Positions 1 through 55,220 of a DNA stretch of 55,220 nucleotides are shown piece after piece. The notes under the pieces were generated by a model. It was not told where the DNA came from and did not search any database. It worked only from the letters and a program-made list of their open reading frames with translations. The stretch spans positions 1-55,220 of the forward strand of contig JAGXTA010000088.1 in the NCBI GenBank assembly GCA_018333535.1, read 5' to 3'. A program made the position numbers and the translations under genes. The stretch comes from Deltaproteobacteria bacterium (GTDB taxonomy: Bacteria > Desulfobacterota > BSN033 > UBA1163). The first letter of the stretch is position 1. Each line of letters begins with the position of its first letter.

Positions 1-373
1 CCCGGCACCGGTACCGGAAGACGACTGACTCCATAACGCTCTCCTTGCTCCTGGAGAACGTTATACAACATTGTTGAATCTGACGCCAGCTTTTTCTTTA
101 TTCGGTTGTCAAAGAGCTTTTTTCAAAGAGCTAAAGTGTTACAATAATTCTAAAACCATTCTGTTCCAACAATCGAACAAGCTCACTAAATTTCATATGA
201 CCTTTTTAATTCAAAATATATAATATTCTAAAGAATTTGTCACAGGTGCGGAAATCTACAACCTCTTGCCAACTTCTGCAAACCACCCTTTTCAACTATT
301 TTATAATACCACCCACTTTGATTCAACTTTACCCTTTCGTCCATTTTAGCAAAAGGGTTGGGGGGATTACAAT
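1..373. other. Intergenic region at window start with a 12-bp hairpin
   Basis: No gene of convincing length is visible here. Positions 33-44 and 53-64 form a 12-bp inverted repeat with one mismatch and an 8-nt loop. On the minus strand an AAGGAGA ribosome-binding-like site (46-40) lies 5 nt before an ATG at 34-32, so a minus-strand gene may start here and run off the left edge; only 11 codons are visible, too few to identify it. The hairpin would then overlap its ribosome-binding site. An 18-bp motif at 125-142 recurs at 3605-3622. The rest is AT-rich and follows the 3' end of tag. Confidence 0.3.
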
Positions 374-973
374 TCATAAATATGGGTTATTTTTTCTGTT
401 TCGTTTATATTCGGAGCAAAGCTCCTTATATCTGAAACAGGTGACGATATGGTCATTGACAATGCCTGTGGCTTGAAGATGGGCATAAATGATTGTCGAA
501 CCTACGAATCGGAAGCCTCGCTGAATCAAGTCCTTGCTGATTTGATCCGAGAGCGAAGTTCTGGCGGGTATCTCAGAGAGTTTTTCCCAGCGGTTGACGA
601 TGGGTTTGTCATTCACGAAACTCCAGATATATCGATCGAAACTGCCGAACTCTTTTTGAATGGCAAGAAAACATTTAGCGTTATTGATCGAAGCCTCAAT
701 CTTTCTCCGATTCCTTACGATTCCGGCATTGGATAATAATTTCCTTATCTTTTGATCATTATACTTTGAAACCTTAACAGGATCGAATTGATCATAGGCT
801 TTTCGATAATTTTCTCTTTTCATGAGGATGGTAGACCAGCTTAAGCCAGCCTGGGCAGATTCGAGCACCAAGAACTCAAAATGCTTCTTCTCATCATGGA
901 CTGGAGTCCCCCACTCCTCATCGTGGTACCTGAGATAGATTTCATTGGTTGTCCGCCAGGGGCATCTCTTCAC
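374..973 (-). CDS. tag: DNA-3-methyladenine glycosylase I (Tag)
   Basis: Base-excision repair enzyme that removes 3-methyladenine from alkylated DNA in the cytoplasm. At 199 aa it has the usual Tag length. The family's zinc-snap ligands are all visible: Cys4 in RCPW, His17 in YHDEEWG, and a His and Cys in the C-terminal NDHIVTC segment. The catalytic-pocket Glu38 (VLESAQAGLSW) is present. The ATG at 973 begins 22 nt after the stop of the upstream polyferredoxin gene on the same strand, so it is probably the last gene of a three-gene transcript. There is no functional link to those redox genes beyond co-orientation. The C-terminus, beyond the zinc ligands, is short and lysine/asparagine-rich. 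Confidence 0.93.
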   Translation of the reverse strand: MKRCPWRTTNEIYLRYHDEEWGTPVHDEKKHFEFLVLESAQAGLSWSTILMKRENYRKAYDQFDPVKVSKYNDQKIRKLLSNAGIVRNRRKIEASINNAKCFLAIQKEFGSFDRYIWSFVNDKPIVNRWEKLSEIPARTSLSDQISKDLIQRGFRFVGSTIIYAHLQATGIVNDHIVTCFRYKELCSEYKRNRKNNPYL

Positions 974-995
974 ATCAACTCCGGGGCTCTTTCTC

Positions 996-2495
996 TCAGC
1001 CTTTGTTGTTGAAGTTTTCGGGTTTCAGTTTCTTCTGGACACCTGAGGCATAGACGATGATGGCGGATTCTCCGTCGACCGGGCATTTGTTTTCGCAAAT
1101 GCCGCAGCCCGTGCATTTCTCCTCTTTCACGATGGACCGTTTCTTATCATCGCCTACAATGGCGTGATAGGAACACTGCTCATTACAGACGAGGCAGATT
1201 TTATCCGTGTCATAGGCAATACACCGGGTCTTGTCAATATGGGCCACCCCGATCTGAATGAGGCGTTTCTCTTCAATAGAGAGGGGTCGAATGGCCTCGG
1301 TTGGACAGACCTTTCCGCAAAAATTGCAAAACTCCTCACAATATCCGATGCGAGAAACCAGCCTGGGCGTATAGAGACCTGCCAGACCCGCTTCCAAAAA
1401 TGTCGATTGAAGGGCATTGTTGGGACAGACCTTCAGGCACTCTCCGCAACCCGTGCAGACAGCGACAAACTCTTCTTCCGGTAAAGATCCCGGAGGACGG
1501 ACCAGCCGGTTATTCTTCAAACCGCTCTCCGACTGGAGCGGATTGGTCTTGATCATCAGCGCGGAAACGCAGCCAAATGCAAACGATCCCAGGACATACC
1601 TTCTTGAGAGGTTCACTCCATCCACGGTCTTCCAACGGGGCCTATTGAAATGAAAGGAGACAGCCCCGGGCGGACATTCGAGACATTTGAAACAGGAGAC
1701 ACAGTCCTGCTGGCGGTAGTCCTGTGGAGCCTCCTCAGGGATGGCTCCCACAGGGCATTCTTTCACGCATTTCTGACAGTCCGTGCAATCATTGGTGACG
1801 GATCGTTTGAGAATCCGAAGCCGGGACGTGATCGAAAAAAGAGTTCCCAAGGGGCAGAGGTAGCGGCACCAGAACCTCTTTCGGATCACCCCAAGGGCTA
1901 AGATGCCGATGAAAAAGACGAAGATGAAGAGATTGACCTTAAAGACAGGCAGAGGAATGCTCGATATGAAGAAGGGATTCTTCGGAAGAAGGCTCTGAGC
2001 CTGGGGGAGAAGATGATTAAAGATATAGATCGCAGGTGGATAAAAAGAGATAATCAGGGTCCTCGTAAGTAAACTGATCGGATCGAGAAGATACATCACC
2101 TGAAACGCCATGAGACCAGCAATGATAGAGAAGATAAACACCCCGTAGCGGAACCTTCGGAGCGGTTGATCGTCGAACGCTTTTGCTCGCTTCTTTTCCC
2201 TGAAGAGAAACCGATCGAAGAAGTCGATGACCGCTCCCATGGGGCAGACCCATCCACAGAAGAAGTTACCAAGGATCACCACGAGAAGAAGCACCCCGAA
2301 GGCAGGAAGCATTCTCTCGATCAGGCCTTTATGTGTGAGTGTTGAAATGATGGCGATGAAGGGGTCGAGCCGGAGATAGAGATCGACCGGAATCTTTATC
2401 TCCATCGGAAAAGCGGTCTTGATGACCAGATAAAGAAGAAAGAGAAAGGAGAGGGCCTGAACCGTCCTCCTCAGGTAAGGGATGATCTTTGTCAT
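996..2495 (-). CDS. NapH/MauM-like membrane polyferredoxin (4Fe-4S)
   Basis: A 499-aa protein that joins a NapH/CcoG-like membrane part to a MauM/NapG-like ferredoxin part. The N-terminal half has about four or five hydrophobic segments and two CxxxCP motifs (CGWVCPMG near residue 82, CRYLCPLG near residue 215). The C-terminal half carries several 4Fe-4S cysteine clusters (CTDCQKCVKECP, CVSCFKCLECP, CTGCGECLKVCP, CNFCGKVCP and CTGCGICENKCP). A stretch after the second cluster (SRRYVLGSFAFGC) resembles the signal or anchor of a once-separate MauM protein, which suggests a fusion. It probably moves electrons between the quinone pool and a periplasmic or membrane partner. Its ATG overlaps the stop of the upstream DUF362 gene by 4 nt (ATGA), indicating translational coupling. 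The partner oxidoreductase is not known. Confidence 0.85.
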   Translation of the reverse strand: MTKIIPYLRRTVQALSFLFLLYLVIKTAFPMEIKIPVDLYLRLDPFIAIISTLTHKGLIERMLPAFGVLLLVVILGNFFCGWVCPMGAVIDFFDRFLFREKKRAKAFDDQPLRRFRYGVFIFSIIAGLMAFQVMYLLDPISLLTRTLIISFYPPAIYIFNHLLPQAQSLLPKNPFFISSIPLPVFKVNLFIFVFFIGILALGVIRKRFWCRYLCPLGTLFSITSRLRILKRSVTNDCTDCQKCVKECPVGAIPEEAPQDYRQQDCVSCFKCLECPPGAVSFHFNRPRWKTVDGVNLSRRYVLGSFAFGCVSALMIKTNPLQSESGLKNNRLVRPPGSLPEEEFVAVCTGCGECLKVCPNNALQSTFLEAGLAGLYTPRLVSRIGYCEEFCNFCGKVCPTEAIRPLSIEEKRLIQIGVAHIDKTRCIAYDTDKICLVCNEQCSYHAIVGDDKKRSIVKEEKCTGCGICENKCPVDGESAIIVYASGVQKKLKPENFNNKG

Positions 2496-3442
2496 GTCGC
2501 GCTGACTTTCTTGATTCGAACTTTTGCGAGATCGATTTCGCCCAATCCCAAATCAGAAGCCAGTTTAACAAATTTCACCTCCTCTGGCCTGAAAGGTTTC
2601 CCGGTCTTAGGGTGTTTAAACAGCGAGGCGGAGTAGGCATCCACCGCCACGATGTCTGTGGATGCGATCACCTCAACGGGATCTTCGGTCTTCCCGGGCC
2701 CCTTTGGACCATTCGTGGTAAGAATTCTGATGGCATCGACTACAACCAGGTCGGGTTTTCGTAGTGTAGAAATATCGGCAATGCACTGATGAAGGTCTAT
2801 CTTATGGAGTAACTCCATATCCCACACAATTCCCATCAGGTTCTTCATCCCGAGGGTGAGTTCCGTAGCAAAATGCTGTTTGGGAATCGGGAGATTGATG
2901 AAAACATCTGTTTCAAGGACATCTCTAAGGACTTCAGCGGTTTTCAGTTTCTTCCCTTTCGGGATTTCAACCTTCTTATAGACATTCCTCCCGTGACCGG
3001 AGAGAACATCAGCCCCTGCCTTCTGTCCCGCCTCCTTCAATCCTGAACGGGCAAAAGCAAACTGGTAGTTGTCGCAGGTATGGTCCCAAACTGCGACCCG
3101 CTTAGCTCCTGCCTCATAACACATCTTGATCAGTGCGGAGAGGAGTTCCGGGTTATTGGTGCAGGCCTGCTCGGGTGTCCTCGCCCAGGCAATGTTCGCC
3201 TTGATTACGATCCTCTGCCCTTTCTTCACGAACCGTCCCATTCCTCCCAGGGGAGTCATGGCAGCCTGGAGAAGTTGGGAAGGGGACCCGCTCTTAGCGA
3301 TGACCAGATCAGCCTCACTCGAACCATGAGCCAACGTTCCATAAAAAGGGAGCGCCTCCATGATCAAAGGGGCTGCTGTCACAGCCGCCGCTCCCTTAAT
3401 AAACTGTCTTCGTGTCAGTTTCTTGCCGGGAGATTTATTCAT
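2492..3442 (-). CDS. Tat-exported DUF362 protein
   Basis: A 316-aa DUF362-family protein. The N-terminus has a twin-arginine signal (TRRQFIKG, residues 10-17) followed by a hydrophobic alanine-rich stretch, so it is expected to fold in the cytoplasm and then be exported. The mature part shows typical DUF362 segments, including a KANIAW motif near residue 80 and LPIPKQH followed by LGMKNLMGIVW near residues 185-205. No CxxC ferredoxin motif is present, unlike the long DUF362 forms. A strong AGGAGGAG ribosome-binding site precedes the ATG. It is the first gene of the transcript with the polyferredoxin, which points to a membrane-associated redox role. The biochemical activity of DUF362 is unsettled. 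Confidence 0.85.
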   Translation of the reverse strand: MNKSPGKKLTRRQFIKGAAAVTAAPLIMEALPFYGTLAHGSSEADLVIAKSGSPSQLLQAAMTPLGGMGRFVKKGQRIVIKANIAWARTPEQACTNNPELLSALIKMCYEAGAKRVAVWDHTCDNYQFAFARSGLKEAGQKAGADVLSGHGRNVYKKVEIPKGKKLKTAEVLRDVLETDVFINLPIPKQHFATELTLGMKNLMGIVWDMELLHKIDLHQCIADISTLRKPDLVVVDAIRILTTNGPKGPGKTEDPVEVIASTDIVAVDAYSASLFKHPKTGKPFRPEEVKFVKLASDLGLGEIDLAKVRIKKVSAT

Positions 3443-3511
3443 GACTCCTCCTCATTTTGGATTAGAAATACCTGGAATTTGTAATAATTTAGCGGTTTGA
3501 CATAAACTTTT

Positions 3512-3590
3512 TAAAATCCCTCCCACCTCCCTTTGCCAAAGGGAGGAGAAATTATTTCCCCCTTTTGACAAAGGGGGATAAAGGGGGGTT
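3512..3590. repeat. Double G/C-palindrome intergenic repeat
   Basis: Two adjacent palindromes: CCTCCCTTTG/CCAAAGGGAGG at 3526-3546 and TCCCCCTTTTG/ACAAAGGGGGA at 3557-3578, followed by a further G-run. A near-identical two-palindrome layout occurs at 36553-36634 and a related longer palindrome at 49855-49887. This kind of repeat is scattered in many bacterial genomes. It may act as a transcript-stabilising or terminating hairpin, here upstream of the DUF362 gene and downstream of nothing obvious. Confidence 0.75.
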
Positions 3591-3604
3591 AGATAACGTT
3601 TTTA

Positions 3605-3622
3605 AAAGAGCTAAAGTGTTAC
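3605..3622. repeat. 18-bp dispersed motif (second copy)
   Basis: The sequence AAAGAGCTAAAGTGTTAC is identical at 125-142 and here. A 13-bp part of its reverse complement (GTAACACTTTAGC) is found at 51287-51299, covering the stop codon of the acyl-CoA synthetase subunit gene. In both full copies a T-rich stretch lies just upstream. The function is unknown. Confidence 0.6.
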
Positions 3623-3660
3623 TTGAATTTTCATTCCCCAATCCGCATTCCGAATTGACT

Positions 3661-4713
3661 TTAGGGTTTTATGATCAGTTGTGAAACTCCTTTATCCGTT
3701 CCGAACCAGATGCTGTTTTTATCCTCTGCCGCATAGAAGACGTTGTTGCTCAAAAGCCCATCCGCTGCGGTCAGAGGCTCCCACTGCCCGCTGGGAAGGT
3801 CATAGAGGCTCACTCCGTTATCCCTGCAGACAAGGACTTTCTCCTTGGTCACCGCAATGGACTGAATTCCCCCATTCTTCAAAGAATCGGTGGGTTCCAG
3901 CCTCTTCCATCGGTCCGATGCAGAGTCATACTCAAAGAGATTGCCTCCGATCCCGCCTGCCCAGATCCGTTGCCCAACCTTCACCAGGGCTTTGATCTCG
4001 ATCTCTGTTAACCCTTCTTTCTGCGAGTAGGTTTTCCAGATATTCTTTCCTTTTTGGAGCCGGCTGATCCCACCGCTCGTAGCCATCCAGACGAAATCGG
4101 GCTCAATCAAGATCGAGTTAACAAAATTCCCGGAGAGACCGTCCTGAGTGGAATAGAACTTCTTCCACCCCTCTGTTTTCTTGTCGAGAAGGGAGAGGCC
4201 TTTCTCGGAGCCCACCCAGAGGAGTTCTCCATCCACACCGATCGCATTGACCTTCTTGGCCCGGCCGTCATTGGTGTTAAATGTCTTCCACGGGGGGCTT
4301 TTCTGGGGATGGTAGTAGGATATCCCTCCGCCTCCAAATCCATAAAAGTACGTCCCAAACCAGATGCGGTCTGTATCCGGAACAATGACGGATACATGAT
4401 TGTAGGCAAGATGGTTCTTCCACCGGATGCTTTCTCCATCGTCCACTTTGACTACAGGCTCGCCTTTCGTCGTGTAATGTTTATAAATCTTCTTTGCTTT
4501 GTCGTAGAGGGTGACCCCGCCTTCATAGGTGCCGAACCACACTTCTTCTCCCTGAATGGCAATCGAAATGACCATATTGTTCGACAGCCCTTCTTTCTGC
4601 GTTATCTGCTGAAAGGAAAGAGGCCTCTTTAATGGCCCGGCCATGCAGGGCGCCGAAACGATCAGGGACAAAAAACAAAAAGTTAAGAGAGATAATAGGA
4701 AAAATCGCTTCAT
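3661..4713 (-). CDS. Secreted beta-propeller protein (two-component-regulator propeller repeats)
   Basis: A 350-aa protein with an N-terminal signal peptide (MKRFFLLSLL, hydrophobic to about residue 25). The mature part consists of repeating blades with a pattern like 'GLSNNMVISIAIQGEEVWFGT', 'NAIGVDGELLWVGSEKGLSLLDK' and 'SILIEPDFVWMATSGGISRL', as in the sensor propellers of hybrid two-component regulators. No histidine kinase, HTH or membrane anchor follows, so it is a free periplasmic or secreted propeller. The ATG at 4713 is chosen because a GGGGAGG site lies just upstream; an in-frame start at 4758 lacks one. The gene stands alone on this strand. Ligand and role are unknown. Confidence 0.75.
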   Translation of the reverse strand: MKRFFLLSLLTFCFLSLIVSAPCMAGPLKRPLSFQQITQKEGLSNNMVISIAIQGEEVWFGTYEGGVTLYDKAKKIYKHYTTKGEPVVKVDDGESIRWKNHLAYNHVSVIVPDTDRIWFGTYFYGFGGGGISYYHPQKSPPWKTFNTNDGRAKKVNAIGVDGELLWVGSEKGLSLLDKKTEGWKKFYSTQDGLSGNFVNSILIEPDFVWMATSGGISRLQKGKNIWKTYSQKEGLTEIEIKALVKVGQRIWAGGIGGNLFEYDSASDRWKRLEPTDSLKNGGIQSIAVTKEKVLVCRDNGVSLYDLPSGQWEPLTAADGLLSNNVFYAAEDKNSIWFGTDKGVSQLIIKP

Positions 4714-5194
4714 TTCCTCCCCTTTCTCTATAAAGAATGTTAAATTATGTCGAATCATTCTAAAATTTTCAATATCCGGTGATCAAATCTACTAAAAAAA
4801 TAAGGAAAAATGCTTATTTATTTAGCTCATAAAAAAATCCCGCAACGTTTTGATATTACATCAAAATTACGCGCCCCCCTTTTCGGAGATATTTCGGGAA
4901 ATTTTCTTATATATTTCAGAGAGATAGTTGATTCGTTATGAGTTACGTCAATAAGCATTTAAGGAAAATTTATATAATCCATCTTGACAATCGACCTTCG
5001 GATGATTAACTATTGTAAGATTCGATGTTTACAGAGTTTCTGAGTGTCCCCTGCCTTCAAGGGGGAGAGTTGCTAACCATTTAATTTCTAAAGGCTTTTA
5101 AGGAGGTGGTGCTTAAAATTGATCATTTAAAAAATCCGCTTCAATATCAATAGTACTCTATTTTCAGAATTTTCCAAGAAAGGAGAAGTAAGAG
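4714..5194. promoter_or_regulatory. groESL upstream region (481 bp), no CIRCE
   Basis: AT-rich stretch between the divergent propeller gene and groES. A consensus -35 hexamer TTGACA lies at 4984-4989 with a weak -10 (TAACTA at 5007-5012, 17-bp spacing), leaving a leader of about 170 nt before groES. I looked for the CIRCE operator (TTAGCACTC-N9-GAGTGCTAA) and found only a poor half-site (GAGTTGCTAA, near 5067-5076) without a partner. An AAGGAGGTGGTG stretch at about 5100 resembles a ribosome-binding site and could serve a very short leader ORF (GTG 5110, 14 codons); this is speculative. Confidence 0.4.
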
Positions 5195-5488
5195 ATGAAA
5201 ATCAGGCCATTGCAGGACAGAGTAATTGTCAAAAGACTTGAAGAAGAAGAGAAGACAAAAGGTGGAATCATTATCCCCGATTCCGCAAAGGAGAAACCTC
5301 AGGAAGGAAAAGTGATCGCCGTCGGAAAAGGCAAGGTTACAGAGGAAGGGAAGGTTATCCCCCTCGATGTGAAGGCGGGTGACAGGATCCTCTTCGGCAA
5401 ATACTCAGGGACCGAGGTGAAGATCGAAGGGGAAGAGCATCTCATTATGAGAGAAGAAGACATCTTAGGAATCATCGAAGGAAAATAA
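5195..5488 (+). CDS. groES: Co-chaperonin GroES
   Basis: A 97-aa heptameric lid of the GroEL chaperonin. It begins [20 protein letters not shown] and has the mobile-loop region ([19 protein letters not shown]) and the conserved end ([14 protein letters not shown]). The length matches the family. An AAAGGAGAAG ribosome-binding site sits about 8 nt before the ATG. groEL follows after a 42-nt gap in the same operon. Confidence 0.98.
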
Positions 5489-5494
5489 TAGTAA

Positions 5495-7177
<1,683 letters not shown>

Positions 7178-7200
7178 AAACCTGAAAATATACCGGGTTA

Positions 7201-7236
7201 AAAAACGGTTTGGAAAAACTTCCAAGCCGTTTTTTT
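7201..7236 (+). terminator. Rho-independent terminator of groESL
   Basis: An inverted repeat (AAAAACGGTTTGGAA, loop AAAC, TTCCAAGCCGTTTTT, with one mismatch) is followed by a run of seven T. It lies 23 nt after the groEL stop codon. Confidence 0.88.
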
Positions 7237-7376
7237 ATTGCCTGAGCCTCTGTCTTTGAAAATCTCATGAACTTTTTTAAAGTTCGGTTGTCTAACAGGA
7301 AGCAAGCAAAAACGGGAACAAACGAACTGAGATCACTGGAACTATTGGATTCTATTTATGGAAAATAAATTTCTGC

Positions 7377-8336
7377 TTGCATTTGCTTTTAAAGAGATTT
7401 AATATTCTGCCTGAAGTGGAAGAGAGAGAGCTACCCATCGATTTTCGGCATCTTGAGACATTCTGTCGAGTTGCTGGTTTAAAAAGTTTTTCAAAGGCGG
7501 CGGAAGACCTCTTCCTTACTCAGCCCACGGTAAGCGGTCATATCCTCACCCTGGAAAAATCCCTGTCGATCCGTCTCTTCGACCGAACCGGAAGGGAAGT
7601 CCGTTTGACAAAGGCAGGAGAAATCTTCCACCGGCATGCCCTTAAAATCCTCGCCTCCCGCAAGGAATTGATCAATGCCCTCAGTGAATTTTCTCAGGGA
7701 ATCCGGGGGGAACTCTCTCTGGGGGCAAGCACCATCCCCGGAGAATATCTCCTGCCCAAACCGATGGGCGATTTTAAAAAAGAGCATCCCCATCTGGCCA
7801 TCTCTCTCAGGATCGCCGATACCAGGGAGATCGTTCAATATGTGCTGGAAGGAGTCATTGAATTCGGCTTAACAGGTGCGAAAGTAGACCACCCTTCCCT
7901 TCATTATGAAAAACATACGGAGGACGAAATCATCGTCGTAAGCCCATTCGATCATCCCCTTGGCCGAAAGAAGAGGGTGGAGATGGAGGACCTGCTGGGA
8001 GAACCCTGGATCATCCGGGAGGAGGGCTCGGGAACTCAGATGGCAGTCGAAAAAATGCTGAGGAAGAGAGGGAAGAGCCTGAAACAATTTCATGTGGCGA
8101 TGGAAATGGGAAGCACCTCTTCATTAAAGGAGGGGGTGAAGGCAGGATTGGGCCTGGCCTTCATTTCAAAAAGAGCCGCAGAAGAAGAATTGAACCGGAG
8201 ACTTCTCTCAAGAATTAATGTCGAGGGAATGGATTCTATCTTGCGACCGATCTATATCGTCTCATATCGCGGGAGGACGCTCTCTCCCGTTGGAATGGCA
8301 TTTCTCCGGTTTCTCAGAAAGAGCAGGAGCGAGTAG
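7377..8336 (+). CDS. LysR-family transcriptional regulator (upstream of tol genes)
   Basis: LysR-type regulator with an N-terminal winged helix-turn-helix (FSKAAEDLFLTQPTVSGHI) and a C-terminal substrate-binding domain (GASTIPGEYLLP onward). The sequence resembles the LysR group annotated as selenium-metabolism-associated in deltaproteobacteria, from memory only. The start is uncertain. In-frame TTG 7377 and GTG 7416 lack a good ribosome-binding site. Related proteins usually begin M-D-(L/F)-R-H-L-E-T-F, which would place initiation at the ATC codon at 7437, with GAGAG about 8 nt upstream. The stop is 9 nt before tolA, so it is probably co-transcribed with tolA-tolB-pal-cpoB, an unusual partner for an envelope operon. 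Confidence 0.85.
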   Translation: MHLLLKRFNILPEVEERELPIDFRHLETFCRVAGLKSFSKAAEDLFLTQPTVSGHILTLEKSLSIRLFDRTGREVRLTKAGEIFHRHALKILASRKELINALSEFSQGIRGELSLGASTIPGEYLLPKPMGDFKKEHPHLAISLRIADTREIVQYVLEGVIEFGLTGAKVDHPSLHYEKHTEDEIIVVSPFDHPLGRKKRVEMEDLLGEPWIIREEGSGTQMAVEKMLRKRGKSLKQFHVAMEMGSTSSLKEGVKAGLGLAFISKRAAEEELNRRLLSRINVEGMDSILRPIYIVSYRGRTLSPVGMAFLRFLRKSRSE

Positions 8337-8345
8337 GATATTCAG

Positions 8346-9104
8346 ATGAGCTGGCTAATCACCCTGGGGATTTCCCTGTTGCTCCATTCTGTTTTTGTTC
8401 TTTTGCTCAGCCTCAATCCCTGGCCTACCCTTATGAAGGTCCGCCCCGCAGCCTATACGGTGACCCTCATGCCCGTTTCCATACCTGTGCCTGAAATTCC
8501 TCCCCCCACTGCCCCACCCGTTCCTAAGGAAGAAAAGATTAAACCCGTTGAAAAGATAAAACCCATTCAAAAACCGAAAAAGGATGACATTGTCGAAAAG
8601 GTAAAAAAGAAGGAGAGAGATAAAGAGTCCATCGATCGCCTTCACAATGCCATCGAGGAAATTCGGAGAAAGGCTGCCCTCGATGAGATACATAAGCGAG
8701 TTTCTAAACGGGAGGTGACGCCGACGCCGACGCCGTCTCCCTCCCCTTCCCCGGTCATTTCTCCTGTACCCTCTCCCACTGCCCCATCGCCAACCCCTTT
8801 CTCTGTGTCGGCACAACAGTCAAAACTGAACGAATACTACAGCCTGATATGGGCAAAGATCAAAGCCTCGTGGACCATTCCAGAGCACCTTCTTAAAGAA
8901 AGGGTTGACTTGGAGACCATTATTGTCATAATAATAGAAGTGAATGGAAAAGTTCAAAAATCATGGTTCGAAAAAAAATCGGGCAATGCGCTCTATGACC
9001 AGATGGCCATGCGCGCTATTATCAAGGCGGAGCCTTTGCCTCCCATTCCAAAAGAGTTGAACCAGGAGAGCCTGGAGATCGGAATCCGTTTTACCCCGGA
9101 TTGA
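8346..9104 (+). CDS. tolA: TolA/TonB-like energy transducer
   Basis: A 252-aa protein with one N-terminal membrane helix (about residues 4-24), a long periplasmic Pro/Lys/Glu-rich linker (about residues 45-155) containing a PTPTPSPSPSP stretch, and a C-terminal TonB_C/TolA-type domain (about residues 165-250, KIKASWTIPEHLL onward). It should bridge the inner membrane to outer-membrane partners and transmit proton-motive force. TolQ and TolR, the usual motor, are not in this window. It is followed by tolB after 3 nt. Context favours the name tolA over tonB. Confidence 0.82.
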   Translation: MSWLITLGISLLLHSVFVLLLSLNPWPTLMKVRPAAYTVTLMPVSIPVPEIPPPTAPPVPKEEKIKPVEKIKPIQKPKKDDIVEKVKKKERDKESIDRLHNAIEEIRRKAALDEIHKRVSKREVTPTPTPSPSPSPVISPVPSPTAPSPTPFSVSAQQSKLNEYYSLIWAKIKASWTIPEHLLKERVDLETIIVIIIEVNGKVQKSWFEKKSGNALYDQMAMRAIIKAEPLPPIPKELNQESLEIGIRFTPD

Positions 9105-9107
9105 AAA

Positions 9108-10415
9108 ATGGTTAAATATTTCATCTGTATTCTTATTCTTGTTTTCTCCTTCACCCCATCGGTCGAGGCAAGGGTCTATCTCGACATCAATGCTCCCACC
9201 TTTGTTCAGATTCCCATCATCCTTCCGAAGTGGAAATCAGTTGATAAAACGCCCCCGGCCCTTACAGCGAAGCTCTATGAGGTCCTGGTCAATGACCTTA
9301 CCCTCTCCGGATTCTTCAAGGTGATCGATCATTCGCTTCTCCCGATCTATCTCAAAAAGAAGGAAGGCATCCCCGGCATGCTCTCCATTCAGGAATGGGC
9401 CTCTTCAGGCGGAGAGATCCTCCTCGCAGGAGAGGCAACCCTTGAAGGGGATGGCCTCAATCTAAGATTGAAATTTCATCTTGTCGATCTGGTGGAGCAG
9501 AAACACCTCGTGGGAAAACAATACGATGGGCATCTCCAGAACTTTCGAAATATGGTTCACCGCATTGCGGATGAAGTCATCTTCCACCTCACGGGCGAGA
9601 TGGGGGTTCACAATACGAAAATGGCCTATGTGATCCGACAGGGAGAAAGTAGAGAGATCTTTATCGCAGACTTTGATGGCGCCAATGTGAGACCCCTGAC
9701 CCAGAACCAGTCTATCAATGTTTCTCCGGTCTGGACGCCTGATAACCAGAAGATCGCTTTCACCTCCTACCTCAAGAGGAATCCGGATCTCTACCGGATC
9801 GATTTAAACGGCAAGAATCTTCAGCGGTTCTCCTCCCATCCCGGCTTGAACGTCTCTCCTTCCTGGTCGCCTGATGGGAAACAGATTGCCCTGATGATGG
9901 GAAAGGAGGGAAAATCGGACATCTATCTCCTCGACGCCAATGGTGGGAATCCGAAGAGGCTCACCGTAGGGCATGGAAATGAATCCACGCCGAGATGGTC
10001 TTCTGACGGCCAGCAGATTGTTTTTTCCTCTGACCGTTCGGGTTCGCCCCAGATCTATATCATGTCATCGGATGGCTCCAATGTCCGCCGCCTCACCTAT
10101 GAGGGAAACTACAATACCAGCCCTTCCTGGTCGCCCAAGGGGGACCGGATCGCTTTCTGCGGGAGGGCAGGAGGCCAATTCCATATCTTCACCATTGGAG
10201 CCGACGGATCAGGGTTAAAAAAATTAACCCTCAATGGTAGTAACAATGAAAGCCCTTGCTGGTCGCCGGACGGCCGTTACATTGCCTTTAGTTCGACTCG
10301 ACTGGGTGGAGGATCGAGGATTTATATCATGAACGCCAATGGATTCAATCAGAGGCCTCTCACGACATCGAAAGGAGGTGAATCAAGCCCGGCATGGTCC
10401 AAACGTTTTGAATAG
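9108..10415 (+). CDS. tolB: Tol-Pal system protein TolB
   Basis: A 435-aa periplasmic protein with a signal peptide (about residues 1-21, cleaved near VEA-RVY). The N-terminal domain (about 25-170) is the TolB alpha/beta domain. It is followed by a six-bladed WD40-like PD40 propeller with repeated 'SPSWSPDGKQIA' motifs. TolB binds Pal and links it to TolA for outer-membrane constriction during division. Length is normal for the family. It lies between tolA (3-nt gap) and pal. Confidence 0.96.
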   Translation: MVKYFICILILVFSFTPSVEARVYLDINAPTFVQIPIILPKWKSVDKTPPALTAKLYEVLVNDLTLSGFFKVIDHSLLPIYLKKKEGIPGMLSIQEWASSGGEILLAGEATLEGDGLNLRLKFHLVDLVEQKHLVGKQYDGHLQNFRNMVHRIADEVIFHLTGEMGVHNTKMAYVIRQGESREIFIADFDGANVRPLTQNQSINVSPVWTPDNQKIAFTSYLKRNPDLYRIDLNGKNLQRFSSHPGLNVSPSWSPDGKQIALMMGKEGKSDIYLLDANGGNPKRLTVGHGNESTPRWSSDGQQIVFSSDRSGSPQIYIMSSDGSNVRRLTYEGNYNTSPSWSPKGDRIAFCGRAGGQFHIFTIGADGSGLKKLTLNGSNNESPCWSPDGRYIAFSSTRLGGGSRIYIMNANGFNQRPLTTSKGGESSPAWSKRFE

Positions 10416-10454
10416 TTCGTCATTTTAAATAATTATACATAGAGGAGGTTTACC

Positions 10455-11084
10455 ATGAAGAGAAAAAGCTATGTCGTTTCAATCATTTTCATCCTCTGCA
10501 TCGGCTTGATCCTGATGGGCTGCCCCAAGAAGACGGTCGTGAAAGATGAGCCCTCGGCCAAGGCAGAGGCGACAAAAATCGAAGCGGAACGGATCGCCAA
10601 AGAGAAGGAAAAGGAAGCCAAGGAAAAAGAAGTGAAGGAGAGGGAAGCGGCGAGGGCAAGAGAAAAAGAAGAACAGGCGAAAAGGGAATTGGAAAGGAGC
10701 CTCGTGGCCAAAAGGACGCCCGGCATCGAGGGGGAGGTCTTTGAAAGCGCTCTGCTCAAACCCATTTTCTTCGATTTCGATAGATACGATATCCGACCTG
10801 CCGATGCAGAAATCTTGAAAGGGAACTCCGCTCTCTTAAAGAAATTTCCCAATGTGAAGATTCAGATCGAAGGCCACTGCGATGAAAGAGGAACCAATGA
10901 ATATAACCTTGCCCTCGGAGAGAGAAGGGCCAATAGCACAAAGAAATATCTTACATCTCTCGGAATTGCAGCGGACCGTGTCTCCACGATCAGTTACGGT
11001 GAGGAGAAGCCTTTTGACCCCGCTCACAATGAAGAGGCCTGGGCTAAAAACCGGAGAGCTCATTTTCTGATCACGGCTAAATAG
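10455..11084 (+). CDS. pal: Peptidoglycan-associated lipoprotein Pal
   Basis: A 209-aa outer-membrane lipoprotein. The signal peptide ends in a lipobox (LILMGC, Cys at about residue 23). A charged Lys/Glu-rich coiled segment (about 30-80) is longer than in E. coli Pal. The OmpA-like peptidoglycan-binding domain follows (about 95-209) with IFFDFDRYDIRP, EGHCDERGTNEYN and the NRRAHF end, including the Asp and Arg that contact diaminopimelate. GAGGAGG precedes the ATG. It works with TolB in the same operon. Confidence 0.95.
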   Translation: MKRKSYVVSIIFILCIGLILMGCPKKTVVKDEPSAKAEATKIEAERIAKEKEKEAKEKEVKEREAARAREKEEQAKRELERSLVAKRTPGIEGEVFESALLKPIFFDFDRYDIRPADAEILKGNSALLKKFPNVKIQIEGHCDERGTNEYNLALGERRANSTKKYLTSLGIAADRVSTISYGEEKPFDPAHNEEAWAKNRRAHFLITAK

Positions 11085-11109
11085 GAAAGTCCTTAACAGG
11101 AGAGCCGAT

Positions 11110-12096
11110 ATGAAAAAGGATGACTGGAAGAAAGCGGGAATTGTTTTGGGGATCTTCCTCTGTCTTTCCGGATGCGCTACCACAGGCGATGTCCAGGTTC
11201 TTGACAAGGATATCCAGAGACTCGATTTACAACTGGGGCAGATCCAAAAAGAGAAGGAATCGATCAAAAAAGAGATCGAAGCCATTCGAACAGAATTGAC
11301 TGCCTTTAAAAAGGAGACCGAAACAAATCACTCCTCCCTGCAGGCAGAAAACCAGAAGACTAAGGCTGACCTCTTCCTTCGCCTCGAAACCCTTCAATCT
11401 GAGATGCGGACCCTCTCCACGGGCGTAGAGGAGTATAAGCAGTTCCTCAAAACGCCTTCAAAAGAGATCTCTCGTGTGAAGGAAGATGTTGAGGTCCGGT
11501 TAAGAATCTTGGAGGAAAAGGGAAAAACCGTTGAGGAGAAAAACCGATCCTTCGATGAGAGGAACCGGTTTTTTGAAGAGAGAAACCGATTTTATGATGA
11601 ACGGCTAAAGGGGATGGAGGATCGTCTCAAAGGCCTGGACGCAAAATTGACTTCGAAGCTGACGGAGATGGAGAAAGCGATCCCGCCGAAAGAGCCTCCG
11701 GCCGAGCCGAAGGCGCCCTCCACGACAGCAGGGAATCTCTACAAGGACGCTTACGAGACCTTCCAGAAGGGAGACCTGGACGGAGGCCGGAGAAAATTCG
11801 AGGCATTCCTCAAAACCTATCCTAATATGGAACTCTCTGATAATGCCCAGTTCTGGATCGGGGAAACCTACTTTCTGAAAAAAGATTTTGAGAAGGCCAT
11901 TCTCGAATATGAAAAGGTGATCGTCAAATATCCAGAGGGAGACAAGGTTTCTTCAGCCCTGCTCAAACAGGGCCTGGCCTTTCTGGAATTGGGTGATAAA
12001 ACAAATGCCAGAAACCTTCTGAAACGGGTCGCCGACCGGTTCCCCCAGACCGAACAGGCGGAAATAGCGAAGAAAAAATTGGAAACAATCAAGTAA
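11110..12096 (+). CDS. cpoB: Cell division coordinator CpoB/YbgF, lipoprotein form
   Basis: A 328-aa Tol-Pal accessory protein. The N-terminus has a lipobox (LCLSGC, Cys near residue 21), so it is a lipoprotein rather than the soluble E. coli form. A long coiled coil (about 30-200) contains repeated NRFFEERNRFYDER-like segments. The C-terminal third has three TPR-like repeats (YKDAYETFQKGDLDGGRRKF, AQFWIGETYFLKKDFEKAI and LKQGLAFLELGDKTNARNLL). CpoB couples outer-membrane constriction with peptidoglycan synthesis. It is the last gene of the tol operon here. A hairpin of degenerate 7-bp repeats begins about 12 nt after its stop. Confidence 0.93.
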   Translation: MKKDDWKKAGIVLGIFLCLSGCATTGDVQVLDKDIQRLDLQLGQIQKEKESIKKEIEAIRTELTAFKKETETNHSSLQAENQKTKADLFLRLETLQSEMRTLSTGVEEYKQFLKTPSKEISRVKEDVEVRLRILEEKGKTVEEKNRSFDERNRFFEERNRFYDERLKGMEDRLKGLDAKLTSKLTEMEKAIPPKEPPAEPKAPSTTAGNLYKDAYETFQKGDLDGGRRKFEAFLKTYPNMELSDNAQFWIGETYFLKKDFEKAILEYEKVIVKYPEGDKVSSALLKQGLAFLELGDKTNARNLLKRVADRFPQTEQAEIAKKKLETIK

Positions 12097-12108
12097 ATCT
12101 CGAATGTT

Positions 12109-12169
12109 GAGGGTGGAAAGTAGAGAGTAGATTTTTTAGCCACTTACTACTTTCCACTCTCCATTCTCC
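12109..12169. repeat. 7-bp-period inverted array (A), after cpoB
   Basis: The left arm (12109-12131) reads GTGGAAAGTAGAGAGTAG with a 7-bp rhythm (TGGAAAG/TAGAGAG/TAG). The right arm (12144-12169) is the inverted version (TACTACTTTCCACTCTCC). The arms can pair as a hairpin. It belongs to the family described at 18812, 24075, 24722, 27078, 31751, 34162 and 51310. Confidence 0.8.
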
Positions 12170-12261
12170 AAATACTGCTCTCCGCTTCCTAATCTCTGAT
12201 CCCCCCATCGAACAGTATGCTCAGTTCTCTTTTTTACTTTTTGGGGGGGAGTGAGGCTCAA

Positions 12262-12864
12262 ATGCTAAAAAATATAATAATTATTCTCTTTGTTCTACTA
12301 TCGACAACCGTTCAAGCCGCCGATTGCAGATATAGGCCTAAGCCCTCAAAGGGAAACCCTCATCCGGAGCTTTCTCCGCAGGGGAAATGCGGCGAGATCA
12401 TCGGGCAGGATGAGTTTCGTATTGATCCAAAACACCTTAAAAACCTATCGTTTAAAAGCGACCTGGCTGAGGTTTTTGTGGGCGATAAGGTGTTTTATGT
12501 ATCGAAATCCGGCAAAGCGGCCCGGACTCATTTGTTTGATGGAGGGGCCGATTACTTTGAAGAAGGCCTCGCCAGGACAATATCAAGCGGCAAATTCGGG
12601 TACATGGATGAGAAACTGGCCGTCGTCATCAAGCCCGAATATGATTTCGCCTTCCCCTTCGAAAACGGCGTTGCCGTTGTTTGTAACGGATGCCGTCCCG
12701 TATCAGAAGGCGAGCATCATTTGTTAACGGGCGGCAAGTGGGGTGCCATAGATAGATCGGGTGCTGTTGTTATCCCTCTAACCTTCAGCAGGGAAGAGCT
12801 GAGAGAGAGTGTAGAGTATAAAACCCTGAAGAAGAAAAAAGAGAGAGGCAAAAGCATTAAATGA
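12262..12864 (+). CDS. Secreted WG-repeat protein, hypothetical
   Basis: About 200 aa with a signal peptide (MLKNIIIILFVLLSTTVQAA). It then shows two WG-repeat-like segments (GKFGYMDEKLAVVIKPEYDFAFPFENGVAVV and GGKWGAIDRSGAVVIPLTF), a fold seen in many secreted proteins of unknown function. The start at 12262 puts the signal peptide at the N-terminus; an in-frame ATG at 12217 adds 15 unlikely residues. The stop overlaps the next gene's ATG (ATGA), so the two are coupled. No enzymatic motif is visible. Confidence 0.65.
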   Translation: MLKNIIIILFVLLSTTVQAADCRYRPKPSKGNPHPELSPQGKCGEIIGQDEFRIDPKHLKNLSFKSDLAEVFVGDKVFYVSKSGKAARTHLFDGGADYFEEGLARTISSGKFGYMDEKLAVVIKPEYDFAFPFENGVAVVCNGCRPVSEGEHHLLTGGKWGAIDRSGAVVIPLTFSREELRESVEYKTLKKKKERGKSIK

Positions 12865-13358
12865 AAACCGTCTTTATCGTCGAAGTGCCTGATTCGAAAA
12901 AACCTGCCTTTCCAGAAGCCTGTGTCGTTTGCAGGCAACCTCAGGTCGAACAACTCGGAACAATTCGGATCGCCGATGAGCATGGCAGGCTCGATTTCTA
13001 TTTTTATCCTTTCACAAAGGGAGAGAAGCATGAATATTCTTTAACTGTTCCGGCGCACGAGTCCTGTATCAGAGGTATCCGGAATCATTTTTTTAAGCGG
13101 TTTTTTTTGATGATGATCGCCCCGGTTTCGATTGGATTGATCGGGATTGTTTTCCATTTCAGCCTGTTTTACAGCGCAAGCGTTGCTCTCCTGGTGGTCA
13201 CCCCCTTTCTTTATTGGCAATTTTCAGAGCCTGTCCCAATGGAATATAACCATGATTCAGGAAAATTCGTCCTTCTCTTCAAGGACAGGAATTATGCAGC
13301 GGACGTTGCTCATCTTAACCATGTGAATCTGAAAGAAGGCGCCTATCCATCCGGTTAA
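12861..13358 (+). CDS. Hypothetical membrane protein with CxxC
   Basis: A 165-aa protein translationally coupled to the preceding WG-repeat gene (4-nt ATGA overlap). The N-terminal third has a CVVC motif (about residues 21-24) that could bind a metal or form a disulfide. Two hydrophobic segments near residues 78-115 suggest a hairpin in the membrane, followed by a short soluble tail. I do not recognise the family. The two short overlapping genes probably work together. Confidence 0.6.
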   Translation: MKTVFIVEVPDSKKPAFPEACVVCRQPQVEQLGTIRIADEHGRLDFYFYPFTKGEKHEYSLTVPAHESCIRGIRNHFFKRFFLMMIAPVSIGLIGIVFHFSLFYSASVALLVVTPFLYWQFSEPVPMEYNHDSGKFVLLFKDRNYAADVAHLNHVNLKEGAYPSG

Positions 13359-13386
13359 CGTGCGCCTTCAAATGTGAAAGGATTGA

Positions 13387-14550
13387 ATGCATATAGTAAG
13401 TGTGGTCAAAGGTTTGCTGATCGTGTTCATGCTCATCGGCATTCCCATTGCGCTGTATGGGGCCTGGGAGATCTGGGGAACCATGAATTTCGTCAATGGG
13501 TCGCCTGGCCGGGTCAAGGCGAGGTTCGTAGGGTACGATCGGGAGTATCATCAACATACCAACATCCTTTCCGCCTCGGATATTCTCTCCTCGACTTCCG
13601 ACTCAACCTCTGTGGGAAGCTACCCGGTCTTTACCTATCGCACCGCAGACGGGAGCGAACGCCTGGTGCGTGAGCCAAAGGTTCATATCGTGGAAGTCTA
13701 TAAGGCCGGGGAGGAGGTCGAGGTCCTGCTGGGTCCGGTCTTCCCCCCTGCTGATCCACGCCTGGCCGGCTCCTATTCCCTGTACTGCCGGGATATCGTC
13801 ATCCTGGCTCTGGGATTGGGTTTTCTTCTTGTTCCGATGGTGATCTGGAAAGGGCTTGTGCCGTTGATTCAGACTCCGGAGGTCAGCCGAAAACTCACAG
13901 AAATGTTGAAATCTGTTTATGACCTTTTCAGAGAGCTGAAGGTAGGTCCGATTCCCTTTCGTTATATTCTGATGGGTTCTGGCGGATTGATCACATTGGG
14001 ATTGTTGATTGCCGTGATCGGGGGGCTCGCCCCCTATTGGGCACAGATGCGTTTCGGGGCTGGAGGCCGTCTGATCGCCGCGCTGGAAGAAAAACGCTTT
14101 GACGATGCCAGAGCAATGATTGCCAAGGGCTCCGGTATCCATACCATCAACGAGTATCGACAGAATCCGCTTTTGCTCGCACTGGAGGCAGGACAGCCAG
14201 CGTTGGCGCGGATGCTCATCGAGGCCGGGGCCGATGTAAACATCAAAAGTAAGATGTTCAATACTCCACTCCGTGTGGCAGTACAGTCGGGTGACCTGGA
14301 GATGGTAAAATTGCTTCTCTCCCGCGGCGCTTCACCGGATGCGCCCGAGGACGAGCTTCCGCCCTTTGCTTATGCCCTGGCCAAGGGATACGAGGAGATT
14401 GCTCTTGTTTTGATTGAGGGCGGCACTAACCTGCATCGCCGCTATTCTTTCCCTGACCGGAGAATGACGGTCGGAGATCTGGCCGTGCTTACCCGAAGAT
14501 CCGCCTTGGAGAAATTGATCCGCCAACGTGGCGGTAGTTTTTCGGATTGA
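13387..14550 (+). CDS. DUF3592-like membrane protein with ankyrin repeats
   Basis: A 387-aa protein. The N-terminal half resembles DUF3592 membrane proteins: one helix near residues 8-28, an extracytoplasmic beta-rich part (YPVFTYRTADGSERLV), and another helix near 135-155. A further membrane helix lies near 198-220. The C-terminal half has about four ankyrin-type repeats (NPLLLALEAGQPALARMLIEAGADVNIK, TPLRVAVQSGDLEMVKLLLSRGASPD and following). Ankyrin repeats mediate protein-protein contacts. It is downstream of the two small hypothetical genes, on the same strand, and convergent with rpoC. The function is not known. Confidence 0.7.
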   Translation: MHIVSVVKGLLIVFMLIGIPIALYGAWEIWGTMNFVNGSPGRVKARFVGYDREYHQHTNILSASDILSSTSDSTSVGSYPVFTYRTADGSERLVREPKVHIVEVYKAGEEVEVLLGPVFPPADPRLAGSYSLYCRDIVILALGLGFLLVPMVIWKGLVPLIQTPEVSRKLTEMLKSVYDLFRELKVGPIPFRYILMGSGGLITLGLLIAVIGGLAPYWAQMRFGAGGRLIAALEEKRFDDARAMIAKGSGIHTINEYRQNPLLLALEAGQPALARMLIEAGADVNIKSKMFNTPLRVAVQSGDLEMVKLLLSRGASPDAPEDELPPFAYALAKGYEEIALVLIEGGTNLHRRYSFPDRRMTVGDLAVLTRRSALEKLIRQRGGSFSD

Positions 14551-14598
14551 GTTTCAGCCGGAGCACAGAGGGACCTTCGTCCAAAATTCCGATTCATT

Positions 14599-14637
14599 AA
14601 AAAAAAGGCCCATTCCGAAACGATGCAGAATGGGCCC
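14599..14637 (-). terminator. Rho-independent terminator of the rpoBC operon
   Basis: Read on the minus strand: GGCCCATTC-type stem (14636-14628 pairing with 14615-14607, 9 bp, 12-nt loop) followed by eight T (14606-14599). It lies about 40 nt past the rpoC stop and also between the convergent ankyrin gene and rpoC, so it may serve both directions. Confidence 0.88.
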
Positions 14638-14674
14638 GTCACTTTTTCAACATGAGATAGACTCAGGCGAACCT

Positions 14675-17600
14675 TTATTTAGAGGCTTCTGTTGAGCTTT
14701 CTGGCATTGTCTCCTCTCCCGTATATCCTTCCACCCAGAGATCCCGTCTCTTGTATTTGGCAAGGCCGGTTCCGGCCGGAATGAGGCGGCCCATAATCAC
14801 ATTCTCTTTCAACCCTTTCAAAGGATCGACCTTCCCTGCGACGGCGGCCTGAGTCAGAACCTTGGTCGTCTCCTGGAAGGAGGCCGCAGAAATAAAACTG
14901 TCCGTAATGAGGGAGGCTTTGGTAATACCCAGGAAGAGAGGCTCTGCAACCGCCGGTTTGCCGCCCTCTCTGAGCGCCCGTTCATTCTCCTCCTCAAAGG
15001 GCAACTTTTCCACCTGATCGTCCACCAGGAAATGCGTATCACCTACCTCTTTGACCCTCACCCTCTTGAGCATCTGGCGGACGATCACCTCAATATGTTT
15101 GTCGTTAATCTTCACTCCCTGGAGTTTATAAACCTCCTGGATCTCGTCGACCAGGTATCGGGCCAGGGCCTTGTCACCCCGCACCCTAAGGATGTCGTGT
15201 GGATTGGCCGGGCCATCCATCAAGGCCTCCCCGGCTTTGACCTGATCTCCTTCATGAACGCTTACATGTTTTCCCCTCGGAATCACGTACTCCTTCAATT
15301 CGCCCACTTCGGGCCGGATGATCACCTTTCTCTTCCCTTTCAGATCCTTGCCAAACTCAACTGCCCCGTCGATGTCGCTGATCAGAGCGAACTCTTTCGG
15401 CTTTCGAGCCTCGAAGAGCTCGGCGACCCTGGGAAGCCCTCCGGTGATGTCCTTTGTCTTCGTGGTCTCCCTCGGTATTTTGACGATCACATCACCTGCC
15501 TCCACCATATCCCCTTCTGAAGCAAAGATATTCGCTCCAACGGGAAGAAGATACCGGGCCTGGGAGGTCGATCCCGGAAGGTTCATCGTTTTGCCTTTCT
15601 CATCCTTGATCGAAATCCTTGGCCGAACCTCCGGGTCTTTCGATTCGATGATCACCTTTCTCGAAAGGCCGGTAAACTCATCGACCTGTTCCTGCATCGT
15701 CGTCCCTTCGATGATATCTCCGAATTTGACCCGGCCCGAAACTTCCGTGAGGACAGGAATGGAGTAGGGATCCCATTCCGCTAACATCTCCCCTTCCTTC
15801 ACCTTTTGCCCATCCTTCACCCTCAATTTGGCTCCATAGATGACGGAGTAACGCCGTCGTTCTCTTCCGTTCTCATCAAGAACGGAAATTTCGCCGTTCC
15901 GGTTCATCACGATCAGATGCCCCTCACGGTTCTTGACCGTTTTGAGGTTGATAAATTTAATCTTTCCCTCAATCCGGCTCTCGAGCGTTGTTTGCTCAGC
16001 CCGGCGGCTGGCCGCTCCTCCGATATGAAAGGTCCGCATGGTCAACTGCGTGCCGGGCTCTCCGATGGACTGGGCCGCGATGATCCCGATCGCTTCTCCC
16101 ATATTGACCAGTCTTCCCCTAGCCAGATCTCTTCCATAACAGAGGGCGCACACCCCCCGCCTCGATTTACAGGTGAGCACGGAACGGATTTTGACTCGAT
16201 CAATTCCAGAATCCTCAATGCGCTCGGAGAGGGCCTCGTCAATCTCTTCATTTCCTTTGACGATCACCTCATCGGTAAAGGGATCGCGGACATCCTCCAG
16301 GGCCACCCGGCCTAAAATACGTTCCCTCATCGATTCGATGATCTCTCCTCCCTCCATAAGGGATTCAACTTCAATGCCGTCCAGCGTCCCGCAGTCATTT
16401 TCGCTAATCACCACATCCTGTGCCACATCGACCAGCCGCCGGGTCAGGTATCCTGCGTTGGCTGTCTTCAAAGCCGTATCGGCCAGACCCTTTCGCGCGC
16501 CGTGGGTTGAGATGAAGTACTGGAGGACCGTCAGGCCTTCACGGAAGTTGGCCGTGATCGGAGTCTCAATGATCTCACCGGAGGGTTTCGCCATCAGCCC
16601 GCGCATCCCGGCTAGCTGCCTTACCTGCTGGGCGCTTCCCCTGGCTCCGGAGTCCGCCATCATATAGATGGGGTTGAAACTATCGATCATCCTCTTCTCT
16701 CCCGCTTTCCCCTCAATGGTCTCGCTTCCAAGTTCTTTCAGCATCACATCAGCGATATTCTCTGTCACCTGCGCCCAGATGTCGATGACCTTGTTATATC
16801 GCTCTCCGTCGGTGATCAACCCTTCGGTATATTGATCCTGAACCCTTTCAATCTCTTCCTGAGCCCCTTGCAGAAGATCCTTTTTATTGGAAGGGATGAG
16901 CATATCCCCCACGGAGATGGAAAGCCCGGCGGTCGTGGCGTAACGGTATCCCAGGCTCTTTAAACGGTCGGAGAGCAGCACGGTCTTCTTGTCGCCGCAT
17001 AACCGGTAGCAGTAGTCAACGAGATTGGCCATGTCGCTCTTCTTCATCACCTTATTGACCAGTGTGAAGGAAATCTCTTCAGGAAGGATCTCCCTGAGGA
17101 GCATACGGCCAACCGTCGTCTCAACCGATGTCCCATCGATTCGGACCTTGATCCGGGCATGGAGATCCGCCTCATTCGAATCATAAGCGATGCGGACCTC
17201 ATCCGGATTTGAAAACACTTTCCCCTCTCCCCTGACATTGGGTCTTTCCCGGGTCATATAATAGATGCCGAGGACAATATCCTGTGTGGGCACAATGATC
17301 GGTTTCCCGCTGGCGGGCGAGAGGATGTTATTCGTGGACATCATCAGGATCCGGGCCTCTGACTGGGCCTCGACCGAGAGAGGGACGTGGACCGCCATCT
17401 GGTCTCCATCGAAATCCGCATTGAAAGCAGCGCACACCAGGGGATGAAGCTGAATCGCCTTGCCTTCGATTAAGATGGGTTCAAAGGCCTGGATTCCCAG
17501 GCGGTGAAGGGTTGGCGCACGGTTCAGGAGCACAGGATGCTCCCGGATCACCTCATCCAGGACATCCCACACCTCGGGTCTCTCCTTCTCGATCATCTTT

Positions 17601-18793
17601 TTAGCGCTCTTGATCGTTGAGGCCAGACCCTTGGCTTCAAGGCGATGGTAGATAAAGGGTTTGAAAAGTTCGAGCGCCATCTTCTTGGGAAGACCGCACT
17701 GATGCAATTTCAATTCAGGGCCGACCACAATCACCGAACGGCCCGAATAGTCGACCCGCTTCCCCAGAAGGTTCTGCCGGAAACGGCCCTGTTTTCCTCT
17801 GAGCATATCGCTGAGTGATTTGAGGGGTTTCTTGTTGGCCCCAAGGATGGTCTTCCCTCTCTTACCATTGTCGAAGAGGGCATCGACCGATTCCTGAAGC
17901 ATCCGCTTCTCGTTCCGGATGATGATTTCCGGCGCATTCAATTCGAGGAGTCGTTTGAGACGATTGTTCCGGTTGATCACTCTTCGATAGAGGTCATTGA
18001 GGTCGGAAGTCGCAAACCGGCCTCCATCGAGAGGGACGAGAGGGCGAAGATCCGGGGGGATGACAGGGACCACCTCAAGGATCATCCATTCCGGTTTGTT
18101 TCCCGATTCGAGGAAGGATTCGATGATCTTCAGCCTCTTCGCCAGACGCTTCTTTTTGGCCTCTGAGGCTGTCTCTTTCATCTCCGTCCGGAGTTTCTTC
18201 GATAGCTCCTTCACATTGGTGTTCTTCAATAGCTCCCGAATCGCCTCCGCTCCCTGGGAGACGGCGAGATCCTCCCCGTATTTCTCTTTTGCTTCCCGGT
18301 ATCGCTCCTCGGAAAGAATCTCTCCCTTCTTCAGCGGAGTCCCCTTTCCATCGATCACGAGATAAGCCTCGAAATAGAGAATCCGCTCCAGCTCTCTCAG
18401 GGTCATATCCGCGAGAATGCCGATCTTGCTTGGAATGGATTTGAGAAACCAGATGTGAGCCACGGGGGTGGCCAGTCGGATATGGCCCATTCTCTCCCTT
18501 CTCACTTTCGACTGGATGACCTCCACTCCGCACTTTTCGCAGACGATTCCCCGGTGTTTCATCCGTTTGTACTTGCCGCAATTACATTCATAATCCTTGG
18601 TGGGGCCGAAGATTTTCGCACAGAAGAGTCCGTCTTTCTCCGGCTTAAAGGTCCGGTAGTTGATCGTCTCGGGCTTCTTTACCTCCCCATGAGACCAAGA
18701 CTCGATCTTCTCCGGAGAGGCAATGGAGATCCGGATAGCATTATAACTGATGGGGCTCTTCCCTTTATCGAAGAATGACAAATAATCTTCCAA
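14675..18793 (-). CDS. rpoC: RNA polymerase subunit beta'
   Basis: A 1372-aa catalytic subunit of RNA polymerase. The N-terminal zinc ribbon has Cys70, Cys72, Cys85 and Cys88 (ECNCGKYK to CEKCG). The active-site NADFDGD motif with three Mg-binding Asp residues is near residue 460. The second zinc site ([15 protein letters not shown]) and the trigger-loop region ([12 protein letters not shown]) follow. Length is close to that of other deltaproteobacteria and I see no unusual insertion. It is separated from rpoB by a 101-nt gap filled by a 7-bp-period hairpin array. Confidence 0.98.
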
Positions 18794-18811
18794 GAGATTC
18801 CTCCTTTTTGA

Positions 18812-18899
18812 AACGATGGACGATGGACGATAGACAATGGACGATAAACAGTCTATATTTTTTTGTTCACCGTTTATTGTTCATAGTTCATCGTTCATG
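18812..18899. repeat. 7-bp-period inverted array (D), rpoB-rpoC gap
   Basis: The left arm (18812-18851) is a 7-bp tandem: TGGACGA/TGGACGA/TAGACAA/TGGACGA/TAAACAG. The right arm (18865-18899) is the inverted form (GTTTATTGTTCATAGTTCAT). The rpoB stop codon (minus strand, 18895-18897) lies inside the right arm, so the array begins exactly at the end of rpoB. Confidence 0.82.
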
Positions 18900-21800
18900 A
18901 AATTTCTTCCCTCTTCTCCTCTAATAATTCCGTATCGAGACAGAGGCTCTGCAGTTCCTTTACCAGAACATTGAAGGACTCCGGAAGTCCGGATTCCAGC
19001 GTATGCTCCCCCTTCACGATGGCTTCGTAGACACGTGTTCTTCCGGCCACATCGTCCGATTTCACCGTCAGAAATTCCTGAAGGGAATGGGCTGCGCCAT
19101 AGGCCTCCAGGGCCCAGACCTCCATCTCCCCTAACCGCTGGCCTCCGAATTGAGCCTTTCCTCCCAACGGCTGCTGGGTCACCAGAGAATAGGGTCCGAT
19201 CGAACGGGCATGGATCTTCTCGTCCACCAGATGATGCAACTTAAGCAGATACATGTAGCCCACGGTTACCTTGTGGTGAAAGGGATCGCCCGTCCTCCCA
19301 TCGTAAAGGATGGTCTGGCCGCTCACTGGAAGCCCTGCCTTATCCAGATGTTCCTTGATCTCCTCCTCGGAGGCCCCATCAAAAACCGGGACGGAAATGT
19401 AAATCCCCTTGCCCAATGTCCGGGCCAGCTCCGTCACCTCTTCATCCGTCGCCTGTTCCAGATATTCATTCACCTCTCTCGAGGAGTAGATTTCTTTAAT
19501 TCTCCGCCGGAGGATTTTGGGGTTATAACTCTTCTCAAGATATTCAGCGATCCTCCAGCCCAACCCCTTAGCGGCCCAGCCGAGGTGGGTCTCCAGGATC
19601 TGCCCCACATTCATTCGTGAAGGGACGCCCAGTGGATTAAGAATGACATCGACAGGGGTTCCGTCTTCCAAGTATGGCATATCCTCTTCGGGAAGGACGC
19701 GGGAGATGATCCCTTTGTTTCCATGGCGCCCGGACACCTTATCCCCCACCGACAATTTGCGTTTCATCGCCACATAAACCTTGACCGATTTGATCACACC
19801 CGGGGCCAATTCGTCTCCTTTTTTCAATTTCGCCAACTTATCCGAGAAGACCCCCTTGACGACATTGATCTGAAGTTCGGCATGATCGAGGAACTGATGG
19901 ACTTCCTGGAGAACCCTCTTCCCTTCGATCACATCGATCTCCTTCAGGCGGTCAAAAGGAAGGGTGAAGAGATGTTCTTCGCTGATCCGGTCTTTCGCCT
20001 CTAAAAAGATGCGGTTCTTCTTTTCATCGGCGATCCGATGAGCCGCCTTCTTATCGATCAGGTACTTTCCGATCTTCCGTCTCGTGCTGTTCTGAATGAT
20101 ACGGATCTCGTCAGCCTGGTTCTTGAGCAATCTGGCCCTCTCCTGTTCCTCGATTGCTTTCATTCTTTCATCCTTCTCCTGGCCCTTCCGGGAGAAGACC
20201 TTGGCATCGATGACAATCCCTTCAATCCCATGGGGGACGCGCAGCGAGGTATCCCTCACATCCCCTGCTTTTTCTCCAAAAATGGCCCTGAGAAGTTTCT
20301 CCTCCGGAGAGAGCTGGGTCTCTCCTTTGGGCGTCACCTTCCCGACCAGAATATCGCCGGGTTTGACCTCTGCGCCGATCCGGACAATGCCGCTCTCATC
20401 CAGATCTTTTAAGGCTTCCTCCCCCACATTAGGGATGTCGCAGGTGATCTCTTCCTTCCCCAACTTTGTATCCCGGGCCATGCACTCCTGCTCCTCAATG
20501 TGGATGGAGGTATAGGTGTCTTCCTTCAACAGCCTTTCGCTGATGAGGATTGAATCCTCAAAGTTGTACCCTCCCCAGGGCATAAAGGCGACCAGGACAT
20601 TCTGGCCAAGAGCCAGCTCTCCCATATCCGTAGCCGGCCCGTCAGCAATCACTTCCCCTTTTTTGACCTGCTCGCCCACACGGACAATCGGTCTCTGATT
20701 CATACACGTGTTCTGGTTCGACCGTTTGTATTTGATCAGGGTGTAGATGTCCACCCCCGAGTCATTCACTTTCTGGCCGTCTTCATCGGCGCGGATGACG
20801 ATCCGTGAGGCATCGACATCTTCAACGACCCCATCCCGTTTTGAAACGATGGCTACTCCGGAGTCCCTCGCCACAATCCCCTCCATTCCGGTCCCGATCA
20901 AAGGGGCGTCGGTTTTCAGAAGGGGAACCGCCTGCCGCTGCATATTTGATCCCATCAGGGCCCGGTTGGCATCGTCGTTCTCCAGGAAGGGAATGAGAGA
21001 GGTGCCAACGCTCACCAATTGTTTGGGTGAGACGTCCATATAGCGAATCTCTTCCGGTCTGACCATCACAAACTCCCCTCCCCGTCGGGCGGAGACAAGG
21101 GGAACGGTAAATCTCCCCTCACGATCGAGAGGGGCATTGGCCTGGGCAATCGCAGGTTTCTGTCCGTCGATCTCTTCCTCTTCATCAAGGGCAAAGAGGT
21201 ACCGGATATGGTTGGTCACCTTCCCATTGACCACTTCCCGGTAAGGCGTCTCGATAAAACCATAATCATTGACACGGGCATAAGTGCTGAGAGAGGTGAT
21301 CAGACCGATGTTAGGACCCTCCGGGGTTTCAATGGGACAGATCCGTCCGTAATGGGTGGGATGGACGTCCCTCACCTCAAAACCCGCCCTTTCACGTGTG
21401 AGCCCTCCCGGGCCCAGGGCGGAAAGCCTCCGTTTATGAGTAATTTCGGACAGTGGATTGGTCTGATCCATAAACTGAGAGAGCTGACTGGAACCGAAAA
21501 ACTCTTTGATCACTGCGGAGAGGGGTTTGGAGTTGATCAGGTCATGGGGCATCAATGTCTCGATGTCCTGAAGGCTCATCCGTTCTTTGATCGCCCTCTC
21601 AATCCTCACTAATCCGATATGATATTGATTCTCGAGCAACTCTCCGACCGTTCTCACACGACGGTTTCCAAGATGGTCGATATCGTCTACCGAACCCTGA
21701 CCGTCTTTCAATCGGATCAGGTACTTCACCACTTCCAGGACATCCCGTCTTCTCAGCGTCGCCTTCTCGTCCTCTAAAATCTTCCGGACCCGTCCCCGGA

Positions 21801-23358
21801 CATCCTCGGTGAGGGTTCCTTCCTTCAGGGATGGCATCATGCCGATAGGGTAGAGAATCTTTCCTGCTCGCTGGATCTCATCAGCCATCTCCGGAGTGGC
21901 GATCGCTTCGTCAAAATCGAGCCAACCTTCCAGAACCCGGGCGATCAGCTCCTTGCCTCCGGCGTAAGTCGCTCCGACGTCGAGGGCTTCCTTCTTCCAT
22001 TTCTCCGTGAAGACCAATATTCTGGGAGGATTTCCCTTTAACCCGATCTTGTGGTTCAGTTTCATCCTACCCACTTTGGAAAGGTCGTATCGTTCCTGAT
22101 TGAAGAAGAGATTGTGAAAGAGGTTGATCGCTGTCTCAATGGTGGGCGGATCGCCGGGCCGAAGCCTTTTGTAAATATCGATGAGGGCCCGCTCAGCTTC
22201 CTTCTCCCTGATCGATTTTCCCGGTTCGTCTCTGTTTAACTTCTCTTTCTCCTCCCGGCTCAGCTCGATTTTATCGATGACCATCGTATCCCGTAAGGAG
22301 GAGCTCACGTTGATGTTGTCGATGAAGAGGATTTCAAACCCTTCGACCTTCCTCTCCTTCACCTGGTCGAGAAATTCCTCGGTCACCTCCTCATTATACT
22401 CGGCGATCACTTCACCGGTCTCCGGATCCACCACATCCCTCGCAAGATATCTTCCCAGAAGATCCTGCGGTTCCACCGGAATGGCGGTGATCTTCGTCAT
22501 TTCCAGTCGTTTATAGGATTCTTCGGTGATCCGCCGATGCTTCTTCAGGATCACTTTGTGGGTCTCCGGGTCGAGAATATCGATCGTCGCCTTCTGTCCG
22601 ACGAGGACATCTTTTGACACCTCTTTGGAAAACTTCCCCTTCCGGAAGAGAATCTTTTCTTTGCGATAGAAGTAGTCCAACAGTTCCTGACCGGTATATT
22701 TCAGTGACCGGAGGAAAACGGTGACCGGAATCTTTCGTCGCCGGTCGATCCGGACATAGAGGAGATCCTTCTGGTCAAACTCGAAATCGATCCATGACCC
22801 CCGATAGGGAATGATGCGGGCATAGTAGAGGACCTTCCCGCCTGAATGGGGTTTGGCCTGATCCTGGTCGAAGAAGACTCCGGGGGAGCGGTGGAGCTGG
22901 CTCACGATCACCCGTTCCGTCCCGTTGATAATAAAAGTTCCGTTATCCGTCATCAAAGGGATTTCACCAAAATAGACCTCCTGCTCCTTTACGGCCTTGA
23001 TGCTCTTGGCTTTCGTCTCCTCATTCACATCCCAGACGACCAGGCGAACGGTCACTTTGATGGGAGCGGCATAGGTCATCCCCCTCAGGAGGCACTCCTC
23101 CATATCATATTTGGGCTCGGTGAATCGGTAGCTTACAAATTCGAGGGAGGCGGTTTCATAGAAATCTTTGATCGGGAAAACCGTTTTAAAGACTCCCTGA
23201 AGCCCGACAGGCTCCCGGTTTTCAGGATCCACATCGGCTTGGAGGAATTTTTCGTAAGATCTTTTTTGAACATCGATCAGATTGGAGATTTCCAGAACTT
23301 CCTTGATCTTCGAAAAATTCTTGCGATACCGGCGATAGACGGGAACAATGCTGGCCAT
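18895..23358 (-). CDS. rpoB: RNA polymerase subunit beta with L1-like insertion
   Basis: A 1487-aa beta subunit, over 100 residues longer than E. coli RpoB. Usual landmarks are intact: rifampicin region [48 protein letters not shown], and the C-terminal [13 protein letters not shown]. At about residues 443-533, between [11 protein letters not shown] and [14 protein letters not shown], there are about 90 extra residues that align with ribosomal protein L1 domain II (see separate entry). Segments on either side join normally in the family. It is transcribed with rplL upstream and rpoC downstream. A structured leader lies at 23482-23554. Confidence 0.97.
21760..22032 (-). other. L1-domain-II-like insertion inside RpoB
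   Basis: This stretch encodes RpoB residues about 443-533. It matches RplA of the same operon (residues 73-156): Rilv[78 protein letters not shown] and [16 protein letters not shown]. My hand count is about 39 identities in 83 aligned positions with one single-residue gap. In typical beta subunits the flanking segments are joined by about ten residues. Domain II is the outer, Rossmann-like lobe of L1. The insertion point is near E. coli residue 420, at the end of the beta lobe (from memory). Its role is unknown. Confidence 0.85.
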
Positions 23359-23481
23359 ATGGACTCCTTCCTCAAATAAAAAGTCCCCTCCCTTTCGGAC
23401 TTCTTAACCTATACGGCTCTGTCCTTCCGGGAAGAGACAATGATGTCCCACAATAAACTTTTTCGTAAATCCTTTGCCTCA

Positions 23482-23554
23482 GTCATATAGCCGTTTCTCA
23501 GATCCTCGCCTTATCAAATGACGTTGAGACGACGAGGGGATGTGACTATATGAC
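23482..23554 (-). promoter_or_regulatory. Structured leader between rplL and rpoB
   Basis: In the 300-nt gap between rplL and rpoB, GTCATATAG (23482-23490) and CTATATGAC (23546-23554) form a perfect 9-bp outer stem. A weaker inner CCTCG/CGAGG pairing follows, giving a hairpin of about 73 nt. In E. coli the equivalent gap holds an attenuator and an RNase III site, so a similar partial-termination or processing role is plausible. I see no U-tract directly after it on the minus strand; the nearest T-run is upstream of the hairpin. The rest of the gap shows no gene. Confidence 0.5.
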
Positions 23555-23658
23555 AATTTAAAAAAACCGCCCTCAACAACCCTGGAAGCCTCCGTGCCTA
23601 CCGGCAGGGAGGTCTGATCAGGAGATTCATCCCGCTCTTTCAAAGATGGCGCTTTAAC

Positions 23659-24048
23659 CTATTTTACTTCGACCGTTCCGCCGCCTTCTTCTAACTTCTT
23701 CTTCATCGTTGCGGCTTCTTCTTTGGTGACGCCCTCTTTAACGGGTTTCGGAATGCCTTCGACCAGATCTTTGGCCTCTTTCAGCCCTAATCCAGTCAAC
23801 TCTCTCACCACCTTGATGACCTGAATCTTCTTGTCGCCAAAACCGGTCAGAATCACATCAAATTCCGTCTTTTCTTCTTTGGGAGCTGCTTCCGCTCCCG
23901 CGCCTGCTCCGGCTGCCGGAAAAGCCGCCACGGCCATTGGGGCAGCTGCCTTGACTCCTAACTTCTCCTCAAGGACCTTCACCAGGTCCCTGGCTTCCAG
24001 CAAGGTGAGAGTGCTGATCTCTTCTGCAATTTTTTGAATATCCGCCAT
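23659..24048 (-). CDS. rplL: Ribosomal protein L7/L12
   Basis: A 129-aa stalk protein that recruits translation GTPases. It has the N-terminal dimerisation domain ([23 protein letters not shown]), an Ala/Gly/Pro-rich hinge (about residues 38-58), and the C-terminal domain ([20 protein letters not shown] to [13 protein letters not shown]). Length and order are standard. It lies between rplJ and rpoB. Confidence 0.98.
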
Positions 24049-24074
24049 TGAAAAATCCTCCTATCTGTTTAATT

Positions 24075-24172
24075 AGAGAGTGGAACGTAGAAAGTAGAGG
24101 GTAGTTTAAAAAAAGAAAATCCCTCTTTTACCTTCCACTTTCCACTTTCCACGTTCTACTCTCTACTCTCCA
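24075..24172. repeat. 7-bp-period inverted array (B), rplJ-rplL gap
   Basis: The left arm (24075-24105) is TGGAACG/TAGAAAG/TAGAGGG/TAG. The right arm (24128-24172) is CCTTCCACTTTCCACTTTCC continuing into ACGTTCTACTCTCTACTCTC. The right arm runs into rplJ, so the last four codons of L10 (Glu-Ser-Arg-Glu) and its stop are written in the repeat sequence. Confidence 0.82.
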
Positions 24173-24689
24173 ACTGGGCCAGTTGATCGGCCCGGGCATC
24201 AATCACACCGACGACCTGCTGAAGGCCGCTCAGGATGACTCCTGCCAGTTCCTGTGCTGGAGCCTGTATTCCTCCAAGGATCTGGGCCAGCAAAATCTCC
24301 CGGGAGGGCATCGTAGCTAAGGCCTTAATCTCGTCGGGCGGGATCACCCTCCCCTGAATCAGACCGACCTTGATCTCAAGTTTAGGCTGTGTTTTAACAA
24401 ACTCCGACAATATCTTTGCCAGAGAAACCGGGTCGCCATAGGAAATGGCGATCGCTGTCGGCCCCTTGAAATGATCGTTCAGTTTCTCCAGATCCGTCCC
24501 TTTGGCCGCCAGCTTCATCACTGTATTCTTCACGACATGATAGGAGATCTTTTCCTCCCTAAAACGCCGTCTCAGGGTGTTGATCTGATCCACATTCAGG
24601 CCACGGTAATGGGTCAGGACCGCAGATTGAAATCCTTCCACCTTCTTTGAGAAATCGGTTACAACTTGTCTCTTCTCATTTCGGTTCAA
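24156..24689 (-). CDS. rplJ: Ribosomal protein L10
   Basis: A 177-aa base of the L7/L12 stalk. Family segments are present: MNRNEKRQVVTDFSKKVEGF, AVLTHYRGLNVDQINTLRR, YHVVKNTVMKLAAKGT, and FKGPTAIAISYGDP. The C-terminal helix that binds L7/L12 is present. The final ESRE residues and the stop codon come from a 7-bp-period repeat array, suggesting the array was inserted at or has eroded the original 3' end. Confidence 0.97.
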   Translation of the reverse strand: MNRNEKRQVVTDFSKKVEGFQSAVLTHYRGLNVDQINTLRRRFREEKISYHVVKNTVMKLAAKGTDLEKLNDHFKGPTAIAISYGDPVSLAKILSEFVKTQPKLEIKVGLIQGRVIPPDEIKALATMPSREILLAQILGGIQAPAQELAGVILSGLQQVVGVIDARADQLAQLESRE

Positions 24690-24721
24690 TGAACTCCACC
24701 TCCTCGATGAGGTCGTATTTA

Positions 24722-24815
24722 TGAATTAGGAAGCCAGGAATCATGGAAACCATGAATAAAGAATTTGGGGTTTAGAATTTGAATTTTTCCTGGATTCCTT
24801 GTTTCCTTATTAGGC
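24722..24815. repeat. 8-bp-period inverted array (E), rplA-rplJ gap
   Basis: The left arm (24722-24764) has an 8-bp rhythm: AATTAGGA/AGCCAGGA/ATCATGGA/AACCATGA. The right arm (24784-24815) is the inverse: TTTCCTGG/ATTCCTTG/TTTCCTTA. The rplA stop (24810-24812) lies at the outer edge of the right arm. Confidence 0.78.
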
Positions 24816-25517
24816 TTTTAAAGCCCCTCTGATCTGGCTTGGATCGATTTTGATCCCCGGCCCCATCGTTGTGGACAGGGCAATGCTTCGCAAATAGACT
24901 CCCTTGCTGGTGGGAGGTTTGGCGCGGAGAATCACATCCAGAAGGGTTTTGATATTTTCCAACAAACGATTCAGGCCGAAAGAAACCTTTCCCACGGGGA
25001 CATGCACCACCCCTGCCTTCTCCACTTTAAACTCCACCTTCCCTGCCTTAATCTCTTTGATCGCCCTCTCCAGGTCAAAAGTGACGGTGCCCACCTTCGG
25101 ATTGGGCATCAGTCCGCGAGGCCCCAGGATCTTTCCAAGTTTGCTGACCTGTCCCATGATGTCCGGAGTGGCGATGGCTTTGTCAAATTCCAGCCATCCC
25201 TTTGAAATCTTCTCGATGAGTTCCTCGGCTCCCACAATATCGGCGCCAGCATCCAGGGCCTCCTTCTCCTTCTGGCCCTTGGCAAAGGCTAGCACTCTCA
25301 CCTTCTTGCCCGTTCCATTGGGGAGGACCACCGTGCCCCGAACCATCTGATCCGGTTTCTTCGGGTCCACTCCGAGACGGATGGCCACATCCACCCCTTC
25401 ATCGAATTTGGCATAGGCCGTCTCCAGAAGGAGCTTTACCCCTTCTTCCAGTTCAAACCTTTTGTCTCGATCCACCTTGGTTCTTGCCTCTGAATATTTT
25501 TTCCCTTGATTTGCCAT
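24810..25517 (-). CDS. rplA: Ribosomal protein L1
   Basis: A 235-aa L1-stalk protein. The ATG at 25517 ([12 protein letters not shown]) is chosen over an upstream in-frame extension because it matches the family N-terminus. Domain I flanks domain II, which covers about residues 70-157 and contains [18 protein letters not shown], the [15 protein letters not shown] signature and [15 protein letters not shown]. In other bacteria L1 binds its own mRNA and represses the rplKA message; I have not identified the site here. The domain II sequence is also found, diverged, inside RpoB of this operon. Confidence 0.97.
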
Positions 25518-25527
25518 TTTCCTTCTC

Positions 25528-25950
25528 TCAAATAACTTCCAGACCCATGCTCCTTGCCGTTCCCTCGACCGTGCGAATCGCCCCTTCCAGATCCACTGCA
25601 TTGAGGTCTTTCAGTTTGATCTGGGCGATCTCTTTCACCTGGTCTTGGGTCACTTTGCCCACTTTGTTTCGATTTGGTTCACCTGATCCCTTGACAATCT
25701 TAGCCGCTCGCTTCAACAGGACGGAGGCAGGGGGTGTCTTTGTCACAAAAGCAAAGGAACGATCGGAATAGATGGTGATCACTGCGGGGATGATCATTCC
25801 TTCCTGCGACTGGGTGCGGGCGTTAAAGGCTTTGCAAAATTCCATGATGTTCACCCCGTGCTGCCCCAACGCCGGCCCCACCGGAGGAGAGGGATTCGCC
25901 TGCCCTGCTTGAATCTGAAGCTTCACCATTCCCACGACTTTCTTTGCCAT
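25528..25950 (-). CDS. rplK: Ribosomal protein L11
   Basis: A 140-aa protein of the GTPase-associated centre. It has the conserved N-terminus ([42 protein letters not shown]) and the C-terminal rRNA-binding domain ending [11 protein letters not shown]. It is 10 nt from rplA. Upstream, between it and nusG, sits a 90-bp MITE-like palindromic element. Confidence 0.98.
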
Positions 25951-25956
25951 GCTTCA

Positions 25957-26046
25957 CCCCGTTAGAAAGCCCCGCCATGGATGGCAGGGATATAAATATT
26001 TGCTCATGATGGAAGGCAAAATGAAAGCCCCGTCTTTCTAACGGGG
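25957..26046. mobile_element. MITE-like element, copy 1 (90 bp), nusG-rplK gap
   Basis: It is bounded by perfect 13-bp terminal inverted repeats, CCCCGTTAGAAAG (25957-25969) and CTTTCTAACGGGG (26034-26046), with short internal palindromes (GCCATGGATGGC). A second copy with the same ends and a different interior occurs at 49312-49412. It is non-coding and sits inside the nusG-rplK transcript, where it would form a long hairpin. Confidence 0.8.
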
Positions 26047-26065
26047 ATCACGCCTCCGATTACAA

Positions 26066-26596
26066 TTAATTTCTTTCCACCTGAATAAAATCCAGTTCGA
26101 CCGGTGTCGACCTTCCGAAGATCGAAACCAGAACCTTCAATTTCCTTTTGTCCGGCTTAACCTCTTCGATCGTTCCAATAAAGTTGACAAAGGGACCGTC
26201 AATCACCCGGACGCTATCGCCCTCATTGAAAGAGACTTTTGGCTTTGCCTTTGAAACGCCGTCCTTCATTTGGGACAGAATATCCTCCACCTCTTTCTCC
26301 GAAAGAGGAAGCGGTTTGATGCTGTCGCCGGCGAAACCGGTAATCTTCGGCGTCTCCTTTACGATGTGCCAGGTCTCCTCATTCAACTCCATCTGAACCA
26401 GCAGATATCCCGGAAAGATCTTTCTCTGGGAGGTCTTCTTCTTCCCCTTCGCCAATTCCACGACGGTTTCTGTTGGGATGAGGATGGAAGAAAAATATTT
26501 ATCTTTTCCGAGGTTCTTGATGCGTTCCTCTAAATTCTGCTTCGCCCTGTTCTCGAAACCCGAATAGGTGTGAATGACATACCACTGAAGTCCCAT
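26066..26596 (-). CDS. nusG: Transcription elongation/antitermination factor NusG
   Basis: A 176-aa factor that binds RNA polymerase and links it to Rho or the ribosome. The N-terminal NGN domain ([29 protein letters not shown]) is followed by the C-terminal KOW domain ([20 protein letters not shown]). Length is standard. It lies between secE and rplK in the usual order. Confidence 0.97.
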
Positions 26597-26665
26597 AATC
26601 GCTGCTATCTCCGACCTGTTGGATAGGGTTTGATGAAGCCAAATCCGGTTTGGCCTTAGGGTCTA

Positions 26666-26884
26666 TTAACTGCCCGCCTTCTTCAATAATTCCCGGATGA
26701 GGCTGGACAAGCCTGAATCGACAATGCCCAGGAAGAGGGCGATGATGAAAACAGCGACAAGAACCACAGCCGTCCCGGCAAGAGCATCCTTCCTTGATGG
26801 CCAGGTGACCTTTTTTAACTCGGTTTTCACTTCCCTTAAAAACTGTTTGGCCCCTTCAAATTTTTCTCTGAAAGAAAATGTCAT
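26666..26884 (-). CDS. secE: Preprotein translocase subunit SecE
   Basis: A 72-aa single-helix SecE. The typical amphipathic segment (FLREVKTELKKVTWPSRKDA) precedes one membrane helix (AVVLVAVFIIALFLGIVDSGL). The ATG at 26884 gives a normal short SecE; a TTG at 26914 would add ten residues and is less likely. It stabilises SecY in the translocon. It lies between tRNA-Trp and nusG, as in E. coli-type clusters. Confidence 0.92.
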   Translation of the reverse strand: MTFSFREKFEGAKQFLREVKTELKKVTWPSRKDALAGTAVVLVAVFIIALFLGIVDSGLSSLIRELLKKAGS

Positions 26885-26993
26885 CCGTTCAACTCTTTCT
26901 GAGGCGCGCCTCAAACATTCCCTTCAATACCCTGTGTCCAGCCCTGCCCCATCCGATGTCCATGTATTCTCTAAGATAGATATCATGGGCACA

Positions 26994-27070
26994 TGGCAGG
27001 CCAGGAGGGATTCGAACCCCCATCACCCGGATTTGGAGTCCGGTGCTCTATCCGTTAGAGCTACTGGCCT
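26994..27070 (-). tRNA. tRNA-Trp (CCA anticodon), CCA end encoded
   Basis: A 77-nt cloverleaf starting AGGCCAGTAGCTC, with anticodon CCA in the loop of a GGACT/AATCC stem region, T-arm GGTTCGAATCC and an encoded 3' CCA. It lies between rpmG and secE. Confidence 0.95.
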
Positions 27071-27077
27071 GTATCCG

Positions 27078-27166
27078 GTGAGTGGATAGTAGAATGTAGA
27101 ACGTGGCTTTCAGACCAGAATATTTTTTATCCCGCCACCTTCTACTTTCCACCTGCCACGTTCACT
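27078..27166. repeat. 7-bp-period inverted array (C), after rpmG
   Basis: The left arm (27078-27107) is GTGGATA/GTAGAAT/GTAGAAC/GTGGC. The right arm (27132-27166) contains TTCTAC/TTTCCAC/CTGCCAC/GTTCAC. It ends 2 nt before the rpmG stop codon on the minus strand, so it begins right after that gene and precedes tRNA-Trp. Confidence 0.78.
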
Positions 27167-27168
27167 CC

Positions 27169-27318
27169 TTATTTTGTCTCTTTGTGAACCGTATGCTTTC
27201 GACAGAAGCGACAATACTTCTTTAACTCCAGTTTATCCGGAGTTGTCCGTTTATTTTTGGTGGTGGAGTAATTCCTCCGTTTACATTCCGTACAGGCCAT
27301 GTTTAAAATATTTCTCAT
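27169..27318 (-). CDS. rpmG: Ribosomal protein L33
   Basis: A 49-aa gene that is easy to miss because of its size. The product begins [20 protein letters not shown] and ends with [15 protein letters not shown], the standard bacterial L33 layout. Two CxxC pairs (CTEC and CRFC) form the zinc-binding form of L33. It sits between tuf and tRNA-Trp on the same strand, a common location. A start at the internal Met7 is possible but the family normally begins at the upstream Met. Confidence 0.95.
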
Positions 27319-27381
27319 TCACACAACTCCAGACAAAAATTTCGAATTTAAATTCGCCCCGGGAGAAGGCTCCCGCGGGGT

Positions 27382-28581
<1,200 letters not shown>

Positions 28582-28635
28582 GGCTCATTCCCTCCTTGTC
28601 TTCTTGAAGAAAATTATCGAATCTGTTCCTCGCTA

Positions 28636-28711
<76 letters not shown>

Positions 28712-28793
28712 AAAACCAAAGAAAAAACCTGCCAAAAAGGAAAGACAGGTTCCCGGATATATTCATCAAATTAACAATACAAATTGATTGCTT

Positions 28794-28869
28794 TGGAGCG
28801 GGAAACGGGGCTCGAACCCGCGACCCTCAGCTTGGAAGGCTGATGCTCTACCAACTGAGCTACTCCCGC
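28794..28869 (-). tRNA. tRNA-Gly (TCC anticodon)
   Basis: A 76-nt cloverleaf starting GCGGGAGTAGCTCAGTTGG. Anticodon loop CTTCCAA sits in a TCAGC/GCTGA stem, the T-arm contains GGTTCGAGCC, and CCA is encoded. Confidence 0.95.
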
Positions 28870-29046
28870 CTTATCGAAACATATAAAACTTTTAATCAAA
28901 ATGCGTCCGGTCAATAAGCCCACGAAAACTTCCCTGGATAACTCATGGATAATATTTAGCTTGTTTAAATCGTTGAACCAAATTTCCCTCCTCATGTCGG
29001 GGAAAGGTTCTCATCCTCCATACCTTCCATCCCTTAAAAATAAACC

Positions 29047-29131
29047 TGGTGGAGAGGGGAGGATTCGAACCTCCGAAGGCGTCGCCAACAGATTTACAGT
29101 CTGTCCCCTTTGGCCGCTCGGGAACCTCTCC
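29047..29131 (-). tRNA. tRNA-Tyr (GTA anticodon)
   Basis: An 85-nt tRNA with a long variable arm, starting GGAGAGGTTCCCGAGCGG. The anticodon region is ACTGTAAATC (GTA), the T-arm contains GGTTCGAATCC, and CCA is encoded. It is the first gene of the tRNA-tuf transcript. Confidence 0.95.
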
Positions 29132-29240
29132 GAATCGATATCACTATTTTTGGATTGAGCAAATTCCTCCCGGCAAAGAAAAAGACTGGGAAATCAACGA
29201 GTTACATAAGTGGAACAAAGATCAACATGAATTTGAACTT

Positions 29241-29273
29241 ATTATATTTAACAAAATTTAATTCCTTTGTCAA
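29241..29273 (-). promoter_or_regulatory. Promoter of the tRNA-tuf-secE operon
   Basis: On the minus strand a consensus -35 TTGACA (29273-29268) is followed by TAAATATAAT. A -10 of TAAATA gives 17-bp spacing; the better TATAAT (29246-29241) gives 21 bp, which is long. The flanks are very AT-rich. It is about 110 nt upstream of tRNA-Tyr. Confidence 0.6.
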
Positions 29274-29309
29274 GAGAATTTTTTAAAAAAAACGCTCATT
29301 TTCCATACT

Positions 29310-30227
29310 TTAGGCGCCCCATTCCTTTCCCCTGTCTTTGATGAAATGGGTGAAGGTTTTAATGGTTGGGTTAGTCCGCTCTTCCTTCAAAAAGAGAAGG
29401 GCCACCTGAAGGCTGAGCTTCTCATCCAGAGAAACCATTTTGATCAGCCCTCTTTTGGCCTCTTCTTCTGCAATTCTCTTGACAATTATTGAAACACCCT
29501 TCCCTTCTGAAACCCACTGTTTGATAAATTCCGAACTGCCTGCTTCAATGAGCAGCAAGGGGCGAATCCCCAACTCCTGAAATGCCTTAAGAACGATTTT
29601 CCTGGTCGTCGATCCTTTCGCCCGAATGATAAAAGGGAATTTCCTGATGGCTTTTAGGGAGATTTTCTCCCTTTTTGCCATGGGATGTGAGGGGGAAACA
29701 ATAAGGACGAGATCCTCTCTTAAGAACGGAATCGATTCAAGTTTGAAGGGAATCTTTGTCATTCCGATGAGCGCCACATCATTCCGGTAAGCCGTTAGGC
29801 TTTTTTCAATCTCTTCGGAATTCCCGACATCCAGTGCGATCTTGATGGAGGGATAGAGGTTCTGAAATCCGGAGAGAAGCGTCGGCATCAGGCATCTCGA
29901 GTAGGATTCGGTCGTCCCTATTCTCAAGAGACCGTGATGTTCCTTTTTCAAGCGCCCGAGGTGACTCTCGACCCCCCTGATATGGTTGGAAATTTTATGA
30001 GCGGATTTAAAAAGGATCTTACCCGCCTCGCTTAGATGAAATCCGCCCCTGCCCCTTTCAATGAGCCTCATTCCCACCTTATGCTCAAGTCCCTTGATGT
30101 GTTTGGTTACGGCGGGCTGTGAGACAAACAATTCTTCCGCGGCCTTAGTAAAACTCCTGTGTCTTACCACCTCATGGAAGACGAGCAAAGAATTGATCGA
30201 ATCGCGTAAAGGTTTTCTCTTTTCCAT
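29310..30227 (-). CDS. LysR-family regulator of the UbiD cluster
   Basis: A 305-aa LysR regulator, divergent from the UbiD cluster. The N-terminal HTH (FTKAAEELFVSQPAVTKHIKGL) and C-terminal effector domain (LRIGTTESYSRCLMP onward) are complete. A perfect 15-bp palindrome with T-N11-A spacing sits 7 bp before its start codon and about 64 bp upstream of the predicted transcription start of the UbiD operon. That is the classic place for LysR self-control and activation of the divergent operon. The inducer is unknown, probably an aromatic compound or its product. Confidence 0.9.
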   Translation of the reverse strand: MEKRKPLRDSINSLLVFHEVVRHRSFTKAAEELFVSQPAVTKHIKGLEHKVGMRLIERGRGGFHLSEAGKILFKSAHKISNHIRGVESHLGRLKKEHHGLLRIGTTESYSRCLMPTLLSGFQNLYPSIKIALDVGNSEEIEKSLTAYRNDVALIGMTKIPFKLESIPFLREDLVLIVSPSHPMAKREKISLKAIRKFPFIIRAKGSTTRKIVLKAFQELGIRPLLLIEAGSSEFIKQWVSEGKGVSIIVKRIAEEEAKRGLIKMVSLDEKLSLQVALLFLKEERTNPTIKTFTHFIKDRGKEWGA

Positions 30228-30233
30228 TCGATT

Positions 30234-30248
30234 ATAACCTCAGGTTAT
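30234..30248. promoter_or_regulatory. LysR operator palindrome
   Basis: ATAACCTCAGGTTAT is a perfect 7-1-7 inverted repeat containing T-N11-A, the LysR-box pattern. It lies between the divergent lysR and UbiD genes at about -64 relative to the predicted start of the UbiD transcript. Confidence 0.75.
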
Positions 30249-30269
30249 TTAAACATAAAAACAAATGAA

Positions 30270-30298
30270 TTGACAAGGGGGGCCTATAAAAGGATAAT
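30270..30298 (+). promoter_or_regulatory. Sigma-70-type promoter of the UbiD cluster
   Basis: TTGACA (30270-30275), 17-bp spacer, GATAAT (30293-30298): a near-consensus promoter, 34 nt upstream of the first UbiD gene's start codon. Confidence 0.75.
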
Positions 30299-30332
30299 GG
30301 CAGGACTTTATCGCATGAAAAAGGGGGATGTT

Positions 30333-31748
30333 ATGGACCTCAGGGATTTCATCAATAGGTGTGAAAAAGAAGGGGAGTTAAAACGGATCAAGGCTGAAGT
30401 GGACTGGGACCTTGAGATCTCTCACATTGCGAAATTTGTTGAAGAGAAAAGCGGCCCGGCGTTGCTGTTTGAAAACATTAAGGGATACAAGAGCCCTGTC
30501 TTGACCGGCGCATTCGGGACAACCAAAAGGCTGGCAATCATCCTCGGAAAGAGTCCTGACCTTTCCATGGTCCAACTTACGAAGGAATGGGTCAATGTCG
30601 CCGTTAAGGAGGTCATTCGGGCAAAAGAACAGAAGGATGGCCCCATCTTCGAGAATATCCTCGAGGGTGATAAGGTCGATACGCTCGCCTTTCCATCCCC
30701 AAGGTTCTATGAACTGGACGGCGGCCGTTACTTTGGCACCGCCGTATTCATGGTGTTGCAGGATCCGGAGACCGGGGACATCAACCTCGGCACCTACCGC
30801 ATGGGCATCCTCGATGACAAAACCGTTGGCGTCCAGATTCTCAAGGGGAAAAAAGGCGACAGGATCATGAAGAAGTACGGAAAAGCTGGCAAAAAGATGC
30901 CGGCCTGCGCCATTATAGGCGGTGATCCTCTGCATATCTTTGCAAGCGCCGCCACCGTCAAGGCCAAAAGCGGGTACGATGTCGTAAGCTCATTGCGCGG
31001 CGAACCCATCGACATCGTAAAAGGCCAGCTCACCGGACTCCCCATTCCTGCGGCCGCGGAGATCGTCCTGGAAGGGGAAGTCGATCCTCAGAATTTGAGA
31101 AATGAAGGCCCCTTTGGCGAATATACAGGCTACTACACCGAAGAGTTGATCAAGCCGATTCCCAAACCCGCCCTTGAGGTGAAACGCATTTACTTCAGAA
31201 ACAATCCGGTCCTCTGGGAAACAAGCGTGGGCCGCCCCGTGGGGGATCAGCATATCCTCTATGCTTTTACGCGCAACGCAAGCTTGTGGACGGATCTGGT
31301 CAAGATGGAGATCCCGGGCATTAAATCGGTCTACACCCTGCCTGAAGCGTCCGGACGCTTCATTGTGGTCGTCTCCGTAGAGCAGATGTATCCGGGGCAC
31401 GCGGACCAGGTGGGGGCTGCAGTCATCGCAAGCAATACAGGGATGTATGGGATCAAGTGTGTGATTATCGTTGATGACGATATCGATGCGGACGACCTTC
31501 CGAGGGTATGGTGGGCACTTGGCACCCGTTACAATCCGGCGCGGGGAACGCAGATCATTAACAGAGGCAGGTCCACCCCACTCGACCCATCCCTCGGACC
31601 GGACGACAACAAGTTCATCACCTCTCGTATCATCCTCGACGCAACGATACCCTTTGAATGGAAAGTCAAACCCACGGAGATCAAGCTCTCGGAGAGTATG
31701 CTGTCAAAAGTAAAATCCCGCTGGAAAGAATATGGGTTTGAAGAATGA
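30333..31748 (+). CDS. UbiD-family (de)carboxylase, phenylphosphate carboxylase alpha/beta-like
   Basis: A 471-aa UbiD-family enzyme that uses prenylated FMN to add or remove CO2 on an aromatic ring. The start at 30333 (MDLRDFINRCEKEGE) fits the family and has an AAGGGGGAT site; an in-frame start at 30270 lies inside the promoter. Catalytic residues are in place: Arg156 (GTYRMG) and Glu258/Glu263 (NEGPFGEYTGYY), matching the R-E-E set of Fdc1. It is the first gene after the LysR-controlled promoter, followed by a HAD protein. Neighbours resembling gamma and delta subunits suggest it is one large subunit of a phenylphosphate-carboxylase-type complex; the substrate is inferred, not shown. Confidence 0.88.
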   Translation: MDLRDFINRCEKEGELKRIKAEVDWDLEISHIAKFVEEKSGPALLFENIKGYKSPVLTGAFGTTKRLAIILGKSPDLSMVQLTKEWVNVAVKEVIRAKEQKDGPIFENILEGDKVDTLAFPSPRFYELDGGRYFGTAVFMVLQDPETGDINLGTYRMGILDDKTVGVQILKGKKGDRIMKKYGKAGKKMPACAIIGGDPLHIFASAATVKAKSGYDVVSSLRGEPIDIVKGQLTGLPIPAAAEIVLEGEVDPQNLRNEGPFGEYTGYYTEELIKPIPKPALEVKRIYFRNNPVLWETSVGRPVGDQHILYAFTRNASLWTDLVKMEIPGIKSVYTLPEASGRFIVVVSVEQMYPGHADQVGAAVIASNTGMYGIKCVIIVDDDIDADDLPRVWWALGTRYNPARGTQIINRGRSTPLDPSLGPDDNKFITSRIILDATIPFEWKVKPTEIKLSESMLSKVKSRWKEYGFEE

Positions 31749-31750
31749 TT

Positions 31751-31860
31751 CTGGAATAATGGAATAGTGGAAGAATGGAATAATGGGTTCACTTTAATAC
31801 TTATCTAAAAATGAGTTTTGCCCCAATATTCCAACATTCCAGTGTTCCAATATTCCATAT
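31751..31860. repeat. 8-bp-period inverted array (F), after first UbiD gene
   Basis: The left arm (31751-31786) reads TGGAATAA/TGGAATAG/TGGAAGAA/TGGAATAA. The right arm (31823-31860) reads CCAATATTCCAACATTCCAG/TGTTCCAA. The arms are inverted copies with a 37-nt spacer. It starts 2 nt after the UbiD stop and ends 16 nt before the next gene. Confidence 0.82.
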
Positions 31861-31876
31861 TTTAAAGGAGAGACTT

Positions 31877-32434
31877 ATGGTTTTTGAAAAGAATCTTGAA
31901 AAGGCAAAGGAAAAGGCAAAAAAGGTAAAACTCTTTGTTCATGATGTCCATGGGGTTCTCACACAAAACACCTTCATCTGTGATATCGAGGGAAGGCGGA
32001 AATATGGGTTCTGGCATATGGATGGGTTTGGCGACCTCTCCCTGACGGCAAATGGAATCCAGATTGCTTTTCTCGACACGACCTCCATCGATGAGGAAGG
32101 GCTCTTTCGGGCTCGTGAACTGAAGCTCGATAAATTCTACTACAAAGTCAAAAACAAGATCGTGAAGATTGACGAACTTAAAAAGGATCTGGGAATCGGT
32201 GACGAAGATGTTGGATACATCGGCTGCGAAGTGACCGATATTGCATTGATGAAGAAGGTTGGGTTTGCTGTGGCAACAGCCGATGCCATTAACGAGGTAA
32301 AGGAGATTGCAGACTACATCACCACAGCTCCCGGAGGAAGAGGCCCCATCAGGGAAACCTGTGAATTCATCCTTAGAGCCATGGGAAAATGGGAAGAGTG
32401 GGTCGAGAAAGTCACCAGGATGGGATACAAATAG
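31877..32434 (+). CDS. HAD-family protein, delta-subunit-like, degenerate motifs
   Basis: A 185-aa KdsC-like HAD protein. An AAAGGAG site precedes ATG 31877; a longer in-frame ORF start lies inside the repeat and is rejected. Motif I reads HDVHGVLT (Asp23, His25): the second Asp of DxD, normally the general acid/base, is His. Motif II is DTT (67-69) instead of the usual S/T-G-R, and motif IV is GCEVTD (116-121) instead of GDDxxD. Phosphatase activity may thus be weak or lost, and it may be structural. It is about 45% similar by eye to the second HAD gene at 34226. HAD proteins are the delta subunits of phenylphosphate carboxylase. Confidence 0.8.
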   Translation: MVFEKNLEKAKEKAKKVKLFVHDVHGVLTQNTFICDIEGRRKYGFWHMDGFGDLSLTANGIQIAFLDTTSIDEEGLFRARELKLDKFYYKVKNKIVKIDELKKDLGIGDEDVGYIGCEVTDIALMKKVGFAVATADAINEVKEIADYITTAPGGRGPIRETCEFILRAMGKWEEWVEKVTRMGYK

Positions 32435-32498
32435 CTTCCATTAGAATGTCCATCCTGTATTTACGAATTGAATACTCTGCAAGGGCGGGCAAGAGGTT

Positions 32499-34154
32499 AT
32501 GACGGAGTTCCTCGAAGGGTTTGTGCCATATAGAAAAGAAGACGCAGAGAAATACAATCGGCTACGCTGGTGGTCTGGTTTGACGTTCGGCGACCTTCTG
32601 GATAAGGCGGCAAGCGTTTATCCGGACAAAGAAGCTTTTGTGGATGGAAGGAGCAGGCTCACCTATAAGGAGGCTAAGGAAAAGACAGATGGGCTGGCCA
32701 TTGGCCTGACGGACCTCGGCATTGCCCCACGGGATCGAGTGCTTATTCAGCTTCCCAACTGGAACGAGTTCGTTTTTGCCTATTTCGCTGTTCAAAAAAT
32801 GGGTTGCATTCCTGTGTTGCTTATAGATAGATATCGGCAGTATGAGATTGGCCACTTGCTTAAGCTGACAGGGGCCACCTTATGGATTGTTGCGGAAAAA
32901 TATAAGAAGACAGATTACCTGCCTATCGTGGAGGATGTGGTAAAAGAAAACCCGCAACTCAAGAACATCGTCCTAACAAGAAGCGAGGGACATGGATCCT
33001 TCAAAAGCATGGAGAGGTTGATTCTTGAAACAAAGTTGGATGCGGCTAACCTCAAAAGGCTTGCCCAGAGGAGGCCAGATCCTATGGAAGTAGCCCATAT
33101 GGGGCCAACGGGAGGAACAACCGGGTTGCCCAAGCTTGTTCCTCGCACCCATAACAGCCTCATATGCACTATGGAATATGCGGCCTATGCATGGGAGGTG
33201 AATTTTCATGATGTCTGCCTACTTGCCGGCCCTGTTGGCCATGACCTCGTCTTTACCAAGGGACTCTGCAGCACCCTTTTCGCCCTTGGCAAGAATATTT
33301 TTTTAGATTCCACAGAGATGAAAGATGTCTGTGAAACCATCCAAAGGGAGAGGGTGACAACGATCGTATGGACTCCTACCCTGGCAAAACGGTTGCTCGA
33401 TTTTGAGGGGCTGAAGGATTATGATCTGAGTTCTCTAAGAGCGATGCATTGCGGAGGCAGCACAAGTCTGCCGGAGATGGTCAAAGGGGTGAGAGAAGAT
33501 CTCCGATGCAACTTCTATAATGGTTATGGGGGCACGGAAGGCCAGACCACCTTAACACGGACAAACGACAGCCTTGAGACTATCCTCCATACAGTGGGCA
33601 AACCTACCTGCCCTTACGATATCTATAAGGTGGTCAGCCCGGACGGGAAAGACCTGCCTCCCAATACCCCCGGGGAATTGATGATCAAAGGGCCGGGAGT
33701 CTTTACCGGTTACTATAAGGCTCCGGATGAGAACGCAAAGGTTTTCAACGAAGAAGGATTCTTCAGGACGGGTGACCTGGCCATGATTGATGAAAATGGC
33801 GTTGTCACCCTCACCGGTCGAATCAAAGAGATGATCAATCGCGGTGGCGAGAGCATCAGCTCCGCAGAGATAGAGAACCTGATCAGCAGCCACCCTGAGG
33901 TCGCTCTTGTGGCGGTGATCCCCATGCCGGATCCGGTGTTTGGAGAAAGGGTCTGTGCTTACATTCAACCCAAACTCGGAGCAATCTTAAGTTTTGAAAA
34001 GATCATCACCCATCTCAAAGAGAAAAAAGCCTCGGTGCTTCAACTTCCGGAAAGGATCGAATTCATTGAGACCATGCCTTTTACAAAGGCCGAAAAGATA
34101 GATAAGAAATTTTTAAGAGAAGATGTTGAGAAAAAGTTAAAAGTAGTTCAATGA
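32499..34154 (+). CDS. EntE-like aryl-AMP ligase / aryl-CoA ligase
   Basis: A 551-aa adenylate-forming enzyme close to 2,3-dihydroxybenzoate-AMP ligases (EntE/DhbE). The N-terminus (FVPYRKEDAEKYNRLRWW) and LLIDRYRQYEIGHLLKLTGA are typical of that group. The ATP loop is GPTGGTTGLPKLVPRTHN, the A5 region is NGYGGTEGQ, the hinge region is GRIKEMINRGGESIS, and the catalytic Lys motif is KAEKIDKKFLRE. It should activate an aryl acid to the adenylate and, in a degradation setting, to the CoA thioester. Siderophore partners (EntB/EntF-like) are absent. Its place inside a UbiD cluster suggests it takes the carboxylated product, such as a hydroxybenzoate. Confidence 0.88.
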   Translation: MTEFLEGFVPYRKEDAEKYNRLRWWSGLTFGDLLDKAASVYPDKEAFVDGRSRLTYKEAKEKTDGLAIGLTDLGIAPRDRVLIQLPNWNEFVFAYFAVQKMGCIPVLLIDRYRQYEIGHLLKLTGATLWIVAEKYKKTDYLPIVEDVVKENPQLKNIVLTRSEGHGSFKSMERLILETKLDAANLKRLAQRRPDPMEVAHMGPTGGTTGLPKLVPRTHNSLICTMEYAAYAWEVNFHDVCLLAGPVGHDLVFTKGLCSTLFALGKNIFLDSTEMKDVCETIQRERVTTIVWTPTLAKRLLDFEGLKDYDLSSLRAMHCGGSTSLPEMVKGVREDLRCNFYNGYGGTEGQTTLTRTNDSLETILHTVGKPTCPYDIYKVVSPDGKDLPPNTPGELMIKGPGVFTGYYKAPDENAKVFNEEGFFRTGDLAMIDENGVVTLTGRIKEMINRGGESISSAEIENLISSHPEVALVAVIPMPDPVFGERVCAYIQPKLGAILSFEKIITHLKEKKASVLQLPERIEFIETMPFTKAEKIDKKFLREDVEKKLKVVQ

Positions 34155-34161
34155 TCGGTAA

Positions 34162-34195
34162 GACGATGAACAGTTCATCGTTCACCCTTCATTGA
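34162..34195. repeat. Short 7-bp-period hairpin (H), after ligase gene
   Basis: ACGATGAA-CAG-TTCATCGT is followed by TTCACCC/TTCATTG. The same units make up the rpoB-rpoC array at 18812-18899. It starts 7 nt after the ligase stop codon. Confidence 0.6.
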
Positions 34196-34225
34196 ATATT
34201 TTTTTAAAATTGTGGAGGTTTTAAA

Positions 34226-34768
34226 ATGAACGAGAAGGAAAAAGCCCTTGAAAAGGCAAAAAAGGTCAAATTCGTTATCCTCGACATTCATGGGATATTA
34301 ACTGACAATACCCTCTATTATACGGATGACGGAAAAAAGTCGGAATGTTTTTCCTTGAAGGACCGATTGGGGTGCATGGCCTTGCGGGAAGGCGGGATTG
34401 GCGTGGCTTTCCTGACCAGTAAAATTTCAAGGGCGGATGAACAGGTGGGCCATATCTATGGCGTTCCCCCTGAAAGGCTCTGGGGAACTTCCGCCAAGGT
34501 TGGAAAGCTTGACGAGTTTGAGAAGGAATCCGGCCTTAAAGATGAGGACTTATGCTATGTGGGAGATGAAATGATCGATCTCGGCGTTATGAAACGAGTC
34601 GGATTTTCAGCAGCGCCTTCCGACGGAGCAACCGAGGCAAAATCCGTAGCCAACTACATCACCCTTGCCGGTGGGGGAAAAGGAGTGGTTAGAGAGGTTG
34701 CTGAATTTATTCTCAGAGCGCAGGGGAAGTGGGAAGCCGTAGTGGAGAAGATATCCAAATCAGACTGA
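34226..34768 (+). CDS. HAD-family protein, phenylphosphate carboxylase delta-like
   Basis: A 180-aa KdsC-like HAD protein, preceded by GGAGG. Motif I reads LDIHGILT (Asp20, His22), with the same Asp-to-His change as the first HAD gene. Motif II is LTSK (about 63-66) and motif IV is GDEMID (113-118), closer to an active HAD phosphatase than the first copy. In phenylphosphate carboxylase the delta subunit is a HAD protein needed for the reaction with phenylphosphate. It lies 37 nt before the second UbiD gene. A KdsC role in lipopolysaccharide synthesis is unlikely given the context and motif I. Confidence 0.8.
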   Translation: MNEKEKALEKAKKVKFVILDIHGILTDNTLYYTDDGKKSECFSLKDRLGCMALREGGIGVAFLTSKISRADEQVGHIYGVPPERLWGTSAKVGKLDEFEKESGLKDEDLCYVGDEMIDLGVMKRVGFSAAPSDGATEAKSVANYITLAGGGKGVVREVAEFILRAQGKWEAVVEKISKSD

Positions 34769-34805
34769 TACTTAACGCCAACAAATAAAGAAAGGAGGAA
34801 AGATC

Positions 34806-36251
34806 ATGCCTTACACGGTTTTTAAAGATAACAGGGAATTTATCAAGGCGCTGGAAGCAAACGACGATCTCGTAACTATCCAGCAGGAGGTGGACTGGGA
34901 CCTTGAAATGGGAGCCATCGTAAGAAGGGTTTGCGAAAAGAAATCGGCCTCCCCTTATTTTAAAAAGATTAAGGACTATCCTGGGTTTGAAGCCTTTGGC
35001 GCACCTCTGGCAACCTATAAGAGGCTGGCCATTGCTATGGGGATGAAACCCGATGCCTCTGTGCCGGAGATATCGAATGAATATGTGAAGAGAACGACCG
35101 GCGACCCCGTTAAATCCATTCTCATGGACAAGAAGAAAGCGCCCTGCAAAGAGAACATCTGGACAGGGAAAGAGGCGGACCTCTTTAAGCTTCCCGGTCC
35201 CATGGTTCATGACGGGGATGGAGGAAGATATCTGGCAACCTGGCATTTTGTGGTATCCAAGGATCTCGATACTGAATTTGTCAACTGGGGAATGTACCGG
35301 CAGATGGTCTTCGATGAAAAGACGATGGTGGGCCCCGTGCTCCCCTTTTCCGATATGGGAAAGATGTTTTATGGAAAGTATGTTCCGAAAAACAAACCCA
35401 TGCCTTTTGCTACCGTCATCGGCTGTGATCCTCTGTCCGGCGTGGCGGCCTGTGCGCCCTCACCCATTCCTGAAGATGAGTTCACCGGAATGTTGATGGG
35501 AGCTCCTGTCGAACTGGTGAAGTGCGAGACCAACGATCTCTACGTTCCGGCTCATGCGGAAATCATTATTGAAGGCGAGGTCCTTCCGGACATCAAAATT
35601 GACGAAGCGCCTTTCGGAGAATACACAGGTTACCGAACATCTCCGAGAGAGCCCAGAACGGTGTACCGCGTCAACGCCATCACCTTCCGGAATAACCCCA
35701 TAGTGACGGTCTCCAACATGGGCGTCCCCACCGATGAAGGCCAGCTTCTCCGATCCTTCTCTCTGGGCCTTGAGATGCGGAAACTTCTGGAGAGCCAGGG
35801 CATTCCGATCACAGGCGTCTTTATGTTGCCCGAATCGACCCACCATCTCGTTGTGGTGGGAGTCAGACCCGCCTACAGCGGCATTGCAAGCCAGATTGCC
35901 AATCTCGTCTTCGGAAGCAAATTGAGCCCATGGTTCACGATGGTGGTGGTTGTGGACAATGAAACCGATATCTACAACAAAGACGAGGTCATCCATGCCC
36001 TCTGCACAAAATGCCATCCGATACGTGGGATCCGAAAATATGAACAAGCCCCTGGAACTCCGCTCTATCCCTTTGCCGATCCGGAGGAGCGGAAATGGAG
36101 CCGCGGTTCCCAGGTGCTCTTCGACTGCACTTTCCCCCTTGACTGGCCCAAGGCATCCATTCCCATTAAGGTCTCCTTTAATAATGTCTACCCCAAGGAG
36201 ATTCAGGACATGGTTCTGAAAAACTGGAAATCCTATGGATTTAAAGATTGA
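34806..36251 (+). CDS. UbiD-family (de)carboxylase, second large subunit
   Basis: A 481-aa UbiD-family enzyme with AAAGGAGG before its ATG. Arg165 (GMYRQM) and Glu267/Glu272 (DEAPFGEYTGYR) keep the prenyl-FMN catalytic set. It is clearly different in sequence from the first UbiD gene, as expected for alpha/beta subunits of a heteromeric complex. The next gene, a small gamma-like subunit, begins 11 nt after its stop. Together with the HAD genes this gives a full alpha-beta-gamma-delta set. Confidence 0.88.
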   Translation: MPYTVFKDNREFIKALEANDDLVTIQQEVDWDLEMGAIVRRVCEKKSASPYFKKIKDYPGFEAFGAPLATYKRLAIAMGMKPDASVPEISNEYVKRTTGDPVKSILMDKKKAPCKENIWTGKEADLFKLPGPMVHDGDGGRYLATWHFVVSKDLDTEFVNWGMYRQMVFDEKTMVGPVLPFSDMGKMFYGKYVPKNKPMPFATVIGCDPLSGVAACAPSPIPEDEFTGMLMGAPVELVKCETNDLYVPAHAEIIIEGEVLPDIKIDEAPFGEYTGYRTSPREPRTVYRVNAITFRNNPIVTVSNMGVPTDEGQLLRSFSLGLEMRKLLESQGIPITGVFMLPESTHHLVVVGVRPAYSGIASQIANLVFGSKLSPWFTMVVVVDNETDIYNKDEVIHALCTKCHPIRGIRKYEQAPGTPLYPFADPEERKWSRGSQVLFDCTFPLDWPKASIPIKVSFNNVYPKEIQDMVLKNWKSYGFKD

Positions 36252-36262
36252 GGAGGAAACAC

Positions 36263-36523
36263 ATGGCTAAAAAAGAGTATGATACGTTTATCTTGATCGA
36301 GCTGTCTCAGGTTCCAGAAGATAAGGAAATGGAGATCATTGTCCGTGACCTCACGCCAGAGGATCGCAGATATAAATATCGAAGTTTCTATGCAACCGCA
36401 ATGATTTCAAAATCCGAATCAAAATATCCCGATCGTCTTTGGGTAAGGCTGGGAAGAGGTCAACTCCAGGAGAAACCCTGGTCCGTGAAAATCTTAAAAG
36501 AAGTGAACAAATTTAGTTATTAA
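36263..36523 (+). CDS. Small protein, phenylphosphate carboxylase gamma-like
   Basis: An 86-aa protein (MAKKEYDTFILIELSQVPE...). The start is the ATG at 36263 with GAGGAGG upstream. It is mostly beta-strand-like, charged, and lacks membrane segments or known catalytic motifs. Size and position directly after a UbiD subunit match the gamma subunit (PpcC, about 10 kDa) of phenylphosphate carboxylase. I assign it by size, position and general character, not by a motif. Confidence 0.6.
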   Translation: MAKKEYDTFILIELSQVPEDKEMEIIVRDLTPEDRRYKYRSFYATAMISKSESKYPDRLWVRLGRGQLQEKPWSVKILKEVNKFSY

Positions 36524-36552
36524 GGGTCTCAAAATTGAATTGACATGCACCG

Positions 36553-36634
36553 CAAAATCTCCCCTGGCCCCTCTTTTCCAAAGAGGGGTAATTTCCCTCC
36601 CTTTGGAAAAGGGAGGTGAGGAGGGATTTTATAA
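36553..36634. repeat. Double palindrome repeat, second copy
   Basis: CCCCTCTTTTCCAAAGAGGGG (36568-36588, split here by spacing) and CCTCCCTTTGGAAAAGGGAGG (36597-36616) form two palindromes in the same layout as 3512-3590. The flanks (AAAATCTCCCC, GAGGGATTTTATAAA) are also related. It separates the gamma-like gene from the third UbiD gene. Confidence 0.75.
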
Positions 36635-36688
36635 AACAATGTCGTCTTTATTATGAGACTGTTAATAATACCTCGAGGACATGACCCG

Positions 36689-38047
36689 ATGCCATTATCA
36701 GGGATCAAATATTTTATTGAGGAGTTGAGGGCGCGGGGGGACATTCTTTCCATCTCAACTCCTCTCGACCCGAAATATGAAATCTCGGCCTTCCTCTCCG
36801 AGATCGGAAAGAAGGACGCCCCCGCCATTCTCTTTGAAAAGGTGAAGGGCCACCGTTTACCTGTCGTGGGAAACCTTCTCGGAACGAGGAGACGGCTCAG
36901 CCTTGCCCTTGGCATTGATCCTGACAAACTCTTTGAAGAATTTCCAAAGCGAATGGGAAAGGGAATTGCGCCAGTTCTCACTCGAGATGCGTCTCCCAAA
37001 GTGGTGGCCAAGAAAGGAAAAGGGGTGGACCTTACTAAACTCCTTCCTGTCCTGACCCACTATGCAGGAGATTCCGGCCCCTACATCACGTCCGGTTTCT
37101 CGTCTGCCAGGGATCCAGAGACCGGTGGAATCGGAAGGGGCCTTCACAGAATGGAAATGAGGGGAAAAAATCGACTCGGCATATCACTGCTCAACCCTCC
37201 CCTTGCGGAAATCTACGGAAAATATAAGAGGATGCGCCGGCGGATGGAGATTGCCACGGTCATCGGCATGGACCCTCTCATCTTCCTTGCCTCAATCCTG
37301 AAAGCGCCTGCAGGGGTGGACAAACTCTCCATAGCCGGAGGCATCAGAGGAAAAGCTGTGCCAATGGCAAAGGCTGAAAACATCGATCTTGAAATTCCTG
37401 CCTTTGCCGAAATCGTGATCGAAGGTTTTATCGACCCCAAAGGTAAGGAAGAGGATGGCGTTCTTGGAGAATCGAGCGGATACTATATGGGGTTCTCAAA
37501 AAGCCCTACCATCCAGGTCATAGCCATCACTTTCCGAAAAAAACCTCTTTATCATGCCATTGTTCCCTGGAGCCTCGAGGTGGATAACCTTCTCTATCTC
37601 GTTCATGGTCTCGACTTTGTTCCAAAGATGAAGAGGGAAATTCCTTCCATCAGAGAGGTCCGCCTCATCCCCGGAACATTCGGTTCTCACGCTGTGATCA
37701 GTCTTGATACGGAGAATAGAGGCGAAATCCGAAGAGCCCTATCGCTTGCCCTCTCTTTTACCAATATTAAAAAAGTCATTGCCGTCAATACCGATATAAA
37801 CATACAGGACGATCAGGAACTGGAATGGGCTCTGGCAACCCGATTCCAGGCAGACAAAGACCTGATGGTCATGACCAACCTGAGGGGGCAACCCATTGAT
37901 CCCTCTTCGGGGGATGGATTCTTAACAGCAAAGATGGGATTGGATGCGACAAAACCCAGGCTTAAAGGATTTGAAAAGGTGGGAGTCCCTGAGGGGGTGA
38001 AAAAAAGAATTACTCCTGTCCTTCAGAAATTCGTCAAAGGGAGATGA
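36689..38047 (+). CDS. UbiD-family (de)carboxylase, third copy
   Basis: A 452-aa UbiD-family enzyme. The start at 36689 (MPLSGIKYFIEELRARGD) has GAGGA 9 nt upstream; an ATG at 36653 is less likely. Arg154 (HRMEMRG) and the second acidic residue Glu261 are present. The first Glu of the usual pair is Asp256 (EEDGVLGESSGYY), and the usual PF is VL. It resembles the archaeal-type/UbiD single-subunit group more than the two other copies. It is coupled to ubiX (1 nt between stop and start). It may act on a different substrate from the alpha/beta pair. Confidence 0.86.
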   Translation: MPLSGIKYFIEELRARGDILSISTPLDPKYEISAFLSEIGKKDAPAILFEKVKGHRLPVVGNLLGTRRRLSLALGIDPDKLFEEFPKRMGKGIAPVLTRDASPKVVAKKGKGVDLTKLLPVLTHYAGDSGPYITSGFSSARDPETGGIGRGLHRMEMRGKNRLGISLLNPPLAEIYGKYKRMRRRMEIATVIGMDPLIFLASILKAPAGVDKLSIAGGIRGKAVPMAKAENIDLEIPAFAEIVIEGFIDPKGKEEDGVLGESSGYYMGFSKSPTIQVIAITFRKKPLYHAIVPWSLEVDNLLYLVHGLDFVPKMKREIPSIREVRLIPGTFGSHAVISLDTENRGEIRRALSLALSFTNIKKVIAVNTDINIQDDQELEWALATRFQADKDLMVMTNLRGQPIDPSSGDGFLTAKMGLDATKPRLKGFEKVGVPEGVKKRITPVLQKFVKGR

Positions 38048-38048
38048 G

Positions 38049-38648
38049 ATGAAGAGAATAATCGTTGGAATCTCCGGTGCCACCGGAGCGATCTATGGCA
38101 TCAGGCTGCTCGAAGTCCTCTCAAAATCGAATGTGGAGACCCATCTGATCATCACCGAGGCCGCTGAAAGAACGATTCGTATGGAGACCGATTGGAGCAT
38201 AGAGAAAGTAAAATCTTTGGCAAAGGTCGTTTATGATATCAAAGATGTGGGAGCGGATATCGCCAGTGGTTCTTTCCACACCGATGGAATGGTCGTGATG
38301 CCCTGTTCCATCAAGAGCCTATCGGCGATTGCCAATTCTTTTAATGTGAACCTTCTCATTCGGGCGGCAGACGTAACGATTAAGGAAAGAAGAAAATTGG
38401 TTCTTGCAGTGAGGGAAACACCTCTTCACAAAGGCCACCTCAACCTGATGATGAATCTCGCCGACCTTGGGGTGATCATTCTTCCGCCCATCCCTGCCTT
38501 CTACTTCCATCCCAAAACCATGGACGACCTGATTAACCATACGGTCGGGAAAGTCCTCGATCTGTTCCATATCGAGCACGATCTCTTTGCCCGCTGGGGA
38601 AGCGCCGGGATCAAAAAGACTCTGAGAAAGAAAGGATTGAACCATTAG
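38049..38648 (+). CDS. ubiX: Flavin prenyltransferase UbiX
   Basis: A 199-aa enzyme that attaches a dimethylallyl group to FMN to make the prenylated FMN cofactor of UbiD enzymes. Signature segments are present: GISGATGAIYGIRLLEVL (7-24), MPCSIKSLSAIANSF (near residue 85) and RETPLH (near residue 124). Its start is 1 nt after the third UbiD stop. Its own stop overlaps the presumed ATT start of the downstream riboflavin kinase. One UbiX could supply all three UbiD proteins here. Confidence 0.95.
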   Translation: MKRIIVGISGATGAIYGIRLLEVLSKSNVETHLIITEAAERTIRMETDWSIEKVKSLAKVVYDIKDVGADIASGSFHTDGMVVMPCSIKSLSAIANSFNVNLLIRAADVTIKERRKLVLAVRETPLHKGHLNLMMNLADLGVIILPPIPAFYFHPKTMDDLINHTVGKVLDLFHIEHDLFARWGSAGIKKTLRKKGLNH

Positions 38649-39027
38649 AATCCGCGGGAAAATTGTCGAAGGGCTCAGGGAGGCAGGTCATTTTACCCAG
38701 ATCCCCTGGGTGAGAAAGCAGTTCATAGAAAAACTCGCCATTGATCCCTACCCCGGAACCCTCAATTTAGAGATCATTGACCCTGAATCCCTCCAAATTT
38801 TCCATACTCTCAAGACCCAAAAAGGGATAGAGATCACTCCCGAAGATCCCTCCTTTTGCAGTGCCAGATGTTATCCTATCCTCATCAACGGCCAGTTAAA
38901 AGCCGCCATCGTCCTGCCCCTGGTGGAGGGTTACCCCGAAAATAAAATGGAATTGATCGCCTCGAAGAATATCAAAGAAGCCCTTTCTATAAAAGCAGGA
39001 GATGATTTAGAAGTGGAGATTGGGTAG
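38644..39027 (+). CDS. CTP-dependent riboflavin kinase (DUF120, archaeal type), ATT start
   Basis: About 127 aa, matching DUF120/RibK of archaea, which phosphorylates riboflavin to FMN using CTP. Matching segments are RGKIVEGLREAGHF (compare EGEVVSGLGEGRYF in M. jannaschii, from memory), IDPYPGTLNLEI and an AIVLPL segment. The conserved N-terminus is encoded upstream of the first normal start codon (GTG 38710). The frame opens after a TGA at 38638. The best start is ATT at 38644, with AAAGGA 7 nt before it and overlapping the ubiX TAG (ATTAG). It would supply FMN to UbiX. The stop TAG lies at the boundary of a group II intron, so the last residues may be altered. Confidence 0.8.
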   Translation: MRIRGKIVEGLREAGHFTQIPWVRKQFIEKLAIDPYPGTLNLEIIDPESLQIFHTLKTQKGIEITPEDPSFCSARCYPILINGQLKAAIVLPLVEGYPENKMELIASKNIKEALSIKAGDDLEVEIG

Positions 39028-40689
39028 AGTAGAGAGCTGGCGTAGTAGCGAGGGCTCTATCTCCAGCTCCCCCTCATCAAACCGTACGTGCGGTTTTCCC
39101 GCATACGGCTTTCCGATCATCTTCTTCCAGAAGCTTTCGCAGTCTGAGTCCACGGAGCAGTCGTCGGTATCTTGTATAATTTAAGATTGTCATAAAGATA
39201 TCTGTAGGGATAAACTTTGTAACCTCTGCTTTTCTTCACATGCTTCCGTCTCAGATAAATTCGTACCCTCTCATCCAGAAACTCTTTGAGCCTCGTCAGG
39301 TCTCGGCTACAGTTACCATAGTAAAAGTAACCTACCCATCCTCGAACCAATGCATTGAGCTTCCCGATGAGCACCTCTTTGGGTAACTTAAGGTTATTCC
39401 GACAAGTGAGCGCTTTTATCTCCGCCTTGATCTTGGCCATGGCTTCCTTTGAAGGTGTGATGAGGGGAAACATTCTTCCTGTTCTGGGGTTCTTCTTAAC
39501 TTCCAGGGTAAAGCCAAGAAAGTGAAATCTCTGCTTCTTGGCATCTATCACCCTCGTCTTGTCCTCGTTGAGACTTAACTCTAAACCCCTCAGGACCGCT
39601 TTGATTCCCTTCAGCACCCTCTCCGTCTGACCCTGACACAGGACCACAAAATCATCCGCATAACGGATCAATCTCGCCTTAAATCGCTCCTCTACCTTTC
39701 TCACTTTCCATATCCGATCCAGAACATGAAGATAGATATTGGCGAGCAACGGCGATATCACGCCCCCCTGCGGATTCCCCTCTGTCCTCTTCTTCCCATC
39801 TCTCCCTTCTTCTACCACTGGCGCCTTTAACCACAGCTTGATTAACCGCAGGATGTTCTTATCCACGATTCGCTTGGCCACCAATGCCAGTAGTTTGTCG
39901 TGGGGGATGGTATCAAAGTACTTCGAGATGTCGGCATCAATTACCTGAGTCTTTCCCATGCGTAGCTGCAAGGAAACATCTCCATCGCCTGATGCACATT
40001 CCGCTTCGGCCTAAACCCGTAGGAATTACCCTCAAAGTCCACCTGAAGTTCGGCTCCTGCTTGGCCTTCCGGTATAGTTTCCTCTGAAGTTCCCGAATCC
40101 TATCTGGAGTTTCCAGCGTCACCGCAATCTCCTGCCCTTCCCTCCTTCAGAAACACGATGAAAGCATTGCCCCTTCCCTCTCACAAGGTTTCGCTCTCCT
40201 TGAGATCCAAACGGTACTATGGGCAACTCCGATTCCCTTGCAGACCGAGTGAATTTTCGTCTCCTTATATTCACCCGTTGCCACCCTGTATGGCATCTGC
40301 AATGGCCTCCCGTGCTACCCCACATGGCTTCCCCTGCGTGTCACCCTTGCTACCCCGGGAGTCCACCTATCGGTTGTGGTCCCGCCATGGCGGGATCAGG
40401 ACAGATGCTCCAGCCTTCCCCTCCTGACCACAGGGTCGGCAACTCCATTTCCATTCAAGAGGCTACTTATAGGTACGCTTCCGCTGCAACCCGCAGGTTT
40501 GCTCGACTCACTCTATGAGCCTTTGTCAGGGAACTCAGTGCTTCAGGTTACCCCTTACACCTCCCTCCAGCTACGTGGGCGAACTGCCGAATTCCCACGG
40601 TCGGACTTCAACCGACAAGTCATATGTTCTACACGGCATACGGTCAGGTCTTGACATTGGACAAATCCCCTGGCGCTTGGCCTTTACAC
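39025..40689 (-). mobile_element. Degenerate group II intron
   Basis: A minus-strand retroelement. Domain V is recognisable at 39079-39112 (minus strand AGCCGTATGCGGGAAAACC then GCACGTACGGT), followed by a domain VI-like hairpin with GAGCTGG/CCAGCTC arms and an end CTCTACTCTAC at about 39025. Structured domain I-IV sequence continues to about 40689, where GTGTAAAGG may be the 5' end (a weak match to GTGYG). The internal reverse transcriptase has a deletion and a frameshift (separate entry). The 3' end abuts the riboflavin kinase stop codon. The 5' side abuts a pseudogene fragment. Boundaries are approximate. Confidence 0.8.
39117..40122 (-). pseudogene. Group II intron reverse transcriptase/maturase, broken
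   Basis: The longest piece (39117-39971, 284 aa) carries IDADISKYFDTIPHDKL, the catalytic YADD (RYADDFVVLCQG) and the maturase domain ending APWTQTAKASG. Upstream in another frame lies FEGNSYGFRPKRNVHQAM (about 40043-39990), and a third frame gives MTLETPDRIRELQRKLYRKA (from 40122). The first reverse-transcriptase blocks that normally lie between LYRKAKQEPNF and YGFRPKRN are missing (an internal deletion). A one-base deletion near 39990 breaks the frame between HQAM and SLQLRMGKTQ. The protein cannot be made intact. Confidence 0.88.
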
Positions 40690-40707
40690 TCTCTTTTCCC
40701 AGAAGAT

Positions 40708-40788
40708 TTACTTTTTGATCCTTTCAATCAAGGCGGGCCGGATTTCCGGATTCTTAATCTTGGCTACTTCCTTCTGTTCTTTCCAATC
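40708..40788 (-). pseudogene. Fragment paralogous to the 44216-44785 gene
   Basis: Translating the minus strand gives DWKEQKEVAKIKNPEIRPAL followed by IERIKK and a stop. The C-terminus of the intact gene at 44216-44785 reads DWKEWKEVTGIKNPDVRSAL then LERIKRLLYWEKGG. After the premature TAA the frame still reads IFWEKR, matching LYWEKG. The 5' part of the gene is gone. The intron lies directly 3' of it. Confidence 0.75.
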
Positions 40789-40953
40789 TCGCTAACCACA
40801 CCGAGATTCGTGATAAAGAAAGACATTGATTCTTGTTCATTTTTCGTGACAAGATGTCCTTCACCTGACAAAATTTGTTAGAACAATAAGGGCAGGAATC
40901 AATGCCCCTAGCTCAACCACTTGATATCATTAATATTCTAAATAACTCCTTTT

Positions 40954-40969
40954 TGGCTCAATTCTTGCC
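40954..40969 (+). promoter_or_regulatory. Sigma-54-type promoter of the FecR/OmpA/HD-GYP unit
   Basis: TGGCTC-AATTC-TTGCC matches the -24/-12 consensus TGGCAC-N5-TTGCW, with GG and GC 12 bp apart. It lies about 44 nt upstream of the FecR gene start. No enhancer-binding protein gene is nearby. Confidence 0.6.
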
Positions 40970-41012
40970 TTAAAAGTGTTTAGGAATATAAGAATCTTTG
41001 AGGGTATCGAAG

Positions 41013-41486
41013 ATGAAACGGGTTTGTCTAAAAATAGTGGGCATTTCTAAGGCCATTGTTTTCCTCCTCGTATCTACTGTTGCAGTGGTTTCTCCTGCGT
41101 ATGCCTCTACTTCAGTGGCAATTGTCAAGACGGTGAGCGGCAGCGCGGCCATAGTCAGGCAGGGGCAAACCATACCGGCTACCCATGGTTTGGAAGTTTG
41201 GGAGAGTGATATGCTTCGTACCGGCCGCAACGGATCCATTGGCATTCTATTTAACGATGACACTCTATTGTCAATGGGACCTGGAAGCGTCCTGGTCATA
41301 GACGAATTTGTATTCGCTCCAAAGCAAGGGAAATTTTCGATCGTGATCAAGATGGTAAAAGGAACGGCTGCCTATCTTTCGGGCCTCATCTCAAAGCTCT
41401 CACCGGATTCGACATACATTAAGACTCCGACCGCCTCCATCGGGATAAGAGGAACCAAATTTGTCATAAAAGTCGAGGGGGAGTAG
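41013..41486 (+). CDS. Secreted FecR-domain protein
   Basis: A 157-aa protein with a signal peptide (MKRVCLKIVGISKAIVFLLV, cleaved near AYA-STS). The rest is a FecR-type beta domain (VAIVKTVSGSAAIVRQGQ, MLRTGRNGSIGILFNDDTLL, TPTASIGIRGTKFVI). No anti-sigma cytoplasmic part is present. FecR-domain proteins of this short secreted type are often paired with OmpA lipoproteins and CHASE2 sensors, as here. ATG 41013 is chosen over an upstream GTG 15 nt earlier. Confidence 0.85.
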   Translation: MKRVCLKIVGISKAIVFLLVSTVAVVSPAYASTSVAIVKTVSGSAAIVRQGQTIPATHGLEVWESDMLRTGRNGSIGILFNDDTLLSMGPGSVLVIDEFVFAPKQGKFSIVIKMVKGTAAYLSGLISKLSPDSTYIKTPTASIGIRGTKFVIKVEGE

Positions 41487-41509
41487 AAAAAGGAGACCTG
41501 GAGAGACCG

Positions 41510-42133
41510 ATGAAAAGGTGGAGTAGTCTTGTTGTTGGCTGGATCGTTTTTTGCTTCCTGACCGGGTGTGCTACACATCGAACAAAACGAGACCTGATCG
41601 TCCTCTTGCCTGACCCGGATGGCAAGGTAGGTGCCATCACGGTGACCACCAACGCAGATTCTCAGATCATTGACAAGCCCGGATACGGCATCGTAGTAGA
41701 AGACCCCAATAAGGCACCCGCCGCTCCCAAGCCCATCCATGAGAATGAAATCAAGGAGGTCTTCGGACAGGCTCTCTCGGCGCAACCGGACCTGTCGAAT
41801 CGGTTTCTCTTATTCATTCTCTACTTCGAGAATGATACAACGAAACTCACCCCTGAATCCAAAGCCTTGCTATCAGAAGTCTTAAAAAATATTAAGAGCC
41901 GTAAATCAAATGAAGTCTATATCGTCGGCCATACTGATCTGGTCGGAAGAGAGGCCTATAACATAGACCTCTCTTCAAAACGGGCAAAACATGTCAGAGA
42001 TTGGCTCATATCTAACAGTATCACACCGGGCGCTTTGTTTGTATCGTATTATGGCAAATCAAGACCACTGGTGTCTACCAAAGACGAAGTCCCTGAACCC
42101 CGTAACCGGAGGGTCGAGGTTATTGTTAGATAA
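41510..42133 (+). CDS. OmpA-like lipoprotein
   Basis: A 207-aa lipoprotein. The lipobox is FLTGC (Cys at about residue 20). A linker with a Pro/Ala stretch (DPNKAPAAPKP) leads to a C-terminal OmpA-like domain (about 95-207) with LYFENDTTKLTPESKALL, VGHTDLVGREAYNIDLS and the NRRVEV end. It should anchor to peptidoglycan from the outer membrane. AAAGGAGACC lies upstream of the ATG. It sits between the FecR and CHASE2-HD-GYP genes. Confidence 0.9.
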   Translation: MKRWSSLVVGWIVFCFLTGCATHRTKRDLIVLLPDPDGKVGAITVTTNADSQIIDKPGYGIVVEDPNKAPAAPKPIHENEIKEVFGQALSAQPDLSNRFLLFILYFENDTTKLTPESKALLSEVLKNIKSRKSNEVYIVGHTDLVGREAYNIDLSSKRAKHVRDWLISNSITPGALFVSYYGKSRPLVSTKDEVPEPRNRRVEVIVR

Positions 42134-42187
42134 CTGACGGCAATTTGTTTTTGCAGTTGTTCTTAGCCTTTTAAGCAGTTTAAATGA

Positions 42188-44191
42188 ATGGTGAACTTGA
42201 AAATCAAAAAGCTCATTATCCGAAAAGACTGGAAAAACAGCCGGTCCATTTTTTTCTATGGCATCCTTTTCTCAGTCATTCTCTTTTTGGTCAGCCTCGC
42301 CAAGCCCACTCTGACGGATTTCCTTCACAATAGAGTTTACGACGCCCTGCTGTCCAGCAACACGGGGCACCGCTCTCCTGTCCCTATCATCGTCGACATA
42401 GATGAAAAAAGCCTTCTGCAATATGGCCAATGGCCTTGGCCACGCTATCGGATTGCAATCCTGTTAGACAAACTCAGAGGTTTGGGAGCCTTGGGCATCG
42501 GCCTGGATATGATGTTCGCAGAGGAAGATAGAACTTCAATTGAACGGATAGAGAAAGAGCTTTCCCAAGACTTGGGAATCGAAATCGGATTCAAAGGGAT
42601 TCCTCATGATTTCAGGAACAGTGATCGGAAGTTTGCCGATTCCCTTTCAAAAGGAAATGTTGTATTAGGTTATCAATTCCTCTTTGAAGAGGGTCCAAAT
42701 GCGAAAAACTGCCTCCTGCATCCCTTGCCTGTCAATCGACTCGGACATGTCAGTGAAGAAAAGAACCAGAGAGTCTTCATACAAGCCTCTGGCGTATCCT
42801 GTAATCTGAAGACGCTCTCCGAGGCTGCAGGGGGATCGGGTTTTTTCAATGTCTCGCCAGACTCAGACGGCATTCTGAGGCGCGTTCCTCTTGTTGTTGA
42901 ACACCAAGGTAAATTTTATCCCAGTTTAGCCCTGGCAACACTGATGCGGTCTCTGGGCGTAAAGGACGTTCTTCTGAAAACGGACCATAACGTTGGAGAG
43001 TCCTTATGCGTGAACAAGACAGTGATTCCCCTTACTTCTAAAGGAAACTTGCTCATACGCTTCCGTGGCAAAAGTAAAACTTTTGAGTATGTATCAGCCG
43101 CAGACATATTGTCCAGTCGTGTTCCGAAAAGGAAGATACAAGGGAAAATAGTGTTTGTCGGAACCTCTGCCTCGGGAATGAAAGAGTTGAGGTCAACCCC
43201 TTTAGACCCCATCTTTCCGGGTGTTGAAATTCATGCAACCGTTGTTGATAATATCCTCAAGAAGGACTTCCTCTCCCGGCCGAAATGGGCTACAGGATTA
43301 GAATCGCTCTTAGTATTAGGATTAGGTCTCCTCTCGACGCTCGCTTTGGTTTGGACCAAAGCCGGCTGGAGTTCGCTTCTGCTGGGAGGCATGGGAGTAA
43401 GTGTTTGGCAAACCTCCGTGTGGATATTTCGAACCGAAAGCATCTTTATTTCCCCGGTCTTGTCCTTGATTGCCCTGGTGTGTAATTTCTCCCTCATAAC
43501 CTTTCTGAAATACTGGCATGAGGAACAAAGGGCGAAAGAGCGTGCTCACGAGCTTGCGATGGTCCAGGAAGCCACGATTGAGAGCCTGTCCTCGTTGACC
43601 GAAACAAGGGACCCGGATACAGGGGGGCATATCAAACGGACTCAGACCTATGTCTCGCTCCTTGCTGAGCACTTAAAAGATCAACCTAAATTCAACGCGT
43701 TCTTGGATGATGAAACCATTAACCTTCTGTGCAAGTCTGCCCCGCTTCATGATATTGGCAAGGTAGGAGTTTCGGACAGAATCTTATTGAAACCCGGCAA
43801 GCTGACCGAACAAGAATTTGAAGAAATGAAAAAACATACGATTTACGGCCGCGATGCCATTCTGGCTGCGGAAAGAAAGCTCGGCAATACATCTTTCCTT
43901 CGCTTTGCCAGAGATATTGCTTACACTCACCATGAAAGATGGGATGGGTCTGGATATCCGGAAGGCCTCAAAGGAGATCAAATTCCAATATCAGGCCGGT
44001 TCATGGCTCTTGCTGATGCCTACGATGCAATAACAAGCGAACGCGTCTACAAGTCCCAACTCCCCCATGAACAAGCCGTCCAAATCATTGCTGAAGCAAA
44101 GGGGCTACAATTTGACCCAGATGTCGTGGATGCTTTCTTGGAAGTAAAAGAGAATTTCCGTGAAGTAGCCCTCAAATACGCTGATGCTTAG
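42188..44191 (+). CDS. CHASE2-HD-GYP cyclic-di-GMP phosphodiesterase
   Basis: A 667-aa membrane sensor-enzyme. One N-terminal helix (about 20-40) leads to an extracytoplasmic CHASE2 domain (VDIDEKSLLQYGQWPWPRYR, FFNVSPDSDGILRRVPLV), then about three membrane helices (360-445). The cytoplasmic HD-GYP domain has HD at 521-522 (HDIGKVGVSDRILLKPG), HHE at 581-583 and the GYP motif at 589-591 (RWDGSGYPEGL). These residues are those of active c-di-GMP hydrolases. CHASE2 is more often linked to adenylate cyclase or kinases. With the FecR and OmpA partners it may sense the cell-envelope state. Confidence 0.93.
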   Translation: MVNLKIKKLIIRKDWKNSRSIFFYGILFSVILFLVSLAKPTLTDFLHNRVYDALLSSNTGHRSPVPIIVDIDEKSLLQYGQWPWPRYRIAILLDKLRGLGALGIGLDMMFAEEDRTSIERIEKELSQDLGIEIGFKGIPHDFRNSDRKFADSLSKGNVVLGYQFLFEEGPNAKNCLLHPLPVNRLGHVSEEKNQRVFIQASGVSCNLKTLSEAAGGSGFFNVSPDSDGILRRVPLVVEHQGKFYPSLALATLMRSLGVKDVLLKTDHNVGESLCVNKTVIPLTSKGNLLIRFRGKSKTFEYVSAADILSSRVPKRKIQGKIVFVGTSASGMKELRSTPLDPIFPGVEIHATVVDNILKKDFLSRPKWATGLESLLVLGLGLLSTLALVWTKAGWSSLLLGGMGVSVWQTSVWIFRTESIFISPVLSLIALVCNFSLITFLKYWHEEQRAKERAHELAMVQEATIESLSSLTETRDPDTGGHIKRTQTYVSLLAEHLKDQPKFNAFLDDETINLLCKSAPLHDIGKVGVSDRILLKPGKLTEQEFEEMKKHTIYGRDAILAAERKLGNTSFLRFARDIAYTHHERWDGSGYPEGLKGDQIPISGRFMALADAYDAITSERVYKSQLPHEQAVQIIAEAKGLQFDPDVVDAFLEVKENFREVALKYADA

Positions 44192-44215
44192 AACGGAGAA
44201 GGTCGATAGAGTCTT

Positions 44216-44785
44216 TCAGCCCCCTTTTTCCCAGTAAAGCAGTCTCTTGATCCTTTCTAACAGAGCTGACCGGACATCCGGGTTCTTGATCCCAGTCACT
44301 TCCTTCCACTCTTTCCAATCTCCCAAGAGTTCATAGTAGAGGTTGGCACATGCTTTTTGACAGAAAACCTTTCCCTCCGGGTTAATTTTCTGTACACAGG
44401 CTTCAAGCTCCCTCAGGAAGCGGTCTTTCTCCCCTTCGTCTTCGGTGTGAAACATCAGGACTTTGGAAGATTTTGACGGTTGACTGGAACCAAACTTCCC
44501 TTTCACAAAGTGGTCCTGTAAAAAATTCTCTTCATATTCCTTTAAAACCTCAAGACATTCCTCTCTATCCCTCAAGACGGCCACGACCTTCCAGCAATGG
44601 TAAGCCTCTTTTAACTCAATCTCTTCCTTATCCTCCTGCAATTGCTGATAGAGGTTGGTGATGCAAGGAACACACCGGCCGTAGATATTCCTCTTGGTGA
44701 CCCGGAGTTTCGGATCGCTCTCAAAACTGACCCAGTTGTCTTTGGACTCTCTCCAGAACCTCTTGTCCAGATAGATCTTTTTCAT
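44216..44785 (-). CDS. Conserved hypothetical protein, 189 aa
   Basis: I do not recognise the family. It is soluble and helical, with a CVPC motif near residue 41 and FCQKAC near residue 142. The N-terminus is MKKIYLDKRFWRESKD. The ATG at 44785 is preferred to a TTG nine bases upstream. A truncated paralog of its C-terminus occurs at 40708-40788, so this gene has been duplicated locally. It is convergent with the HD-GYP gene (24 nt between stops). Confidence 0.6.
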   Translation of the reverse strand: MKKIYLDKRFWRESKDNWVSFESDPKLRVTKRNIYGRCVPCITNLYQQLQEDKEEIELKEAYHCWKVVAVLRDREECLEVLKEYEENFLQDHFVKGKFGSSQPSKSSKVLMFHTEDEGEKDRFLRELEACVQKINPEGKVFCQKACANLYYELLGDWKEWKEVTGIKNPDVRSALLERIKRLLYWEKGG

Positions 44786-44910
44786 GTTGATCAACCTTTG
44801 AAATAATCATATCATATCTGCAAACAGAACCCAAGCAACGCATAACCCCTTGCTGAAAAACGCTTTTCAGAATATACTGATCATCAGCTTATCATAGAGA
44901 GAGGTGAACC

Positions 44911-46722
44911 ATTCTGAAAAGATCAATTATAAGTTCTTTGGTCCTTTTCGTTTTTGTAAGTTTCTCTCTTTTTCTTCTTTTCCCACGTGCGCTTTCCTCT
45001 CAGGCTCCATCGCATGAGAAGATCGTCCTGAGGGGTTTTGATGGAAACCCCCTCACCCTGGAGAGCAAAACCCCTTACAGCCCTAAAAAGACCTGCGGGG
45101 CCTGCCATGATTACGATCTCATCACCAAGGGTTATCACTTCCAGCAGGGCCGAACCGATAAATACGGAAAAATCGTGATGAGAGATACCTATGATGAGAA
45201 ATATCCCTGGAATCTATCATCAGGGTTGTATGGGAAGCACTCACTCGCAGCGATGGATTCGAGCCAGTTGACCCGAAAAATAAATCAAAGCTTATCGGAG
45301 ATGGATAAATCCTCTTCCTTCTTTGCCCAGAACTGCGGAATCTGCCATCCCGGAGGAGGATGGGCAGAGTTCGACCGCAAAGGAAATCTCTACTACAATG
45401 AGGAAACAAAAAAATTTGGTTATGAACTTTCGGGTGATGATCCAGCCTTTGATGGTGATTACACATCTTTCAGCGCGGGCAATGAAAAATACGGGGTCCC
45501 CTGGGACCAAAGTGGAGTAAGTGAGGCGGATTGCCTCATCTGCCACCTGAAGGGATATCAATGGAAAGAGAGGGAAGCGGCCCTCCGGGGACGATTTTTA
45601 AGATACGGGCCTACGGTCGGAGCTGGATGGGCCACTCTAAAGCTTTCAGAAGATGAATCTAAAAACGTTATAGCCAGTGAGATAGCGGTCAATTATACCA
45701 AAAAAGAGACTGGCGATTTTGAGAATCTCCATCTTCAGATCGCAAAACGCCCCCCCGACGAAAACTGTTGGTCCTGTCATGCCCTTTATGGCGAGAGAAA
45801 AAAGGGCTATGATTGGAGCCTTCAAACAGATATTCACAAAGCCAAAGGCATGGATTGTGTTTCATGCCATCCCGGAGACAAGGAACATAACTTTGCCAAA
45901 GGCAATTCGCTCCAACAAACGGTCAGGGACGATCTCGACAATACCATGAACTCTTGCGAGGACTGCCATTACAAAAGAAAAGATAGAAGGGCGCCGAGAT
46001 ATAGACATCCGTTCTCTCCCAAGCATATGAGGAGAATCGCCTGCCAGACCTGCCATCTCCCTTACCGGTCTATGCCGGCAGAACTCGTCTATGATCATAC
46101 AAGCGGAGATACCCGGATTTACGAAACATCAAAATTCCCATCCGCGGCCGGGCTGAGACCGGAAGTCTGGTACCCTGCTCTCAGGGAATTTAAGGGAAAA
46201 ATTATTCCTGTGAAATCTGCTATTGCTATCTACTGGGGAGATCTCGACGAGAAGACGAACCTGGTCAGACCTATTCCGCTCTGGAAGATCAGGGAATTAA
46301 AGAAACCTCCTTTCAAAGACGATGACGGAGATGGAACTCCCGAGGTTAACTCCCTCGATGAGATCAGATCCTTTCTCATCGCCCTGAAAGGTAAAGATCG
46401 CTTTGGAAATCCCATTGCAGACATACCCGTTCTGATTAAAGGAGGGCTTCTCTACCGTTTGGATAAAAAGGGAGGGATTGAAAAAATCCAGCATGACCAG
46501 GCCCAGTCCATCGATTTTTCACTCAACCACAATGTGCGCTCCGGCTCCCTCACCATTGGCGCAAGGGGATGCAAGGACTGCCATATCAGGAATTCTCCTT
46601 TCTTTTTAAGAAAAATCCTTGTTGATCCTTACGATGAAAAGGGAAAGCCGGTATACATGGAGGCATGGGAATTGTTGGGAATGAACAGGGAAAAGCTCGA
46701 CCGGCTCTTGTTGGAACAATAA
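44911..46722 (+). CDS. Octaheme c-type cytochrome, likely ATT start
   Basis: About 603 aa with eight CxxCH heme-binding motifs in order: CGACH, CGICH, CLICH, CWSCH, CVSCH, CEDCH, CQTCH, CKDCH. A signal peptide (LKRSIISSLVLFVFVSFSLF, ending near SSQA) directs it to the periplasm or outside. No ATG/GTG lies at the start. TTG 44938 would cut the positively charged part of the signal, while ATT 44911, with GAGGTG six nt upstream, gives a normal signal peptide. No CxxCK motif is present, so it is not a standard octaheme tetrathionate or nitrite reductase. It likely stores or transfers electrons; the redox partner is unknown. Confidence 0.88.
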   Translation: MLKRSIISSLVLFVFVSFSLFLLFPRALSSQAPSHEKIVLRGFDGNPLTLESKTPYSPKKTCGACHDYDLITKGYHFQQGRTDKYGKIVMRDTYDEKYPWNLSSGLYGKHSLAAMDSSQLTRKINQSLSEMDKSSSFFAQNCGICHPGGGWAEFDRKGNLYYNEETKKFGYELSGDDPAFDGDYTSFSAGNEKYGVPWDQSGVSEADCLICHLKGYQWKEREAALRGRFLRYGPTVGAGWATLKLSEDESKNVIASEIAVNYTKKETGDFENLHLQIAKRPPDENCWSCHALYGERKKGYDWSLQTDIHKAKGMDCVSCHPGDKEHNFAKGNSLQQTVRDDLDNTMNSCEDCHYKRKDRRAPRYRHPFSPKHMRRIACQTCHLPYRSMPAELVYDHTSGDTRIYETSKFPSAAGLRPEVWYPALREFKGKIIPVKSAIAIYWGDLDEKTNLVRPIPLWKIRELKKPPFKDDDGDGTPEVNSLDEIRSFLIALKGKDRFGNPIADIPVLIKGGLLYRLDKKGGIEKIQHDQAQSIDFSLNHNVRSGSLTIGARGCKDCHIRNSPFFLRKILVDPYDEKGKPVYMEAWELLGMNREKLDRLLLEQ

Positions 46723-46760
46723 GTTTTCATTTTCGAGACGTTGTGCAGATGCTAAAAATA

Positions 46761-46854
46761 CCCTTCGACAGGCTCAGGGTGAACGGAGTTTTTTGAAGTC
46801 ATTGACTTTACCCATTACGAACCGTTCGCCCTGAGGTTCTCGAAGGGTGAACGG
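46761..46854. repeat. Palindromic CTTCGA...CTCAGGG repeat
   Basis: CCCTTCGACAGGCTCAGGGT with GAACGG (46761-46786) and its inverse CCGTTCGCCCTGAGG with TTCTCGAAGGG (46822-46846), then GTGAACGG. It lies between convergent genes (cytochrome and esterase) and could act as a two-way terminator. Such repeats are common in many bacterial genomes. Confidence 0.75.
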
Positions 46855-46892
46855 TTCACTCAGGGCAGGCTCGTTGAAACATGGAAAGCGGC

Positions 46893-48254
46893 TCAATTCA
46901 ATGGGCTTTTTCCCCCTTCCATTTTCTGAAAGATATCGGAGTGGTGTCGTAGAATATTGCCGGAGCGGCTGCGCCAGAATTGATAATTGTGTTCGGAATT
47001 TCCATTGAAGGGCTGAACCGGTATCTGATGGCTTTTCTCACTTAAGACTTTCTCGAAATTTTGATTTCCCTCCATAATCCATGAATACCCCTCCTTCTCA
47101 CCATAATCGAAGTGGATCCAGGGAGGTAATGGGTTAACCCCCTTTTGTTTCAACAGGTTCACGGGATTGTTCGATTGAATATGTTTCAAATCGAGAGATG
47201 AACCGGGAGGGAGTCTCCGAGGCTCCAGACGACCGAAGATTTCTAAGAATTCTGGCAGGACCATCTTGAGCATCCATTTATCGCTGAGAAGTTCTATATC
47301 CAGAAGGCCGCTCTGACTGCTGACAGATTGGAAAAGGGTTGGGTATTTTAATCCCAGCTTCACTGCTCCGAATCCACCCATCGACATGCCACCGATGCCT
47401 CTTAAGGGAAGAAGCCTCTCCTTGTATTGGGACTGGGTATCAATATATCTCAGGAATTCAAGAAAATAGGACTCATATTTGCCCAGAGCGCTTGGTTTCA
47501 TCCGAAGAAAAGGAAAGAGAGAGTAGTTCAGATATTCCTCCGAACGGAAACCATCGCAAGCTTCTTGATCTTTTGTTTCAGGAAAGAGCCTCTTCCCTTC
47601 ATTTTCATCCGTATAGAATCCATTATCTCCATCCGGAAGCACAATGATCATCTGTTGAATACGATGAAAGGGATCATCCAAATTTCCTCTCGGATAAAGG
47701 TTATGAGAGACAATTGATTGGGCGATCTCCTTGGGACTGTAATCTTCTTTGAGAAGGCCCCCATACCTTGAAAGCTCCTCAAAACGATCCTCCAGAGACC
47801 TTTGCAATTCCCGATAGGTTCGATTTTTTAGATCCATCATCGCATAGGCAATGACTGCAATATCCTCATGGAGAAGCCAGTGGTATTCCTCCTCCTTTAC
47901 TTCGCAAAGAATCCTTCTCGCCTCCTCTTGAGACTGGGCTTTCCAGCTCCATCCCCTCCGGTGAAAATTATACCCATGTAGAAGATAGAGAACCGGATAT
48001 TTGACCTTAGGAGTCTGATAAAACTCCTCAGGAAGGATGACAAAGAACCCCTTTTCTTTCCCCAGGGCAGCAGAAAAGAATGTCTCATATCGAACCAGAT
48101 AATGAAACTTCTGGGATGGTTTGGGAGAAAGAAGATAGGAAAGCTCCGGGTCTTCGGGGCAACAGGGATGCTGGGCACCAAAAGTCTTAAACGACCCGAC
48201 CAATATCAATAGTATGGAGAAAAGAATGATCCAAAATCGTTTTCGACGACTCAT
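46893..48254 (-). CDS. Putative esterase with N-terminal anchor
   Basis: A 453-aa alpha/beta-hydrolase of the esterase D/PHB-depolymerase-like group. The N-terminus MSRRKRFWIILFSILLILVG is a membrane anchor or uncleaved signal. YLLHGYNFHRRGWSW matches the oxyanion-hole region, and GIGGMSMGGFGAVKLG is the nucleophile elbow (Ser near residue 300). A GNSEHNYQFWRS segment near residue 420 may hold the catalytic His. Start is uncertain: ATG 48254 or GTG 48263. It has no close functional neighbours. The substrate is unknown. Confidence 0.78.
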   Translation of the reverse strand: MSRRKRFWIILFSILLILVGSFKTFGAQHPCCPEDPELSYLLSPKPSQKFHYLVRYETFFSAALGKEKGFFVILPEEFYQTPKVKYPVLYLLHGYNFHRRGWSWKAQSQEEARRILCEVKEEEYHWLLHEDIAVIAYAMMDLKNRTYRELQRSLEDRFEELSRYGGLLKEDYSPKEIAQSIVSHNLYPRGNLDDPFHRIQQMIIVLPDGDNGFYTDENEGKRLFPETKDQEACDGFRSEEYLNYSLFPFLRMKPSALGKYESYFLEFLRYIDTQSQYKERLLPLRGIGGMSMGGFGAVKLGLKYPTLFQSVSSQSGLLDIELLSDKWMLKMVLPEFLEIFGRLEPRRLPPGSSLDLKHIQSNNPVNLLKQKGVNPLPPWIHFDYGEKEGYSWIMEGNQNFEKVLSEKSHQIPVQPFNGNSEHNYQFWRSRSGNILRHHSDIFQKMEGGKSPLN

Positions 48255-48413
48255 CTCAATCACGATTAATATACCTTCATAGAAACATTACCGCAACAAC
48301 AAATTAAAATTCATTATTCCTTTTGAATTTTCTCTTCCCTAATTTTTAAAAAAGGGGTATATTTCAAACGAGATCAACCTTTTTACTCCAATTGTTCAAC
48401 AAGAGGACGGAAA

Positions 48414-49199
48414 ATGAGAATACCGTTATACCAGGTCGATGCTTTTGCTTCACGGGTCTTTGCTGGCAATCCGGCGGCTGTCTGTCTTTTGGATCATTGG
48501 CTGGACGACTCAATCCTCCAGGCTGTGGCTGTTGAGAACAACCTGTCCGAGACGGCATTCTTGGTTCGTAATGCCGATGGTTTTGACCTCAGGTGGTTCA
48601 CTCCGGTTACGGAGGTTGCGCTATGCGGCCATGCAACTCTGGCCAGCGCTTTTGTCCTTTTTGCCTCACAGAAATGGCCGGAGGAACACATCCGGTTTCA
48701 AACACGCAAGAGCGGAGTGCTTGTGGTAACAAAACGTGATGATCTCTTTGAAATGGACTTCCCTGCAAAACCTGCCCATCCCCACGCTCCTCCCGCCGGA
48801 CTCAACGAGGCGTTGCGAGTCACACCGCAAGAAGTACTCAGCTCCGCAGAGGATCTGCTTGTGGTGTTGGACAGTGAGAAGACCATCAAAGCAGTGCAGC
48901 CCGATTTTTTCGCCCTGGAACGTGTAGCATGCCGCGGTACCATCATTACAGCCAGAGGGGATCGGAGCGACTTCGTGTCGCGCTTCTTCGCACCCCGAGT
49001 CGGCATACCCGAGGATCCGGTGACGGGATCTGCGCATTGTGTTTTGGTTCCCTATTGGGCAGGTGTTCTTCGTAAGAACGATCTTCATGCATTTCAGGTC
49101 TCAAAGCGAGGCGGTGAGTTGTTCTGCAAGCATGTTGGCGAGCGCGTAAAGATATCCGGCAATGCGGTTCTCTATATGGAGGGCGCCATAACGATATGA
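48414..49199 (+). CDS. PhzF-family isomerase-like protein
   Basis: A 261-aa PhzF-family protein with the diaminopimelate-epimerase fold. It has the N-terminal VDAFASRVFAGNPAAV, the catalytic Glu46 in ENNLSETAF, LRWFTPVTEVALCGHATLAS, and the C-terminal RFFAPRVGIPEDPVTGSAH. It is full length. No phenazine genes are nearby, so the substrate is open. Two tandem hairpins lie right after its stop codon, then a MITE-like element. Confidence 0.92.
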   Translation: MRIPLYQVDAFASRVFAGNPAAVCLLDHWLDDSILQAVAVENNLSETAFLVRNADGFDLRWFTPVTEVALCGHATLASAFVLFASQKWPEEHIRFQTRKSGVLVVTKRDDLFEMDFPAKPAHPHAPPAGLNEALRVTPQEVLSSAEDLLVVLDSEKTIKAVQPDFFALERVACRGTIITARGDRSDFVSRFFAPRVGIPEDPVTGSAHCVLVPYWAGVLRKNDLHAFQVSKRGGELFCKHVGERVKISGNAVLYMEGAITI

Positions 49200-49217
49200 A
49201 GTGTCGAACAAGCCGGA

Positions 49218-49253
49218 TGTAAGCGTCGGCTTACAGCCTCCGCTGAAGCGGAG
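49218..49253. repeat. Two tandem hairpins after phzF
   Basis: TGTAAGC-GTCG-GCTTACA (49218-49235) and CTCCGCT-GA-AGCGGAG (49238-49253) are consecutive perfect 7-bp stems, 18 nt after the stop. It superficially resembles an integron attC site but lacks the paired core sites. It may be a terminator without a U-tract. Confidence 0.55.
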
Positions 49254-49311
49254 CGTTCTGCTCTGACAAAGATTTGATTGTTGCAATAAAATGTGCTTGA
49301 ATAGACGTAAA

Positions 49312-49412
49312 CCCCGTTAGAAAAGGCAGGGTTTTAACTCTGCCTTCGATAATAAGCTGATGCTTTCTATTGCTACCATTCCCAGCATAAATACTGGGGC
49401 TTTCTAACGGGG
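49312..49412. mobile_element. MITE-like element, copy 2 (101 bp)
   Basis: Ends CCCCGTTAGAAA (49312-49323) and CTTTCTAACGGGG (49400-49412) match the terminal repeats of the element at 25957-26046. The interior differs and has its own hairpin (GGCAGGG...CTCTGCC at 49325-49344). It lies 18 nt before the antitoxin start codon. Confidence 0.8.
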
Positions 49413-49430
49413 TAAATGGAGGACATAAAT

Positions 49431-49664
49431 ATGCCTGTTGTTGCCAAAAAAGTGTTCGAGGAGGCATTATCGCTCCCAGCCGAGGCCCGAGTAAGCCTCG
49501 TTGAGAAGCTGCTCACCAGTCTCAATTCTCCCACACAGCCGGAAATTGACCGACTGTGGGCCGAAGAAACTGAAAGGCGCATTGCCCAAATTGACAAAGG
49601 CGAAGTAGCGCTTGTTCCCGGAAAAAAGGTTTTCTCTAATATCCGTAAGAAATATCAGCGATGA
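49431..49664 (+). CDS. Addiction-module antitoxin-like protein
   Basis: A 77-aa protein resembling the short 'addiction module component' antitoxin family: EEALSLPAEARVSLVEKLL, a linker, then ERRIAQIDKGEVALVPGKKV. GGAGG precedes the ATG at 49431. The stop overlaps the ATG of a following RelE/ParE-type reading frame (ATGA), the usual antitoxin-toxin arrangement. That toxin is cut to 14 residues (next entry). Confidence 0.75.
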   Translation: MPVVAKKVFEEALSLPAEARVSLVEKLLTSLNSPTQPEIDRLWAEETERRIAQIDKGEVALVPGKKVFSNIRKKYQR

Positions 49665-49705
49665 AATTCTACTTCCATCCGGATGCCAAACATGAGTTAG
49701 CCTGA
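49661..49705 (+). pseudogene. RelE/ParE-type toxin remnant
   Basis: The frame starting with the overlapping ATG reads MKFYFHPDAKHELA and then TGA. Toxins of the RelE/ParE group begin in just this way (hydrophobic strand, then a helix) but are about 95 aa long. No other frame downstream continues the domain. The antitoxin gene is now an orphan. Confidence 0.65.
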
Positions 49706-49854
49706 AATTGTCTATCAATCCAAGCCCTACCTCACCCTACCTCAAGCACCACCTTTGTAAAATCTCTATAAAATTATTTGATCATGATCAATAATTGGTT
49801 TAAATTGTTAGATACGTTGAAATAATTCTATCATTAAGTATGACTCCCCTCACC

Positions 49855-49887
49855 CTTTCCCTCTCCCCTCGGAGGGGAGAGGGAAAG
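49855..49887. repeat. Perfect 16-bp palindrome before acyl-CoA synthetase
   Basis: CTTTCCCTCTCCCCTC / G / GAGGGGAGAGGGAAAG: arms of 16 bp separated by 1 nt, 19 nt before the ATG at 49907. Related to the G/C palindromes at 3512 and 36553. In mRNA it would form a stable hairpin near the ribosome-binding site. Confidence 0.8.
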
Positions 49888-49906
49888 AGGTCAAGAAAGG
49901 AATTCT

Positions 49907-51298
49907 ATGGAAAAGAAATGTTTGGCAATGGACGCAATCTTTAATCCAAAGTCTGTAGCCGTGATAGGGGCATCGGACAACCCTGGCAAATTAGGGTCTC
50001 ATGTGATGAGAAGTCTGGCGGAAGGAAAATATCCGGGCAGAATCTATCCTGTCAACCCGGGAAAGGGAGAAATCCTTGGGATTAAAACCTACCCTTCCCT
50101 TCTCCATATTCCAGACGGAGTCGATCTTTCCGTCATCGTCCTTCCGGCCGAGCAGGTGCCAAAAACAATACTGGAATGCAACGAGAAGGGTGTGAAAGGA
50201 ATTATCCTCATCACTGCGGGGTTCAAAGAAATCGAGGACAGAAGAGGAGAATCTTTACAGAAAGAGATCACGGAACTGGCAAACCGGTTCGGAATCAAGA
50301 TCATCGGCCCGAATACATTCGGTATTGTCAATCTTCATCTTCCTTTAAATGCCTCTTTCACACCCGAGTTCTCCCGGGTTGAGAAAGGAGGAATCGGTTT
50401 CGTGAGCCAGAGCGGTGGGATGTCCCATCTCATCGGTTTTCTTTCAATGAAGAATCAGGTCGGGTTGAGCAAGATTGTAGGTCTGGGAAACCGCTGTAAT
50501 GTCGATTTCTGGGATATGCTGGAATATCTGGAGGAAGATCCGGATACGAAAGTGATAGCCATGTACCTCGAAGGACTTGATGAACCGAAAAAATTGATCG
50601 AGGCGGCAAGAATAAGAAATTCAAGAAAACCTATTATTGCTTATAAGGTGGGGCGTTCCTCAACCGGGGACAAAGCCTCGCAATTTCATACCGGCTCCCT
50701 TGCAGGAAAACATGAGATCTATGAGGCCGCCTTCAGACAGGCCGGTATTTTAACGGTGAGAAGTTCGGAAGAACTCCTCGATACAGCCAAAGCATTAGCC
50801 CTCTCTCTTCTGCCGGACGGAAATAGGGTGGCTGTGCTTTCCGGTCAGGCCGGGCCTGGAATGGCGGCCTGTGATGTCTGCGAGATCGAAGGGTTATCCA
50901 TTCCATCCTTCTCCCCCGACACGCAAAAGAAGATCGAGGCGCTCCTCCCGCCTCTTGCCATCAGAACGAATCCGGTGGACATGGGACCTGCCTGGTATGA
51001 TTCCGAAGCCATCAGAGGAATCGTTGAGTCTGTGCTGGAGGACAGAAAGATAGATGCTATCATTTTATGCATCATGTTTGCCTCGGCAAACAGATCCGCT
51101 GTTGGAACCCTCGCAGAATCCTTGCTTCAGATGGAAAGAAGAAAGCCGGTGATCTGCTGCATCTCCGCGCCCGACGGGATCTGGGATGAGGAGGTCAAAC
51201 GCCTTGAACATTCAGGCATTCCCAACTATCCCACTCCGGAAAGAGCTGCCAAAGCACTGGCTAACCTTGTGAGATATAAGAAATTTGTAACACTTTAG
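49907..51298 (+). CDS. ADP-forming acyl-CoA synthetase, alpha subunit
   Basis: A 463-aa protein with an N-terminal CoA-binding domain (AIFNPKSVAVIGASDNPGKL, residues about 9-28) and succinyl-CoA-ligase-like domains. The phospho-His region is present (FHTGSLAGKHEIYEAAFRQAGI, near residue 262). The ATP-grasp beta domain that completes the enzyme is not fused to it and is not found downstream. The complex would make ATP plus acid from acyl-CoA, or the reverse, which suits a fermenting or syntrophic life. GAAAGGAAT precedes the ATG. Confidence 0.88.
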   Translation: MEKKCLAMDAIFNPKSVAVIGASDNPGKLGSHVMRSLAEGKYPGRIYPVNPGKGEILGIKTYPSLLHIPDGVDLSVIVLPAEQVPKTILECNEKGVKGIILITAGFKEIEDRRGESLQKEITELANRFGIKIIGPNTFGIVNLHLPLNASFTPEFSRVEKGGIGFVSQSGGMSHLIGFLSMKNQVGLSKIVGLGNRCNVDFWDMLEYLEEDPDTKVIAMYLEGLDEPKKLIEAARIRNSRKPIIAYKVGRSSTGDKASQFHTGSLAGKHEIYEAAFRQAGILTVRSSEELLDTAKALALSLLPDGNRVAVLSGQAGPGMAACDVCEIEGLSIPSFSPDTQKKIEALLPPLAIRTNPVDMGPAWYDSEAIRGIVESVLEDRKIDAIILCIMFASANRSAVGTLAESLLQMERRKPVICCISAPDGIWDEEVKRLEHSGIPNYPTPERAAKALANLVRYKKFVTL

Positions 51299-51309
51299 CC
51301 TTTTGAAGA

Positions 51310-51446
51310 GGATATCAGATGATCAGGTTATTAGGAAGCAGGTTTCAGAATATTGGGATATCAGGTCAAGACAAAAGGTTGTTTTTCCTTTTCTGAGATC
51401 CTGGTACCCTGGTATTCTGCACACTGATATCCTGGTCACCTGATGC
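51310..51446. repeat. 8-bp-period inverted array (G), after acyl-CoA synthetase gene
   Basis: The left part (51310-51366) reads GATATCAG/ATGATCAG/GTTATTAG. The right part (51393-51446) reads ATCCTGGT/ACCCTGGT/ATTCTGCA/CACTGAT/ATCCTGGT. These are diverged inverted copies. It begins 11 nt after the gene's stop codon. Confidence 0.7.
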
Positions 51447-51522
51447 CCGTATTTTATCGCTCACAAGTCATTAGCAAGTTTTAAAGCACTAACCTGTTAA
51501 AAAAATTTATAGGTTGCTGTTC

Positions 51523-51945
51523 ATGAGTTTCTTCAATTCCATCTCCATTCGAATACCTTTGGCATTCATTGGAGGAATTTTTTATGGGTTTATCACCTAT
51601 CAAATCTTCCTCCTCCTCGACCTCTCCTCTCAGACCGCCATTGGTACAGGTCTTCTCGTCTTTTTCCTCTACCTCGGCTCAAGGCTGCTCGTTCTTTTCT
51701 CCGGAATCGATACCCCCTATTATTCAAAGGAACGGAAAGGTTCGCCTTACGAAAACACTGCCTTTTACCAAACTGCCCAATGGGTCGGAAAGTTCTATCA
51801 TTACCACGATGCCGTTCTTTTCATCTTTCTAACCTTAATCGCCATCGTTTTTCTAATCTCCCTCGTCCTGGATTGGGCCGGAAGCAATCCATTTGGAAAG
51901 ACAATCCGGGGACTCTTCCAACTCTTATCCCCAATACCTCAATAA
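51523..51945 (+). CDS. Hypothetical membrane protein, 140 aa
   Basis: A 140-aa protein with about three hydrophobic segments (residues 8-30, 34-58 and 98-120) separated by a polar loop (GIDTPYYSKERKGSPYENTAFY). I do not recognise the family. It may be an inner-membrane protein in the spacing between the acyl-CoA synthetase and ORF6N genes. ATG 51523 (MSFFNSISIRIPLAFIGG) is favoured over a start three codons earlier. Confidence 0.55.
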   Translation: MSFFNSISIRIPLAFIGGIFYGFITYQIFLLLDLSSQTAIGTGLLVFFLYLGSRLLVLFSGIDTPYYSKERKGSPYENTAFYQTAQWVGKFYHYHDAVLFIFLTLIAIVFLISLVLDWAGSNPFGKTIRGLFQLLSPIPQ

Positions 51946-52250
51946 ATGGTCCCGCTTCTAAATCCCCAAGATTACCCCGCAAGAAAGCCTTATTAAATCC
52001 AGATCCGCCTCTTTGATACCCCTCTGCAAGTAGTTGGACATCGTCTAAGGACAGCACCCTCATGCCAGCAATAAGGTAATAATTTTTAGAGAATAAAGGG
52101 TCATGAAAGGATCTGGTGAATTGCTATAATTTTCCGTTTTTGGTATAGTTAGGCCAAGTTCCAGGGGTGATTCGGGTTTTCTACGGGTATGCTACACGGC
52201 CACAATTTAGGATTACAGGCATCTGGACAATTCAAAGGTGAGGGAAGTTA
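51946..52250. other. Non-coding gap, 305 bp
   Basis: I see no gene, RNA or clear repeat here. A GAGGGAAG ribosome-binding site at its right edge serves the ORF6N gene. Confidence 0.5.
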
Positions 52251-52871
52251 ATGGATGATAAAATGTCAAAAGACAGATCCTTGGTCCCTCTTGAGCGCAT
52301 CGAACGATCCATCCTGATGATTCGTGGTCAGAAGGTGATGCTTGATCGAGATCTGGCCCAGCTATATGGTGTGGAAACTCGCGCCCTGAACCAGGCAGTC
52401 CGTAGAAATATAGACCGTTTCCCTGGGGATTTTATGTTTCGTTTAACCCGTGAAGAGATCATGAGGATATCACAATTTGTGATATCCTCGGGCGACCCCG
52501 GAGTCAAAACGCTGAAATTTTCAAAGAATGTAATGGCCTTTACAGAGCATGGCGTCGCCATGCTATCCAGTGTTTTGAACAGTCCCAGGGCCGTTCAGGT
52601 CAACATTCAGATCATGCGGACCTTTGCAAAACTCCGAGAAATGATATCGTTAAACAAAGATTTGGCCAGGAGACTGGATGAGCTTGAAAAGAAATACGAT
52701 ACCCAGTTCAAAATTGTTTTTGATGCCATCCGACAGCTAATGGCACCCCCAGAAACTAAGAGACGACCCATAGGGTTTCTGGTGGAAGAGCCGTATGTCC
52801 CCTATGGAGTTTCAAAAAGATTTAAAAAACAGACTTACGAGCGACACAAGACGGCAAGGAACTCCGCGTAG
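52251..52871 (+). CDS. ORF6N-domain protein (phage/mobile-type)
   Basis: A 206-aa protein with an N-terminal ORF6N DNA-binding domain: MIRGQKVMLDRDLAQLYGVE, TRALNQAVRRNIDRFPGDF, FMFRLTREE and FTEHGVAMLSSVL (residues about 20-110), followed by a coiled-coil C-terminus. Such proteins are common in phages and mobile islands. It is followed, in another frame and overlapping its 3' end, by a DUF3883-like remnant. Function unknown. Confidence 0.85.
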   Translation: MDDKMSKDRSLVPLERIERSILMIRGQKVMLDRDLAQLYGVETRALNQAVRRNIDRFPGDFMFRLTREEIMRISQFVISSGDPGVKTLKFSKNVMAFTEHGVAMLSSVLNSPRAVQVNIQIMRTFAKLREMISLNKDLARRLDELEKKYDTQFKIVFDAIRQLMAPPETKRRPIGFLVEEPYVPYGVSKRFKKQTYERHKTARNSA

Positions 52872-53119
52872 AGGTCAAAGCCCACATTGGGAGGGCAACT
52901 ATAGCGGAAGTGACGCAAAGACAGTACAAGGAGTACCTAGGCCAGCAAGGATACCGCTGGGAGCTCTGGAACGTCGAACATCTGGAGGAAAAAGATACCG
53001 AGCCAGTTACGATCACTCGGTATGATGACATCCCTGATGACGCGATTGATGTTCGAACATTCCGAGTAGATCTCAAAAAGTGTCAGTCATCTGCAAATCC
53101 ATCATCAGCAGCCGAATAA
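52826..53119 (+). pseudogene. DUF3883-like domain remnant
   Basis: The open frame begins after a stop at 52823 and overlaps the end of the ORF6N gene. It reads GKELRVEVKAHIGRATIAEV, TQRQYKEYLGQQGYRWELW and NVEHLEE. The VEVKA and Y-x-L-W-N-V pattern resembles the C-terminal part of DUF3883 (a PD-(D/E)XK-like domain often attached to restriction or helicase proteins). There is no good start codon before GTG 52910, which would drop the VEVKA motif. Probably the tail of a decayed larger gene. Confidence 0.45.
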
Positions 53120-53508
53120 GCTTCCAAAGGTACGGTTAACGCCCCCTGAGGAAGAATGATAAGAAGGCTGTGGGGCTTGGGATGTTTGGATTATGGATTA
53201 ATGCGGGGGCGTTCATAAAATTATAAGTATCTTAAAAAGGGGATAGATCATCCATAAAAAAGTTGGCCCAAATGTCCCTGGCCTCCCGTATCAACCCATT
53301 GTGGGAGGAATCGAGCGTACTCCCTGTTACACCTTGCTTTGCGACCTCTTCGGCCTCCATTAATCCCTTCCTTACTCTCCGTTCAAAATCGGAGGGGAAA
53401 ATGGTTTTGCTTTAAATTTAGCTTTTTAATATAATGGCATACGACACCGGATCGCGAAAGCCTTGTCAAATGGCCTTCGATGAACGAACAAATCAAAGGA
53501 GGTGCGCT
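53120..53508. other. Non-coding gap, 389 bp
   Basis: No gene is visible. The right edge contains AAAGGAGG (53495-53502), the ribosome-binding site for the QueG-like gene. An in-frame ATG at 53434 exists but lacks such a site. Confidence 0.5.
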
Positions 53509-54279
53509 GTGAAAGGAAAAATTAAGGAATTTGCTCTGGGTTGGGGTGTGGACGATGTTGGAATAGCCTCGGTTAGGGACTACAAGAGCCCGAAATCTCC
53601 GAATCTGGAGTCCATCTTTCCTGGAGCCAAATCGCTGGTTGTCCTCGCTTACAAGACACTTTCAAATTGCGAGAGTGAAAACATGCAGATTGCCATGGGG
53701 GGCCGACTCGACGAGATGGAATTTACACGCTCCACCAACTATAGAGTGGCGCGCTTTTTAGAGAAGGATTTGAAGGCTAAAGCAATAACTGTTCCCCCGT
53801 CTTATCCTTTATATATGAGCTATGAAACCAAGGGCACCATTGGAGATGTCTCATTGCGCCATGCGGCCATTGCTGCCGGCCTGGGCAACTTTGGCAGACA
53901 CAACCTGGTCATCCATCCGAAGATGGGATCGAGAGTGATTTTTACCGCCATGGTTACCGACCTCGATTTACCTTCGGATCCGCCCGTCACTGAAAAGCTC
54001 TGCACGGATTGTAATCTCTGTGTGGAGAGTTGCCCTGGGGGTGCGCTCAATGAAGAAGGTAAAACCGATGATATGAAATGCCTTAAAAACAGCCAGCCCT
54101 ATGGCATTGGAGGCGCCATCCGTTTCTGGACAAAATTTGCTGAGAGCACGACCGAAGACCAGAAAAAGATGGTTAGAGATGTAAACTTCTGGCGCCTCTA
54201 TCAGGCCGGCTTCATTGGATTTCAATATTTCTGTTTTAACTGTTTTAAATCCTGCCCGGTGGGACAAAATGAAAGCTAA
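53509..54279 (+). CDS. QueG-like 4Fe-4S protein
   Basis: A 256-aa protein related to epoxyqueuosine reductase and reductive-dehalogenase-like Fe-S proteins. GTG 53509 is chosen because AAAGGAGG lies 6 nt before it. The N-terminal part has GVDDVGIASVRDY and FPGAKSLVVLAYK, then LRHAAIAAGLGNFGRHNLVIHPKMGSRV. The ferredoxin part has CTDCNLCVESCPGGAL and a last set of cysteines (CFNCFKSCPVG). It is shorter than QueG (about 350 aa), lacking the C-terminal HEAT repeats, so tRNA modification is doubtful. Confidence 0.82.
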   Translation: MKGKIKEFALGWGVDDVGIASVRDYKSPKSPNLESIFPGAKSLVVLAYKTLSNCESENMQIAMGGRLDEMEFTRSTNYRVARFLEKDLKAKAITVPPSYPLYMSYETKGTIGDVSLRHAAIAAGLGNFGRHNLVIHPKMGSRVIFTAMVTDLDLPSDPPVTEKLCTDCNLCVESCPGGALNEEGKTDDMKCLKNSQPYGIGGAIRFWTKFAESTTEDQKKMVRDVNFWRLYQAGFIGFQYFCFNCFKSCPVGQNES

Positions 54280-54288
54280 CCATTGAAG

Positions 54289-54939
54289 ATGAGAGTTTGT
54301 CTTTTTTCCTTTCTCATGATTGGAGTGATGTTGGCGATGGCTGAATCCCCTGCCCTTTCAGTGGAGAAAGATGGAAGGAGGGCGGAGATGAAGAGACTGC
54401 TTCCCCTGAAAGTGGGGGACTATAAAGCGGATGGAAAGGATGAATTTTATGATCGCCAAACCGCTTTCCGATATATGGACGGCGCTGCCGAGTTTTATCG
54501 CTCTTACGATTTTAAACTTCTCATGGTCCGACGTTATCTGAAAGCAGGTCATCCTTCCTTGTTGGTAGAACTCTTCGATATGGGTTCATCCGAAGATGCC
54601 TTTGGAATCTTCTCTTACCAAACAGAAGAGGAAGAGGTTGGAATTGGCCAGGGATCGGATTATGGCGGAGGCCTGCTCCGTTTCTGGAAAGGAAAGTATT
54701 TTGCCAATGCCTTTGCTGAAAGAGAAACCCCTGCTGCGAGGAAGGACATCCTAACGATCGGCGGGGCCTTAGCGAGGGACATTAAGAAAGAGGGTTCAAA
54801 ACCAAAACTGATCCAATTCCTGCCCGAAGAGAATCTCCTCAAAAGAACCATTCGTTATTTTCATCTCCATCCGATCCTGAATCATCACTACTTTATTTCT
54901 CATGACAATATCCTTAACTTGAGAGTACCGAGTTCTTAA
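54289..54939 (+). CDS. DUF6599-like secreted protein, probably truncated
   Basis: A 216-aa protein with a signal peptide (MRVCLFSFLMIGVMLAMAES). The core (FYDRQTAFRYMDGAAEFYRSYDF, ELFDMGSSEDAFGIFSYQ) resembles DUF6599. Related proteins usually run to about 300 aa, from memory; here the sequence ends abruptly after FISHDNILNLRVPSS. A minus-strand IS-associated ORF starts 3 nt beyond the stop. I infer the 3' end was lost to an insertion. ATG 54289 is chosen over a TTG two codons upstream. Confidence 0.65.
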   Translation: MRVCLFSFLMIGVMLAMAESPALSVEKDGRRAEMKRLLPLKVGDYKADGKDEFYDRQTAFRYMDGAAEFYRSYDFKLLMVRRYLKAGHPSLLVELFDMGSSEDAFGIFSYQTEEEEVGIGQGSDYGGGLLRFWKGKYFANAFAERETPAARKDILTIGGALARDIKKEGSKPKLIQFLPEENLLKRTIRYFHLHPILNHHYFISHDNILNLRVPSS

Positions 54940-54942
54940 CGA

Positions 54943-55212
54943 TCAAGATAGCTTGATTTTGCCTTCCTTTGCAAGTGTGATTTTCATCTGCGAGAGTTGA
55001 ATCGCTAAATCGATCCACTGTTGCGTGAGTTTTTTAAATCGTTTGAATGTCGCGATTTGTCGTTTGAGGTCTTGTACGAATTCAGCCTTGACGTATTCGG
55101 TTTTGCTTTTCATCCGATAGGTGTAACTGATCTGATAGAATCCGCCTTTTTTTTCTTTGGGCCTCTGATATTGGTACGTCAGTGACCCTGGCCTCATCTC
55201 CCCGATGCTCAT
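54943..55212 (-). CDS. Small IS-associated ORF (DUF6788-like)
   Basis: An 89-aa basic protein (MSIGEMRPGSLTYQYQRPKE...). It has a beta-hairpin-like N-terminus with QYQRPKEKKGGFYQISYTYR and a helical C-terminus. Small proteins of this kind, annotated DUF6788, are often found before transposase genes. Such a transposase is not visible because the window ends 8 nt upstream of the start. It lies opposite in strand to, and directly beside, the truncated gene. Confidence 0.5.
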   Translation of the reverse strand: MSIGEMRPGSLTYQYQRPKEKKGGFYQISYTYRMKSKTEYVKAEFVQDLKRQIATFKRFKKLTQQWIDLAIQLSQMKITLAKEGKIKLS

Positions 55213-55220
55213 CAGTTTTT

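Follow-up and report, generated by a model that had tools for sequence, protein, structure and literature searches.

Fixed DxH motif I in the paired delta-type HAD subunits of a phenylphosphate carboxylase operon

The DNA analysed here, referred to as the window, is a stretch of 55,220 nucleotides from a Deltaproteobacteria bacterium (assembly GCA_018333535.1, contig JAGXTA010000088.1, positions 1 to 55,220). Its positions 30333-39027 hold a phenylphosphate carboxylase (Ppc) operon on the plus strand, with the gene order ppcB, HAD-A, ligase, HAD-B, ppcA, ppcG, UbiD, UbiX and a riboflavin-kinase-like gene. The PpcB-like UbiD subunit (beta; 30333..31748, starting at the ATG of MDLRDF) and the PpcA-like UbiD subunit (alpha; 34806..36251) both exceed their curated cut-offs, with 680.8 bits for TIGR02724 (cut-off 468.95) and 720.6 bits for TIGR02723 (cut-off 564.6), respectively. 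Between them lie two delta-like subunits, HAD-A (31877..32434, 185 aa) and HAD-B (34226..34768, 180 aa), each described here by its translation, profile matches, alignment columns and an AlphaFold model, and separated by an AMP-dependent aryl-acid ligase (32499..34154; PF00501). The closest solved relatives of this ligase are dihydroxybenzoate/salicylate-AMP ligases, and it possibly activates 4-hydroxybenzoate. Downstream of ppcA, an ORF with an ATG start (36263..36523) encodes a PpcG-like gamma subunit that matches TIGR02725 with 56.7 bits (E 1.7e-15), below the cut-off of 135.55; it stands at the expected position and is 33% identical to Azoarcus PpcG. A third UbiD-family protein (36653..38047; TIGR00148, 284.7 bits, cut-off 244.85), a UbiX flavin prenyltransferase (38049..38648; NF004685, 266.2 bits, cut-off 188) and a DUF120/CTP-dependent riboflavin-kinase-like protein (38710..39027; PF01982) complete the operon, the first and last of these three being placed as in Azoarcus. 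A divergent LysR-type regulator (PF03466, PF00126) is encoded upstream on the minus strand (29310..30227).

The names of HAD motifs I to IV, the flap and the catalytic roles used below (acid/base residue, metal ligand) are general knowledge of the HAD family. Translation confirmed what a sequence-only reading of the window had pointed out, namely that motif I contains DxH in both HADs: HDVHGVLT in HAD-A (DVH; D23, H25) and LDIHGILT in HAD-B (DIH; D20, H22). HAD-A further has the flap FWHMDGFG (H47), an altered motif II (LDTTS, D67), K94 and the motif IV sequence GCEVTD (C117, D121), while HAD-B has the flap FSLKDRLG, LTSK (T64), K91 and GDEMID (D114, D118). A reverse-translated pattern of the D[VI]HG[VI]LT type occurs exactly twice in the window, in HAD-A and HAD-B, and not once in 100 shuffles; together with the conservation of the column in the alignment described below, this rules out chance or sequencing error as the source of DxH. 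Both proteins are predicted to adopt the KdsC-type (C0) HAD fold with the nucleophile Asp and the motif III Lys retained: the AlphaFold models have a mean pLDDT of 93.8 (HAD-A) and 95.0 (HAD-B), and for both the closest PDB match is KdsC, with Moraxella KdsC at the top (TM-score on the query 0.85 and 0.90, respectively). The strand preceding motif II stops at the altered position in both models (residues 62-67 in HAD-A and 59-64 in HAD-B), which supports the alignment of motif II. KdsC/YrbI, the type C0 3-deoxy-D-manno-octulosonate 8-phosphate phosphatase, thus shares the predicted fold of the pair but differs from it in motif I, as DxD is present in all 13 KdsC-type rows of our alignment. The motifs by which KdsC phosphatases are recognised, DxD in motif I and GDDxxD in motif IV, are absent from HAD-A and HAD-B, as is the DxD motif of PpcD (TIGR02726), for which they have DVH and DIH. 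The equivalog model of the PpcD delta subunit, TIGR02726, gives 121.9 bits for HAD-A and 134.2 bits for HAD-B, both far below its cut-off of 281.95, which counts against a delta assignment. In this model a change of D to H costs 2.7 bits and of D to A 3.2 bits, and the KdsC model is about equal (3.2 bits) for D to H; because the scores drop much as in the KdsC model, the TIGR02726 seed favours D. The family assignment proposed from the sequence, to the Ppc delta subunit and KdsC, nevertheless proved correct by operon context and profile matches.

The nearest described arrangement is found on the plasmid pAZKH of Azoarcus sp. KH32C, where the same series (ppcB-ppcD-ppcA-ppcG-UbiD-UbiX-DUF120) follows three ppsABC-type genes. 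In place of the single delta of Azoarcus, the window has two delta-like HADs separated by the ligase, and no pps genes lie nearby. Azoarcus PpcD is 38% identical to HAD-A and 42% to HAD-B and has the nucleophile Asp and the motif III Lys in common with them, but it is present in one copy with DxD and GDDLVD, as opposed to the two copies with DxH and GDE or GCE in the window. With 366.8 bits for TIGR02726, this DxD protein is the sole delta over the NCBI cut-off among those compared. In a search for more Pseudomonadota deltas, KH32C was the only plasmid match above 60% identity, and viral contigs yielded no relative.

To place the pair among its relatives, 75 HADs were reduced to 73 by merging identical sequences and removing those shorter than 150 residues; two HAD-B pieces lacking motif I (L044 and its copy L101) were left out. 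The 60 DxH rows, which include near relatives and do not stand for 60 independent events, comprise 13 single-copy proteins (class C) and the two members of the pair, class A (24) and class B (23). Aligned with E. coli KdsC, the residue at +2 of motif I is D in 13/13 KdsC-type rows and H in 60/60 rows of classes A, B and C. The second Asp of motif IV is likewise D in all 13 KdsC-type rows and is replaced by Glu in all 60 DxH rows, every one of which keeps the nucleophile Asp and the motif III Lys. Class C combines the flap FxHxDGFG with the motif II Thr and GDE. In class B the motif II Thr (23/23) and GDEMID are kept, the flap His is replaced by Leu, and the Gly after the flap Asp by Arg, Ser or Lys. 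Class A keeps the flap His (24/24), but its motif II Thr is replaced by Asp (24/24) and its motif IV metal Asp by Cys (19), Ser (3) or Tyr (2). The alterations of HAD-A in motifs II (DTT) and IV (GCEVTD), which the sequence-only reading had also listed, are therefore real and each fixed throughout the class. Altogether, the motif II Thr and both motif IV Asp residues are kept in 36/36 rows of classes B and C, and the Thr and the first motif IV Asp are lost in 24/24 rows of class A. Since these states are fixed across the rows of each class, DxH and the motif changes of HAD-A are conserved features and not the product of sequencing error or drift.

PpcA was then used as search bait, so that the HADs were not picked by their motif. 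Of 395 genomes in the window's phylum, 27 gave a PpcA match at E 1e-130; wherever PpcA is 66% identical or more (25 loci), a delta-like HAD lies no further than 1.5 kb away, and in all 25 it has DxH. The same holds for the phylum of the genome carrying locus L039, in which 7 of 398 genomes had a match at E 1e-120 and all 7 loci, with PpcA 62-71% identical, have a delta-like DxH HAD within 1.5 kb. In total, a delta-like HAD with DxH adjoins PpcA at 32 of the 32 loci in which PpcA is at least 62% identical to that of the window, the window itself being counted. Two of these loci, the window and L109 (from the genome of L039, recovered by a HAD-B search), were known before PpcA served as bait, as were further members of the window's class. 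The pair in the window is therefore not an isolated oddity. Loci with PpcA-like proteins at 46-51% identity have a delta-like HAD in none of eight cases, and no ppc relative was found in the flanks (up to 1.5 kb) of 12 DxD KdsC-type HADs taken from their loci. A search with HAD-B recovered 14 loci, each of which also carries HAD-A (the copy in L037 is cut by the contig end) and a PpcG-like gene. The sequence-only reading had set its proposal against the case that all known deltas carry DxD: the Azoarcus KH32C delta does have DxD and TIGR02726 favours D, yet all 32 loci with a close PpcA have DxH. With the exception of Azoarcus, DxH is thus fixed as a sequence signature in the delta-like subunits that were sampled, and the pair in the window is a real and fixed variant of a known subunit, the Ppc delta. 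Among the literature matches listed, no title or abstract opening dealt with DxH HADs, this delta variant or the KdsC structure. Ppc-like alpha and delta genes have been reported from a Dehalococcoidia single-cell genome (PMC4959651), and another study compares Pps-Ppc operons of Syntrophorhabdus in a section that makes no mention of HAD-type delta genes (PMC5946492).

In the delta tree, from which three long-branch rows (L094, L098, L103) were removed, the DxH rows form one side of a branch with support 100/99, and this holds when the +2 and Glu columns are omitted. Classes A and B each form one group and are joined to each other weakly (90/71), monophyly of class C is compatible with the data but not established (p 0.386), and Azoarcus falls outside the DxH rows. 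In the PpcA tree, which omits L041 (identical to L075) and ten further rows that were fragments or near copies, Azoarcus groups with five type C operons of the L039 genome's phylum (98/96); an alternative placement of Azoarcus stands, with an AU p of 0.115, or 0.129 if L109 need not join. Forcing the Azoarcus delta together with six type C deltas of that phylum gave an AU p of 0.071. Within Ppc, DxH could predate DxD, for which we take the trees as a hint only.

No pps gene was seen among the window ORFs examined, but the window's genome encodes homologues of the phenylphosphate synthase (Pps) proteins PpsA (43% over 608 aa) and PpsB (49% over 349 aa) on another contig (G000:C50). A PpsA search covered 26 other genomes with a DxH operon, 25 of them distinct, as G193 and G401 give identical matches. 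A PpsA homologue of at least 40% identity is present in 17/25, in 12 of which it shares a contig with PpcA at a distance of up to about 22 kb, and no PpsA at 40% identity was found in 8/25, which counts against phenylphosphate as the substrate. Among type C genomes of the window's phylum, PpsA is 58-64% identical in 7/8 and 28% in the eighth (G315). Of the pair genomes in the window's class, 9/12 have a full-length PpsA at 41-43% and G006 has a fragment; G003 has matches of 28% and 27% over most of the length, and G004 has none. Homologues of PpsA and PpsB adjoin the operon in L038, L040 and L041; in L039 the neighbours are PpsB and a protein weakly similar to PpsA. A link between DxH and loss of phenylphosphate synthase is thereby ruled out, since the genome does encode PpsA and PpsB, which elsewhere often lie beside the operon. 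Because Pps homologues occur in the window's genome and in most of the other DxH genomes searched, phenylphosphate is the likely substrate of the window's Ppc.

Biochemical work on Thauera bears on what a delta subunit does. According to PMC6114531, the alpha-beta-gamma core exchanges CO2 with 4-hydroxybenzoate without delta, and delta is needed for the carboxylation of phenylphosphate and on its own hydrolyses phenylphosphate very slowly. Since this delta, with DxD in its family model, is itself a slow phosphatase, slowness does not require DxH. The same paper describes a phenol cluster in the sulfate reducer Desulfatiglans anilini with pps, ppc beta and ORF8-like (UbiX-like) genes for the carboxylation of phenol; the role of delta was given to a KDO-8-P phosphatase gene located elsewhere, and no gene for gamma turned up (PMC6114531). 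As the assigned delta is transcribed but was not detected in the proteome there, a delta subunit may not always be needed.

We propose that HAD-A and HAD-B serve as delta-type subunits in the phenylphosphate carboxylase of an anaerobe, in which HAD-B would cleave phenylphosphate and HAD-A would be its non-catalytic partner; this is the best-supported reading, and we consider its chances about even. Carboxylation needs phenolate. The general acid of a HAD enzyme would protonate the leaving group, and phenolate should leave readily enough without one. HAD-B, as the single type C delta elsewhere, would probably attack phenylphosphate with Asp20 and Mg2+; with His22 in place of the general acid, phenolate would depart unprotonated and be captured by CO2 in the UbiD subunits. 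As there would be no acid to protonate the leaving group, the change from Asp to His could both deliver phenolate and restrain hydrolysis of the phospho-enzyme, which His22 would probably slow or couple. HAD-B and type C have all residues of phospho-aspartate chemistry except the +2 Asp, whereas HAD-A does not. The earlier suggestion of either a changed reaction or a structural subunit can thus be divided between the two proteins: HAD-A, with two catalytic motifs lost, is probably non-catalytic, and HAD-B, which keeps the core (nucleophile, Thr, Lys and both motif IV Asp residues), may still be an enzyme. HAD-A would then be a non-catalytic paralogue and probably a partner in a KdsC-like oligomer. 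KdsC-type enzymes are reportedly tetramers with active sites at subunit interfaces, as attributed to Parsons et al. 2002, which makes a mixed A:B oligomer plausible. More speculatively, HAD-A and HAD-B could be complementary halves of one delta enzyme that arose by duplication, B having kept the core and A the flap, with the A:B interface rebuilding a composite site in which the DxH HAD cleaves phenylphosphate to phenolate and hydrolysis of phospho-aspartate is coupled to CO2 fixation, DxH perhaps being original and the DxD of Azoarcus a later replacement. This idea, which we regard as having perhaps one chance in a few, builds on the single type C delta having both the catalytic core and the flap His, while B is without the flap His and A without the motif II Thr and the motif IV metal Asp.

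Other explanations place the HADs differently. Both could be pseudo-enzymes, that is, structural or regulatory subunits joining the UbiD subunits, with phenylphosphate handled by another phosphatase or by the UbiD core. The replacement of the acid/base Asp in 60/60 rows and the two further motifs lost from HAD-A are in line with such a role, but the nucleophile, Thr, Lys and both motif IV Asp residues present in 36/36 HAD-B and type C rows are unexpected for a dead scaffold. In addition, the window's genome (97.2% complete) yielded no KdsC-type HAD besides the pair at E 0.001, and two matches at E 0.6 are short and weak. We regard this explanation as rather doubtful. The intact remainder of the site in B and C would suit an ordinary Mg2+ phosphatase in HAD-B, with His, which is able to act as acid/base, serving as a like-for-like substitute and nothing new in the mechanism. 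We think this unlikely: the swap is fixed together with the motif IV change from D to E (60/60), and the KdsC-type relatives keep both Asp residues (13/13). Since the two changes are fixed together, DxH looks functionally tied to the Ppc complex.

It is also conceivable that phosphate plays no part and that the operon serves to carboxylate free phenol or some other arene, the HADs having lost their phosphatase function for that reason. Such a route would fit the window ORFs, among which pps is missing, and the eight DxH genomes without PpsA at the 40% level, but it is very improbable given that the window's genome has homologues of PpsA and PpsB, that seven of the eight type C genomes in its phylum have a close PpsA, and that synthase genes lie beside the operon in L038, L040, L041 and, with the weak PpsA-like protein, L039.

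To our knowledge, how the cleavage of phenylphosphate is coupled to the para-carboxylation of phenol is an open point of anaerobic phenol metabolism. The delta subunit of our proposed reading, with His at the general-acid position throughout the sampled anaerobes and naturally divided into one degenerate copy and one that seems catalytic, offers a direct handle on this coupling, and single-residue swaps between DxD and DxH could test whether removal of the acid is needed to deliver phenolate. The NCBI delta model places the DxH proteins far below its cut-off, and our results suggest that the betaproteobacterial Ppc enzyme is perhaps not the typical one.

Among the annotated loci that carry the pair of delta-like HAD proteins, HAD-A and HAD-B are separated by a ligase only in the window (32499-34154, + strand) and in genome G008 (L062, 10850-12550). 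In the HAD tree, the A and B HADs of the operon in genome G400, a Clostridia MAG (loci L109 and L039), cluster with the other A and B HADs, whereas its PpcA, the UbiD-family alpha subunit, falls outside the remaining ppc operons, and this discordance suggests that the operon is a mosaic. In the draft genome of Desulfosarcina cetonica JCM 12296 (L044, 5860-6545 and 6570-9505), HAD-B is spread across two frames and several PpcA pieces follow one another, which reflects either errors in the draft or real decay and duplication. The PpcA match in a further sampled locus (L105, G662:C40:4106-5539) contains one internal TAA stop.

Directly behind the Ppc operon of the window lies a 284 aa ORF for a reverse transcriptase with a group II intron maturase domain (39117-39971, - strand). 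A CTP-dependent riboflavin-kinase-like gene (38710-39027, + strand) adjoins UbiX in the window; the gene-order comparison places such a gene also in the operon of Azoarcus sp. KH32C, and the search with HAD-B as bait gave 14 loci, 10 of which carry it as well. The product of this gene may supply the FMN for prenyl-FMN synthesis.
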